This document shows positions 1 through 46,493 of a stretch of DNA of 46,493 nt, piece after piece. The translations under genes were made by a program, and so were the position numbers. Position 1 is the stretch's first letter, and each line of letters opens with the position of its first letter. The notes under the pieces are model-generated. The model was given only the letters and a program-made list of their open reading frames with translations. It was not told the DNA's origin and did not search any database. Source of the DNA: Methylomonas subterranea (GTDB lineage: Bacteria; Pseudomonadota; Gammaproteobacteria; Methylococcales; Methylomonadaceae); contig NZ_JANIBJ010000033.1 of NCBI RefSeq assembly GCF_024505185.1, positions 1-46,493 of the forward strand. Direction: 5' to 3'.

Positions 1-689
1 TTACTAAGTTTTTTACTTTAGCTTTATTTCTTGGCGGATGCGCAACCAGCGCCAATTACGAGAAAATTTTAAACTCATGGGTTGGCGCTTACGATTCGCA
101 ACTAGTGTCGGCCTGGGGACCTCCACAAAACTCTTACATCAGTAATGACGGAAAACGGTTTTTAGAATACTCAAGTCAGACGAATATTCCATTTGGGGGG
201 TATGCCTATTTAACCCCTCAAACTACCCACCACAATGGGGTTGTAAATACCTACAATAGCAGTAGTGGGGATTCAGCGTATGCGGTTTATTCAGGTACAT
301 CTACGTCATATTTGCAAAAGCAGGCTCCGATACAGAATGTTTCACTAAAATGCATCACACGCTTTTCCGTTAACAGCAGTGGAATAATCACAGACTGGTC
401 TTGGCAGGGAAACAATTGCACAGCTAAATCTGCTGATATTCCAGAAACAATCAAAGCTAACAATTTAACAGTAGTAAACAAGTTTAAAGCTGGCGACTCA
501 GCTAGCTTGAGAGTTGAGCCATTGGGCCTTTACAAGGGGCAGTCTTTGAACTCTGAGCGTATACTGCTTTTGTATAAAAAAGATAAATTGTTAATCGGGC
601 AAGCTGATGGAGAATGGACTGAAATAACCACAGAGAATGGACAAAAGGGCTGGGTTAAAACAATCATGATAGAGCCTAAACTAAATTAA
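1..689 (+). CDS. Truncated (5' end off window) lipoprotein with C-terminal SH3-like domain
   Basis: The reading frame is already open at the left edge (codons in phase with position 3), so the start codon lies outside the window; the GTG at 105 is not the real start. The visible N-terminus, TKFFTLALFLGGCATS, is the end of a lipoprotein signal peptide with lipobox LGGC. It is followed by YEKILNSWVGAYDSQL and WGPP, a pattern common in small bacterial lipoproteins. The last ~60 residues (GEWTEITTENGQKGWV) resemble a bacterial SH3 domain, which often binds cell-wall peptide. Product: probably a membrane-anchored envelope protein of unknown role. Base composition is more AT-rich than in the core genes to the right. 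Together with the adjacent convergent integrase, this suggests it is cargo of an integrated element. Confidence 0.75.
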   Translation, partial: TKFFTLALFLGGCATSANYEKILNSWVGAYDSQLVSAWGPPQNSYISNDGKRFLEYSSQTNIPFGGYAYLTPQTTHHNGVVNTYNSSSGDSAYAVYSGTSTSYLQKQAPIQNVSLKCITRFSVNSSGIITDWSWQGNNCTAKSADIPETIKANNLTVVNKFKAGDSASLRVEPLGLYKGQSLNSERILLLYKKDKLLIGQADGEWTEITTENGQKGWVKTIMIEPKLN

Positions 690-699
690 GGCCAAAGTA

Positions 700-755
700 T
701 TAACCGGAAACGGGAGACGAATCCCGCTTGTTGCTACGTCGAGCTATCCGGTTAA
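700..755. terminator. Structured inverted repeat between converging genes
   Basis: A perfect 9-bp inverted repeat (TTAACCGGA at 700-708, TCCGGTTAA at 747-755) encloses a second 5-bp stem (CGGGA 711-715, TCCCG 722-726). It sits between the converging lipoprotein and integrase genes, so a bidirectional terminator is the simplest reading. The inner arm looks slightly like a tRNA T-arm, but no complete cloverleaf can be drawn. Confidence 0.4.
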
Positions 756-761
756 ATTTGA

Positions 762-2021
762 TTATATCGCCGCTTTTCTGATTGGGGTTACATTCCACGT
801 CTTGCCTGTTTCGCAAGCCTCTATGAAGTTTGCCAGCTTTTGCAGTGCGGCTTTGCGCTCGTCAAAGTAATCATGCCGGTTATAAATACCCTCCACGCCC
901 TTGATTTTGTGATTTAGGCAACGTTCGGCAATGTGGCACTCAATACCCAAGGCTGCAAGGTGGGTACGGGCTGTGCGTCTAAAATCGTGGATGGTGAACG
1001 GCTCAACCTCTGGCATATTGGCTTTCACTTTGGACAGTGCAACATTCAAGGTATTTTCATGGATATAGGGCAAACGCCTGTCCTGATATTGCCGGGCAGG
1101 GAACAGGTATTCACCATCAGACAGCCGGATAATATCCCGCAACAATTCAACCGCCTGCTTTGGTAGGGGGATAATGATTTCTGCCTTTGTTTTGGTGTCG
1201 CTGGTAGTCAGTCGCCAAGTGGCATTATCCAGGTCGAACTGTTCAACACGTGCGGTAATCAGTTCGCTTTTTCTGACACATAACATCAGCAGCAGTTTGA
1301 AGGCGTATTCATTCAACGATGAAAAGCCTTTCGTTTTCCGCATGGCTGCAAACAGTGTTACCAGCTCATCACGTGACAAAGCCCTTTCCCGTGCTTCCTC
1401 TTTGCCGCCAGCGTCCGACAAATCAAAGGCCGAAGCAGGATTGAACTGAATGATATGGCGCTTGATAGCAAAGTCGAACATGCGCTTTGTCCAGCGTAAA
1501 ACATCATTGGCAATGGTTGGCGCTCCACGCTCTACAATGGTTTGCAGCATCCTGGATATGTCCATAGGCTTTACAGCGTCAACCGGTATCTTGCCGATAT
1601 TGGGCTTTATATCCTTCTCGATTCTTGATCTGACAATGTTGGGATGCTTCCAGCGGCCTAGTATGTTTTTGGTGAAATATTCATCAGCCAATTGACCGAC
1701 CGTGTAAGCGTTTTTTGCAGCTTCTATCTTTTCCAAGGCTTCGGCTTTGCGTTCTTGCTTCTCACCTGCTACGTCATAACCTAGCGCCACACGTGCCCTT
1801 AGTTCTTTAGCCTGTCTGCGTGCTTCTGCTAACGATAAGTCGGCATAGCTGCCTAAGCTCATCACTCTACGAGCGCCAGCAAAACGATAGCGAAAGCGCC
1901 ATATAGGTGTAGCAAAGTTTTCTCGATAACTCAGAAACAAGCCGCCACCATCGCCACGCTGTTCAAAGCGTTCGCCGTTTTTAATCCATGCCTTTATCTG
2001 AATGTCTGTCAATTCGTTCAT
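762..2021 (-). CDS. P4-type tyrosine recombinase (integrase)
   Basis: A 419-residue site-specific recombinase that would integrate and excise a genomic island or prophage. The N-terminus (roughly residues 1-90) is the DUF4102-like arm-binding domain, a SAM-like core-binding domain follows, and the C-terminal half is the phage-integrase catalytic domain. The full catalytic set is visible: Arg250 (CVRKSEL), His345 and Arg348 (HDFRR), His371 (LNHK) and Tyr380 (IYNRHDY). I chose the ATG at 2021 because GGAGG lies about 8 nt upstream; an in-frame extension to 2135 exists but starts without a ribosome site and crosses the repeat-rich upstream region. The 5' end faces core gene yicC, so the element body extends leftward out of the window. 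The gene looks intact. Confidence 0.93.
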   Translation of the reverse strand: MNELTDIQIKAWIKNGERFEQRGDGGGLFLSYRENFATPIWRFRYRFAGARRVMSLGSYADLSLAEARRQAKELRARVALGYDVAGEKQERKAEALEKIEAAKNAYTVGQLADEYFTKNILGRWKHPNIVRSRIEKDIKPNIGKIPVDAVKPMDISRMLQTIVERGAPTIANDVLRWTKRMFDFAIKRHIIQFNPASAFDLSDAGGKEEARERALSRDELVTLFAAMRKTKGFSSLNEYAFKLLLMLCVRKSELITARVEQFDLDNATWRLTTSDTKTKAEIIIPLPKQAVELLRDIIRLSDGEYLFPARQYQDRRLPYIHENTLNVALSKVKANMPEVEPFTIHDFRRTARTHLAALGIECHIAERCLNHKIKGVEGIYNRHDYFDERKAALQKLANFIEACETGKTWNVTPIRKAAI

Positions 2022-2037
2022 AGTAGCCTCCAAGGGT

Positions 2038-2089
2038 GGGCACCACCAAATACACCATATTTTTCCAGGTGGTGCCCGTAGTGGTGCCC
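2038..2089. repeat. GGTGCCC inverted/direct repeats upstream of the integrase
   Basis: GGGCACCACC (2038-2047) and GGTGGTGCCC (2068-2077) form a perfect 10-bp inverted repeat. A third copy of the core, TGGTGCCC, follows in direct orientation at 2082-2089. The group sits just upstream of the integrase start. Candidate roles are arm-type integrase sites, part of the attachment site, or an operator for integrase expression. This is an inference from position and symmetry. Confidence 0.45.
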
Positions 2090-2135
2090 ATCTATTATGC
2101 GCTGGTTTGGGATTAAATGGGAAGCTTACGGACAC

Positions 2136-2160
2136 AAAAAAGCCCAGATTGACTGGGCTT
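2136..2160 (-). terminator. Intrinsic terminator of yicC
   Basis: Read on the minus strand: an 8-bp perfect stem (AAGCCCAG / CTGGGCTT) with a 5-nt loop followed by a run of T. It lies about 40 nt past the yicC stop. The element-core junction therefore most likely lies between this terminator and the integrase. Confidence 0.85.
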
Positions 2161-2198
2161 GATTCGTTCGTTGGGATTGGTTTAGACAGTCTGAAACA

Positions 2199-3062
2199 TC
2201 ACTCAATATTCTGTATCTGCTCGCGCATTTGCTCGATCAGCACTTTCAGGTCGATGGAAATCTGGGTCATTTCCCTGTCGGCGGACTTGGAGCCCAAAGT
2301 GTTGGCTTCCCGGTTCATTTCCTGCATCAGAAAATCCAGCCGCCGGCCTATGGGCTCCTTCTGCTTGAGCGCTCGCAAGACTTCCGCCACGTGGGTTTGC
2401 AGGCGATCCAGTTCTTCGGCCACATCCAATTTTTGTGCCAACAGCACCAGTTCCTGTTCCAGCCTGTCATGGTTCGGTTCGGACACCAGCTCGGATACGC
2501 GGGCAATCAGCTTCGTGCGCAGGTTGTTCAGAACTTCAGGCATGCGTCTATGAGCTGCTTCCACCAGTTGGCCGATCTTTTCGCAACGGTCGGTCAGCAG
2601 GATAGCCAATTGCGCGCCTTCGCGGGCCCTGGTTTCCAGCAACTTGTCCAGGGTGGCGTTCAATAGGCAAATGATTTTTTCCTGCAAAGCTTCTTTGTCG
2701 GTTTCCGATTCTTGTTGCACGCCGGGAAACAACAGCACGTCCAATGCGGAAAAAGCGTGCGGATTGGTCATGCGGGACTCTATTTCCGCGGTTGCCGCCA
2801 GCAGTTTTTGCAAGGTTTCGGCGTGAATGTTAAAGCTTTGGCTGCCCGGCTGCTTTTTATAGCTCAAGTTGCATTCGATCTTGCCGCGCTTGAGTTTGTC
2901 AGCCACCAGGCGGCGCACATCCGCTTCCGCAAAGCGCAGTCGTTCGGGCAGTTTGACGCTGACGTCGCTGTAACGATGATTCACGGACCGCAGTTCGCAC
3001 AGGATGGTCAAGTTATCGACGCCAATCTCGCCGTCCGCGAACGCAGTCATGCTTCTAATCAT
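2199..3062 (-). CDS. yicC: YicC family endoribonuclease
   Basis: A 287-residue YicC-family protein. The N-terminal signature MIRSMTAFA followed by ELRSVNHRY and the C-terminal DUF1732-type end (RLDFLMQEMNREANT, then a conserved K-EQMREQIQN end) are both complete, and the length is normal for the family. E. coli YicC is reported to be an endoribonuclease that acts on the sRNA RyhB. AGGTG lies 5 nt before the ATG. The gene is divergent from the kinase gene at 3107 with only 44 bp between starts, so the two probably share a promoter region. Confidence 0.95.
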   Translation of the reverse strand: MIRSMTAFADGEIGVDNLTILCELRSVNHRYSDVSVKLPERLRFAEADVRRLVADKLKRGKIECNLSYKKQPGSQSFNIHAETLQKLLAATAEIESRMTNPHAFSALDVLLFPGVQQESETDKEALQEKIICLLNATLDKLLETRAREGAQLAILLTDRCEKIGQLVEAAHRRMPEVLNNLRTKLIARVSELVSEPNHDRLEQELVLLAQKLDVAEELDRLQTHVAEVLRALKQKEPIGRRLDFLMQEMNREANTLGSKSADREMTQISIDLKVLIEQMREQIQNIE

Positions 3063-3070
3063 TTTTCACC

Positions 3071-3076
3071 TATAAT
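3071..3076 (+). promoter_or_regulatory. Possible -10 box in the yicC/kinase divergent gap
   Basis: A perfect TATAAT lies 31 bp before the kinase ATG. I see no convincing -35 hexamer at 16-18 bp, so this is only a candidate. Confidence 0.3.
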
Positions 3077-3106
3077 CGCCGCGATACCTCGCGAAACGCA
3101 TAAACA

Positions 3107-4003
3107 ATGGCCGAATATTACGATCCGGAAACCTACCCGCAGCAGTGGAATTATCTGCAGTCGGGAACCATTATAGATCAGTACATGATAGAGCGTGAGC
3201 TTGCGCACGGCGGTTTTAGCTCCGTTTACCTGGCTAGACAACTGGAGGATCAGGTGCAAGTGGCCATAAAAGAGTATTTGCCGCGCAAGCTCGCGCATCG
3301 CACCTGGAACAATATTGTGGTGCCCAACAGCGAGGAAACCCGGCCCATGTTCATGCGCGGGCGGGCACTGTTTTTTGAGGAAGCCAAGGTCTTGGCAACC
3401 TTGAAGCACCACAACATTGTGGAAGTGATCAACTTCTTTCAGGCCAACGATACCGTGTACATGGTGATGACTTATGACTACGGTTTGTGCCTGGATAAAA
3501 TTCTGCATAGGAAAATTCTGCCCACCACCGAATCGTTTTTATTGACGGTATTTTGCTCGTTATTGAAGGGTATCGAAATCATCCATGCCCATCAGTTGGT
3601 ACATCTGGATATCAAGCCCGCCAACATCTTGATACGGGCGGATAACGACCCGCTGTTACTGGATTTTGGGGCGATACGCAAATTTCCCAGCCATCCAAGC
3701 AACCACCGGGCCAAGGTGTTGACCAATGGTTTCTCGCCGGTGGAGCAATACGAGAATCATGGCAGGCTGGGGCCTTGGACGGATATCTATGCCGTCGGCG
3801 CCAGCATGCGCGCTTGTCTGGATTTGAAAATACCGCCTCCCTCCAACGAGCGGGCCAAGCAGGATACCTTGCCTCCGGCGACCAAGGCGTATAAGCGCAA
3901 ATTCCCCGAATATCTGTTGAAGGCCATAGACTGGGCAATGGCCATACGGCCGGAGCAGCGTCCGCAAGTCGTGGCTGAATTGGTTCAGGCGCTGACTCCG
4001 TAA
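3107..4003 (+). CDS. Hanks-type serine/threonine protein kinase
   Basis: A 298-residue cytosolic kinase consisting almost only of the catalytic domain. Visible motifs in order are a glycine-rich loop (AHGGFSSVY, residues 33-41), the ATP-anchoring Lys55 (VAIKEY), the catalytic loop HLDIKPAN with Asp168, DFG at 186-188, and a PVEQY activation-segment motif. All residues needed for activity are present. HLD replaces HRD, which is seen in some bacterial kinases. There is no transmembrane segment or sensor domain, so the signal and substrate are unknown. It lies between yicC and rph, both RNA-processing genes. That neighbourhood is suggestive but not proof of a shared role. Confidence 0.9.
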   Translation: MAEYYDPETYPQQWNYLQSGTIIDQYMIERELAHGGFSSVYLARQLEDQVQVAIKEYLPRKLAHRTWNNIVVPNSEETRPMFMRGRALFFEEAKVLATLKHHNIVEVINFFQANDTVYMVMTYDYGLCLDKILHRKILPTTESFLLTVFCSLLKGIEIIHAHQLVHLDIKPANILIRADNDPLLLDFGAIRKFPSHPSNHRAKVLTNGFSPVEQYENHGRLGPWTDIYAVGASMRACLDLKIPPPSNERAKQDTLPPATKAYKRKFPEYLLKAIDWAMAIRPEQRPQVVAELVQALTP

Positions 4004-4084
4004 TCTCACTGGCGACGGCCGAATGTCCGGCTGCTATTCTCCGTCCCGTTCCGATATAGTTCATGGGTCGCCCGGCAAAGCCAG

Positions 4085-4090
4085 TATAAT
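4085..4090 (+). promoter_or_regulatory. Probable -10 box for rph
   Basis: A perfect TATAAT lies 30 bp before the rph ATG, in the 116-bp gap after the kinase gene. The -35 region is poor (TTCATG at 4060-4065, spacing 19). Confidence 0.4.
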
Positions 4091-4119
4091 GCGACGATTT
4101 TTTATCTTGCGAGACCATC

Positions 4120-4851
4120 ATGAGACCAAGCGGACGCAACCCTAACCAACTGCGCGATATTCGTTTTACCTGCCATTACACCAAGCACGCGGAAGGGTCG
4201 GTTTTGGTCGAATTCGGCGACACCCGGGTGCTGTGCACCGCCAGCGTCGACAACAGCGTGCCGCGTTTTTTAAAGGGTAAGGGCGAAGGCTGGGTAACGG
4301 CGGAATACGGCATGCTGCCGCGTTCGACCCACAGCCGCATGGACAGGGAGGCCGGTCGCGGCAAACAGGGCGGGCGCACTCTGGAAATCCAGCGTCTGAT
4401 TGGCCGCTCCCTGCGCGCCGCGCTGGACATGAAGGCGCTGGGCGAGCACACCATCACCATCGATTGCGATGTGATCCAGGCCGACGGCGGCACCCGCACC
4501 GCGTCGATTACCGGCGGCTTTGTGGCTCTGTCGATCGCCATCGAGCATTTGTTGAAAACCAACCGGATCAAGAAAAATCCCTTGCATGGCCAAGTGGCTT
4601 CCGTCTCGGTGGGTATTTTCGGCGGCGTGCCGGTATTGGATCTGGATTACGCCGAAGACAGTCAGGCCGAAACCGACATGAATGTGGTCATGAACGAGGC
4701 CGGCAATTTCATCGAAGTGCAAGGTACCGCCGAAGGCCATGCCTTTAGAAAAGACGAGCTGAACGCCATGCTGGAATTGGCCGAGCACGGCATCAATCTT
4801 CTGCTCGAAAAACAACAACAGGCGTTGGAAATCGCCAAACAACCCCGTTAA
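4120..4851 (+). CDS. rph: Ribonuclease PH
   Basis: A 243-residue phosphate-dependent 3'-5' exoribonuclease that trims tRNA 3' ends. It opens with the family signature [14 protein letters not shown]. It also contains [17 protein letters not shown] (substrate/oligomer region) and [18 protein letters not shown] (phosphate/metal region). It is full length with no truncation, unlike the frameshifted rph of E. coli K-12. rdgB follows 19 bp downstream, a common pairing in proteobacteria. Confidence 0.97.
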
Positions 4852-4870
4852 CGAAACCGGGCCGATCTGC

Positions 4871-5458
4871 ATGACATCAATTGTGTTAGCCAGCGGCAAT
4901 TCCGGCAAAATCCGCGAGATTCAAGCCATTTTGCGGAACGACAACATTCTGCCGCAGTCGCAATTCAACGTGCTGGAAGCGGCCGAAACCGGTTCCACTT
5001 TCATCGAAAACGCCATCATCAAGGCCCGCAATGCCGCGTTGCATTGCAAATTACCGGCGATTGCCGACGATTCCGGCTTGGTGGTGGATGCCTTGCAAGG
5101 CGCCCCGGGGGTTATATCGGCCCGTTATGCCGGCGTCGGGGCGTCGGATCAAGCCAATCTGGAAAAACTGTTGCTGGAAATGCGCGATGTTCCAACCGAA
5201 CTGCGCACGGCGCGTTTTATTTGCGTGATGGTTTATCTGCGCCACGCCGCCGATCCCACGCCCCTGATTGCCCAGGGCGTTTGGGAAGGCCGCATTTTGC
5301 ATGCGGCCGCGGGCGAAAACGGCTTCGGTTACGACCCGGTGTTTTGGTTGGAAACGCAACAATGTTCATCCGCGCAATTGGCGCCGGAAATTAAAAACAG
5401 CTTGAGTCATCGCGGCCAGGCCCTACGCTTACTGACCGAGCAACTGAAGCAGCGGTGA
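4871..5458 (+). CDS. rdgB: XTP/dITP non-canonical purine NTP pyrophosphatase
   Basis: A 195-residue RdgB/HAM1 family house-cleaning enzyme that hydrolyses ITP, XTP and dITP to monophosphates and so keeps deaminated purines out of nucleic acids. Family motifs are SGNSGKIREI near the N-terminus, FIENAIIKARNAA, ADDSGLVVDAL, GVISARYAG and GFGYDPVFW. Length is normal. The downstream kinase gene starts inside its stop codon (GTGA), which indicates translational coupling. Confidence 0.97.
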   Translation: MTSIVLASGNSGKIREIQAILRNDNILPQSQFNVLEAAETGSTFIENAIIKARNAALHCKLPAIADDSGLVVDALQGAPGVISARYAGVGASDQANLEKLLLEMRDVPTELRTARFICVMVYLRHAADPTPLIAQGVWEGRILHAAAGENGFGYDPVFWLETQQCSSAQLAPEIKNSLSHRGQALRLLTEQLKQR

Positions 5459-6531
5459 GGGATGTCCTGTTAAAGGCCGCCGGACAATTTTCGTCCGACC
5501 GGTCGATTCAGACTATCGACCCGCTGGGTAACGGCCTGATCAACGATACTTTTTCGGTGGCGACGGAAGCGGGCCGCTTCGTTTTGCAGCGTATCAATGC
5601 CGAGGTATTTCCCGAGCCCGAGTGGGTTGTGCATAATCTGGCCCTGTTGAATCGGCATATTCGGCTCAAGCCCATATCTTCGGTAAAGCTGCAAATTCCG
5701 GAGTTGTTGTCCGCCCGGGACGGCAAAATGTTTTATCGCGACGACGGGGGGCAAGTCTGGCGAGCGCTGCAAATGATCCAGCCGGCCGAGAGCCGGGAAC
5801 AACTCGGCTCGGATGGCGAAGCCGCGCAAGTCGGTTTTGCCTTGGCGCATTTTCACCGTCTTTGCCGCGACTTGCCGGCCGAGTCGTTGCACGACACTCT
5901 GCCGGGTTTTCACAATGCTCCCGGCTATTTTCAGCATTACCGGCAACTGCCGAGGCCAGCGTTATCCGTGGAAAAAGACCCCGGTGTCATCGATTGCCGG
6001 GCTTTTATTCAGGCCCGCCGGGAGCAAATCGGGGTTTTGGAGGACGCTAAACAGCGCGGGGAGCTACAGCTTCGGGTGATTCACGGCGATCCAAAACTGA
6101 ACAACTTTCTATTTATGCCGGGAGGGGATCGGGTTATCAGTTTGATCGACCTGGATACCGTTAAACCGGGTTTGTTGCATTACGATATAGGCGACTGCAT
6201 ACGCTCCAGTTGCCGTAACAAACAAGACAACAGTTTTAACCTGTCGCAATGCAAAATAATCCTGCAAAACTACCTGCGCGAAGCCGGCGATTTTTTCACC
6301 GCCAGCGATTACGACTATCTTTATACGGCTATCTGGTTGATTCCATTCGAACTCGGCCTGCGTTTTTTTAGCGACTATCTGGCGGGAAACCGCTACTTCA
6401 AAGTCCGGGAGCCCAGGCAGAATCTGACCCGGGCCCTGACGCAATTCGCGTTTTGCGACAGCATCCAAAACCGCCAACGCGACCTGCTCTATTGTCTGCA
6501 AGGCCTTAAAGCAACGCATATTTATCGCTGA
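5455..6531 (+). CDS. NahK-like phosphotransferase (APH-fold sugar kinase)
   Basis: A 358-residue protein of the APH/choline-kinase fold. The N-terminal half (GNGLINDTF, FVLQRINAEVFP) resembles N-acetylhexosamine 1-kinase (NahK) proteins. The Brenner motif HGDPKLNNFLF carries the catalytic Asp, and ISLIDLDTVKPG carries the metal-binding DxD-like pair. Likely reaction: ATP-dependent anomeric phosphorylation of a (N-acetyl)hexosamine; the exact sugar cannot be read from the sequence. The start is GTG at 5455, overlapping the rdgB stop by 4 nt, which makes rph-rdgB-kinase one transcription unit. Confidence 0.75.
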   Translation: MRDVLLKAAGQFSSDRSIQTIDPLGNGLINDTFSVATEAGRFVLQRINAEVFPEPEWVVHNLALLNRHIRLKPISSVKLQIPELLSARDGKMFYRDDGGQVWRALQMIQPAESREQLGSDGEAAQVGFALAHFHRLCRDLPAESLHDTLPGFHNAPGYFQHYRQLPRPALSVEKDPGVIDCRAFIQARREQIGVLEDAKQRGELQLRVIHGDPKLNNFLFMPGGDRVISLIDLDTVKPGLLHYDIGDCIRSSCRNKQDNSFNLSQCKIILQNYLREAGDFFTASDYDYLYTAIWLIPFELGLRFFSDYLAGNRYFKVREPRQNLTRALTQFAFCDSIQNRQRDLLYCLQGLKATHIYR

Positions 6532-6577
6532 ACGGCCGGGTCGGCCGCCACAAAACCAAGCAAAAAACTAAGTTTTT

Positions 6578-6607
6578 TTGACAAAGTTCATTCGACTGGA
6601 ACACTAT
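6578..6607 (+). promoter_or_regulatory. Possible sigma-70 promoter of the truncated-haemoglobin gene
   Basis: A perfect TTGACA (6578-6583), an 18-bp spacer and a weak CACTAT (6602-6607). The start site would fall about 65-70 bp before the ATG at 6683. The TTG of this -35 box can be mistaken for a start codon. Confidence 0.35.
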
Positions 6608-6682
6608 TGGAACCAAACGGCTAGCCCCGTTTGCTTTGGAGATTGGCTTCCCGACAACAATAATATTGCAGGAGACAGCATC

Positions 6683-7213
6683 ATGATGGCAACACACTCA
6701 GCTACCCAATTCCCCGTTTCGTTACCCGGCCTGGACCTGCCGCTGCTCGATCAAATCATCGATAAATGTTTTGAGAAAATGCTGGACGACTACCGAGTCA
6801 ACCGATTTTTTAACAGCAACCCGCTACCCGAACAGACTAAGCCGCTAAAGGCCTTGGTCAAGAAAGTGCTAAGCGGGGCAAAAGTCAGCGAGCATCTTGA
6901 CTTGCTGGATGAGTTTTTCTCCGCCGCTTTTGCTCGCAACAATGCCAAGCCCAGTCTGGTGACCGGAAACGATTTTGCTTTCCTGCTGGACGTGATCGGC
7001 GGCCAGGATATTCAAGTCATCACCCCGCTATGCATGTGCCACAGCTTTCTGCTGAAACTGGGGCCGGACGACGACCACTATAGTATTCTGTTGGAACAGT
7101 TGAAGGCCGCGCTGGATGAATTGCATGTCGGCAAGGAATTGGGGCAACAACTGATGGACATCGCCGCAAGCGGCCGTGAAGGCGCACTGGGTCGGCTACC
7201 ACCTAAAAGCTGA
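6683..7213 (+). CDS. Truncated-haemoglobin-like protein with a mid-domain insertion
   Basis: A 176-residue cytosolic protein. The N-terminal part (FEKMLDDYRVNRFF, residues 30-43) matches helices A-B of group 1 truncated globins. The C-terminal part (HYSILLEQLKAALDELHV, about 132-149, then GREGALGR) matches helices G-H. FAFLLDVIGG (98-107) resembles the usual FLxxxLGG, and His120 (CMCHSFLLKLG) stands where the proximal haem histidine should be. About 40 residues between the B and E regions (about 55-97) have no counterpart in ordinary members. The ATG at 6683 has GGAGA 7 nt upstream; a longer TTG start lies in the promoter. Possible roles include O2/NO binding or sensing, which I cannot choose between. 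Confidence 0.65.
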   Translation: MMATHSATQFPVSLPGLDLPLLDQIIDKCFEKMLDDYRVNRFFNSNPLPEQTKPLKALVKKVLSGAKVSEHLDLLDEFFSAAFARNNAKPSLVTGNDFAFLLDVIGGQDIQVITPLCMCHSFLLKLGPDDDHYSILLEQLKAALDELHVGKELGQQLMDIAASGREGALGRLPPKS

Positions 7214-7715
7214 TAAAGGTTCAGCCCGAGACTGTCTAAGACTTCCCCAAAAAGGCGTATTTAAATTACGCCTCTCTCATGTATTGGCTGTTTGTTTTGC
7301 GAGAGTATTAATCCGGGCCGTTAAATTCCATTATTTGGCCAGGGTTATTATTGCCGGCCAGCATTTTGCCGAGCATTTTTAACCCCATTAATTATCCGGG
7401 AAAATAAACCTTTATTTAAAGTTGGATTTAGCCATCGGTGTCGGAAAAATCCTTTTTTCTGATTGGGGTTTATTGGCATAAAATATCGTAAGATTTTGAT
7501 AAATAACGCCAATAAAACATTTCGAAAATACAGGCAATTTGTAATACATTTTATTTTTGCATCCGCCTGGTTAAATGGCTTATTCCGCAAGTTTTATTTG
7601 CCTGACTATGATAGGATGAATCTGCTACAAAGTGGCAGCTAATTAGCCATGCGATCGGCATTAAATTGTTTTGTTAATTAGTATTACAACACCTCTAACA
7701 ATTGGATTTGAAAAA
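7214..7715. other. AT-rich 500-bp intergenic region
   Basis: No convincing gene. A 7-bp perfect stem (AGGCGTA 7253-7259, TACGCCT 7267-7273) follows the globin gene and could end its transcript, although no T-run follows. The rest is markedly AT-rich with many short A and T tracts, as in a long leader or promoter region for the secreted protein at 7716. I could not pick a single convincing -35/-10 pair. Confidence 0.5.
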
Positions 7716-8096
7716 ATGGTAAACATTAAAAAAGCTTTGGTCTCCTTGGCAATGGCAACAGCCCTGGTTATGTCATCATCTGCATTTGCCGCCGGCGCAA
7801 CCGACGCCAAAGTAAGAGCAGCTGGCGAAGGCGCGTTGGCTAAAGTTGAAGAAGCTGCAAGCTTGCAAGCCAAAGGTGCCGATAAAGCAGAAATCGCTAA
7901 TGTATTGAGCGAAGTTCGCCAATTGCAAAAAGAATTTCGTTTTGAAGGTACCGAGCGTTTGCGTCAAAAAGCCGGCGACAAGCTGAGAATCGCGCGCAGC
8001 CAAGTTGAAGAAGGCGATGCGGGCGCTGCGGCTACCTTGAATGAATTGGTAGCGATGTACAAAGAAATGATGAAACTTTACAACGCGGCTCACTAA
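7716..8096 (+). CDS. Small periplasmic alpha-helical protein, function unknown
   Basis: A 126-residue protein with a clear Sec signal peptide (MVNIKKALVSLAMATALVM, AFA cleavage region near residue 26). The ~100-residue mature part is rich in Ala, Lys, Glu and Leu with no Cys, and is almost certainly a helical bundle or hairpin (ANVLSEVRQLQKEFRFEG, then NELVAMYKEMMKLY). I recognise no catalytic motif. The start at 7716 is chosen because the signal peptide begins there; the in-frame extension upstream adds nothing plausible. It stands alone after a long AT-rich gap and before a terminator hairpin, so it is probably a monocistronic gene with its own regulation. Confidence 0.75.
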   Translation: MVNIKKALVSLAMATALVMSSSAFAAGATDAKVRAAGEGALAKVEEAASLQAKGADKAEIANVLSEVRQLQKEFRFEGTERLRQKAGDKLRIARSQVEEGDAGAAATLNELVAMYKEMMKLYNAAH

Positions 8097-8113
8097 GAAC
8101 CGCTCGACATACT

Positions 8114-8139
8114 CGTTCCCCTGATTACCGCGGGGAACG
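8114..8139 (+). terminator. Terminator-like hairpin after the periplasmic helical protein
   Basis: A perfect 8-bp stem (CGTTCCCC 8114-8121, GGGGAACG 8132-8139) with a 10-nt loop, 17 nt past the stop at 8096. It also lies between converging genes (glk ends at 8190), so it could serve both strands. No strong T-run. Confidence 0.6.
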
Positions 8140-8189
8140 GCTATGTCAACTTTAAGGACTGGGCGGCTTTAACACGCCAAAAAGACAGT

Positions 8190-9179
8190 CTATTCGGCGG
8201 CAAAATAATGTATCGCGCCAATCAGCGGCGTCCTGGGATTTAAAGCCAGTTTTACCGACACTCTACCCAGCAAGGCTTGAAAACGTCCCTTGGCGGAAAA
8301 CCCTCTCATAAAGTCGCCGGCCTGCATGGCGGAACGTATTTTCGGGCCTATGCCGCCACCGATAAATACGCCACCCGTCGCAAACGCTTTCATGAATAAA
8401 TTACCGGCCTCCGCGCCGTAAATCTCCACGAACAGTCTCACCGCTTCGCCGCATAAGGCATCCTCGCCGTTAATGCCCAGGCGGGAAATGATGGCGTTGC
8501 GATCGGCACCGTTATCGTTACAGGCCTCCGCGCTAGGTACCGCCGGGCAGGGCGGTGCAAACCGGTTGGCAAGCAGGAAGTCGTACAAATGGCTAAAGCC
8601 GGATCCCGACAAGATGCGTTCGTAGCTGACATGCCGCGGAAATTGCCCGCGCAGGAAATGCAGCAGTTCGTCCTGCTGCGCGGTTTGAGGCGCAAACGAA
8701 CAGTGGCCGCCTTCACTGGCAATCGCATGATAGCGCTGGCCGTCCCAATACAGCATGGCCTCACCTAAACCCGTGCCGGCGGCGATGACGGCAATATTGC
8801 CGGATTGCGGCTCGGCGTTGGGGTTAAGCTCGACAAAATCACCGGCTTCCAGATGCAGCATGCCGAAGGCCATGGCTTCCAGGTCGTTCAGCAATTTTAC
8901 TTTTTCGGTGCCCAGCATGATTTTGAGTTGCTCGGCATCCAGGGTCCAATTCAGATTGGTGGCATAGCAGCGTTGTTCCACCACCGGACCCGCCACCCCA
9001 AAACAGGCCGAACTCAGCGGGACGTCGGCCGGCAAAAACAGCGCCAAAATATCGTCGAAACTGTCGTATTCTCCGCTGGCGAAGGTCTGCTCCCGCACCG
9101 TTTGCAACTGACCGTCCGCATTCGTTTCCAATAAAGCTAAAACCGTTTTGGTACCGCCTATGTCGCCGGCAAGAATCAT
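8190..9179 (-). CDS. glk: Glucokinase
   Basis: A 329-residue protein of the bacterial glucokinase family (not the short ROK type) that phosphorylates glucose to glucose 6-phosphate with ATP. MILAGDIGGTKTVLALLE is the N-terminal phosphate-binding loop, AAGTGLGEAML the adenosine/phosphate region, and ASEGGHCSFAP the sugar-binding segment. FATGGVFIGGGIGPK near the C-terminus is also typical. The gene starts only 11 nt after the stop of the phosphorylase-kinase-like gene, so the two are cotranscribed. In an organism that stores glycogen, this points to recycling of glucose released from polysaccharide. Confidence 0.95.
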   Translation of the reverse strand: MILAGDIGGTKTVLALLETNADGQLQTVREQTFASGEYDSFDDILALFLPADVPLSSACFGVAGPVVEQRCYATNLNWTLDAEQLKIMLGTEKVKLLNDLEAMAFGMLHLEAGDFVELNPNAEPQSGNIAVIAAGTGLGEAMLYWDGQRYHAIASEGGHCSFAPQTAQQDELLHFLRGQFPRHVSYERILSGSGFSHLYDFLLANRFAPPCPAVPSAEACNDNGADRNAIISRLGINGEDALCGEAVRLFVEIYGAEAGNLFMKAFATGGVFIGGGIGPKIRSAMQAGDFMRGFSAKGRFQALLGRVSVKLALNPRTPLIGAIHYFAAE

Positions 9180-9190
9180 GGTCGACCCCG

Positions 9191-12100
9191 TTAATGTTGA
9201 TTATGGTTGAGCAAATACACCAGCGCATCCAGGATGCCGTTGGCCAAGGCATGCGGCGGCAATTGATAAAAAGCCTGCCAAGCCAGCGACACACAGTCGT
9301 CGTAATGGTCGTAATACTGCGGGTGTTCTTGCAGCCAGCAGATCCTCACCGCATGGCCTATCAGTATATCGGTCACCAGCGTGTCGTCGATGTAAAGATC
9401 GGGATTGTCGCGTACTATGGATGCCAGGGCGCGCAGGGCTTCCACGCTGAGTTGCCGGTAAACCGGTGCCTGAATCTTGTTTAACACATGATTGATGTGT
9501 AGCCTGAAGCTTTGCTCGCCGGCCGTCATCTGCGCCAGCATGATTTCGCTGTCGATACGGCGCTTGCTATTGTATTTTTCGCCTATCATCAGGCCCCTGC
9601 AGTGGTGCAGCAAATCCCAGATTCCGCCGAAAAATGCCTCGTTTTCGCGGCCGACGCTGCCCTGTTGTTCGCGCCAGGCATACCAGTCCTCGGCACCGCC
9701 GAAGTGCGGAGGGTCCATGTCGGCCGGAAAGCGCGCCGCGCCCAAACCTTGCCGCTGGCCTTCGTAGTGTAGCGTTTCCACCCTGCCCAATTGGGTTTCG
9801 CTGTTGCTGTAATCTTCCAGGGTTTCCCTGACCAATTGCGACAGGCAATGCGGCGGCAAGGCCATGATGTCGCCGAAGGCCGCGTCCAGCGAACTGCTGC
9901 CTAGGCGTTTTTGCCGGGCAATGATCAATTGCAGAATATGTCCGACCCGGATGGTGTGCATGTCGGCAAACAAATCCGGATTCAACTTGATCAGCATGCC
10001 CAGGTAAATGATCAATTCCTGAGTCAAGATCTGCTGACTGCTATCGTCCGGGTTAAAGGCGCGAATGATTTCCAGGATTTGCCAGGAATCGGTCGGCCTG
10101 CGCAAGGTGGCCTTGCCGCTGTAAGCCCTTCCCACCGTCAAGCCGTGCTGGCGTACCAGAATTTCGGTGGCCGCCTGTTCAAGATTGATGTCGTATTTGC
10201 CCAGCAACCCGGCGCAGCGGCGCACGATTTGCCAGAGATGCGAATCGCCGGCCCGCAGATATACTTCCTCCAGTAAATCCCGCACCCGCGCGCTTTGCCC
10301 GTTGGCGTTGCTCAGGCCACTGTCATGCTCAAGGCCGTGGCGTTGGGCCAGTAAAGCCAAGGCTTCCAACTGCGCGAACAGATTGCCGTTGTGCTGCAAT
10401 GCGCTTAGCAAGGCCTCATCGTTGCCGATTTCCCATTCGGTCAGCCGGTAATTGTCCATCGGTTGCGGTAGCGAATCGCCATGGGCCAGTAAGTCGGCAA
10501 ACGGCCGTTCCGGCTCGCTCCAAACCACTTCGGAAAATTTGAAATCGTGCAGATAGCCGATTTTTTCCCGGCAGACCGTATCCAGAAAACCGGCCAAGGG
10601 CGCCAGCCGTATCGATACGCCGTTCAGGTTGCCGGTTTGCAGCTGTTGAATGAAACCCAGCAATACCTGTCCATCCTCGCCGGACAGCATATTCTGTTTG
10701 ATATTGATAACCACCAAGGGCAGGCCGGGTTTATCCCAGTGTTTGGCGATGTAAGCCAGCTCTAGTCGCAAGCGTTGAATCAACAGCTGGTTGTCCATGG
10801 CGATATAAAAGCCTTTTTGATCCAGGAACTGCGGCAGGAACAACAAGGGTTCGCCGGCCAGCTCATATAATTTGGAAGTCGACAGCGTGCGCAGCTGGCG
10901 CAAGGGCCGGCCGCTCAATCCTATGCGGTCGTTGCGGCCGACCTGGGTGTAGGCCGCCGCCAGCTCGCTGGCTTCCCTTACCTGGATGGGGGCAATTTCC
11001 GCCCGGGTCTGGCAGGGAATACCGTACCCGTTCAATTCCGCCTTGACTGCTTCGTCTTCCGCCAGCAGCGCGACTTGCACGGAGGATAGGGGTTTTTGCT
11101 CGGTGGCAAGGTGTCGACCCAGTGGGTCAATGTCGGCCAAGTCGATAAAACCGTCCTGCAGCAGGCAACCCAAAATAAATAGGCTTTGCGCCCATACCAA
11201 GGGAACGTTTTCGTTGGGCTTACGTTGCTGGCTGTGTGGTTCGGCTTTCTCGGCCTGGACGGCCTCCGCCGGTACCCAATAAAGTTCGGGCAGCAACCAT
11301 TGGCCGTTTTCTTCCACCCGCAGTCCTTCCAGCTTGCGCCGATAGTCCGACGCAGTCCGGGCGTCGCCGTTAAACAAGCCGTTCAACAACAGATAACAGA
11401 AAAACAGCGGCCATTCGCATTCGATGTCGGCAAACTGCTTGAGTTCGTTGGGTTCGTAGTGCAGCCGGTTGTGGTCTTCCAGCACGGTTTGGTGGCCGTC
11501 CAGCAGAAAGCGCTTGCAACCGTAAAGGCCTTGCAGTTTGTCCACGATGGCCGTCTGGGTTTTATGGCGTAATTCAGGATTGTCGACCGCAAAGGCCGGA
11601 AAGCCGGTCACGCTCAATACCGCCGCATCGACTTCCTTGGAAATCGATTCGCGCGGCAACAACGATTCCAGCGTGATGCGGGTACGGGCAATATCGTCGC
11701 TGACCACGTGAATGACCGAACTTTGGCCGCCTTCCTTGCCGAACAGATTGAAATTGGCCAACGCTTCCAATGCCGCCTTGGCCATGCCGATGGAACTGGC
11801 GTTCAGTTCCGCTTGGCCATGGTTCATTTTATTGCCGCGCTCCCAGATGCCGTAATCCGGCGTGCGGTAGGTGCGGCTGACGTAGTGCACCAGGTTTTGC
11901 ACGAAGTTGACTTCATCCAGCGTAAAGACGATACGCAGACCGGAAGCCGTCATCTGCGCCAACATCAGCAGGAACAGCGAGGTGGCATCCAGTTGCAAAT
12001 GCCCCCACTCATGGTCGCCGACCACCACCTCGCCGCTATGGGTATCGTATTTGGCATGCAGGGCGTCCATCGGGTCCTGGCTATGCTTGAATTTTTCCAC

Positions 12101-12454
12101 CTTGGCGGACTGGCGCAGCATGGCGGTCAACAAGCCGCGCATCAACTTGACCACGCTTTGTTCCAACTCGTAGGTGCGGTCCGGACGCTGGCCGTTGCGT
12201 CTATAGGCCAGGGCCAGACCCCAGGCAGCCAGAATGCTGTAGACATTGTCGCGTACCCAGGCATCGGTGTAATTGCCGTGCGTGGTGACGGCGGTGCTGG
12301 CCGGCAACAAGCCGCTGACCCAATCCTGCCGGTTCAGAATAATGCCTTGCACCTGACGGTAATAACTGTCCAGGCCGTCCGGCGCGGAAGAAGAGGTGTT
12401 GCCCGTGGGTTCCTGGGTTGCTGACATATTCTGACTGAAAAATTGTTTATACAT
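9191..12454 (-). CDS. Phosphorylase kinase alpha/beta-like, GH15-related protein
   Basis: A 1087-residue cytosolic protein. The N-terminal ~400 residues match the glucoamylase-like (GH15) domain of eukaryotic phosphorylase kinase alpha/beta subunits: LLPASTAVTTHGNYTDAW, then VRDNVYSILAAWGLALAY, later GDHEWGHLQLDATSLFL and YGIWERGNKMNHG. The C-terminal part is long and helical, as in the alpha subunit. Bacterial members exist in cyanobacteria and some proteobacteria, but their activity is not settled and they may be hydrolases or carbohydrate sensors. It lies between dcd and glk. The start is uncertain: 12454 and an internal ATG at 12427 both lack a good ribosome site. There is no catalytic kinase (gamma) domain in the protein. 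Confidence 0.85.
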   Translation of the reverse strand: MYKQFFSQNMSATQEPTGNTSSSAPDGLDSYYRQVQGIILNRQDWVSGLLPASTAVTTHGNYTDAWVRDNVYSILAAWGLALAYRRNGQRPDRTYELEQSVVKLMRGLLTAMLRQSAKVEKFKHSQDPMDALHAKYDTHSGEVVVGDHEWGHLQLDATSLFLLMLAQMTASGLRIVFTLDEVNFVQNLVHYVSRTYRTPDYGIWERGNKMNHGQAELNASSIGMAKAALEALANFNLFGKEGGQSSVIHVVSDDIARTRITLESLLPRESISKEVDAAVLSVTGFPAFAVDNPELRHKTQTAIVDKLQGLYGCKRFLLDGHQTVLEDHNRLHYEPNELKQFADIECEWPLFFCYLLLNGLFNGDARTASDYRRKLEGLRVEENGQWLLPELYWVPAEAVQAEKAEPHSQQRKPNENVPLVWAQSLFILGCLLQDGFIDLADIDPLGRHLATEQKPLSSVQVALLAEDEAVKAELNGYGIPCQTRAEIAPIQVREASELAAAYTQVGRNDRIGLSGRPLRQLRTLSTSKLYELAGEPLLFLPQFLDQKGFYIAMDNQLLIQRLRLELAYIAKHWDKPGLPLVVINIKQNMLSGEDGQVLLGFIQQLQTGNLNGVSIRLAPLAGFLDTVCREKIGYLHDFKFSEVVWSEPERPFADLLAHGDSLPQPMDNYRLTEWEIGNDEALLSALQHNGNLFAQLEALALLAQRHGLEHDSGLSNANGQSARVRDLLEEVYLRAGDSHLWQIVRRCAGLLGKYDINLEQAATEILVRQHGLTVGRAYSGKATLRRPTDSWQILEIIRAFNPDDSSQQILTQELIIYLGMLIKLNPDLFADMHTIRVGHILQLIIARQKRLGSSSLDAAFGDIMALPPHCLSQLVRETLEDYSNSETQLGRVETLHYEGQRQGLGAARFPADMDPPHFGGAEDWYAWREQQGSVGRENEAFFGGIWDLLHHCRGLMIGEKYNSKRRIDSEIMLAQMTAGEQSFRLHINHVLNKIQAPVYRQLSVEALRALASIVRDNPDLYIDDTLVTDILIGHAVRICWLQEHPQYYDHYDDCVSLAWQAFYQLPPHALANGILDALVYLLNHNQH

Positions 12455-12461
12455 CGCTTGG

Positions 12462-12477
12462 AAGGCGTTTACGCCTT
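12462..12477 (-). other. Short hairpin across the dcd stop codon
   Basis: A perfect 6-bp stem AAGGCG/CGCCTT with a TAAA loop contains the dcd stop codon and ends 7 nt before the start of the phosphorylase-kinase-like gene at 12454. It occupies the place where a ribosome site would be, so ribosomes terminating on dcd could influence initiation downstream. Speculative. Confidence 0.3.
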
Positions 12478-13035
12478 GGGTAAAGTGACGCCCACCTGTC
12501 CCTGATATTTACCGCCCCTGTCCTTGTAGGAAGTTTCGCAGACTTCATCGCCGCCGAAGAACAGCATTTGCGCCACGCCTTCGTTGGCGTAGATTTTGGC
12601 CGGCAAGGGCGTGGTGTTCGAGAACTCCAGCGTCACGTGACCTTCCCATTCCGGCTCCAGCGGCGTGACGTTGACGATGATGCCGCAGCGGGCATAAGTC
12701 GATTTACCCAGACAGACCACCAGTACGTCGCGGGGAATGCGGAAATATTCCACGGTCCGCGCCAGGGCGAAGGAGTTGGGCGGGATGATGCAGACATCGG
12801 ATTTGACGTCGACGAAACTGCCTTCGTCGAAATCCTTGGGGTCGACGATGGTGGAGTTGATGTTGGTGAAGATTTTGAATTCGTTGGAGCAGCGCACATC
12901 GTAACCGTAACTGGATGTGCCGTAGGAAATGATGCGGCCCTGCGCCGATTCGCGCACCTGTCCGGCTTGAAACGGTTCAATCATGCCGTGTTGCTCTGAC
13001 ATGCGGCGTATCCATTGGTCTGATTTTATGCTCAT
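12469..13035 (-). CDS. dcd: dCTP deaminase
   Basis: A 188-residue enzyme that deaminates dCTP to dUTP for thymidylate synthesis. Family motifs: [12 protein letters not shown] (nucleotide-binding), [11 protein letters not shown] and [17 protein letters not shown] with the catalytic Glu, and [11 protein letters not shown]. Length matches the family (about 190). It is the first gene of a leftward unit with the phosphorylase-kinase-like gene 14 nt downstream. Confidence 0.97.
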
Positions 13036-13071
13036 CTGGCTTGTTGCAATTGACTAAGTAAACGAGCGGTC

Positions 13072-13080
13072 AAAATAGCA
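13072..13080 (-). promoter_or_regulatory. Extended -10 element upstream of dcd
   Basis: On the minus strand TGC followed by TATTTT, an extended -10 arrangement, about 37 bp before the dcd ATG. No clear -35. Confidence 0.3.
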
Positions 13081-13103
13081 TATCGAAGCGGAAAAATTTA
13101 GCC

Positions 13104-14666
13104 TTAATCCGTCTCAACCCGCCGCAATAAGCGATTTAATCTATCCCAGGCGGAGCTTTGGCTGTAAATATCCGCCTCGGAGCCGTTATTGAGCCATATA
13201 ACCGAGGATTCGAGCTCTTCGCCGCTTAAGGTTTCGTGGGCGGTTTTTAAAAAATCCAGTACCGTGGTGTCGGCATCGGAGGCATCGTTTTGCCGATTGC
13301 TCAGTCGTTGCCGCTGCAAGGTTTCGTCGACTTCAATCGCCGCGATGGCAAACGGAACGTTTAGATTATCGGCCAGAGCTTGAAATTGCCGGCGCTCGGC
13401 CAGCTTCAGAAAGGCGGCGTCGACAATTACGGAATATCCCGAATGCAAGATGTCGCTGGCCAACCGCAATAAATGCCGGTAGGTTTTCGCGCTGGCTTCG
13501 GCGGCGTAAATCTCGGTTGCGCCGGTTTGATGGGGTTGCAAGCCGAACAGGCGCTTGCGTTCGACATCCGAGCGTAGGCGGATGCAGCCCAGTTTTTCCA
13601 GTATCAGTTGCGAAAGAGTGGTCTTGCCGCAGCCGGGCAGGCCGTGAGTAATGATCAAGCCGGGCTTGGCGGGCAGATAAAATTTGCCGGCCAGGGCCAG
13701 ATAACGCCGGCATTGCGTCGGCATGCCGTGTCCGCCCAACTGAGCCGCCCGAATCGCGCTGACTTTGGCCATCACCATGGAACGGTAAGCCAGATAAAAC
13801 CGCAACACGCCCAGGCCGGCATAATCGCCGCTCGCTTGCATATAAGCATCGAGAAAAGCGAAGGCTAAATCGGGTCGTTGCCGCTGTTGCAAATCCATCA
13901 ACAGAAAGGCGATATCGTTCATGACATCTATCCAGCGCAGGGCCGGATTGAATTCTATGCCGTCGAACGGCGTCGGTTGCCCGCCGAGTAAAACGATATT
14001 GCCCAAATGCAAATCGCCGTGGCATTCCCGTACCATACCGTCCCGCCGGCGTTGCGTAAACAACGGCAGGCAGGCGGCATATTCCCTTTCGGATGCCGCC
14101 CGCAAATCCGCCAGTCGGCTAGACTGGCCCGGGGGCAACAACAAGGCCAGTTGCTGAAAATTTTGTCGGGCGGGCAAGGCCACGGCCTCGGCGGTGCCGT
14201 GACCGGAATCAGCCGTGGCCGGCGGCAAACCGGCGTGAAACCCGGCCAGGGTATAGGCCAGATTTTGCATGTGCCGGCGAGTCAATGCACCGCGCGCCAG
14301 CACATGGTCCAGTAAATCCTGTTCGGCGAAACGGCGCATTTTGACCGCGTATTCGAAAGCCGGTTCGGCTCCGAAGATCGGTTGTTGCGGGCCACCACCC
14401 AGGCCTATCACATCCAGATAGATACTGGGCGCCAAGCGGCGGTTCAGGCGCAATTCTTCCCGGCAAAACCGCTGCCGACAGGTTAATTCGGTAAAGTTCA
14501 GGAAGCCGAAATCCACAGGTTTTTTGATTTTATAGGCGAAGTCGCCCGCCAACAGCACCCAGGATATATGGGTTTCCAGCAGGCGGACCGAGTCAACCGG
14601 ATGCGGATAACAGGCCGGATTTTTTAAAGATTCGATTAATGTACAGTCCAAATCGCCGTTTACCAT
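13104..14666 (-). CDS. APH-like domain fused to P-loop kinase (COG2187-COG0645 type)
   Basis: A 520-residue two-domain protein. Residues ~1-330 form an aminoglycoside-phosphotransferase-like domain (ETHISWVLLAG, FAYKIKKPVDFGFLNF, then the catalytic HGDLHLGN and FDGIEFN). Residues ~340-520 form a P-loop domain with Walker A GLPGCGKTT, resembling gluconate/zeta-type kinases. This fusion is widespread in proteobacteria and is usually annotated only as AAA-family ATPase; the substrate is unknown. Both active sites look intact. The ATG at 14666 lacks a recognisable ribosome site but fits the family N-terminus. It is a separate unit from dcd, with 68 bp between them. Confidence 0.85.
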   Translation of the reverse strand: MVNGDLDCTLIESLKNPACYPHPVDSVRLLETHISWVLLAGDFAYKIKKPVDFGFLNFTELTCRQRFCREELRLNRRLAPSIYLDVIGLGGGPQQPIFGAEPAFEYAVKMRRFAEQDLLDHVLARGALTRRHMQNLAYTLAGFHAGLPPATADSGHGTAEAVALPARQNFQQLALLLPPGQSSRLADLRAASEREYAACLPLFTQRRRDGMVRECHGDLHLGNIVLLGGQPTPFDGIEFNPALRWIDVMNDIAFLLMDLQQRQRPDLAFAFLDAYMQASGDYAGLGVLRFYLAYRSMVMAKVSAIRAAQLGGHGMPTQCRRYLALAGKFYLPAKPGLIITHGLPGCGKTTLSQLILEKLGCIRLRSDVERKRLFGLQPHQTGATEIYAAEASAKTYRHLLRLASDILHSGYSVIVDAAFLKLAERRQFQALADNLNVPFAIAAIEVDETLQRQRLSNRQNDASDADTTVLDFLKTAHETLSGEELESSVIWLNNGSEADIYSQSSAWDRLNRLLRRVETD

Positions 14667-14864
14667 GGAGGTTTCACATTCAGTCGTTGAAATGAGAGGG
14701 CCTAAAGTCGGGCGTTTGGAATATAGCAGTCGTCGCTAGCGAGCGGCTGAAAAAGTTTAAGGTGCGTTGGTCGCGGCGGCTCTTATGCGGCTGACGTTGC
14801 GGGCAAATGCGTTCGGCTCGCGGCGGGAAAACCGGCGCTAAGAATGCCGGATGCCGACTGAAGA

Positions 14865-15170
14865 TCAATCGTCGCGAAACAAATCCATGATCATTTTCTT
14901 CTCATCTTCCGCCAAAATGTCTTCGGAAAACGGGCGGCCGGATCGGCGCAAATGTCTGGCGGCGAAAGAATTTCCGCGCTGCACCCGCCGTTCCGCCGAG
15001 CGCCGGTCTGCCGTGCGGCGTTCCAGGGTTCTGCGCTCCTGTTTGGGCCATAACTCATAGTTTTCCCTCATCACGGCTATCCATTCCGGCGAATTGAACG
15101 CGAAGGGGTTGCTTCTCCTCTCGCTTTGGCGTCTTGCATGACTGCGGCGAAAATGCTTTTCAGAGTTCAT
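14865..15170 (-). CDS. Small Arg-rich protein with ERR/DRR repeats
   Basis: A 101-residue, strongly basic protein. Residues ~43-64 hold four near-repeats of a 6-7 residue unit (QERRTLERR, TADRRSAERR), and the N-terminus also carries RRSHARRQSERRS. The C-terminus is acidic (SEDILAEDEKKMIMDLFRD). No signal peptide, Cys or known domain. The charge layout suggests RNA or DNA binding, which is inference. No good ribosome site is seen at the ATG. I keep it because the ORF is compositionally distinctive and flanked by gene-free DNA on both sides (14667-14864 and 15171-15379), in which I see nothing else. Confidence 0.6.
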   Translation of the reverse strand: MNSEKHFRRSHARRQSERRSNPFAFNSPEWIAVMRENYELWPKQERRTLERRTADRRSAERRVQRGNSFAARHLRRSGRPFSEDILAEDEKKMIMDLFRDD

Positions 15171-15379
15171 GGCGAATCAGTAATGGTCAAGCTGCAGGCT
15201 AACAGCGCTTCTATGGATAAATAATGGTAAATTATTTGTTTTTTATCAATGGTTTAGATAAATATACCAGTTGTGACCCCGTCTTGCCAAGAGTCGTTTT
15301 TCAACATAACCGTCTCGGCTTAAGTATTTCTGAATGCATAAAGCCGATCGTTAAACCGGAGCAAGCGGAAAATTTGAGC

Positions 15380-15408
15380 TTTACAATAAAGACGACCGGT
15401 CGCATAAT
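15380..15408 (+). promoter_or_regulatory. Sigma-70 promoter of the tetR-type gene
   Basis: TTTACA (15380-15385), a 17-bp spacer, then CATAAT (15403-15408): 5/6 matches at both hexamers. Predicted +1 falls at about 15414-15416, on the ATG at 15415, giving a leaderless mRNA. Confidence 0.75.
15390..15402. promoter_or_regulatory. Operator-like palindrome 1 (autoregulation)
   Basis: AGACGACCGGTC (15390-15401) contains the perfect palindrome CGACCGGTCG (15393-15402). It fills the promoter spacer directly next to the -10 box, an ideal repressor position. The same 12 bases recur at 16216-16227. Confidence 0.65.
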
Positions 15409-15414
15409 TAGTTC

Positions 15415-16011
15415 ATGCCGAATTTAAAACCCAAACAGATCAAAAAGGACAGACTGCTGGAGCAAGGCGTCAGCTTGCTGCTGGAAAAAGGCTATCACGC
15501 TACCGGCTTGAAAGAGATCCTGGATACGGTGCAAATCCCCAAGGGTTCTTTTTACAGCTATTTCAACAGTAAGGAACAATTCGCCGCCGAAGCCATTCAT
15601 CATTACATTGAACCTTTCATCCAGCGTTTGTCCGGGCACCTGCAAAACCCGAATCTGGATGGCTTGGCGGCCTTGAAAGCCTATTACATGGAACTGATCG
15701 CGGAAGTCGAGCGAACCGGTTTCAAGGGTGGCTGCTTGCTGGGCAATTTAATGGGCGAGATCGGCGATACCAGTCCGCTGTGCCAAAAAGCCTTGCTGGA
15801 CGCGGTCGAACGCTACAGTAATTTACAAAAAACCGCCCTGGAACGCGGCCAGTTGCAAGGCAAAGTTCGCGTGGATCGTTCGGCGAAAAGCATGGCCGAT
15901 TTGATGCTGAATGGTTGGCAGGGCGCGCTGTTGAGAATGAAGGTGGAGCAATCGGTGGAGCCTTTGAAAGCGGTTTGCCGGGATTTGCTGGATGATTATT
16001 TTAAGATTTAA
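15415..16011 (+). CDS. TetR/AcrR family regulator (NemR/AcuR-like)
   Basis: A 198-residue repressor. The N-terminal helix-turn-helix (residues ~10-56) includes GYHATGLKEILDTVQIPKG and SFYSYFNSKEQF. The C-terminal ligand domain contains GFKGGCLLGNLMGEI, the Cys-bearing motif typical of the NemR/AcuR branch, whose members respond to reactive electrophiles. The predicted promoter puts transcription start at or within a base of the ATG, and no ribosome site precedes it, so the mRNA is probably leaderless. A matching operator precedes the DUF4242 gene downstream. It therefore likely represses both itself and the DUF4242-SBP56 genes. Confidence 0.9.
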   Translation: MPNLKPKQIKKDRLLEQGVSLLLEKGYHATGLKEILDTVQIPKGSFYSYFNSKEQFAAEAIHHYIEPFIQRLSGHLQNPNLDGLAALKAYYMELIAEVERTGFKGGCLLGNLMGEIGDTSPLCQKALLDAVERYSNLQKTALERGQLQGKVRVDRSAKSMADLMLNGWQGALLRMKVEQSVEPLKAVCRDLLDDYFKI

Positions 16012-16178
16012 ATAGCGGAGCTTGAGCTTGAGCGCGTAGCAGAGGCGGAGGGACGATTAACGGCGGCGTCTTCGCACGGAAAGTGTTCTGCCTGCCGTCG
16101 AATGCGCTAGCTTATTCGGAGCAATCCGTTCTGGGAAGTTTAGGACTGGTTGGAGAGTGCCATACGATGCAAATAACC

Positions 16179-16201
16179 GCTGCCTTTTCGGCGGCTTTTT
16201 T
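16179..16201 (+). terminator. Intrinsic terminator after the tetR-type gene
   Basis: A 6-bp stem GCTGCC/GGCGGC (one G-T pair), loop TTTTC, then six T. It separates the regulator from the operator and DUF4242 gene downstream. The latter must therefore have its own promoter. Confidence 0.75.
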
Positions 16202-16205
16202 AGAA

Positions 16206-16234
16206 TCGACCGAGTAGACGACCGGTCATTTATC
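16206..16234 (+). promoter_or_regulatory. Operator-like site 2 and probable promoter of the DUF4242-SBP56 genes
   Basis: AGACGACCGGTC at 16216-16227 repeats the 12 bases found in the tetR promoter. It lies between a weak -35 (TCGACC 16206-16211) and a weak -10 (TTTATC 16229-16234, spacer 17), just before the AGGAGG of the DUF4242 gene. The operator match is stronger than the promoter match. Confidence 0.5.
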
Positions 16235-16245
16235 AGGAGGTCATC

Positions 16246-16518
16246 ATGCCCAAATACATTATCGAACGCGATATTCCCGGCGCCGGTAAACTGACGGCGA
16301 TCGAACTGCAAGGTATTTCGCAAAAATCCTGCGGGGTGCTACGCGATATGGGGCCGCGCATTCAATGGCTGTACAGCTACGTAACCGGCGACAAGGTGTA
16401 TTGCATTTACATTGCGGACAGCGAGCAGGCGATACGCGAACATGCCGAACAAGGCGGTTTCCCGGCCAATCGCATCGAACGAATTACCACCATCATCGAT
16501 CCGACCACGGGCGATTGA
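16246..16518 (+). CDS. DUF4242 (SCO4226-type nickel-binding-like) protein
   Basis: A 90-residue ferredoxin-like-fold protein of the DUF4242 family. The signature MPKYIIERDIPGAGKLTAIE, then ISQKSCGVL and EHAEQGGFPANRI, is complete. A characterised relative (SCO4226) binds nickel, and the family is otherwise of unknown function. Perfect AGGAGG lies 5 nt before the ATG. It is the first gene after operator 2 and directly precedes the SBP56 gene, separated only by a palindromic repeat. This makes a linked role (metal delivery or electrophile/sulfur stress) plausible but unproven. Confidence 0.88.
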   Translation: MPKYIIERDIPGAGKLTAIELQGISQKSCGVLRDMGPRIQWLYSYVTGDKVYCIYIADSEQAIREHAEQGGFPANRIERITTIIDPTTGD

Positions 16519-16528
16519 TACCACACCG

Positions 16529-16603
16529 CCGTAGGATGTGCTGAACGCAGTGAAGCGCATCAATCTCGAACGATGCGCCTCCTAAGGTCGGCACATCCTA
16601 CGG
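16529..16603. repeat. REP/MITE-like long palindrome
   Basis: A perfect 13-bp inverted repeat (16529-16541, beginning CCGTAGGATG, and 16591-16603) encloses a second 7-bp repeat GCGCATC (16555-16561) / GATGCGC (16572-16578). The 75-nt unit would fold into one long hairpin in the DUF4242-mtoX mRNA. GTAGGATG-type units of this form look like dispersed repetitive elements of gammaproteobacteria. A role in RNA stability or attenuation is inference. Confidence 0.75.
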
Positions 16604-16639
16604 GTAAAACTACAATAAAACTCTCGGGGGAGAACTCTC

Positions 16640-17956
16640 ATGACATTCAAACTAACTACATTCACCGCCGCGCTATTGCTCGGCACCGCCAGCCTTTCCG
16701 TGCAAGCCGACGAAACTTGTGCCTCGCCGTACATGGCGAAAATCACCGGTCAGGAGGATTTCGTTTACATCTGGACCTTGGGCGCGGAAGGCGTCGGCGA
16801 CGAACAGGACAAACTGGTCACCGTCGACGTAAATCCCCAGTCCAAGCAATACGGCAAGGTGGTTGCCAGCCTGTCCGTGGGCGGTCGTAATGAGGCCCAC
16901 CATTCCGACTTCACCGACGACCGCCGTTTCCTGTGGGCCGGCGGTTTGGATACCAACAAGATTTTCATCTTCGATGTTGCCAGCGATCCGGCCAAGCCCA
17001 AATTGACCAAGACCATCACCGATTTCGTTGCCAAGAGCGGCGGCGTGGTCGGTCCTCATAGTTTGTATGCCTTGCCGGGGCGGATGATCATCACCGGTTT
17101 GTCCAACAACAAAGACCACGGCGGCCGCACGGCGATTGTGGAATACAGCAATGCCGGCGATTACATCGCCACCTACTGGCTGCCGACCGACAGCAATTTG
17201 CAAGGTGCCATCAAATCCGGCAAATACGCCGACGGTTACAACTACGATATTCGTGCCCTGCCGCGTAAAAACCTGATGTTGACTTCGTCGTTTACCGGTT
17301 GGTCGAACTACATGATGGATTTCGGCAAGATGCTGAACGACCCGGAAGCGATGAAGCGCTTCGGCAATACCGTGGTGCAATGGGACCTGCATAGTCGCCA
17401 GCCTAAAAAAGTCTTCGACGTGCCCGGCGCGCCGCTGGAAATTCGTTGCGCCTGGGCGGAAGAGCATAACTATTGCTTCACCAGCACCGCGCTGACTTCG
17501 AAAATCTGGCTGATTCATCAGGACGACAAGGGCGAATGGCAAGCCAAGGACGTCGCGGACATTGGCGATCCGGCCAAGATCCCGCTGCCGGTGGATATTT
17601 CCATCTCCAGCGATGACAAAACCCTGTGGGTCAACACCTTCATGGACGGCATGACCCGCCGTTTCGACATCAGCGACCCATTCCACCCCAAACAAGTGTT
17701 CGAACAAAAAATCGCCTCCCAAGTCAACATGGTGTCCTCCAGCTGGGACGGCAAACGCCTGTATTACACCTCGTCGCTGCTGGCGAATTGGGACAAAAAA
17801 GGCGCCGATAACGAGCAATTCTTCAAGGCCTACAACTGGGACGGCAACAAGTTGACCGAGCAGTTCTCGATTGACTTCAATAAAGAGAAACTGGGCCGGG
17901 CGCACCAGATGCGCTTTGGCGCTTATTCGCTGTACGGAAAAAAAGCCGGCATGTAA
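16640..17956 (+). CDS. mtoX: Periplasmic SBP56 family protein, probable methanethiol oxidase
   Basis: A 438-residue selenium-binding-protein (SBP56) family member. Bacterial MtoX oxidises methanethiol to formaldehyde, H2S and H2O2 in a copper-dependent reaction. A Sec signal peptide (residues 1-23, ending VQA) sends it to the periplasm. The mature part is a beta-propeller with family motifs GRNEAHHSDFTDDRRFLWAG (His87-His88), GPHSLYALPG (His140), VPGAPLEIRCAW, and GRAHQMRFG (His422). These histidines are the likely metal ligands. Length is normal. GGGGGAG precedes the ATG. Substrate is inferred from family; other thiols or selenium chemistry are possible. It follows a DUF4242 gene and a NemR-like regulator site. 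Confidence 0.85.
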   Translation: MTFKLTTFTAALLLGTASLSVQADETCASPYMAKITGQEDFVYIWTLGAEGVGDEQDKLVTVDVNPQSKQYGKVVASLSVGGRNEAHHSDFTDDRRFLWAGGLDTNKIFIFDVASDPAKPKLTKTITDFVAKSGGVVGPHSLYALPGRMIITGLSNNKDHGGRTAIVEYSNAGDYIATYWLPTDSNLQGAIKSGKYADGYNYDIRALPRKNLMLTSSFTGWSNYMMDFGKMLNDPEAMKRFGNTVVQWDLHSRQPKKVFDVPGAPLEIRCAWAEEHNYCFTSTALTSKIWLIHQDDKGEWQAKDVADIGDPAKIPLPVDISISSDDKTLWVNTFMDGMTRRFDISDPFHPKQVFEQKIASQVNMVSSSWDGKRLYYTSSLLANWDKKGADNEQFFKAYNWDGNKLTEQFSIDFNKEKLGRAHQMRFGAYSLYGKKAGM

Positions 17957-18008
17957 CGGTCCGCTCCATCCGGCTTGTCCGGCCTAGCTTCCTTTTATGC
18001 CTTTCGAA

Positions 18009-18072
18009 CTTCAAATTTCGGCACCCCATCCCTCGCCCTCCGGGTGAGGGAATTAACAACCGAAATTTGAAG
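18009..18072. repeat. Nested inverted repeat / terminator-like element after mtoX
   Basis: A 13-bp perfect inverted repeat (CTTCAAATTTCGG 18009-18021, CCGAAATTTGAAG 18060-18072) encloses a GC-rich 9-bp hairpin, CCCTCGCCC/GGGTGAGGG with a TCC loop. The core resembles the CCCTC...GAGGG palindromes dispersed in many proteobacterial genomes. It probably ends or processes the mtoX transcript. The rest of the 17957-18215 gap shows nothing else. Confidence 0.65.
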
Positions 18073-18215
18073 TGCAATGACTATAAAAGCGCCAGCGAAG
18101 CATGGGACAGGCCGGATATCTATTTCCCCTTCCCGCCAAAACCGCCGCTTTGAAAATCGGCTTAGTCGCGGTAGGCTAACCGCCTCAAGCCATTCAGGTT
18201 CGCCCCCCAACCGCC

Positions 18216-19352
18216 ATGAAAATTAAACCGCTGGTCATTTTTGCCCTTTCGGCGCTGCTGATTGCTCTGTTTTTCTACAGCCGCGGGCCAGGGCCGGTGG
18301 AGGTGGATATTTATACGCTAGGTCCCGGCGAAGTGCGGTCGACGGTATCCAACACCAGGGTCGGCACGGTGAAAGCCTGCCGCCGCGCCTATCTGGCGCC
18401 GGCTACCGGCGGCCAAGTGGCGGCGCTGCATGTCAAGGAAGGCGACAAGGTTCAACGGGGGCAATTGTTGCTGGAGGTCTGGAACCAGGATCTGAAAGCC
18501 CAGGTCGGCCTGCAAAAAGCCCAGATCAAGGCCAGTAAAGCCAGTGCCGAGCAAGCTTGTCAACTGGCGGGCGGTGCCGAGCGCGAGGCCGCGCGCATGA
18601 AGCGCTTGCAAGGCAGTAAACAGATTGTCTCGGTCGAACAGGTCGACAAATCAGTCACCGGCGGCAAATCGCAGCGCGCCGCCTGCCAGGCGGCGTTGGA
18701 GGCGGTCGAAGTGGCCGAAGCGCAGGTTGCGGTTGCCGAGGCCGCCGTGCGCCGCACCTTGGTATTGGCGCCATTCGACGGAACAGTGGCCGAGGTGAAT
18801 GCCGAGCTCGGCGAATTCGTTACTCCGTCGCCGCCCGGCATACCCACGCTGCCGCCCATCGATTTGCTGGATGTCAGCTGTCTGACGGTTTCGGCGCCCA
18901 TAGACGAAGTCGATGCCGCCGCGCTGGAAACCGGCATGCGCGCCTGCGTAACCCTGGATGCCTTTCCCGACAAGCGCTGCTCCGGCGTCGTCACCCGCAT
19001 CGCTCCGTATGTGCTGGAAAAGGAAAAACAGGCCCGTACCGTGGAAGTGGAAGTGACCTTGAAAGAACCCAGGGATTTGGCGGAATTGCTGCCTGGCTAC
19101 AGCGCGGATATCGAAGTGCAAGTGGCCGGCAAAGACAACGCCCTCCGCCTGCCGGCCGAAGCCATTCTGGAAAACAACCGGGTACTCAAGCTGGATGCGG
19201 ACAATGTATTGCGCGAACAAAGCTTTCAAGCGGGCCTGGCCAACTGGAGTTATACCGAAGTGTTGTCCGGATTGAATGCCGGTGACCGGGTGGCGATTTC
19301 ACTAGGCAAGGAAGGTGTCGTGGATGGCGCCAAGGTTAAGCCAAAACCATGA
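18216..19352 (+). CDS. HlyD/MacA-type periplasmic adaptor (membrane fusion protein)
   Basis: A 378-residue periplasmic adaptor anchored by an N-terminal membrane helix (residues ~5-22). A split biotinyl-lipoyl domain is visible (ATGGQVAALHVKEGDKVQRG and, after the hairpin, LVLAPFDGTVAEVNAELGE), flanking an alpha-helical hairpin of about 90 residues. Beta-barrel and membrane-proximal domains follow. The adaptor normally links an inner-membrane ABC permease of the MacB type to an outer-membrane channel. The ATPase gene overlaps its stop codon by 4 nt (ATGA). Confidence 0.9.
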   Translation: MKIKPLVIFALSALLIALFFYSRGPGPVEVDIYTLGPGEVRSTVSNTRVGTVKACRRAYLAPATGGQVAALHVKEGDKVQRGQLLLEVWNQDLKAQVGLQKAQIKASKASAEQACQLAGGAEREAARMKRLQGSKQIVSVEQVDKSVTGGKSQRAACQAALEAVEVAEAQVAVAEAAVRRTLVLAPFDGTVAEVNAELGEFVTPSPPGIPTLPPIDLLDVSCLTVSAPIDEVDAAALETGMRACVTLDAFPDKRCSGVVTRIAPYVLEKEKQARTVEVEVTLKEPRDLAELLPGYSADIEVQVAGKDNALRLPAEAILENNRVLKLDADNVLREQSFQAGLANWSYTEVLSGLNAGDRVAISLGKEGVVDGAKVKPKP

Positions 19353-20011
19353 TACGGCTCGATAATATCCATAGGTATTTTCAGGTTGGAGACCAGACCG
19401 TGCGAGCCTTGAACGGGATCGATCTATCGATTGAGCGCGGCGATTATGTTTCCGTCATGGGGCCGTCTGGTTCCGGTAAATCCACCTTGCTGAATATCAT
19501 TGCGCTGCTGGATCAACCGACTTCGGGCCGTTATGTCCTCAATGGGCATGACGTTACCCGGCAAAGCGACGACGAGCTGGCCAAGATCCGCCGGGAAAAC
19601 ATCGGCTTTGTGTTTCAGTTTTTTCACTTGATTCCGCGCTTGACCGCCGCCGAAAATATTGAAATGCCGCTGATATTGGCCGGCATGGCCGGCAAGACGC
19701 GGAAACAGAAGGTGCGGCGGGCCTTGGAAGCGGTGAATCTGTCCGATCGCGCCGAGCATAAACCCAGTCAGTTGTCGGGCGGGCAGTTGCAACGCATCGC
19801 CATTGCCAGGGCCATGATTATGCGGCCCTCGCTACTGCTGGCCGACGAACCCACCGGCAACCTGGACAGCAAGGCCGGGATGGAGATCATCGATTTGTTG
19901 GAGCAACTCAACGGAGAAGGCGTGACCTTGATGGTCATCACCCATGACGGCAATATCGGCGCGCGGGCGCGCCGGCATCTTCGAATCGTGGACGGGCTTA
20001 TCTCGAATTGA
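19349..20011 (+). CDS. ABC transporter ATPase of MacB/LolD type
   Basis: A 220-residue nucleotide-binding protein. Walker A (GPSGSGKST), Q-loop (FVFQFFHLIPRLTAAEN), ABC signature (LSGGQLQRIAIARA), Walker B (LLLADEPTGNLDS) and H-loop (ITHD) are all intact. The type is that of MacB/LolD exporters, which pair with an FtsX-like permease. No permease gene lies beside it: the next gene is convergent and overlaps its last 14 bp. It therefore either works with a permease encoded elsewhere or is a remnant of a complete export operon. Confidence 0.93.
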   Translation: MIRLDNIHRYFQVGDQTVRALNGIDLSIERGDYVSVMGPSGSGKSTLLNIIALLDQPTSGRYVLNGHDVTRQSDDELAKIRRENIGFVFQFFHLIPRLTAAENIEMPLILAGMAGKTRKQKVRRALEAVNLSDRAEHKPSQLSGGQLQRIAIARAMIMRPSLLLADEPTGNLDSKAGMEIIDLLEQLNGEGVTLMVITHDGNIGARARRHLRIVDGLISN

Positions 20012-20195
20012 CGGCTATGGAGTGCAAGGGTAGGACCGGCACAATGGCTTTGCGCTTTTGTTGCCGGATTTCGCGCGCCTCGTATTGCATATGGCTACAC
20101 AAGGCACAGGTCGTGCCGGGCAGCAGTGCCAATTCCTCCGCTGATATTTCATCGCCGCAACGCGAGCAATAAACTATTTTGCGTACTTTTTTCAT
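19998..20195 (-). CDS. Miniature DksA/TraR-like zinc-finger protein
   Basis: A 65-residue protein with a four-cysteine finger: CSRCG (Cys10, Cys13) and CALC (about Cys30, Cys33), with ISAEELALLPGTT between. The pattern matches the C-terminal zinc finger of DksA/TraR proteins, without their coiled coil. It might bind RNA polymerase or just be a small Zn protein. AGGAGGG lies 7 nt before the ATG. Its end overlaps the ABC ATPase gene by 14 bp, convergently. Confidence 0.75.
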   Translation of the reverse strand: MKKVRKIVYCSRCGDEISAEELALLPGTTCALCSHMQYEAREIRQQKRKAIVPVLPLHSIAVNSR

Positions 20196-20410
20196 TTCGA
20201 CCCTCCTGTTTTAGAGGTCACCAGAATAAGTACTTTCGGTTTTATATTTTGTCGAAAACCCAGCATTTTCGGCTATTGGCTTAGGTATGCCGGTCGGGCA
20301 AAAGTTCTGTTCCGCGCTGATATAGCCACTGCCGATCGGAGCTTTTTTGAAGAATCTCTCTGGTTAATCCCTCGCAATCGAAAAAGGCTGTGAAAAAATG
20401 ATTTTTGTAG

Positions 20411-20438
20411 CGCGACGAACATGGATGATGTCGTCGCG
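20411..20438 (-). terminator. Terminator of the heptad lipoprotein gene
   Basis: A stem of 7 + 4 bp with one bulged A and a GGATG loop; read on the minus strand it is followed by an A/T-rich stretch with T-runs. It lies 20 nt past the stop at 20458. The rest of 20196-20457 shows no gene. Confidence 0.6.
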
Positions 20439-20457
20439 GCTTGCTTGCATGCCCGGC

Positions 20458-20769
20458 TTATTTTTTAATGTTTTTGTAGCCTTCTTCGCTTTCCAGCATG
20501 ATCTTCCGGCCTTCTTCCACCAACGCGCGGCCTTGGTCGATCTGTAACTGGCCATCGCGCTGCATGGCTTGGCCTTTTTCCACCAGTTGCTTGCCTTCCT
20601 GCCAACGGCTGCCCAACTGCGCTATGCCCTGGCTATCCCGCAGCATTTGCTCGCCGGACAGTATTTTTTCCGGTTCGGGCGGCGGCGTGGGGTCGCTGGC
20701 GCAAGCGCTCAATAAAATGGTCAGACCCATGACGGGGAGACTTAAGATCAAACGGCGTGTTTTCCGCAT
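20458..20769 (-). CDS. Lipoprotein with Gly-initiated heptad repeats
   Basis: A 103-residue lipoprotein: signal peptide with lipobox LSAC (Cys23), then a Pro-rich linker (PTPPPEPE). From about residue 58 onward there are five consecutive heptads each starting with Gly (GKQLVEK, GQAMQRD, GQLQIDQ, GRALVEE, GRKIMLE). This suggests a coiled coil or a regular helix, perhaps a trimer as in Lpp-like proteins. The function is unknown. It stands just upstream of, and in the same direction as, lptG (lptG ends at 20836), with a 66-bp gap. Confidence 0.8.
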   Translation of the reverse strand: MRKTRRLILSLPVMGLTILLSACASDPTPPPEPEKILSGEQMLRDSQGIAQLGSRWQEGKQLVEKGQAMQRDGQLQIDQGRALVEEGRKIMLESEEGYKNIKK

Positions 20770-20835
20770 TGTGAGCCCTCTCGTTTCAACAAATCAAATA
20801 AAAATCCCGCGTGGCCGGATATTTTACAAACATCG

Positions 20836-21903
20836 TCAACTCATCCGCCATACCGCGAAAACCGCCAAGCAAAATACCAGCGTACTGGGCGCCATGGCCA
20901 TCAACATCGGGTTGATATCGTAAACCAAGCCCATATGGCCGGCGATTCTGTCCAGAATATTAAAACTCATGCCGATCAACACACCCATCAAGATGCGACC
21001 GCCGGTACCGATGCCGCGGCCAATGCCGATTACGAAAGGCGCCGACACCATCAGCATCACAAAAGTCACCAACGGATTGATCAAACGGCTCCAGAAGGCC
21101 AACTCGTACTGCTGAGATTTTTGATTGTTGGTTTTCAAAAAATTGATGTAATTATATAAATCGAACAGCGACAAGTTATCGGAATTGACCACCGCCACCT
21201 TCAACAAGTCCGAATCTATGCTCGATTGCCAAGGCATGTCGGCCTTGCTCTCGGCATTGACGCGCTCGGGCGCCATGAAGGACTGCTCGACATCGCTCAA
21301 TTGCCATAGCTTGTTCCCCAAAAAACGGCCATGCCCGGCCTGCGTGACCTGACTCAGTTTACGGCGTTCGTCGATTTCATAAATCCGGATGTCGCCCAGG
21401 GAGCCGTCGTCCATGATTTGCCGCACATTGATGAAGCGGTTGCCTTCCCGCAGCCACATGCCGTATTGGGAGCGCAACACCACGCCGTTGTTTTGCGCGG
21501 TAGTCTTTAAAATTTGCGCGGCGCGTTCGCTGGCCGGGGCCACGAATTCGCCCACTCCCACCGCGATTGCCACCAGTACCAAGCCGGCCAGCATGATGCT
21601 GCGAATGATCCAGCCTATCGACAAGCCGGCGGCCCGCATGGCCACGATTTCCCGATTGTTGGCCATGGCACCCACCACGAACAGGCTGCCCAGCAATGCC
21701 GCCGACGGCACCAAATCGAAAAACACCCTGGGTGAAGTCAAGGCCAGATACCATAAAATCTGCTTCAGTCCGTAATGTCCATGCCCCAAATCCTTTAACT
21801 CGTCGCTAAAGGTGAACAGATTGAACAGCGTCAACAGCAGCAATATGGCCAGCAAGGACCCCTTGGTCACTTCTCTTACGATATACAGGGTCAGGACATT
21901 CAC
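20836..21903 (-). CDS. lptG: LPS export ABC permease LptG
   Basis: A 355-residue inner-membrane permease of the LptB2FG complex that extracts lipopolysaccharide from the inner membrane. YjgP/YjgQ family: N-terminal membrane helices (LYIVREVTKGSLLAILLLL), the conserved FDLVPSAALLGSLFVVGAMA, a periplasmic beta-jellyroll domain, and three C-terminal helices. I set the start at GTG 21903, which overlaps the lptF stop (GTGA) and yields the usual family N-terminus; a longer upstream reading is possible but less likely. It is coupled to lptF. Confidence 0.93.
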   Translation of the reverse strand: MNVLTLYIVREVTKGSLLAILLLLTLFNLFTFSDELKDLGHGHYGLKQILWYLALTSPRVFFDLVPSAALLGSLFVVGAMANNREIVAMRAAGLSIGWIIRSIMLAGLVLVAIAVGVGEFVAPASERAAQILKTTAQNNGVVLRSQYGMWLREGNRFINVRQIMDDGSLGDIRIYEIDERRKLSQVTQAGHGRFLGNKLWQLSDVEQSFMAPERVNAESKADMPWQSSIDSDLLKVAVVNSDNLSLFDLYNYINFLKTNNQKSQQYELAFWSRLINPLVTFVMLMVSAPFVIGIGRGIGTGGRILMGVLIGMSFNILDRIAGHMGLVYDINPMLMAMAPSTLVFCLAVFAVWRMS

Positions 21904-23036
21904 AGCGTCACCTTGCCGGTTAATTTCAATACCACCCATTTCCAGCTATACAGACGCACCAACATGCCCAAGCCGACCATCAATAACAAGGCTTCCACCC
22001 AAAAATAACCCAGCCAAACCGGCACGATTTCGCTGATCACCCAACTGTGGTTGACCCTTTGCAAGTTGGCGTAGGCGAAATAAATCCCGAATGCCACCAA
22101 TACGCTGCCGTAAACGCCGCCGCGCGGCGAAGACTTGGCCAGCGGCACCCCCAAAAAAGCCAGCAACAATACGCCCATCGGCGCATTGAGCCGGTCCTGA
22201 ATATGGGCAATGTCGATGATACGCTGGGATTGCCAAAGTTTTTCGGTAGGCAGCGCCTCCAGATGCGGGACAAAGGCGACCGTTTTTTTCTCCACCAGCA
22301 CCGCATATTCGTCAAAGGTTTCCACCGTGTAATCCCGCCGGCCCGGAATGCCTTGTACCCGTTCGCCATGTTCCAAAATCAGATACAGGCCGCCGGGCAA
22401 ATATTCCAGTCGTCCCTGCTCGGCGTTCACCACCCCCAGCTTGTCGCCCTGTTTGTTTTGCACGAACACCTTGCTCATCTTGCCGTCGGCAGCGACATTT
22501 TCGGTATAAAAAATCAGTTCGCCGCTGCTATATTCGCTGAAACGGCCGGCGGCTATGCTACGGATATCGGCGTTTTCGCCATCCAGATGCAGCAATTGCT
22601 CGCTGCGTGCTTCCGCCCACGGTGCCGCGTACATCGACAAGCCGGCCGCGCACACACTCAGGGGCACCACCAGACCGAATACCGCCCGGTATATAGTAAA
22701 TACGCCGCCGCCGGCGGAGGCAATCGCCGCCATTTCCTGTTCCCTGTGCATGCGCCCCAGCACCATCAATACCGACATGAACAGGGCGGCGGGCAAAAAA
22801 GTCGCCGCGGCGATGACGATTTTCAAACCCAGCAGCGCCAGAACGGTCTCGCTGGCGATATTGCCTTCGATGGCCTGGGCCAGAATTTTAATGAATTTGC
22901 GGCTGACGATGATCACCACCAGCACGGCCAATACCGAGACCACGGTTTTAAGCAGATCCATAAAGATCATTCTGTCCAGTACCGTGAACAACCTGATCGG
23001 CCGGCCGGCGCTGGGTAGACTGCGTTCATTACTCAA
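21900..23036 (-). CDS. lptF: LPS export ABC permease LptF
   Basis: A 378-residue partner permease of LptG in the lipopolysaccharide exporter. Visible: first helix after FTVLDRMIFMDLLKTVVSVL, the motif LPAALFMSVLMVLGRMHRE, EMAAIASAGG, a periplasmic jellyroll, and C-terminal helices with LLLAFLGVPLAKSSPRGG. The start is taken as TTG 23036 because GGGAG lies 6 nt upstream; a TTG at 23057 has no ribosome site. Divergent from pepA, as in many gammaproteobacteria. Confidence 0.92.
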   Translation of the reverse strand: MSNERSLPSAGRPIRLFTVLDRMIFMDLLKTVVSVLAVLVVIIVSRKFIKILAQAIEGNIASETVLALLGLKIVIAAATFLPAALFMSVLMVLGRMHREQEMAAIASAGGGVFTIYRAVFGLVVPLSVCAAGLSMYAAPWAEARSEQLLHLDGENADIRSIAAGRFSEYSSGELIFYTENVAADGKMSKVFVQNKQGDKLGVVNAEQGRLEYLPGGLYLILEHGERVQGIPGRRDYTVETFDEYAVLVEKKTVAFVPHLEALPTEKLWQSQRIIDIAHIQDRLNAPMGVLLLAFLGVPLAKSSPRGGVYGSVLVAFGIYFAYANLQRVNHSWVISEIVPVWLGYFWVEALLLMVGLGMLVRLYSWKWVVLKLTGKVTL

Positions 23037-23122
23037 AAAATTCTCCCGACATACCAAGTTCTTATAGCCGTTCGCGCCGGATTTAAACCAGCCCCAGGCC
23101 TTATGTTGCCAGCGCCGTGATG

Positions 23123-23128
23123 TATAAT
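23123..23128 (+). promoter_or_regulatory. Probable -10 box of pepA
   Basis: A perfect TATAAT 59 bp before the pepA ATG in the lptF-pepA divergent gap. The -35 region is weak. Confidence 0.4.
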
Positions 23129-23186
23129 TCGTGGAACATGCCCCGCAAGGGATGCCCTCAACGTTAAGACATTCACAGACACTGCC

Positions 23187-24668
23187 ATGGACTATTTTAT
23201 AGAAAGCGCAACCTTAGACAAACTGCAAAGCGACTGTCTGCTGGTCGGTATTTACGAAAATCAACAACTCAGCCCTTCCGCTACCGCCCTGAACGGCCTG
23301 TGCGACGGCCTGATAGGCAAATTGATCGCGAGGGGCGACATCAAGGGCAAGAACGCCGAAACCCTGCTAATCAACAACCTGCCGTTGGAAAACATTCAAC
23401 GCGTGATACTGGTTGGTTTCGGCGAACACGGCAAACTGACCCGCAAGCAGTTTCGCAAGGCTCTGGCGGCGGCGGCCAAGGCCTTGCGAGACAGTAAAGT
23501 CAAAAACGCCTGCGCGGCCTTGCTGGACGTCGAACTGGCCCAAGCCGACGCCCAATGGCTGGCGCGGCAGATTGTGGAAGTGGTGAACGACGGCCTGTAT
23601 CAATACAGTTCCACCAAACAATGCGACGACAAAGTCCAGTTGCAAACCTTGACGCTGCTTGCCGGCGACGCGCATAAAGCCCCGGCGGAAACCGGCTTGG
23701 CGCAAGGTATCGCCATCGCCCACGGCATGGCCCTGACCAAACAGTTGGCCGATCTGCCCGGCAATATCTGCACGCCGACTTATCTGGCCGAACAGGCCTT
23801 GGTATTGGCGGGTCAGCACGACAAGCTGACCTGCGACATCCTGGAAGAAAGCGACATGGAAGCCCTGGGCATGGGCGCCTTCCTGTCGGTATCGCGCGGC
23901 AGCCGTCAGCCGGCCAAACTGATATGCCTGGAATACCAGGGCAGCGACCGCCATGCCAAACCCATCGTCTTGGTCGGCAAGGGCTTGACCTTCGACGCCG
24001 GCGGCATTTCCCTGAAGCCCGGCGCCGGCATGGACGAAATGAAATACGACATGTGCGGCGGCGCCAGCGTGCTGGGCATCTTGCGCGCCGCCAGCCTGCT
24101 GAACCTGCCGTTGAATATCGTCGGCCTGATTCCTTCTTCTGAAAACCTGCCGGACGGCAACGCCAACAAACCCGGCGATATTGTCACCAGCATGGCCGGC
24201 AAAACCATAGAAGTATTGAACACCGACGCCGAAGGCCGTTTAATCCTCTGCGACACGTTGACCTACGCCAAGAAATACGACCCCGAAGTCGTCATAGACA
24301 TGGCCACCCTGACCGGTGCCTGCATCGTCGCCCTGGGCCGGGTGCCCAGCGGCCTGTTCGGTAACGACGACAAACTCTGCCACGATTTGCTGAACGCCAG
24401 CGAGACCGCCTGCGACCCGATCTGGCGCATGCCGATTTGGGAGGAATACCAGGAACAGCTGAAATCCAACTTCGCCGATTTGGCCAACATCGGCGGCCCG
24501 GACGGCGGCAGCATTACCGCGGCGGTGTTCTTGTCCAAATTCGCCGAAAAATACCGCTGGGCGCATATCGACATCGCCGGCACCGCTTGGCGTACCGGCG
24601 CCGGCAAGGGCGCTACCGGCCGGCCGGTAGCCTTGTTGATCCAGTATTTGATAGACCGCGCGGCATGA
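23187..24668 (+). CDS. pepA: Leucyl aminopeptidase (M17)
   Basis: A 493-residue cytosolic M17 peptidase that releases N-terminal residues from peptides; in E. coli it also binds DNA in Xer recombination and carAB control. The catalytic C-terminal domain shows [17 protein letters not shown], the metal-binding [10 protein letters not shown], and the family signature [12 protein letters not shown]. Length is typical. The next gene overlaps its stop by ATGA. Confidence 0.97.
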
Positions 24669-24877
24669 CCCCGGAAACGGCGTCGGAGCTGACTTGTCCG
24701 CACTGCGGACATAAAAAAATCGAAGTCATGCCTACCGACGCCTGCCTGTGGTTCTACGAATGCGAACAATGCCACGCGCTGCTGCGGCCCAAACCGGGCG
24801 ACTGCTGCGTATTCTGTTCCCACGGCAGCGTTAAATGCCCACCCCAACAAGCGTGTTGCCCAGCGTGCCCGAAGTAG
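24665..24877 (+). CDS. GDCCVxC domain (seleno)protein family member, Cys form
   Basis: A 70-residue Cys-rich protein with 12 cysteines. An N-terminal CPHC and CEQC pair looks like a zinc ribbon. It is followed by the hallmark [16 protein letters not shown], and a further CCPAC ends the protein. The family occurs in Cys and Sec versions; this one is all-Cys. Its function is not established, and the doublet-Cys motif suggests redox or heavy-metal/thiol chemistry. It starts in the pepA stop (ATGA) and its end overlaps holC, so translation is coupled across all three. Confidence 0.88.
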
Positions 24878-25329
24878 TCTTTTATGTGCTGGCTTCCAGC
24901 TCCCAGCATGAACGCCAGGATTTCGCCTGCAGGCTGATAGAAAAAATCTATCGCGGCGGCCGGTTTTGCTACGTGTTGACCGATAACATGCAGCAGGCCG
25001 CCGAGCTGGACAAAACGTTGTGGACCTTCCGGGCCGGCAGCTTCGTGCCGCATCAGCTGTATACCGATAGACTGCCGGCCCAGCAAAATACTATCCTGAT
25101 CGGCGGCAACGCCATTCCGGAACCCTGGCAAAACATCATCGTCAACCTGTCCCGTCATTACCCGCCCACCGTCGCTCCCACCGAGCGCATCGTGGAAATT
25201 CTGGATAACAGCGAGGAAAGCAAACAAGCCGGCCGCCAGCGCTACAAGCATTATCTGGAGGCCGGACTGCCGATTCTGACGCATAAGCATGAAGGCGGCG
25301 TTTGGGTCGAGACGCGGGCGGGTGCTTGA
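24835..25329 (+). CDS. holC: DNA polymerase III subunit chi
   Basis: A 164-residue protein of the HolC family, the clamp-loader accessory subunit that contacts single-stranded DNA-binding protein through chi-psi. Family features: [25 protein letters not shown] near the N-terminus (first part only is diagnostic), AAELDKTLWTF, SFVPH and FVEI-like ERIVEILD near the end. The start overlaps the upstream gene by 43 bp; GTG codons at 24853 and 24865 would shorten this overlap. Position after pepA is conserved, but valS, its usual follower, is absent here. Confidence 0.9.
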   Translation: MPTPTSVLPSVPEVVFYVLASSSQHERQDFACRLIEKIYRGGRFCYVLTDNMQQAAELDKTLWTFRAGSFVPHQLYTDRLPAQQNTILIGGNAIPEPWQNIIVNLSRHYPPTVAPTERIVEILDNSEESKQAGRQRYKHYLEAGLPILTHKHEGGVWVETRAGA

Positions 25330-25449
25330 TTTCTTGAGCCGACACCCCTGTATTTGCGAACTTGTGGGGAAAGCGTGCCATAGGCGAAATATTGAACTAA
25401 TTCCGCCCAGCGTTTACGCTGATTGCTAATCATACCCACTGGCCAAGCC

Positions 25450-26562
25450 ATGAATATTCCCGCCGACTTTTCAAACCTGCCGCCTTATTCCATTGCGCTG
25501 GACGATGATCAAATCCTGTCCCGTTTTCGCGCGGTTGCCGAGCAGGGCGGTTTGCGGCACGCATTGCCGGCGGAGTTCGACGGCCATGGCGACGGCTTTG
25601 CCGAATTGTGCCGAAGTCATCGCCGGCTGGGTCTGGCCTGTCGCGATACGGGTTTGTTGTTGATGATCAACGCCCATCTGTGGGGTATCGTGTTCCCCGT
25701 GTTGTTATACGGCAGCGCCGGGCAAAAGCGGCAACTGTTACCTGAATTGATTGCCGGCCGCTGGCTGGGCGGTCACGCCATTACCGAGCCGTCTTGCGGT
25801 TCCGATGCGCAAGCCATGCTGACGGTTGCGGAAACGGCCGAGGCCGGGTTTGTGTTACAAGGCGAAAAACGCTATATCACCAATGCGCCGCTGGCCGATT
25901 GGTTGGTGGTGTATGCCAAGCTGGGCGGCAAGATTTCGGCTTTTCTGGTCTCGCGGCGGGATCCGGGTTGCCGCTTCAGTCGCGAAGGCGGCCTGGATGC
26001 CTGCCGGGGCAGCGCCACCGGCGGGGTGCTGTTGGACCATTGCCGGATCGGTGCCGACCGGTTGCTGGGCAAGGTCGGCGCCGGCGCGCAGATGATACAA
26101 AAAGCGCTGGAATACGAGCGGGCCTTCGTGTTTGCCGGTATTGCCGGCATCATGCAGTGGCAGTTGGATGAGGTGGTGCGCTACAGTCGGGAACGACGTT
26201 CGGGCGGCGTGCATCTGGGGCGGCATCAGGCCGTCGGCCATCGTATAGCCGACATGAAACTGCGGCTGGATACCACAGAACTTTGGCTGGGCGAGTGCGG
26301 TCGTTTGGCGGATGCCGGCCGTCGCTTGACGCTGGCATCCGCGCAAACCAAGCTGTATGCCGCCGAAGCCTTTTTGCAATCCAGTCTGGATGCGGTGCAG
26401 ATCATGGGCGCGGCGGGATTACGGGCGGGCAATGTCATGGCCGAACTGGCGCGGGACGCCATGGCGGGACGGCTGTTTTCCGGTAGTTCGGAGGTGCAGA
26501 AAAATATGATTGCGGCTTTGCTGGGTACGGGCGATGCCTATCACGGCGGTCCGGCGGAATAA
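25450..26562 (+). CDS. Acyl-CoA dehydrogenase family flavoprotein (divergent)
   Basis: A 370-residue FAD-dependent dehydrogenase-fold protein. HAITEPSCGSDAQ (FAD/substrate loop), GEKRYITNAPLADW and GRHQAVGHRIADMK are typical. At the C-terminal active-site segment, where medium-chain enzymes have YEGT with the catalytic Glu, this one reads LFSGSSEVQKN, so Glu is replaced by Ser. Some subfamilies place the base elsewhere, so it may still be active. No acyl-CoA ligase or ETF genes lie nearby, and the substrate is unknown. The ATG at 25450 is preferred; an upstream TTG is less likely. Confidence 0.82.
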   Translation: MNIPADFSNLPPYSIALDDDQILSRFRAVAEQGGLRHALPAEFDGHGDGFAELCRSHRRLGLACRDTGLLLMINAHLWGIVFPVLLYGSAGQKRQLLPELIAGRWLGGHAITEPSCGSDAQAMLTVAETAEAGFVLQGEKRYITNAPLADWLVVYAKLGGKISAFLVSRRDPGCRFSREGGLDACRGSATGGVLLDHCRIGADRLLGKVGAGAQMIQKALEYERAFVFAGIAGIMQWQLDEVVRYSRERRSGGVHLGRHQAVGHRIADMKLRLDTTELWLGECGRLADAGRRLTLASAQTKLYAAEAFLQSSLDAVQIMGAAGLRAGNVMAELARDAMAGRLFSGSSEVQKNMIAALLGTGDAYHGGPAE

Positions 26563-26611
26563 GGAAGGCGCCGGGGCCAGTTTAAAATCTTAAACGCGGG
26601 GGATTTCAGAC

Positions 26612-26989
26612 ATGAACAAATACTTTTCCATCCTGGCTTTGTTTTTGGTCGCGGCCGGCTGCCAATTTCAACAGCCCGATTATGTGCGCATGATATCGGC
26701 AACCGAATTGCACAATATCCTGCAAGACAGGGATGTGTTGCTGATCGATGTGCATACGCCGGAACAAAAACACATCAAGGGCACCGATTTTGTGATTCCC
26801 TATAATCAGATAGAGGCCCATCAAGACCGGTTGCCGGCGGATAAAAACACCCCGATTTATCTTTACTGCGAGGGCGGCCCCATGGGTAACGCGGCGGCCC
26901 GTTCGCTACATGCGCTGGGCTACGAAAATCTGTTCAATCTGGATGGCGGCACGCATGCCTGGAAGCAGGCCGGGTTCGAGCTCGAATGA
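26612..26989 (+). CDS. Rhodanese-domain lipoprotein
   Basis: A 125-residue protein: lipoprotein signal with lipobox AAGC (Cys17), then a single rhodanese domain. IDVHTPEQKHIKG is the N-terminal motif. The active-site loop is YCEGGPMGNAAARSL with the catalytic Cys present, followed by NLDGGTHAWKQAGF. It would handle sulfane sulfur at the periplasmic face of a membrane. The loop (CEGGPMG) differs from the classic CRSGxR, so thiosulfate may not be the substrate. Confidence 0.88.
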   Translation: MNKYFSILALFLVAAGCQFQQPDYVRMISATELHNILQDRDVLLIDVHTPEQKHIKGTDFVIPYNQIEAHQDRLPADKNTPIYLYCEGGPMGNAAARSLHALGYENLFNLDGGTHAWKQAGFELE

Positions 26990-27009
26990 GCCGGCCGGTC
27001 ACGGTTAGT

Positions 27010-28038
27010 CTATACGGGCGAGCCAACTGCCGCGTCGGCGGTTTTTTGCGGCCGGGAAATAGCGGGGTGTGACAGCGCTGTTGCCAGTCTGCGCCAGTCC
27101 GCTTCGGTTCCCGGCAAGCCGAAGCGCAGACTGGCCGGGGTGTCGAACAAGCGGGTCAGTATGCCTTGCTCGGCCAGCAACTCATGTATTTCGGTGGCAT
27201 CGGCGGTTTGTAGCCATTGAAATAAATGACAGCCGCCCCTCGGCGGCCAGCCGGCTTCGGTCAACAGTGCCGCCAGTCTGTGACTCTGTTGGCTTAAGGC
27301 CGGATAGGTTAAGCGTTGCCATTCCGTATCCATCAGGGCCAGGGCGGCGACATAACGGCCGGGATGGCTGATCGTCCAGGGCCCGAGCAATTCCGCCAAT
27401 CGCAGCAGCAAGCCCTGTTCAGCGAGCACAAAGCCGCAACGGATGCCGGCCAAGCCGAAAAACTTGCCTATCGAACGCAAAACGATCAGGCCCGGACGAG
27501 CCGGCCGGTCCGACAGGCTGTACGCCGGCATGCCGTCGATAAAGGCTTCGTCCACAATCAACCAGCCGCCGCGCCGGTTGAGGCGTGCATGCCAGTCCAG
27601 CAATTGTTGCGGCGGCCAAAGCGTGCCGGTGGGATTGTTCGGGTTGATCAGGATCAGCACGTCGAGCCGGTCCAGTTGTCTATCCAGGCTATCGGCATCG
27701 ATTATCCGTAGCTGATGGCCGGCCTTTTGCCAGCTGGCGGCGTGTTCGGCATAGGCCGGTCGCAACACGCCGACCCGGCAGGCGGGCCGTAAAAGTGGCA
27801 ACGTCTGTATGGCGGCCTGCGAGCCGGCCACCGGCAACAGCGAGTCGTTTCGGTAATAGGCGCGGGCGGCGGCCACCAAGTTATCGTCCTCCTCCGGCAA
27901 GCGCCGCCAGCAGGCGGCCGGAATCGCGGGCACCGGCCAGCCGTTGGGGTTGATGCCGGTGGATAAATCCAGCCAGTCGCTCAAGGGGATGCCGTAACGG
28001 TCGGCGGCCCGGCGCAGGCGGCCGCCATGTTCAAGCAA
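27010..28038 (-). CDS. cobD: L-threonine-O-3-phosphate decarboxylase (CobD/CobC)
   Basis: A 342-residue PLP enzyme of the class I/II aminotransferase fold that makes (R)-1-aminopropan-2-ol phosphate for the cobalamin nucleotide loop. Motifs: LDLSTGINPNGWP at the N-terminus, LINPNNPTGTL, VDEAFIDGMP, and the PLP-lysine motif SIGKFFGLAGIRCGF. Its start overlaps the end of cbiB by 8 bp. It is the last gene of the riboswitch-controlled cobalamin operon. Naming follows the Salmonella convention. Confidence 0.92.
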   Translation of the reverse strand: MLEHGGRLRRAADRYGIPLSDWLDLSTGINPNGWPVPAIPAACWRRLPEEDDNLVAAARAYYRNDSLLPVAGSQAAIQTLPLLRPACRVGVLRPAYAEHAASWQKAGHQLRIIDADSLDRQLDRLDVLILINPNNPTGTLWPPQQLLDWHARLNRRGGWLIVDEAFIDGMPAYSLSDRPARPGLIVLRSIGKFFGLAGIRCGFVLAEQGLLLRLAELLGPWTISHPGRYVAALALMDTEWQRLTYPALSQQSHRLAALLTEAGWPPRGGCHLFQWLQTADATEIHELLAEQGILTRLFDTPASLRFGLPGTEADWRRLATALSHPAISRPQKTADAAVGSPV

Positions 28039-28948
28039 GGCTTTCCCCGCTAGCTATCAGTAACAGCCATAAACCCAGGGTTCGATAGACCAACGTTGTC
28101 GCGCGGCCGATGTCGGCGTCCACGGGTGTGTGTGTGCCGCCGAAGCGGGGTTTTTGTTTCAGCTGGCCGTGATACCAAGCCGGGCCGCCCAGATTTAAAC
28201 CCAAGGCGCCGGCGCCAGCCGTCATTACCGGTCCGGCATTGGGACTGTCGAGCAAATGCGCTTGATGTCGCCAAGCATGAATAGCCTGGCGGCCGTTGCC
28301 GATGGCGGCATAGCCTAACGCGGTCAGGCGGGCCGGAAACCAGTTCAAGAGGTCGTCGAAGCGGGCGGCGGCCCAGCCGAAATGTAGATAACGCGGGTTC
28401 TTATAGCCCCACATGGCGTCCAGGGTGTTAGCGAAACGGTACAGCAAGGCACCGAAAGGGCCCAATACCACAAACCAGAACAACGGCGCAAATACTGCAT
28501 CGGCGCCGTTTTCCAATACCGATTCTATGGCGGCCCGTCTTACCTCATCGGCATCCATGCGCTCCGTTTCTCGGCTGACGATAAGGCCGACCCGCCGGCG
28601 AGCCAAGGCTAAATCCTGCTCGTTCAATGCCTGATAAACCGCATGGGCATGTTGCCGCAGACTGCTGGCGCCGATACAGAAATACAGAACGCCGATGCCG
28701 AATGGGAGTTGCAATGCGGGCGGCAGCCAAAGTGCCGGCAAGCCGATCAGGCTGGGTAACAAGGCGCAAAGCAGCGCGAGGCTGCCGAGGATTTTTTGTG
28801 CGGGCGCCGACAGGTGGGGTTTTGACCAGATGTCTTCCTGCCGGTTGGCGTAATGCCCGAAGATGACCAGGGGATGGCGCGCGTTGTCGGGTTCTCCCAG
28901 GCAATAATCCAGGATTAGAGCCGACAACAGGCTTAAGCTCAGAGACAT
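28031..28948 (-). CDS. cbiB: Adenosylcobinamide-phosphate synthase
   Basis: A 305-residue integral membrane enzyme that attaches aminopropanol (phosphate) to adenosylcobyric acid. Family features: LDYCLGEPDNARHPLVIFG at the N-terminus, RRVGLIVSRETERMD, SVLENGADAVFAPLFWF, and NTLDAMWGYKN. Several hydrophobic helices are evident. Its product needs the aminopropanol phosphate made by the overlapping downstream gene. No corrin-ring genes are in the window. Confidence 0.95.
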   Translation of the reverse strand: MSLSLSLLSALILDYCLGEPDNARHPLVIFGHYANRQEDIWSKPHLSAPAQKILGSLALLCALLPSLIGLPALWLPPALQLPFGIGVLYFCIGASSLRQHAHAVYQALNEQDLALARRRVGLIVSRETERMDADEVRRAAIESVLENGADAVFAPLFWFVVLGPFGALLYRFANTLDAMWGYKNPRYLHFGWAAARFDDLLNWFPARLTALGYAAIGNGRQAIHAWRHQAHLLDSPNAGPVMTAGAGALGLNLGGPAWYHGQLKQKPRFGGTHTPVDADIGRATTLVYRTLGLWLLLIASGESLA

Positions 28949-28956
28949 AAATAGCG

Positions 28957-28985
28957 CCGGGGAGGGCTGATTTAGCCCTCCCCGG
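28957..28985 (-). terminator. Strong hairpin between the BtuM-like gene and cbiB
   Basis: A perfect 12-bp GC-rich stem (CCGGGGAGGGCT / AGCCCTCCCCGG) with a 5-nt loop, 5 nt past the stop of the BtuM-like gene and 9 nt before the cbiB ATG. There is no T-run. It may mark partial termination or stabilise the upstream mRNA inside the operon. Confidence 0.6.
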
Positions 28986-28990
28986 TGGGT

Positions 28991-29557
28991 TTAGATGGTT
29001 TGTTGGGTGTTTTTGGCAGCCAGCAATGATTTGATAAGAGTCACGGCGGTGAATATAACCACTACATAAAGCAGAGTGGCGCTCAGGTAGGAGGGATAAT
29101 ATTGAGCAAAACCGTGGGCGTATTGATCCCAGCTGTTGGCTGTTTTGCCGGATAGCAGATAAAAGCTGCCGTTGCTCAGTAAAAACGCGCTGGAAGTGGC
29201 GACTACCAGCGCGGCAAATTGATAAACGGCGCTGACCGCGGACAGGCTTTGCTTGCCGCACCAACTGCCGCCCAGCCACATGGCGGCATACGCGGGGATC
29301 AGAAAAACGTAGGCGGGAGACACGCAAAAATCGCTGACGCCCAACTGTGTGATGGCCAGATAATCGATCAGGCCGGCTTCCAGCAACAATCCCGCAAACA
29401 AATAACGGCCGCCCAGCCACAGTCCGGCCAGGAAAAAGATTGCCAACGAGGCATCCGGCAGGGCGAACGGAGTGCCGAAATGGTGGAAGCGGGTGGCGGC
29501 CATCAAAGCCATCAGCGCGACCGCGCCGGGCTTTACGGTGAATGAAGGTAAGTTCAT
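28991..29557 (-). CDS. btuM: BtuM-like solitary ECF S-component for cobalamin
   Basis: A 188-residue membrane protein with about six hydrophobic helices. It sits directly after btuB under a cobalamin riboswitch. Size, context and a conserved-looking Cys78 (LGVSDFCVSPAYVFLIPAY) match BtuM, a cobalamin transporter S-component that works without an ECF module. In the characterised BtuM, Cys80 contacts cobalt and supports decyanation. No ECF ATPase or btuCD genes lie nearby. The name rests on context and this Cys rather than on full alignment. Confidence 0.6.
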   Translation of the reverse strand: MNLPSFTVKPGAVALMALMAATRFHHFGTPFALPDASLAIFFLAGLWLGGRYLFAGLLLEAGLIDYLAITQLGVSDFCVSPAYVFLIPAYAAMWLGGSWCGKQSLSAVSAVYQFAALVVATSSAFLLSNGSFYLLSGKTANSWDQYAHGFAQYYPSYLSATLLYVVVIFTAVTLIKSLLAAKNTQQTI

Positions 29558-29573
29558 GAGTGTCTCCCAGGAA

Positions 29574-31424
29574 TCAGTTGTTGTAATGAATGGTGAAAAA
29601 GAAATTTCTGCCGAAATTGTTGTAAGTATCGACGGTTTGATACTGTTTATCCAGCAGATTGTTCAATTTGGCGCTGAGGGTGAAGTGTTTATTCACATGA
29701 TAGGCCGCCCTTAAGTCTACCGTGGCAAAACCGGCCACCTCGGTGCGGTTGCCCAGCCAGTCCTCTTCGTAGCTGTTACCCCGGGCCAATAGGTTACCGC
29801 CCAGGTCGATGGCGCCAAAGCGGCGCGATAGATCGTAGGTGATGATGGTGTCGGCTCGTCGGGGTAATCTGAGATTGGTGGTTCTGTCGACCGGGCGCAG
29901 TAGCTGCAGGCCCAATTTGTTTTGCCAGCCGAACAGTTCCGTGCCGAGTTCGGTTTCCACGCCGTCGATCTGCGCTTTCTGGGTTTGAATCGGCGCGGAA
30001 ATATAGCTGTTAAGATCGGTATGCCAGGTAATCAAGTTGTCGATATTGGTGTGATAGCCGCGCACTTCCCAATTGGCCCAATCCTGTTGGCCGGATAAGC
30101 CGATTTCGAAGGATGTGGATTGTTCCGGTTTTAAGGCGGGATCGCCGTGACTGCCCCATTCATCCGAATAATATAGGTCGTTCAATGTCGGGGCCTTGAA
30201 GGCATTGCCGAAGCTGGCAAAAGCGCTGATGCCTTGATTCCAGTTATATCGCCAGCCAAAATTGCCCGTGACATAGTCGCCGAAGGCCTCATTTTCATCC
30301 CAGCGCAGAGACGCATTCAAATGGTGGTTGTCCAGTATCCGGCTATGCAGTTGGCCGAAAATGCCGACATCGTAGCGCTGGGATTTCAGGTAAGTGGTGG
30401 AACTTTCGACTTCGTCCAGGCGGTAGTCGCTGCCCATGGTTAGGACGTGCTGGTCGCCGAGCTTGATTTCGTTCAACCAGCTGGCATTCCAGCGCGTGCT
30501 GTGAAAACGGCTGTCGTACCTTGAAGTCGGATAAAAATTGTCATTGTCGTCCCGGCTTTGTCCCAGGCGTAGCGAGGAACGCCAATTTTTGCCGAAGTCC
30601 ATGCCGCCGTTGATGCCGACTACCTGGTTGGCGAATTCGGTTTTATTCGGCATGCCGGGTTCAAAGCTGTCGATATCGGTACGGCCTTCGGCGCGCAGGT
30701 AAAAAGCTTCCAACTCGGCGTTATTGGCAAAATGATGGCCGATACGGGCGTTCAGGCCGGTGTTGTAATAACCGTCCCGATCGGGGTCGCGGTCTTGCCG
30801 CGCATTGATGCCTTGCGAGTTGATGTGCGATGCGGACAGGCTGTACCAGGAATCGCGCAGTTTGCCGCTGACGCTGCCGGAGGTGTTGAAGGTGTCGAAC
30901 GAGCCGGCGCCGGCTTGCAGGCTGACTTTGGGCGTGTTGGTTTGGGCGCCCTTGCGGGTAAAGATTTGAATGACGCCGCCGATGGCTTCCGAGCCGTACA
31001 GGCTGGAGTGCGGGCCGCGGATAATTTCCATGCGTTCCACCTGATCGAGCGGGATGAATTCGAAAGGCGTGGTGCCCAAGGTTACCGAGCCTACCTTGAT
31101 GCCATCGATCAACACCAGTATTTGATCGGAGTTGGTACCCCGCATGAATACGCTGGAGGTTTTGCCGTAGCCGCCGTTCTGGGTTAAATCGATGCCGGTT
31201 GAGCGGTTTAATAGTTCCGGTACGGTTCTGACCTGTAGTCTTTCAATGTCGTCGCGGGTAAATATCGTGGTTGCGGCCGCCAGTTCATTGAGCGCGGTAT
31301 CCGCGCGGGTGGCCGTGACCACGGTTTCCGGGAGTTTGGTGTCCGCGCCGGCCGCATTGACCGGTAATGACATAGTTGTGCCGGAGCCAGCCAGCAGCCA
31401 GCAACTGAATAAAGTTTTTTGCAT
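29574..31424 (-). CDS. btuB: TonB-dependent outer-membrane cobalamin receptor
   Basis: A 616-residue outer-membrane receptor. Signal peptide MQKTLFSCWLLAGSG..., mature N-terminus with a TonB box (PETVVTATR). The plug domain follows (VPELLNRSTGIDLTQNGGYG, MRGTNSDQILVLIDGI, MEIIRGPHSSLYGSEAIGG), then a 22-strand beta-barrel ending in Phe-rich FFFTIHYNN. It takes up cobalamin across the outer membrane using TonB energy. The ATG at 31424 has GAGGA 4 nt upstream; an in-frame extension to 31520 lies in the leader. It is first in the operon btuB-btuM-cbiB-cobD. Confidence 0.96.
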   Translation of the reverse strand: MQKTLFSCWLLAGSGTTMSLPVNAAGADTKLPETVVTATRADTALNELAAATTIFTRDDIERLQVRTVPELLNRSTGIDLTQNGGYGKTSSVFMRGTNSDQILVLIDGIKVGSVTLGTTPFEFIPLDQVERMEIIRGPHSSLYGSEAIGGVIQIFTRKGAQTNTPKVSLQAGAGSFDTFNTSGSVSGKLRDSWYSLSASHINSQGINARQDRDPDRDGYYNTGLNARIGHHFANNAELEAFYLRAEGRTDIDSFEPGMPNKTEFANQVVGINGGMDFGKNWRSSLRLGQSRDDNDNFYPTSRYDSRFHSTRWNASWLNEIKLGDQHVLTMGSDYRLDEVESSTTYLKSQRYDVGIFGQLHSRILDNHHLNASLRWDENEAFGDYVTGNFGWRYNWNQGISAFASFGNAFKAPTLNDLYYSDEWGSHGDPALKPEQSTSFEIGLSGQQDWANWEVRGYHTNIDNLITWHTDLNSYISAPIQTQKAQIDGVETELGTELFGWQNKLGLQLLRPVDRTTNLRLPRRADTIITYDLSRRFGAIDLGGNLLARGNSYEEDWLGNRTEVAGFATVDLRAAYHVNKHFTLSAKLNNLLDKQYQTVDTYNNFGRNFFFTIHYNN

Positions 31425-31548
31425 GTTGTCCTCTGCGCCCACCGCGCATGCGGGTGAATAAAGGACAGGGTGAAAACGGCCAACGAAAAAGGCGAAGACG
31501 GGCTGCGACCATTTCGTCAACAGCCCACCGCTGTCTCGAATGATCTTT

Positions 31549-31745
31549 CCGGCCAGTCTCCGGGCTTATAAGTGGCCTTGCGGCCTGAATCGCGGCCTTC
31601 CCATGCCGATGGGCACAGTGGCGTTCGCGCGGTTCTTTTACTTATCTACCGTTGCGGGGGCAGCGTCGGCATGGCGGCTTTGCTCAACAAAGCGCGGCAC
31701 CGACTTCCTGTTTAAGCCGGATCGATGATTCGATCCGGACACCTG
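31549..31745 (-). ncRNA. Cobalamin riboswitch
   Basis: On the minus strand the element opens with GGTGTCCGG and shows AACAGGAAGTCGGTG, CTGCCCCCGCAACGGTA, GCCACTGTGCCC, GGGAAGG, and the B12-box-like AAGCCCGGAGACTGGCC. All appear in the correct order over ~197 nt. About 125 nt separate its end from the btuB ATG. It should lower expression of btuB and the downstream cobalamin genes when cobalamin is abundant. A 5-bp stem TGCGC/GCGCA just before the ribosome site may be the expression platform. Confidence 0.95.
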
Positions 31746-31831
31746 AAAGAAGGTCGGCAATTCTAAGTGCTTAGATGGCGGATGACAAGATAAATTGGTT
31801 TTGCGGGTTTGCGGCTGCGTCGGGATTATGA

Positions 31832-31859
31832 TTGCAAATGCCGTGTTCCGTGCTATAAA
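31832..31859 (+). promoter_or_regulatory. Promoter of fliW
   Basis: TTGCAA (31832-31837), a 16-bp spacer, and an extended -10 TGC-TATAAA (31851-31859). Transcription would start ~46 nt before the ATG. It is divergent from the riboswitch of the btuB operon. Confidence 0.55.
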
Positions 31860-31911
31860 TTGGCTTTGCATCAAGCATTCCTTCTTAAAATAACAATCAC
31901 GGGCGATATTT

Positions 31912-32370
31912 ATGGACATTCAATCTAAGCTGCTGGGCGATCAACAAGTCAATCCCGATACCATCATTACCTTTCCCAGAGGTATTCCCGGTTTTGAGGA
32001 GCAAACCCGCTTCAAGCTGTTCCATCAGGAGGGCAGCGAGATTGTCTTCTGGTTGCAAGGTGTGGATAGCGATGAATTGACGCTGTCCGTTGCGAGTCCT
32101 GCGCATTTCAATATCAATTACAATTTCGTCTTGAACGACGATGAGGAAAAATTGTTGCAGGCCGAGAGTGGCGACGATCTGGTGGTGTTGATCGTGCTAC
32201 ACAAGGAAGAAGGGGATAGTTCCGGTAAACCTACCATCAAGGGCTCGATCAAGTCGCCCCTGGTGATCAACAGCAGCAAGCGCATAGGCCTGCAGAAGGT
32301 GTTGGTGAATATCGAGCAAAGCATTACGCTGACTGAAAAAGTCAGCGAAATCGACGTGTCCGAAGCCTGA
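31912..32370 (+). CDS. fliW: Flagellar assembly factor FliW
   Basis: A 152-residue FliW protein. In studied bacteria it binds both flagellin and the RNA regulator CsrA, tying flagellin synthesis to export. Family motifs: ITFPRGIPGFEEQTRFKLF at the N-terminus, FWLQGVDSDELTLSVASP, NINYNF, and IKGSIKSPLVINSSKRIGLQ. No flagellin, csrA or other flagellar genes lie next to it; a FlgO-like lipoprotein is 7 kb away. It has its own promoter and a terminator hairpin and is probably monocistronic. Confidence 0.95.
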   Translation: MDIQSKLLGDQQVNPDTIITFPRGIPGFEEQTRFKLFHQEGSEIVFWLQGVDSDELTLSVASPAHFNINYNFVLNDDEEKLLQAESGDDLVVLIVLHKEEGDSSGKPTIKGSIKSPLVINSSKRIGLQKVLVNIEQSITLTEKVSEIDVSEA

Positions 32371-32382
32371 TTTAACAAAGCT

Positions 32383-32407
32383 CAACCGCCGCCAGGCGCG
32401 GCGGTTG
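32383..32407. terminator. Bidirectional hairpin between fliW and panD
   Basis: A perfect 10-bp stem CAACCGCCGC/GCGGCGGTTG with a 5-nt loop, placed midway between the two converging stops. No T-run on either side. Confidence 0.65.
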
Positions 32408-32415
32408 GCGCGAGC

Positions 32416-32796
32416 TCAAGCGGCCTGAACCGGGATGGCGTGGCTGGAATGGCTGATTTTGTTGTTGCCGTCAAAATAAACCAGGGTGGGTTGATAGTTT
32501 TTTAATTCCTTTTCATCCAGGCTGGCAAAGGCCGCCACGATGATCAAGTCGCCGGGACAGGCCAAGCGCGCCGCCGCGCCGTTGATGGAAAACACCCCGG
32601 AGCCGTCTTCGGCTCGAATCGCATAGGTGGTAAAGCGCTGGCCGTTGTTGATGTTGTAAATGTGTATCTGCTCGTATTCCCGAATCCCTGAAAAATCGAG
32701 TATTTTGCCGTCGATGGCGCACGAACCCTCGTAATCGAGTTCGGAATGCGTTACACGCGCCCGGTGTAACTTGGCTTTCAGCATGTTTATGTGCAT
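32416..32796 (-). CDS. panD: Aspartate 1-decarboxylase
   Basis: Makes beta-alanine from aspartate for pantothenate. The protein cleaves itself between Gly24 and Ser25 to form a pyruvoyl cofactor. Starting at the ATG at 32796 gives exactly 126 residues with [11 protein letters not shown] placing Ser25 correctly, so I prefer it to the ATG at 32808. Other features: [23 protein letters not shown] and [20 protein letters not shown] segment. It is last in the leftward pcnB-folK-panB-panC-panD run, with a 107-bp gap after panC that shows no strong signal. Confidence 0.95.
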
Positions 32797-32903
32797 AGTG
32801 AACATCATAAAAGACTAGGGGATTGAGAATTATGCCCGAAACGGATCGGGCTATCAAATTTAAGCATAACTGGCTTGGGCATGGGCCGGTTAAGCTTTCG
32901 GCG

Positions 32904-33746
32904 TTAGCGGCTAAGGTAAATATTGTCTATAAGACGGGTTTTGCCTAGCTTGGCGGCGATCAAGATCACCAAATCCGTGTCGCTTTTATCGGCCGGCAAC
33001 AAGTCGGCGCGACGGCAAATCCGCAAATAATCCAGCTCGAAACCGGCATTCCGCAGAGCTTGGCTTTGCCGCTCGATGATGGCTGGGAAATCAGCCGTAT
33101 CCGACAACGCTTCGGCGCGGGCGTCGCACAATGCCCGATATAGCAGCGGGGCCAGTTGCCGCTCGGCGGGGGTCAGATAGCCGTTGCGCGAACTCATGGC
33201 CAGACCGTCGGCCTCTCTGACTGTCGGCACGCCTTGAATGGTCACCGGAATGTTCAGGTCGGCCACCATGGTGCGGATGACCGCCAGTTGCTGGAAATCC
33301 TTTTCGCCCAGAAACAAGAGATCGGGTTGCACCATATTCAATAATTTGCAGACCACCAGAGCCACGCCATCGAAATGTCCAGGTCGGCTGGCTCCGCAGT
33401 GCAGGGTGGACAAGCCTTGTACCGAAACCTTGGTTTGCAAGGGATTGGGATACATTTCCCCTACGTCGGGCAGGAACAGCAGATCCGCGCCGCAAGCGGT
33501 CAATTTGTCTTCATCCTGTTGCTCCGTGCGCGGGTAACTGGCAAAGTCTTCGTTGGGGCCGAACTGGGCCGGATTGACGAATATGCTGACGACGACCCGA
33601 TGCGCCTGTAGTTGCGCCGTTTTGACCAACTGTAGATGGCCGGCATGCAGATTGCCCATGGTGGGTACGAAGGCGATGCTCTGTCCGTTTTGCCGCCACT
33701 CGCCGATGACGCATCTCAAGTCTTTTATATTCTTGACTATTCGCAT
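32904..33746 (-). CDS. panC: Pantothenate synthetase
   Basis: A 280-residue enzyme that condenses pantoate and beta-alanine with ATP. Signature motifs: FVPTMGNLHAGHLQLV (HxGH nucleotidyl-transfer motif), VVSIFVNPAQFGPNEDF, LFLGEKDFQQLAVIR, and MSSRNGYLTPAER (KMSKS-like). It begins 4 nt after the panB stop. All catalytic motifs are intact. Confidence 0.97.
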   Translation of the reverse strand: MRIVKNIKDLRCVIGEWRQNGQSIAFVPTMGNLHAGHLQLVKTAQLQAHRVVVSIFVNPAQFGPNEDFASYPRTEQQDEDKLTACGADLLFLPDVGEMYPNPLQTKVSVQGLSTLHCGASRPGHFDGVALVVCKLLNMVQPDLLFLGEKDFQQLAVIRTMVADLNIPVTIQGVPTVREADGLAMSSRNGYLTPAERQLAPLLYRALCDARAEALSDTADFPAIIERQSQALRNAGFELDYLRICRRADLLPADKSDTDLVILIAAKLGKTRLIDNIYLSR

Positions 33747-33750
33747 CGAA

Positions 33751-34560
33751 TCAGTACGTATGTTCGGGTGCCGGAAACAAGCGGGTCTTTACGGCGTGGT
33801 GATAACGTCTGACCGCCTCTTCTATGCTATCGGCCTCGGCCATGAAGTTTTTGGAAAAACGCGGGCGATTGCCGGCGGTAATATTCAACATGTCGTAAAG
33901 CACCAGCACCTGACCGTCGCAGGCCGGGCCGGCGCCGATGCCTATCACGGGGATCGTCAGATTTCGGCTGATTTCCTCGGCCAGCATGGCTGGCACGCAT
34001 TCCAGTACCAGCAGGCCGGCGCCGGCCTGTTCGACGACAAGTGCGTCCTCCAGTATTTGCTGGGCCTGGCCGGCTTCGCGGCCTTGCACCTTATAACCAC
34101 CGATACGGTTGACCGATTGGGGCAGCAGGCCTAAATGGCCGCAGACCGGAATGCCCTGTGCGACCAGGAATTCGATGACATCGATTTTGGCGCCTTCGAG
34201 TTTGACCATTTGCGCGTTGCCGGTTTGCATCAACAAGGCGGCATTGGTTAAGGCTTGTTGCGGGGAGGCATAACTGGCGAAAGGCATGTCGGCTATCACA
34301 AAGGCCCGCCTTCTGGCGCTTGTCACGCAGCGGGTGTGATAAGCCATGTCTTGGATCGTGACCGGCAGGGTGCTGCCATGGCCTTGAATGACCATGCCCA
34401 ACGAGTCGCCGACCAATAGCAATTCGATGCCTACGTGATCCAAAAGAGCGGCAAAGCTGGCGTCGTAGGCGGTCAGGCAGCTGATTTTTTCCCCGGCCTG
34501 TTTCATGGTCAGCAGGTCGCGGATGGAAAGCGTCTTGCCGGTGTCGGCATAGAGTGTCAT
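33751..34560 (-). CDS. panB: Ketopantoate hydroxymethyltransferase
   Basis: A 269-residue enzyme of pantothenate synthesis that transfers a hydroxymethyl group from methylene-THF to ketoisovalerate. Motifs: ISCLTAYDASFAALLD, LLVGDSLGMVIQGH, MPFASY, VKLEGA, VCGHLGLLPQSVN, and VIGIGAGPACDGQVLV. It starts in the folK stop (TAATG). Confidence 0.97.
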   Translation of the reverse strand: MTLYADTGKTLSIRDLLTMKQAGEKISCLTAYDASFAALLDHVGIELLLVGDSLGMVIQGHGSTLPVTIQDMAYHTRCVTSARRRAFVIADMPFASYASPQQALTNAALLMQTGNAQMVKLEGAKIDVIEFLVAQGIPVCGHLGLLPQSVNRIGGYKVQGREAGQAQQILEDALVVEQAGAGLLVLECVPAMLAEEISRNLTIPVIGIGAGPACDGQVLVLYDMLNITAGNRPRFSKNFMAEADSIEEAVRRYHHAVKTRLFPAPEHTY

Positions 34561-35060
34561 TAAGCAATTCTCCGCAAGCCGTCGGCCGGACAGTCAGCCA
34601 GCAGGTCGGCCAAACTGCCCTTGCCGGCAACGCACAAATCGGCGGGGGCAATATCGGCCAGCGGATATAACACAAAGCCCCGCTTCGCCATTTCCGGGTG
34701 CGGCACGATCAAGTCGGCTTGGTCTAGGATAAGGTTGTCATAGAGCAAAATGTCGAGGTCCAGGGTCCTGGCGCCCCAGCGCGTTGAGCGCACGCGGCCG
34801 TGCCGGTTTTCTATGGCTTGCAATTGTCTTAGCAGGGCTGGCGGCGACAGTGTGGTTTGAATTCGCATCACCGCATTGACGTAATCGGGTTGATCCCGTG
34901 GGCCCACCGGCTGGCTGCTGTAGAGCGGAGATAGCGTGGGGTGGTAAATTTCGGATATTTCGCCAATTTCCAGCGCGGCGGCGCGGACTTGTTGCAAGGG
35001 GTCGTCAAGATTGCTGCCGAGGCCGATGTAGGCTATGTGCCGGTCGGACGGCTGGCTCAT
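34560..35060 (-). CDS. folK: HPPK, folate biosynthesis
   Basis: A 166-residue 6-hydroxymethyl-7,8-dihydropterin pyrophosphokinase. Motifs: YIGLGSNLDDPLQQV, YSSQPVGPRDQPDYVNAV, and RWGARTLDLDILLYDN with the Mg-binding DLD pair, then VPHPEMAKRGFVLYPL. It overlaps the pcnB stop by ATGA. It links folate, whose derivative panB consumes, to pantothenate synthesis in one operon. Confidence 0.97.
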   Translation of the reverse strand: MSQPSDRHIAYIGLGSNLDDPLQQVRAAALEIGEISEIYHPTLSPLYSSQPVGPRDQPDYVNAVMRIQTTLSPPALLRQLQAIENRHGRVRSTRWGARTLDLDILLYDNLILDQADLIVPHPEMAKRGFVLYPLADIAPADLCVAGKGSLADLLADCPADGLRRIA

Positions 35061-36430
35061 TGTGGAGTACCCGATTTTTTGCGGCCGCGATAGCGGCGCG
35101 GTTTTCCCCTGGTTTTAGGGTTTCCGCCCCTGGGTGGCGCCGTCATGACGCGCTGGGTCTCTTCGTCCGCCAGTTGGAACCGCGCCCACCAGTCCACCAA
35201 TTCGGGGTCGGCACCGCCGGTTTCCGCTCTTAGTTGCAGGAAATCGTAAGCGGCTCGAAATTTGGGTTGTTCGAGTAAGCGATAGGGCCGTGCGCCAAAG
35301 GTTTTGGAAAACTTGCCTTGCAGAAACCAGACGTCCCGCATCGATTGCGTGATGTGGCGCGGCATGGCGGTGATTTTGATTTGCCGGCTCAGAACTTCGT
35401 TGGCGGCATTCTGGTAGGCAAGGGTCTCGTGTTCGCCTTGTTCGATACGTTTGTTCGCGGCCAATTGCAGGGGTTCCCACAACAGGGCGGCCAGTAAAAA
35501 ATAGGGTGTCAGGCTTTTACCGTCCGCAAAACGCGAATCCGAATTTTCCAGCGCTCTGATCAAGAACAGGCGCGGAAACTCATGGTCTTGGGTCTCCAGA
35601 CATTTGTCGGTGGCGGGAAACAACATGGCGAACAGGCCATAGTGTCTAAGCATTTCAAAGGTTTGTACGCCATAGCCGGATAGGAACAGCTTCAATACTT
35701 CGTCGTAAAGCCGGGCGGCGGGAATGCTTTTCAGTAGCTCCGCCTGGGTGTAAATCGGTTGTTCGGTCTGGGGATGCAGCGTAAAACCCAGTTTGACGGC
35801 AAAGCGTATGGCTCTCAACATTCTGACCGGGTCCTCCCGGTAGCGCATGTTGGGGTCGCCGATCAGGCGCAGGACTGCATTGGCATGATCCTGCATGCCG
35901 CCGGTATAATCGACCACGGAAAAATCGCGGATGTTGTAATACAAGGCATTGACGGTAAAGTCGCGGCGCCACACATCTTCTTCCAGGGTGCCAAATACGT
36001 TGTCGCGCAGCAGGCGGCCGTCCTCATGTATCACGTGTTGGTCGGATTCTTCCGGCTCGGAGCCGCGAAAAGTGGCGACTTCGATGATTTCGCGGCCGAA
36101 GAACACATGCGCCAGCCGGAAACGGCGACCGATGATGCGGCAATTTCTGAACACCTGCTTGACTTGTTCGGGGCTGGCGTTGGTGGCAACATCGAAATCC
36201 TTGGGTTCGCGGCCCAGCAATAAATCCCTGACGCAGCCACCCACCAAATAGGCTTCATAGTCGGCTTTTTTCAGGCGTTGCAACACTTTTAAAGCGTTTT
36301 CGCTGATTTGGGCGCGGGAAATACAATGTTCCGAACGGGTATAGATTCTTGCTTGGCTTTCCAGGCCCGGACCAACTTCGCTAACGTGCGAATCACTCGC
36401 CGAAAAAATTTTTTTGAAGAATTTAAAAAT
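35057..36430 (-). CDS. pcnB: Poly(A) polymerase I, predicted AUU start
   Basis: A 457-residue enzyme that adds 3' poly(A) tails to RNA and marks it for decay. Catalytic motif LVGGCVRDLLLGREPKDFDV (GGxVRD and DFD), RRFRLAHVFFG, RRDFTVNALYYN, REDPVRMLRAIRFAVKLG, and a basic C-terminal tail. The first canonical start in frame is GTG 36286. The conserved PcnB segment RSEHCISRAQISENALKVL is encoded upstream of it (36337-36281), with no ATG, GTG or TTG. ATT at 36430, 8 nt after AGGG, gives MFKFFKKIFS, like the N-terminus of E. coli PcnB, which is known to start at AUU. Confidence 0.88.
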   Translation of the reverse strand: MFKFFKKIFSASDSHVSEVGPGLESQARIYTRSEHCISRAQISENALKVLQRLKKADYEAYLVGGCVRDLLLGREPKDFDVATNASPEQVKQVFRNCRIIGRRFRLAHVFFGREIIEVATFRGSEPEESDQHVIHEDGRLLRDNVFGTLEEDVWRRDFTVNALYYNIRDFSVVDYTGGMQDHANAVLRLIGDPNMRYREDPVRMLRAIRFAVKLGFTLHPQTEQPIYTQAELLKSIPAARLYDEVLKLFLSGYGVQTFEMLRHYGLFAMLFPATDKCLETQDHEFPRLFLIRALENSDSRFADGKSLTPYFLLAALLWEPLQLAANKRIEQGEHETLAYQNAANEVLSRQIKITAMPRHITQSMRDVWFLQGKFSKTFGARPYRLLEQPKFRAAYDFLQLRAETGGADPELVDWWARFQLADEETQRVMTAPPRGGNPKTRGKPRRYRGRKKSGTPQ

Positions 36431-36550
36431 GACAATAACCCTGTGAATAATGTTTAATCCCTGTTTGTTATGCGCATGTGCCGCAAAGTCAGGCTGTTTG
36501 TTGCTTTATGATAACACCGCGCAAGATGACTGCTCAATCCGGCGTTGTCT

Positions 36551-36578
36551 TTTACATCGCATGACAATATAGTAGAAT
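36551..36578 (+). promoter_or_regulatory. Promoter of the small membrane protein gene
   Basis: TTTACA (36551-36556), 16-bp spacer, TAGAAT (36573-36578). Predicted leader of ~90 nt before the ATG at 36677. Confidence 0.55.
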
Positions 36579-36676
36579 CCATAAGTTAGTTGTGCCATTG
36601 TCCAATGGCGCTGAATATTAAGTGGATTCATCGTTTTGCTTGGTGCGATCGGCAATTATTTTAGGAGCGAGGGGAA

Positions 36677-36856
36677 ATGTTTAAGAAAATTTTGATCGGC
36701 TTTGTTGACCAGCCTTTGTTTACCAGTTTGTTTGTAGCTGATTTTGCCATACTGTTGTTCCATAGGCCGCCGTTTTTGTTTTCGCTGTTGATGGTGGGCG
36801 CGCTGGTAGCTATGAGCATGTATATGGGGCAAAAACTCGAATTGTTCCGCAAGTAA
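36677..36856 (+). CDS. 59-residue membrane protein, function unknown
   Basis: A short ORF: MFKKILIGFVDQPLF, then two hydrophobic segments (about residues 14-28 and 33-50) separated by HRPP, and a polar end QKLELFRK. AGGAG and GAGGGG precede the ATG and a good promoter lies upstream. A strong terminator follows at 36884-36924. I recognise no family; a two-helix hairpin membrane protein is what can be seen. The next ORF starts directly at its stop (TAA-TTG). Confidence 0.7.
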   Translation: MFKKILIGFVDQPLFTSLFVADFAILLFHRPPFLFSLLMVGALVAMSMYMGQKLELFRK

Positions 36857-37336
36857 TTGCCGGCTTTCGAAACCAAAAAGGCCAAAAAACCCACCGCCGA
36901 AGCCGATTTGGCGGTGGGTTTTTTGCGTCGCATGGGGGCGGTAATTTATGACGCCCTGCTGTTGCTGGCGGTGTGGTTTTTTGCCACCGCTCTCATCCTT
37001 CCCTTCAATTCGGGCCAGGCATTCTCGTCCGAGCAATATTTTTTTCCGATTTACCTGGTTGCGGTCAGCTATGCTTTTTATGGCTGGTTTTGGACTCACG
37101 GCGGACAAACACTGGGACTTCGGGCTTGGAAAATCAAACTGGTCGCTTTGGACGGCGGCGCGGTGGGCTGGAAAGAGGTCAGCTTGCGTTTCGCGGCCGC
37201 CATATTGTCTTGGGGCTGTGTGGGGCTGGGTTTTTTTTGGTGTGTTTTCGATAAAAGCCGGTGCTGTTGGCATGATCGATTGTCGAATACCCGCTTGGTT
37301 TTAGTCCAGACAGAAAAAAGCGGGAGGCAAAATTGA
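36857..37336 (+). CDS. RDD family membrane protein
   Basis: A 159-residue inner-membrane protein with the RDD fold: AVGFLRRMGAVIYDALLLLA (first helix with the conserved R and D), a second helix ending YGWFWTHGGQTLGLRAWKIKL, a third near AAAILSWGCVGLGFFW, and WHDRLSNTRLV at the end. Some RDD proteins are reported ion exchangers; this one's role is unknown. TTG 36857 directly follows the upstream stop; an ATG at 36932 would remove the conserved Arg. Its first codons contain a near-perfect intrinsic terminator. Confidence 0.78.
   Translation: MPAFETKKAKKPTAEADLAVGFLRRMGAVIYDALLLLAVWFFATALILPFNSGQAFSSEQYFFPIYLVAVSYAFYGWFWTHGGQTLGLRAWKIKLVALDGGAVGWKEVSLRFAAAILSWGCVGLGFFWCVFDKSRCCWHDRLSNTRLVLVQTEKSGRQN
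36884..36924 (+). terminator. Intrinsic terminator inside the RDD reading frame
   Basis: A perfect 15-bp inverted repeat: AAAAAACCCACCGCC (36884-36898) and GGCGGTGGGTTTTTT (36910-36924), 11-nt loop, ending in six T. It is 27 nt past the stop of the 59-residue gene. It lies within codons 10-23 of the RDD ORF. Confidence 0.85.
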
Positions 37337-37339
37337 ATA

Positions 37340-37348
37340 TGCTATATT
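37340..37348 (+). promoter_or_regulatory. Extended -10 promoter of the lipocalin-like gene
   Basis: TGC followed by TATATT, ~40 bp before the ATG at 37389. No clear -35. Confidence 0.4.
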
Positions 37349-37388
37349 TTCGGCTCAATCCATCTTTTCGCTCGGTCGGGAGAATTCC

Positions 37389-37775
37389 ATGAAAACAATA
37401 ACAACATTCCTATCCCTTTGTGCAGCGCTTGTGGCTTTTTCCGCCAATGCCGAAATCAAACTCGAAGATAATTCCAAACTTTTGGGAAAATGGGTCGTTA
37501 CGGCCGAAGCCCTGGCCCTGGACCGGGAAAAGAAGCCCTTGCACGTGACTTGGGAATTTCAAAAGGACGGCACTTTGGTTACCACCGGCGAGGATGCCCG
37601 TAGCGGTATCGGCGAAATGAATATTCCGATCAAATATAGCGTGGCCGATGGCGTGATAAAAAAACAAACCACGCCCGGCCGGGAAAAATATGAAGATTGC
37701 GCGGTGGTGGAAATGGAAGGAAATGAGATGACTTTGAAATGTAAGTTTCTGTATTTCTTTTTGACGCGCAAGTAA
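37389..37775 (+). CDS. Periplasmic lipocalin-like small protein, unknown
   Basis: A 128-residue protein with a Sec signal peptide (MKTITTFLSLCAALVAFSANA). The mature part reads like a lipocalin-type barrel: LLGKWVVTAEALALD, VTWEFQKDGTLVTTGE, IPIKYSVADGVIKK, CAVVEMEGNEMTLKC. GKW near the start followed by WEF and alternating strands is the usual pattern. Two Cys may form a disulfide. No specific family is recognised. A hairpin follows at 37786. Confidence 0.75.
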   Translation: MKTITTFLSLCAALVAFSANAEIKLEDNSKLLGKWVVTAEALALDREKKPLHVTWEFQKDGTLVTTGEDARSGIGEMNIPIKYSVADGVIKKQTTPGREKYEDCAVVEMEGNEMTLKCKFLYFFLTRK

Positions 37776-37785
37776 ATTTCGATGT

Positions 37786-37814
37786 CCGACAGGCGGTGGC
37801 GAGCCGCTTGTCGG
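37786..37814. terminator. Hairpin between converging genes
   Basis: An 11-bp stem CCGACAGGCGG/CCGCTTGTCGG with one G-T pair and a 7-nt loop, between stops at 37775 and 37825. Likely a bidirectional terminator. Confidence 0.55.
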
Positions 37815-37824
37815 GTCTGGTGCT

Positions 37825-38877
37825 TTAGTTGGAGTAGGCAAACGGTTTGGCCAGCGGTTCGCCGACAAAAATCCCTTGCCCCGGTTGGGCAACACTCTTC
37901 CAATAGGCTTCAATTAAGGAGCTGCCCCGCAGATAGTGGTACATCAGTATGCCCGGATTCGGAAATTTCGCGGGAAAGTTGCAGGGTTCCACCACCGCTC
38001 CGTAGCTGCCGGTAACGCCGACTTTCAGCCACTCCATGATATTCATTTGATTGCTGCCCGACATCACGCCGCCTGCAGAGGTCAAGTGGTCGGCCACGGC
38101 GCCGGGTAAATAACGGTTATTACCGATGTTAGGTACTGTTTTCAGGCCGGTAAAATAAAACATTACGTCATCGCGGCCGGCAATGTAGTCTTGTTTCAGA
38201 TAATGAACTTGCAAAAAGGGACCGAATTTTTCGGCGATATCCGGAAAGGCCGCGGCGCGTGAACTGCGCGCTTGATCGGAGGTTTTCAGCAGATAAGCCG
38301 CGCCTTGCGGATGGCTGAAGTCCGCCGCCACGCCGCGATCGATCAAGGCTTTGGCTTGAGCGAAATTCTCCGCTGCCACGACCATGGTGGGACGCCAGCG
38401 ATATTGATCGTAAGGTTTTGCGGCTTCGGAAGCGAAATAAGGGCTGTTTCGGGTGGTCTTGCAGCCGCTGGCGCAAAATGACGCATCGAAGTCGGCGGCA
38501 AAGGCAGTGGTAATCGACATGCATTCGACCCGAAACGGTTGCAACCACGTCAGCGCGAAGGCCTGCACGTGCTTGGGTGTTTGTCGGTCCACTTGCTGCT
38601 TGATTTTACGGAACTCGCTTTGACTAAAGAAAGCATGGTGCGCCGCAAAGCGGACGTGAATCACCTGCTCGGCGGGTATCTGGCGCTTTTGCCTATAGTA
38701 TTCGGCGATTTCCCGGCTCAAGGGGTCGCTGTCATTGACAATGACTGCCAAGTCCCTGGCCTCAAGGGCGGTGTTGGGGTTGAGAAGCGCTGGGAGCTGT
38801 GCCGATGCCGAGTCAATGCCGCATCCGACTAACAGCAAGGCGGCTAAAGTTCTGAAGGCCGGGAAAGTTGGGAACAT
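37825..38877 (-). CDS. TIGR03790 family secreted protein
   Basis: A 350-residue exported protein with an N-terminal signal (ending ASA near residue 26). Features of the TIGR03790 family are clear: LAVIVNDSDPLSREIAEYY, RQIPAEQVIHVRF, SITTAFAADFDASFC, EPCNFPAKFPNPGIL, YHYLRGSSLIEAYWKSVAQP, and GIFVGEPLAKPF. The family's function is unknown. It contains several Cys that could form disulfides. The N-terminus has GCG, but the context is not a good lipobox. Confidence 0.88.
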   Translation of the reverse strand: MFPTFPAFRTLAALLLVGCGIDSASAQLPALLNPNTALEARDLAVIVNDSDPLSREIAEYYRQKRQIPAEQVIHVRFAAHHAFFSQSEFRKIKQQVDRQTPKHVQAFALTWLQPFRVECMSITTAFAADFDASFCASGCKTTRNSPYFASEAAKPYDQYRWRPTMVVAAENFAQAKALIDRGVAADFSHPQGAAYLLKTSDQARSSRAAAFPDIAEKFGPFLQVHYLKQDYIAGRDDVMFYFTGLKTVPNIGNNRYLPGAVADHLTSAGGVMSGSNQMNIMEWLKVGVTGSYGAVVEPCNFPAKFPNPGILMYHYLRGSSLIEAYWKSVAQPGQGIFVGEPLAKPFAYSN

Positions 38878-38956
38878 GTTTACAGCCTGGACAAAAAAGC
38901 GCTTGGTTATTTAAACAAGCCGGCGATCAATAGACTGCTGGGGTTAGATGGATAAG

Positions 38957-38990
38957 GGCGAGTGAATGACGCTTGGAGTATTCACTCGCC
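38957..38990 (-). terminator. Terminator hairpin of the FlgO-like gene
   Basis: A perfect 11-bp stem GGCGAGTGAAT/ATTCACTCGCC with a 12-nt loop, 8 nt past the stop at 38998. Confidence 0.65.
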
Positions 38991-38997
38991 TTGGATG

Positions 38998-39546
38998 TTA
39001 ATGCTTGGATTCGGGCGGCAAAGCCATGGCTTTGGCGTCCGGGCCCATGGGTATGGAATAATCGGTGCTCGAGATGATGTTTTGCGTGGCTATTTCCACT
39101 ACGCGCAGGGAAACGTAAACATTTTTGCGTCCGGCGGCGTAGGTGCCTATGACCAAGGCGTTGGCATGTACATTGTTGAGGGCTTCCTTGGTTTTTTCAG
39201 GGAGTTCCAGGATGCCCACTTCGTTTTTATTGAAAATTTCGGTCGGCAATTCCATGCCCATGACCCGGTAACCGTTCTGATGCATGGCGGAGGAGAGTTG
39301 ATCGGAGACGATGCGGCCGAATGGCATGGTTTGCCCCAGGTCGCCGACATTGACCAGCGAATTGATCACCACCAGATTGCCTCTGGGTAGAGGTTGTTTC
39401 AGGTTCTGCAACAATCGTTCGACCGCTTTGTGGCTGACCTCTACCAGATCGTCGTCCTTGACTTCGCTATGGCGGTAATATGAGCTGCAGCCACTGAGTA
39501 GGGTTAACGCCAATAGCGCCGAAACAATCATTGGTTTTTTGTTCAT
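38998..39546 (-). CDS. FlgO-like outer-membrane lipoprotein
   Basis: A 182-residue lipoprotein with lipobox LSGC (Cys20) and a FlgO domain: SHKAVERLLQNL, NLVVINSLVNVGDL, FGRIVSDQLSSAMHQNGY, then VIGTYAAGRKNVYVSLRVVEI and a TDYSIP end. In Vibrio, FlgO sits near the outer membrane and affects flagellar function. Members also occur outside flagellar loci, as here, so motility is not implied. Confidence 0.85.
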   Translation of the reverse strand: MNKKPMIVSALLALTLLSGCSSYYRHSEVKDDDLVEVSHKAVERLLQNLKQPLPRGNLVVINSLVNVGDLGQTMPFGRIVSDQLSSAMHQNGYRVMGMELPTEIFNKNEVGILELPEKTKEALNNVHANALVIGTYAAGRKNVYVSLRVVEIATQNIISSTDYSIPMGPDAKAMALPPESKH

Positions 39547-39669
39547 GAGGCCTCTCCTGTTATAAGTATGGATATTTAGTGCTTAAAGTAGCCGAATAGT
39601 CAATGCTGTTTGTAGTGTAGCAGAGCAAAGCCCGGCTGCCCTTGGCCGTTAAGGATAGGTGAATAAAAT

Positions 39670-39852
39670 ATGCCTCATAAACCTCGAACACCCGACAAGC
39701 CGTTATTCAAGCCGCAAGACCGTTATTATGTGAATGAACTGGGCTGGTGGTTTTATACCGTGGACAAAATCGGCGGGCCCTTCAAAACCAAGGCGGATTG
39801 CGTGAATGCCTGCCGCTTGTATATTCAGCGGCGCGACGGGCTCTTAACCTAA
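39670..39852 (+). CDS. DUF6316-like small protein
   Basis: A 60-residue cytosolic protein: RYYVNELGWWFYTVDKIGGP followed by KTKADCVNACRLYI. The W/Y-rich N-terminal and the GPF... segment match the DUF6316-type proteins seen in gammaproteobacteria. Role unknown. Its end overlaps the convergent YcxB-like gene by 9 bp. Confidence 0.65.
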   Translation: MPHKPRTPDKPLFKPQDRYYVNELGWWFYTVDKIGGPFKTKADCVNACRLYIQRRDGLLT

Positions 39853-40365
39853 ACGGTCTATCATGCTTTCCACTTGCTTGGCGAAGGCTTTCAAATCGCC
39901 GTTTTTAACAGTCTCGCGCGGGATTACTATCGCGGCGTTGATATCGACGTAGATATACACGTATTCTTTATGCCGTTCTACTCTAAGCATTTCGGCCCAG
40001 GGGGTTTTATGCTTGCCGCCGGGGGATTTTTCCAGCAAATATTCGGGCTCTATCTTTAGCTGATGGATGCCGAACATGGCTTTTTTTTCTGCCTCGGTAT
40101 ATTTGTTGAAAAATTGCCGGCGCAGGTCGATTTTCATGATGAAGGGCGAGGCGACGCCCCAGCCCATCGCCAGCAACGTGATATAGGCTGTGGTCATCAT
40201 GTCGACATAGTAGACATAATAAAACAGGCCAAATACCAGCATGACGCCGGGAACCAGCAGGCGATTCTGGCGGATTTTTTTCTGCATTGCCGGATCGTTG
40301 GCCAGCCTTAACTCGTTGAAGTGGACCAGGTCTTTCTCGCGGAATTCGTATTCGATTTCTAACAT
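39844..40365 (-). CDS. YcxB-like membrane protein
   Basis: A 173-residue protein with two membrane helices at about residues 36-75 (VPGVMLVFGLFYYVYYV, then an ITLLAMGWGVASPF segment). A C-terminal YcxB-like domain follows: LEKSPGGKHKTPWAEMLRVE, YVYIYVDINAAIVIPRE. Function not established. It follows ndh in the same direction, with a 25-bp gap. Confidence 0.75.
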   Translation of the reverse strand: MLEIEYEFREKDLVHFNELRLANDPAMQKKIRQNRLLVPGVMLVFGLFYYVYYVDMMTTAYITLLAMGWGVASPFIMKIDLRRQFFNKYTEAEKKAMFGIHQLKIEPEYLLEKSPGGKHKTPWAEMLRVERHKEYVYIYVDINAAIVIPRETVKNGDLKAFAKQVESMIDRLG

Positions 40366-40390
40366 TCAGATGTCTCGTAGGGGTTTAAGG

Positions 40391-41692
40391 TCAGTGCATT
40401 TTGATTTTGGCATGAGTGCTGCGTCTGAACAGGTTAGACAGCGTCAGCATCGCGGTGCGAAAATAGCCGTGGATGGCGACTTGGTGCATTTTGTACAAGG
40501 ATAAATACACGACATAAGCGATGAAGCCGCCCACGCTTACCGTGCCCATCAAACTGCCCATCAACGAGCCGACCGTACTGAATTTGCCTAGCGAAACCAG
40601 CGACCCGTAATCGCGATAAACAAACGGCAGCGCCGGCTTGCCTTTCAGGCGGTTGGCGATGGTTTTTGCCAGCGTCGAAGCCATTTGGTGCGCGGATTGG
40701 GCGCGCGGCGGCACGTTGCCTCCGTGGCCTATCCAAGCGCAGGCGGCACAGTCACCGATGGCGAAAATATTGTCGTCGCTGGTTTTCAGGGTCTGATCGA
40801 CCACCAACTGGTTGATGTGGTTGGTTTCCAGGCCATCTAGGTTTTTCATCCAATCCGGTGCCTTGATGCCAGCCGCCCACACTTTCAGATCGGCGTCGAA
40901 TACTTCGCCATCGTAGGTATGTACGGCTGTTTCGGTGATTTCGGTTACCTTGCGTCCCAGTTTTAGTTGAATGCCCAGCTTGATCAATTGTTCCTGGGTG
41001 GCTTGCGACAGCCTGGGCGGTAGGGCCGGCAATAGTTGGGTGGCGGCTTCGATGATGGTGATGTTGACGCCTATCGAGCCTTCCAGTCCGTAGGTTGCCA
41101 GCAGTTTGGTGACTTCGTGCAACTCGGCGGACAATTCCACGCCGGTGGCCCCGGCGCCGATGATCACGATCGACAGCGGCTTGTCGCGCTGGCGATTCTG
41201 GTTGGCGTAGGACTGGATGTAATAGGTTTCGACCAGTTGTTTTTGAAACCGGAAGGCTTCCTTGGTGGTATCGATAAAACGGCAATATTTATCGACGCCC
41301 TTGATGCCGAAGGTGTTGCTGACGCTACCGACCGCCATCACTAGCGTATCGTATTTGAAGCGGCGGGCCGGAATCAATTCGACGCCCTGTTTATTGGTGA
41401 TGGGGCTGACGATGATTTCCTTGGCTTCCCGATTTAATCCTTCCATCCGTCCGAACAGGAAACGGAAGTGATTGCGGTGAGCCTGGGCCATGTATTCGAT
41501 TTCCTCTGCCTCCGCCAGGGTGCCGGAAGCCACTTCATGCAGCAAGGGTTTCCAAATATGGGTTGAAGCGGCATCCAGCAGGGTGACTTCCGCCAGTCCC
41601 GGTTTGCCCAGCTGTTGACCTAAACTGGTGGCCAACTCCAGACCGGCCGCGCCTCCGCCGATAATCAGGATTTTATGCAAGTCGTCAGCCAT
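40391..41692 (-). CDS. ndh: Type II NADH dehydrogenase (NDH-2)
   Basis: A 433-residue membrane-bound flavoprotein passing electrons from NADH to quinone without proton pumping. FAD site IIGGGAAGLELATSLG at the N-terminus, the quinone/FAD region THIWKPLLHEVASG, NADH site SIVIIGAGATGVELSAELHE, FAIGDCAAC, and a hydrophobic C-terminus (VGGFIAYVVYLSLYKM) for membrane contact. AGGGGAG precedes the ATG. Could also use NADPH. A YcxB-like gene follows. Confidence 0.93.
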   Translation of the reverse strand: MADDLHKILIIGGGAAGLELATSLGQQLGKPGLAEVTLLDAASTHIWKPLLHEVASGTLAEAEEIEYMAQAHRNHFRFLFGRMEGLNREAKEIIVSPITNKQGVELIPARRFKYDTLVMAVGSVSNTFGIKGVDKYCRFIDTTKEAFRFQKQLVETYYIQSYANQNRQRDKPLSIVIIGAGATGVELSAELHEVTKLLATYGLEGSIGVNITIIEAATQLLPALPPRLSQATQEQLIKLGIQLKLGRKVTEITETAVHTYDGEVFDADLKVWAAGIKAPDWMKNLDGLETNHINQLVVDQTLKTSDDNIFAIGDCAACAWIGHGGNVPPRAQSAHQMASTLAKTIANRLKGKPALPFVYRDYGSLVSLGKFSTVGSLMGSLMGTVSVGGFIAYVVYLSLYKMHQVAIHGYFRTAMLTLSNLFRRSTHAKIKMH

Positions 41693-41772
41693 CGTGTGTC
41701 TCCCCTCATATGAATGGCGCTGGGTGCGCGCAAAAGATGTTCCTTGTTATGTATTGATTTCCGTTGTGGCGC

Positions 41773-41778
41773 ATTATA
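41773..41778 (-). promoter_or_regulatory. Possible -10 box of ndh
   Basis: TATAAT on the minus strand ~80 bp before the ndh ATG, in the ndh-rlpA divergent gap. No clear -35. Confidence 0.35.
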
Positions 41779-41902
41779 ACCAATCGTGTAAGGCCTGGCC
41801 GAGTTTGAGCGTTTCGTGTTAATGGATCGTTAAGGCTGGCTTGGCACATTGAAAAGGAATTGACTGAAAAAACAATTAATCCAAATCTACGGGAGTAAGT
41901 CT

Positions 41903-42436
41903 ATGGCGGGAATGTTTGCAAGCGTTGAGCGGTATTGGCGGCGGTTTGCCCGCCCATTCGGCCGGTTTATTTCCCAAACGGTGCTGGTAATTTTGATCGC
42001 CGGGTGTGCTTCAGAGCCGCCCTTGCCGCCAAGCCCGGAGCGGGCGGAAGTTCCCGATTACGATAAGCAGGCATCTTATAACAAGCCCTACGTCGTCAAG
42101 GGTAAAACCTACTATCCGCTGTTGTCGGCGACAGGATATCGTATGCGCGGCGTTGCGTCTTGGTATGGGGCTGAGTCCGGGCGCCTGACAGCCATGGGTA
42201 GTCGGTTCAATCCGAATCAGTTGACCGCCGCGCACAGAACCCTGCCCTTGCCGTGCAGGGTAAAAGTGACCAATCTGCGAAACGGCCGCTCCATCGCCGT
42301 GACGGTCAATGATCGCGGGCCTTTTCATGATGCCAGATTGATTGATTTATCGCACGCGGCCGCAAAAAAATTGGGTGTTAAAGGGTTGGCGGAAGTAGAG
42401 GTGGAGTATATGGATCAGTCGGCCGCTGGTTCGTGA
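41903..42436 (+). CDS. rlpA: RlpA family lipoprotein, without SPOR domain
   Basis: A 177-residue lipoprotein (lipobox IAGC, Cys35) with a double-psi beta-barrel: GVASWYG, LTAAHRTLPLPCRVKVTNL, and TVNDRGPFHDARLIDLSHAA. RlpA of Pseudomonas is a septal lytic transglycosylase. This protein lacks the C-terminal SPOR domain. Its segment TAMGSRF has Ser where most have Glu (TANGExF), one of the residues tied to activity; the His and Asp remain. It may be inactive or structural. GGGAG lies before the ATG. Confidence 0.88.
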   Translation: MAGMFASVERYWRRFARPFGRFISQTVLVILIAGCASEPPLPPSPERAEVPDYDKQASYNKPYVVKGKTYYPLLSATGYRMRGVASWYGAESGRLTAMGSRFNPNQLTAAHRTLPLPCRVKVTNLRNGRSIAVTVNDRGPFHDARLIDLSHAAAKKLGVKGLAEVEVEYMDQSAAGS

Positions 42437-42550
42437 TCGCGGAAAATTCCGCTCCATTTCCGAATTCTAAAAGGACGCTGGTTATAAGCGACTGATGGGC
42501 CGCGCCTTTCCGATGCGCGATGCTTGATCATGCTTTTAATGTCCGGTCTG

Positions 42551-42559
42551 TGCTATATT
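42551..42559 (+). promoter_or_regulatory. Extended -10 promoter of lptM-lysA
   Basis: TGC followed by TATATT, ~50 bp before the lptM ATG; the 12 bases TGCTATATTTTC are identical to those at 37340. No clear -35. Confidence 0.4.
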
Positions 42560-42609
42560 TTCACACCTTCATTGCGGAGTTTTCCGCGTTTTGGATGATT
42601 GCCGTAGCT

Positions 42610-42747
42610 ATGAAAGTTAATGCACTATTTTTTCTGGTTTTGTTGGGATTGCTTGCTCAGGCATGCGGGCAGACCGGCCCTCTATACTTGCCCGATAGTC
42701 CTCCTCCCGTTTACGTACCTAAGACATCTCCCGCCGAAGAACAATAA
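42610..42747 (+). CDS. lptM: LPS translocon maturation lipoprotein LptM
   Basis: A 45-residue lipoprotein with lipobox AQAC and the canonical start of the mature part, CGQTGPLYLPD. LptM (YifL) promotes assembly of the LptD-LptE translocon at the outer membrane. The ATG at 42610 fits the signal peptide; the in-frame extension upstream covers the promoter. lysA starts 2 nt after its stop, the usual order in gammaproteobacteria. Confidence 0.93.
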   Translation: MKVNALFFLVLLGLLAQACGQTGPLYLPDSPPPVYVPKTSPAEEQ

Positions 42748-42749
42748 AC

Positions 42750-44000
42750 ATGGATTTTTTTAATTATCGGCAAGCCAAGTTGTTTGCCGAAGACACTGCT
42801 GTCGCAGATATTGCCGCGGAATTCGGCACGCCTTGCTACGTCTATTCCCGTGCTACCCTAGAGCGCCATTGGCGGGCGTTTGATAATGCATTCGATGGCT
42901 ATCCGCATCTGATTTGCTATGCCGTGAAAGCCAATTCCAATCTGGCTATTCTGAATCTATTGGCTCGATTGGGATCGGGTTTCGATATCGTTTCGGTCGG
43001 AGAATTACGGCGGGTGTTGGCCGCTGGCGGGACACCGGAAAAAATAGTTTTTTCCGGTGTCGGCAAGCGCGAAGACGAAATTCGGGCGGCTTTGCAAGCA
43101 GGCATACGGTGCTTTAATGTCGAAGTCAGTGGTGAGCTGGACAGAATCAATCGCGTGGCGGGCGAACTGGGCGTGGTCGCGCCGGTTTCCTTTCGGGTTA
43201 ATCCGGATGTTGATGCCAAAACGCATCCTTATATATCCACCGGCCTCAAGGAAAATAAATTCGGTATCGATATACGGTCCGCCATCCACGAATACCGTCG
43301 CGCCGCGCAAATGGCGAATATCAAAATAGTCGGCGTCGATTGCCATATCGGTTCGCAATTGACGGAAACGTCGCCGTTTTTGGCTGCCATGGACAGGGTG
43401 TTGGCCTTGGTTGATCAATTGCAATCGGAAGGGATAAGTCTGCATCACCTGGACTTGGGTGGCGGCTTGGGGATTTGTTATCGTGATGAACAGCCGCCCT
43501 TGCCTGCTGATTATGTGGCGGCACTGATGGAGAAGTTGGCCGGCCGGCAGTATGAAATTATGCTAGAGCCGGGGCGGGCCATTGTCGGCAATGCCGGTAT
43601 TTTATTGACTAAAGTGGAATACCTCAAACCGACGGCGGACAAGAATTTTGCGATCGTCGATGCGGCGATGAACGATCTGGTGCGGCCGGCATTGTACGGC
43701 GCTTGGCAGGATATCATTCCGGCGCATAAGGACAGTCGAACGGAGTCGCTAAACTGGGATATTGTCGGGCCGGTCTGCGAAACCGGCGATTTCCTGGGTA
43801 AGAATCGGGAGTTGAAGCTCATGCCGGGCGATTTGCTGGCTATTCGATCCGCCGGCGCTTACGGGTTTACGATGAGCTCGAATTACAATTCGCGCCCGCG
43901 CCCGGCCGAAGTGATGGTGGATGGCGAGCAGGTTCATTTAATCAGGGAAAGAGAGAGTTTCGAGCAGCTATGGGCGGGCGAGGCGCTGTTGCCGAGCTGA
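42750..44000 (+). CDS. lysA: Diaminopimelate decarboxylase
   Basis: A 416-residue PLP enzyme that makes lysine from meso-DAP. Fold-type III features: YAVKANSNLAIL (PLP Lys), GSGFDIVSVGELRRVL, VDCHIGSQL, DLGGGLGICY, EPGRAIVGNAG, and CETGDFLGKNREL with the catalytic Cys from the other subunit. Length is normal. It precedes dapF, which makes its substrate. Confidence 0.97.
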   Translation: MDFFNYRQAKLFAEDTAVADIAAEFGTPCYVYSRATLERHWRAFDNAFDGYPHLICYAVKANSNLAILNLLARLGSGFDIVSVGELRRVLAAGGTPEKIVFSGVGKREDEIRAALQAGIRCFNVEVSGELDRINRVAGELGVVAPVSFRVNPDVDAKTHPYISTGLKENKFGIDIRSAIHEYRRAAQMANIKIVGVDCHIGSQLTETSPFLAAMDRVLALVDQLQSEGISLHHLDLGGGLGICYRDEQPPLPADYVAALMEKLAGRQYEIMLEPGRAIVGNAGILLTKVEYLKPTADKNFAIVDAAMNDLVRPALYGAWQDIIPAHKDSRTESLNWDIVGPVCETGDFLGKNRELKLMPGDLLAIRSAGAYGFTMSSNYNSRPRPAEVMVDGEQVHLIRERESFEQLWAGEALLPS

Positions 44001-44002
44001 TT

Positions 44003-44833
44003 ATGATGATCCATTTCACTAAAATGCATGGGCTTGGAAACGACTTTGTGGTGATCGATGCCATCAATCAAGCCATTCACTTGTCGGCGGAACAAATCCG
44101 CTTCATTGCTGATCGTCACTTTGGGGTGGGGTGCGATCAATTGCTTTTGATTGAAAGGCCGGTTAGCGCAAATGCGGATTTTAAATACCGGATTTTTAAC
44201 GCGGACGGCGGAGAGGTGGCGCAATGCGGTAATGGTGCGCGTTGCTTTGCCCGTTTTGTAAGGGATAAGAATCTCACCGATAAAGATAGGGTAACGGTTG
44301 ATACCGATGCCGGGCAACTGTTATTGCGCTTTATGGACGATGGTTTGATAACCGTGAATATGGGGGTGCCAAAACATGCGCCCGCGCAGATTCCCTTGTC
44401 ATTCGATGCCGAAGCCTTGCTTTATCCAGTGGAGTTGGATGGCGCTGTTATCCATTTTGGGGCGGTATCCATGGGCAATCCCCATGCCGTGATTATGGTG
44501 GATGATGTTGCGAATGCGCCCGTGGAGACGGTGGGTGCTCGGTTGGAACGGCATGGCCTGTTTCCGCAAAGAGTCAATGTCGGCTTTATGCAAATTATAG
44601 ATCGGCAGCGCATCGGATTGAGGGTTTATGAGCGAGGCGCCGCGGAGACCCTGGCTTGCGGCAGTGGGGCGTGCGCGGCCGTGGTTGTAGGCATTGAGCA
44701 GGGCTTGCTCGAGAACAGTGTTATTGTTGGGTTGCCCGGTGGCGAGTTGCGGATTGAGTGGGCCGGTCGCGGGCAGCCTGTCTTTATGAGTGGGCCGGCG
44801 GTATCGGTTTACGAAGGTCGGATACGGATATGA
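44003..44833 (+). CDS. dapF: Diaminopimelate epimerase
   Basis: A 276-residue epimerase interconverting LL- and meso-DAP. MIHFTKMHGLGNDFVVID at the N-terminus, NADGGEVAQCGNGARCFARF (first catalytic Cys), and AAETLACGSGACAAVV (second catalytic Cys). The ATGs at 44003 and 44006 are both possible; an upstream GTG-type extension overlaps lysA and is unlikely. Followed by DUF484 with ATGA overlap. Confidence 0.97.
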   Translation: MMIHFTKMHGLGNDFVVIDAINQAIHLSAEQIRFIADRHFGVGCDQLLLIERPVSANADFKYRIFNADGGEVAQCGNGARCFARFVRDKNLTDKDRVTVDTDAGQLLLRFMDDGLITVNMGVPKHAPAQIPLSFDAEALLYPVELDGAVIHFGAVSMGNPHAVIMVDDVANAPVETVGARLERHGLFPQRVNVGFMQIIDRQRIGLRVYERGAAETLACGSGACAAVVVGIEQGLLENSVIVGLPGGELRIEWAGRGQPVFMSGPAVSVYEGRIRI

Positions 44834-45519
44834 ATGTTCAACAGCAAGAGCCGTTAAGCGAGCAACAGGTTGCTAGCTATTTACAGCAACACCCGGATTT
44901 TTTTAAAAATCATTTGGGGTTGCTGGAGCAAATGTTGATTCCGCATCCCAGCGGAAATGCGATCTCGTTGATTGCCAAGCAACTCGAGTTGTTTAGAACC
45001 AAGCATCAGGAGCAGGAAAATCAGCTTACGGCGCTGATCGATATAGCGCGCGAAAATGATGCGGCATTTAAGCGTATGCATGAGTTGACCTTGGCAATGT
45101 TGGAAGCATCCACGTTGCAAGATGCTATTGCAAATTTGAACGAAGTGTTGGCGGAAAGCTTTTTGACCGACTTCGTGGCGGTCAAAATCATTAAGCACAA
45201 TCTGGATTCTCCCTTGAATAATTTGTTTGTCTCCCCGGGAGATGCGGGGCTGGTGCATTTTGCCGGGGAATTGTCGAATCACCAGCCCAAATGCGGGAGG
45301 CCGACATTGGCTCAGGCCCAGTTTTTGTTTGGCGATGCCGCCGCCGAAGCAAGGTCTTGCGCAATTATCCCAATGTTGTTTACCCGGTTGGACGGGTTGT
45401 TGGCAATAGGCAGTCGGGACGAGGGGCGGTTTCATTACAGTATGGGGAGTGTGTTTCTGACTCAGATGGGTGAAATTGTCGGCACGCGTTTGATTTCTTT
45501 GTTGCAAAACACGGAATAG
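44830..45519 (+). CDS. DUF484 (GAF-like) protein
   Basis: A 229-residue cytosolic protein of the DUF484 family: LSEQQVASYLQQHPDFF, then SLIAKQLELFRTKHQEQENQ as a coiled coil, and a GAF-like C-terminal domain (CAIIPMLFTRLDGLLAIGSRD). It is almost always found between dapF and xerC in gammaproteobacteria, as here. Its role is unknown. The start at 44830 overlaps the dapF stop; xerC begins 2 nt after its end. Confidence 0.92.
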   Translation: MNVQQQEPLSEQQVASYLQQHPDFFKNHLGLLEQMLIPHPSGNAISLIAKQLELFRTKHQEQENQLTALIDIARENDAAFKRMHELTLAMLEASTLQDAIANLNEVLAESFLTDFVAVKIIKHNLDSPLNNLFVSPGDAGLVHFAGELSNHQPKCGRPTLAQAQFLFGDAAAEARSCAIIPMLFTRLDGLLAIGSRDEGRFHYSMGSVFLTQMGEIVGTRLISLLQNTE

Positions 45520-45521
45520 AT

Positions 45522-46424
45522 ATGAACGGTGAAGCTCGGCAAGCGGTGGATATGTTTTTGGAATATATGCGCGGAGAGAAGTGGGCTTCCTGTCATACCG
45601 TGGCTAATTACGGCCGCGATTTGGCAAGATTGCAAAAATTTTGTTCTGATAGTAGGTTGAGCGAATGGCGGTTTTTGCAGAATGCCGATATCAGGCTGTA
45701 TGTCGCCGACAGGCATAAATCGGGAATAGCGGCCAAGTCGATACGGCGCGAGTTGGCGGCAATCCGCAGCTTTTTCGGGTTTCTGTTAAAAAAACAACTT
45801 GTAGAGCAAAATCCCGCGCTGGCTGTGCGGGCGCCAAAAGTCGGCAAGAAACTGCCCAAAACCCTGGATGTCGATCAGGTGGCTGGCATGCTAAACGCCG
45901 GGACGGACTCGGTTTTGGAAATCCGTGACTTGGCGATGTTTGAGCTGTTTTACTCCTCGGGGCTCAGATTGAGCGAGTTGGCCATGTTGGATGTTGCCGA
46001 CCTCAGTCTGTCGGATGGCTATTTAAGGATTAGGCATGGCAAGGGAGGTAAGCAGCGGCAAGTTCCGGTTGGCTCGAAAGCCATAAAGGCAATTCAACTG
46101 TGGTTGGCTTGTCGCCCGGAGTGTGCTTCTCCAGCATTATTTGTTTCGGCGCGCGGCGCGAGACTGGGTCAGCGCGGCATTCAACAGCGCTTGGATAGAT
46201 GGTGTCGCAAAAACGGTTTATCCGAGCGCATTCATCCGCATATGTTGCGACATTCGTTTGCCAGCCATTTGCTGGAATCGAGTCAAGATATACGGGCGGT
46301 GCAGGAATTGCTTGGACATGCCGATGTCAGCACAACCCAGATCTATACGCATTTAGATTTTCAACATTTGTCTGATGTGTACGACAAGGCTCATCCCAGG
46401 GCCAGACGCTCAAAGCGCGAATGA
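45522..46424 (+). CDS. xerC: Tyrosine recombinase XerC
   Basis: A 300-residue recombinase that, with XerD, resolves chromosome dimers at dif. Core-binding N-domain (MFLEYMRGEKWASCHTVANY) and catalytic domain with SSGLRLSELAML (Arg), HMLRHSFASHLLES (His-x-x-Arg), LLGHADVSTTQIYTH (His and Tyr). All catalytic residues present. It is distinguishable from the island integrase by length, context and N-domain. pepA, a Xer accessory protein in E. coli plasmid systems, is also in the window. Confidence 0.97.
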   Translation: MNGEARQAVDMFLEYMRGEKWASCHTVANYGRDLARLQKFCSDSRLSEWRFLQNADIRLYVADRHKSGIAAKSIRRELAAIRSFFGFLLKKQLVEQNPALAVRAPKVGKKLPKTLDVDQVAGMLNAGTDSVLEIRDLAMFELFYSSGLRLSELAMLDVADLSLSDGYLRIRHGKGGKQRQVPVGSKAIKAIQLWLACRPECASPALFVSARGARLGQRGIQQRLDRWCRKNGLSERIHPHMLRHSFASHLLESSQDIRAVQELLGHADVSTTQIYTHLDFQHLSDVYDKAHPRARRSKRE

Positions 46425-46493
46425 AATTCCTGGATATAAGTCTTATAAATCAAAGGGAAGGACGTGCGAGGGCGGGGTTTGCTGTACGATGTG
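46421..46493 (+). CDS. Possible ORF start, truncated by the right edge
   Basis: An ATG overlaps the xerC stop (ATGA) and the frame (MKFLDISLIN...) stays open to the edge. A GTG at 46466 with GGAAGG just upstream is an alternative start in another frame. Too short to recognise. Confidence 0.25.
   Translation, partial: MKFLDISLINQREGRARAGFAVRC

Follow-up and report, generated by a model that had tools for sequence, protein, structure and literature searches.

A conserved AUU codon as the probable translation start of the poly(A) polymerase gene pcnB in Methylomonas subterranea and its family

The DNA analyzed here (contig NZ_JANIBJ010000033.1 of the methane-oxidising bacterium Methylomonas subterranea, 46,493 nt; this whole stretch is referred to below as the window) carries a gene, pcnB, for poly(A) polymerase I, which adds tails to RNA destined for decay; there is no ordinary start codon at the beginning of its conserved coding region. 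The question is where translation of this gene starts. Its product scored 513.2 bits against TIGR01942, above the curated cut-off of 305.65, and matched PF01743, PF12627, and PF12626 of Pfam; the head, RNA-binding, and arginine-rich C-terminal domains, i.e., the complete set, were present. The open frame comprised 482 codons from position 36505, with a TAA stop just upstream, to the stop codon ending at 35057. The first-pass annotation had read back 48 codons without encountering a canonical start, and this was borne out over a longer distance: there was no ATG, GTG, or TTG in the 73 codons after the upstream stop, the first one being GTG 36286. None of the canonical codons of the frame (ATG, GTG, and TTG were checked) was able to give the conserved PcnB protein. 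Relative to GTG 36286, the TIGR01942 model starts 20 codons further upstream, and RSEHCISRAQISENALKVL is located in frame on the 5' side of this GTG, both of which confirm that a conserved PcnB stretch precedes this codon, as had been proposed. Crystal structures of the E. coli enzyme (3aqk, 3aql, and 3aqm) match from residue 28–29 of the AUU product; the crystallised enzyme thus lies partly upstream of the first canonical start. An ordinary ATG is located at the conserved N-terminus of the other member of this protein family in the genome, a putative CCA-adding enzyme as judged from its sequence. The features of the locus are listed in Table 1.

Table 1. Features of the pcnB locus in the window and start codons considered
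Feature	Position	Strand	Remarks
pcnB, poly(A) polymerase I	35057..36430	minus	457 codons from ATT plus stop
ATT, predicted start codon	36428..36430	minus	32/32 genus loci; in the genus, the coding pattern starts at this codon
Putative Shine-Dalgarno AGGG	36439..36442	minus	8 nt before ATT; AGG codon there in 32/32 genus loci
N-terminal segment lost with a GTG 36286 start	36284..36427	minus	helix FKFFKKIF, variable linker, RSEHCISRAQISENALKV
Putative sigma-70 promoter	36508..36537	minus	TTGAGC, 18 nt, TG-T-TATCAT (extended -10)
folK	34560-35060		downstream of pcnB; name from translation and E. coli gene order
panB	33751-34560		after folK; name from translation and E. coli gene order
GTG as start	36284..36286	minus	rejected: GTG in only 10/32 genus loci
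CTG alternative	36362..36364	minus	rejected: CTG in 2/32 genus loci
Two in-frame ATT codons with a second AGGG upstream	36446..36451	minus	rejected: 1/32 and 4/32 genus loci

The pcnB gene of E. coli, according to a 2002 report attributed to Binns and Masters, is initiated at AUU and limited at translation. Passages of PMC9410913, PMC9764084, PMC13009471, and PMC1780047 cite this translation-limiting AUU start, and pcnB is described in the first of these passages as one of two genes with chromosomal AUU starts in the species. ATT was the annotated start in all three RefSeq records of E. coli pcnB that we examined. The start regions of the two genes are similar in that ATT follows AGG (AGG TGTACT ATT in E. 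coli), and folK is located directly downstream of pcnB in both genomes. At the same time, pcnB of the window seems to head its operon, the next upstream gene being divergent, while gluQ is located upstream of the E. coli gene; in E. coli there are also an in-frame TTG upstream and a GTG 11 codons downstream of the start, both absent from the window. The divergent region (36680-37336, plus strand) consists of a 58-codon open reading frame, resembling a small membrane protein and having no match in Pfam or NCBIfam, followed by an RDD-family gene. The N-terminus read from ATT 36430, MFKFFKKIFS, had initially been likened to that of E. coli PcnB. The AUU codon is indeed shared, but the peptides are only loosely similar (FKFFKKIFS and FTRVANFCRKVLS, respectively). 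The window peptide forms a short amphipathic helix with a hydrophobic moment of 0.66, reached by 1.5% of shuffled sequences; the corresponding values for the N-terminal helix of the E. coli enzyme were 0.67 and 7.9%.

We compared the codon at 36430 in 98 loci of the family belonging to 26 genera, a chosen part of all loci found; the genus set comprised 32 of 37 genomes. ATT occupied this column in all 32 genus loci, while ordinary isoleucine columns of the same genes varied (ATT 7, ATA 3, and ATC 22 at column 8; ATC 30, ATT 1, and ATA 1 at column 42). Such invariance is not due to chance. In the other genera, ATT was found in 64 of 66 loci and ATC in the remaining two (L037 and L305), which makes 96 ATT, 2 ATC, and no ATG in the family as a whole. 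The suggestion of the first-pass annotation that this ATT, 8 nt after AGGG, is the probable start thus gained support from the relatives. The Shine-Dalgarno match was only three bases long in 23 of the 66 loci of other genera. Canonical codons within six codons upstream of the ATT were absent from all 32 genus loci, six of which had one somewhere further upstream; in other genera, 16 of 66 loci had one within this distance. Eleven of the 66 carried ATG (L275, L285, L309, and L324) or GTG (seven loci) three codons before the ATT; for the majority of them, an AGGG-like stretch ended at the canonical codon, 9 nt before the ATT. This spacing suggests that the stretch suits the ATT better, though a canonical start is possible there; these loci may represent lineages shifting to a canonical start.

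The boundary between non-coding and coding DNA was analyzed by codon-position divergence in ungapped comparisons within the genus, with the ATT as an anchor. Codons -12 to -7 diverged equally at the three positions (0.705/0.671/0.656), which is a non-coding pattern, while codons +1 to +8 demonstrated a coding pattern (0.052/0.091/0.267). The RSEHCISR (HxISR) block, located upstream of GTG 36286, had values of 0.117/0.014/0.496. In three of the 98 family loci, an in-frame stop was found only two codons before the ATT. By these comparisons, the frame begins at the AUU and the ATT is maintained.

A different arrangement was found in the sister family (loci L063, L074-L103, L345-L347, and L231), where 33 of 35 loci, two of them duplicates, fit one pattern. 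At the homologous isoleucine column, these 33 loci had ATC (22), ATT (8), or ATA (3), with a third-position divergence of 0.504, and the codon two upstream was CTG in 29 of them; without the two duplicates (n = 31), the counts were 21, 7, and 3, with 27 CTG. The sister family, as far as can be judged from these sequences, probably starts pcnB at CUG. The third base of the isoleucine codon is free where CTG is fixed; constraint is therefore lost where the isoleucine codon need not serve as the start. Of the four loci without CTG, one (L096) had ATC in its place, while the other three (L097, L098, and L346) had only the isoleucine codon (ATT, ATC, and ATT, respectively). The two loci outside the pattern, L075 and L078, had CTC at the isoleucine column and kept the CTG. 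In one genus of this family (L074-L079), an in-frame ATG was present further upstream within TTATGAT, a sequence that looks like a -10 box. A third family of the order had, by inspection, mostly TTG at the CTG column of the sister family; in family f3, the N-terminus had diverged. The start column was read in three families of the order (f167 and f168 were left out), and in none of these was it AUG: AUU, CUG, and UUG were found. Duplicate sequences (L063/L074, L087/L231, L020/L248, and L003/L238) all fell within the order. The pcnB match contained one stop codon in each of G192, G242, and G372, where assembly error, a pseudogene, or a match extending beyond the start of the gene is possible.

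Three other readings of the locus were weighed. The first, which we regard as very improbable, places the start at another near-cognate codon of the window: ATT 36448, ATT 36451, or CTG 36364. The window sequence by itself did not point to 36430 in particular, since there is a second AGGG together with the in-frame ATT 36451 and 36448. A naive Shine-Dalgarno model ranked ATT 36448 best in the window, an in-frame ATT was kept at the place of 36451 in four of 32 genus loci (the window included), and the sister family probably uses CTG, though at another column. However, ATT at the place of 36448 occurred in the window only (1/32), an in-frame stop separated the place of 36451 from the conserved ATT in 10 of 32 genus loci by an ungapped count, and CTG was found at the column of 36364 in two of 32. 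It is the comparison with relatives that singles out 36430 over 36448 and 36451. The scorer, combining Shine-Dalgarno match and codon, penalised near-cognates and was too noisy to assign starts; it chose an ATT in 21 of 32 genus loci and 52 of 66 loci of other genera, preferring ATT 36448 in the window, and was used only to name a candidate where no canonical start was present.

Even less credible is a reading in which the ATT is conserved as a DNA or RNA element and several nearby codons initiate. It could account for the codon before the ATT being GTC or GCC in 28 of 32 genus loci, which makes the conservation slightly wider than the ATT itself, and for the ATG or GTG three codons before it in the 11 loci of other genera described above. 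Against it, the genus sequences change from a non-coding to a coding pattern at the ATT codon itself, third-base constraint at the isoleucine column is gone in the sister family, whose start is probably located two codons upstream, and the window leader has no stable structure. A start at GTG 36286 or TTG 36283, with a 409-residue protein and an upstream frame open by chance, would have the earliest canonical start codons in the frame but is hardly tenable, given that the block upstream is strongly constrained as coding, that residues encoded there are included in the TIGR01942 model and in the crystallised E. coli enzyme, and that the column of this GTG in the genus reads GTG 10, GTA 20, GTT 1, and GTC 1 (n = 32). 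In short, in the comparison of N-termini and upstream codons, the ATT column was fixed while those of GTG 36286 and CTG 36364 were not. These comparisons make it highly probable that pcnB is translated from AUU 36430, a near-cognate start that would limit the output of poly(A) polymerase.

A near-cognate start of infC served as a positive control. Among 30 genus loci (L375-L404), the start of infC was ATC in all 29 that were readable, L396 being left out because its frame runs off the locus; this ATC is preceded by GGAGGA, and an in-frame TAG lies one codon before it. Two near-cognate starts are thus maintained in this genus, ATC in infC and ATT in pcnB. According to a passage in PMC1805508, infC starts with AUU in E. 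coli and Bacillus subtilis. The two genes differ in that infC, as described in part of PMC9410913, is autoregulated by its own product, while regulation of pcnB would be possible only in trans; the AGGG of the window pcnB is also weaker than the GGAGGA of infC. Conserved near-cognate starts, AUU in cvfC1 and AUA in ccpN, are mentioned for Staphylococcus aureus in an excerpt of a start-site mapping study (PMC13009471). On the evidence of that excerpt, these cases are similar to ours in that near-cognate starts are kept within a bacterial group, and differ in concerning other genes, having an extended Shine-Dalgarno sequence, and having been mapped experimentally, whereas the start of pcnB was located here by sequence comparison.

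To define absence of a canonical start, a strict rule was used: no ATG, GTG, or TTG between the in-frame stop and an anchor in the protein. The resulting counts are lower bounds, as a chance GTG or TTG upstream or within the N-terminus removes a locus, that of E. coli included. Under this rule, 39 of 269 pcnB loci (four duplicate pairs included) lacked a canonical start vs. none of 203 folK loci. On the named contigs, with residue 34 as the anchor, the values were 6/79 for pcnB, 0/43 for gluQ, and 2/422 for twelve control genes (can in L262 and mrcB in L219). Moving the anchor to residue 25 gave 8/55 for pcnB and one control hit (can), and moving it to residue 45 gave 4/79 and three control hits (can and, twice, mrcB). 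An anchor at the first aligned residue yielded 22/79 for pcnB but also 11/43 for gluQ and was replaced by a fixed residue because it depends on the annotated start of E. coli.

A motif anchor was found in 343 of 372 pcnB loci (195 of 215 outside the order and 148 of 157 inside). Loci of the class sample were chosen by hand, in most cases one for each family, among the best-scoring rows listed and a set of 80 loci; the named set comprised the best 80 out of 590 confirmed. Outside the order, 20 of the 195 loci had no canonical start, and these fell under 18 of 139 family labels (15 codes and 3 names, one of them an order); since family codes were not matched to NCBI family names, the 139 labels may overlap. 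The remaining 175 loci had some canonical codon in frame. Candidate starts in the 20 loci were ATT (13), ATC (5), ATA (1), and CTG (1), the last one, assigned by the scorer in L171, being doubtful. Thirteen of the 20 were short forms, in which the RxxH motif followed the candidate by 7 to 9 codons. As the candidate in short forms is located about eight codons before RxxH and not at the same column, it points to a recurrent property of the gene, and an AUU-type start looks like such a property of pcnB rather than one inherited codon. Either long or short N-termini occur among gammaproteobacteria with near-cognate candidates. By inspection, ATT was found in the same context in Citrobacter, Atlantibacter, Lelliottia, Enterobacter, and Pantoea, after AGG TGT CCC in two Shewanella, and as ATT ATC at the place of the pcnB start in Lonsdalea and one Photobacterium. 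On the other hand, an ATG is available in Halomonas, Marinobacter, Cellvibrio, Gilvimarinus, and others, so the trait is not universal. A FastTree phylogeny required at least 23 label changes; many of its rows were partial, 99 of 200 inner branches had values under 80, and the labels combined strict loci with 14 hand-named ones, so gains and losses were not inferred from it. The first-pass annotation had expected the trait far beyond enterics. As to reach, this expectation held, with 18 of 139 outside labels, while universality failed in view of the genera with ATG. Nor is the codon the same across lineages: AUU is found in the family of the window, probably CUG in its sister, and UUG in another, and AUC and AUA are candidates elsewhere.

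Regarding transcription, the putative promoter TTGAGC-18-TGTTATCAT ends at 36508; the 601 bases scanned contained 8 promoter-like sites, this one included, where 1.3 were expected. In 29 of the 32 genus loci, TGNTATNAT preceded the ATT by 76–94 nt. From the end of the promoter and the position of this sequence, a leader of about 70 nt would be expected. The window leader folded no better than shuffled sequences (z 0.88), and RNA structure therefore gives no support for regulation. A tRNA-Glu (CTC) gene was located close upstream of pcnB, on the other strand, in 9/9 loci of other gammaproteobacteria picked for upstream sequence (L049, L053, L060, L072, L108, L114, L147, L227, and L235), and in several of these a TGGTATTATAC-like -10 box was present between tRNA-Glu and pcnB. 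In L062 and L061, an extended -10 box was located very near the ATG of pcnB (TATTAT ACCGAA ATG in L062), so that a leaderless pcnB mRNA is possible there.

In the proposed mechanism, the AGGG would position the ribosome at AUU 36430, and fMet-tRNA would initiate there; the poly(A) polymerase I so made would have 457 residues and carry an amphipathic helix at its N-terminus. With a near-cognate codon, initiation would be slow and the amount of poly(A) polymerase low, as reported for E. coli. We infer further that IF3 would discriminate against this start, which would link pcnB with infC. It is conceivable, albeit somewhat less than probable, that what selection keeps at pcnB is weak initiation and not a particular codon, with AUU, AUC, AUA, CUG, and UUG being swapped across gammaproteobacteria.

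AUU initiation of pcnB in E. coli is already known. As far as our searches go, based on the matches listed and on partial texts, the fixation of AUU throughout a family, a probable CUG start in its sister, and the scattered way in which such starts recur are new: full-text searches gave no paper on the pcnB start codon outside E. coli among the matches listed, and no mention of AUU was found in the available portion of PMC8208693, devoted to horizontal transfer of pcnB. A practical consequence is that start prediction limited to ATG, GTG, and TTG would misplace the N-terminus of PcnB in such genomes. If weak initiation is indeed what selection keeps, rationing of poly(A) polymerase at the start codon would restrain RNA decay generally and would be very ancient, with IF3 as its probable reader, at pcnB as at infC. 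The weak start fixed in a methanotroph family, the probable CUG of its sister, and the loci lacking a canonical start under 18 further labels turn a curiosity of E. coli into a testable rule: that initiation is the step at which the cell rations its poly(A) polymerase.
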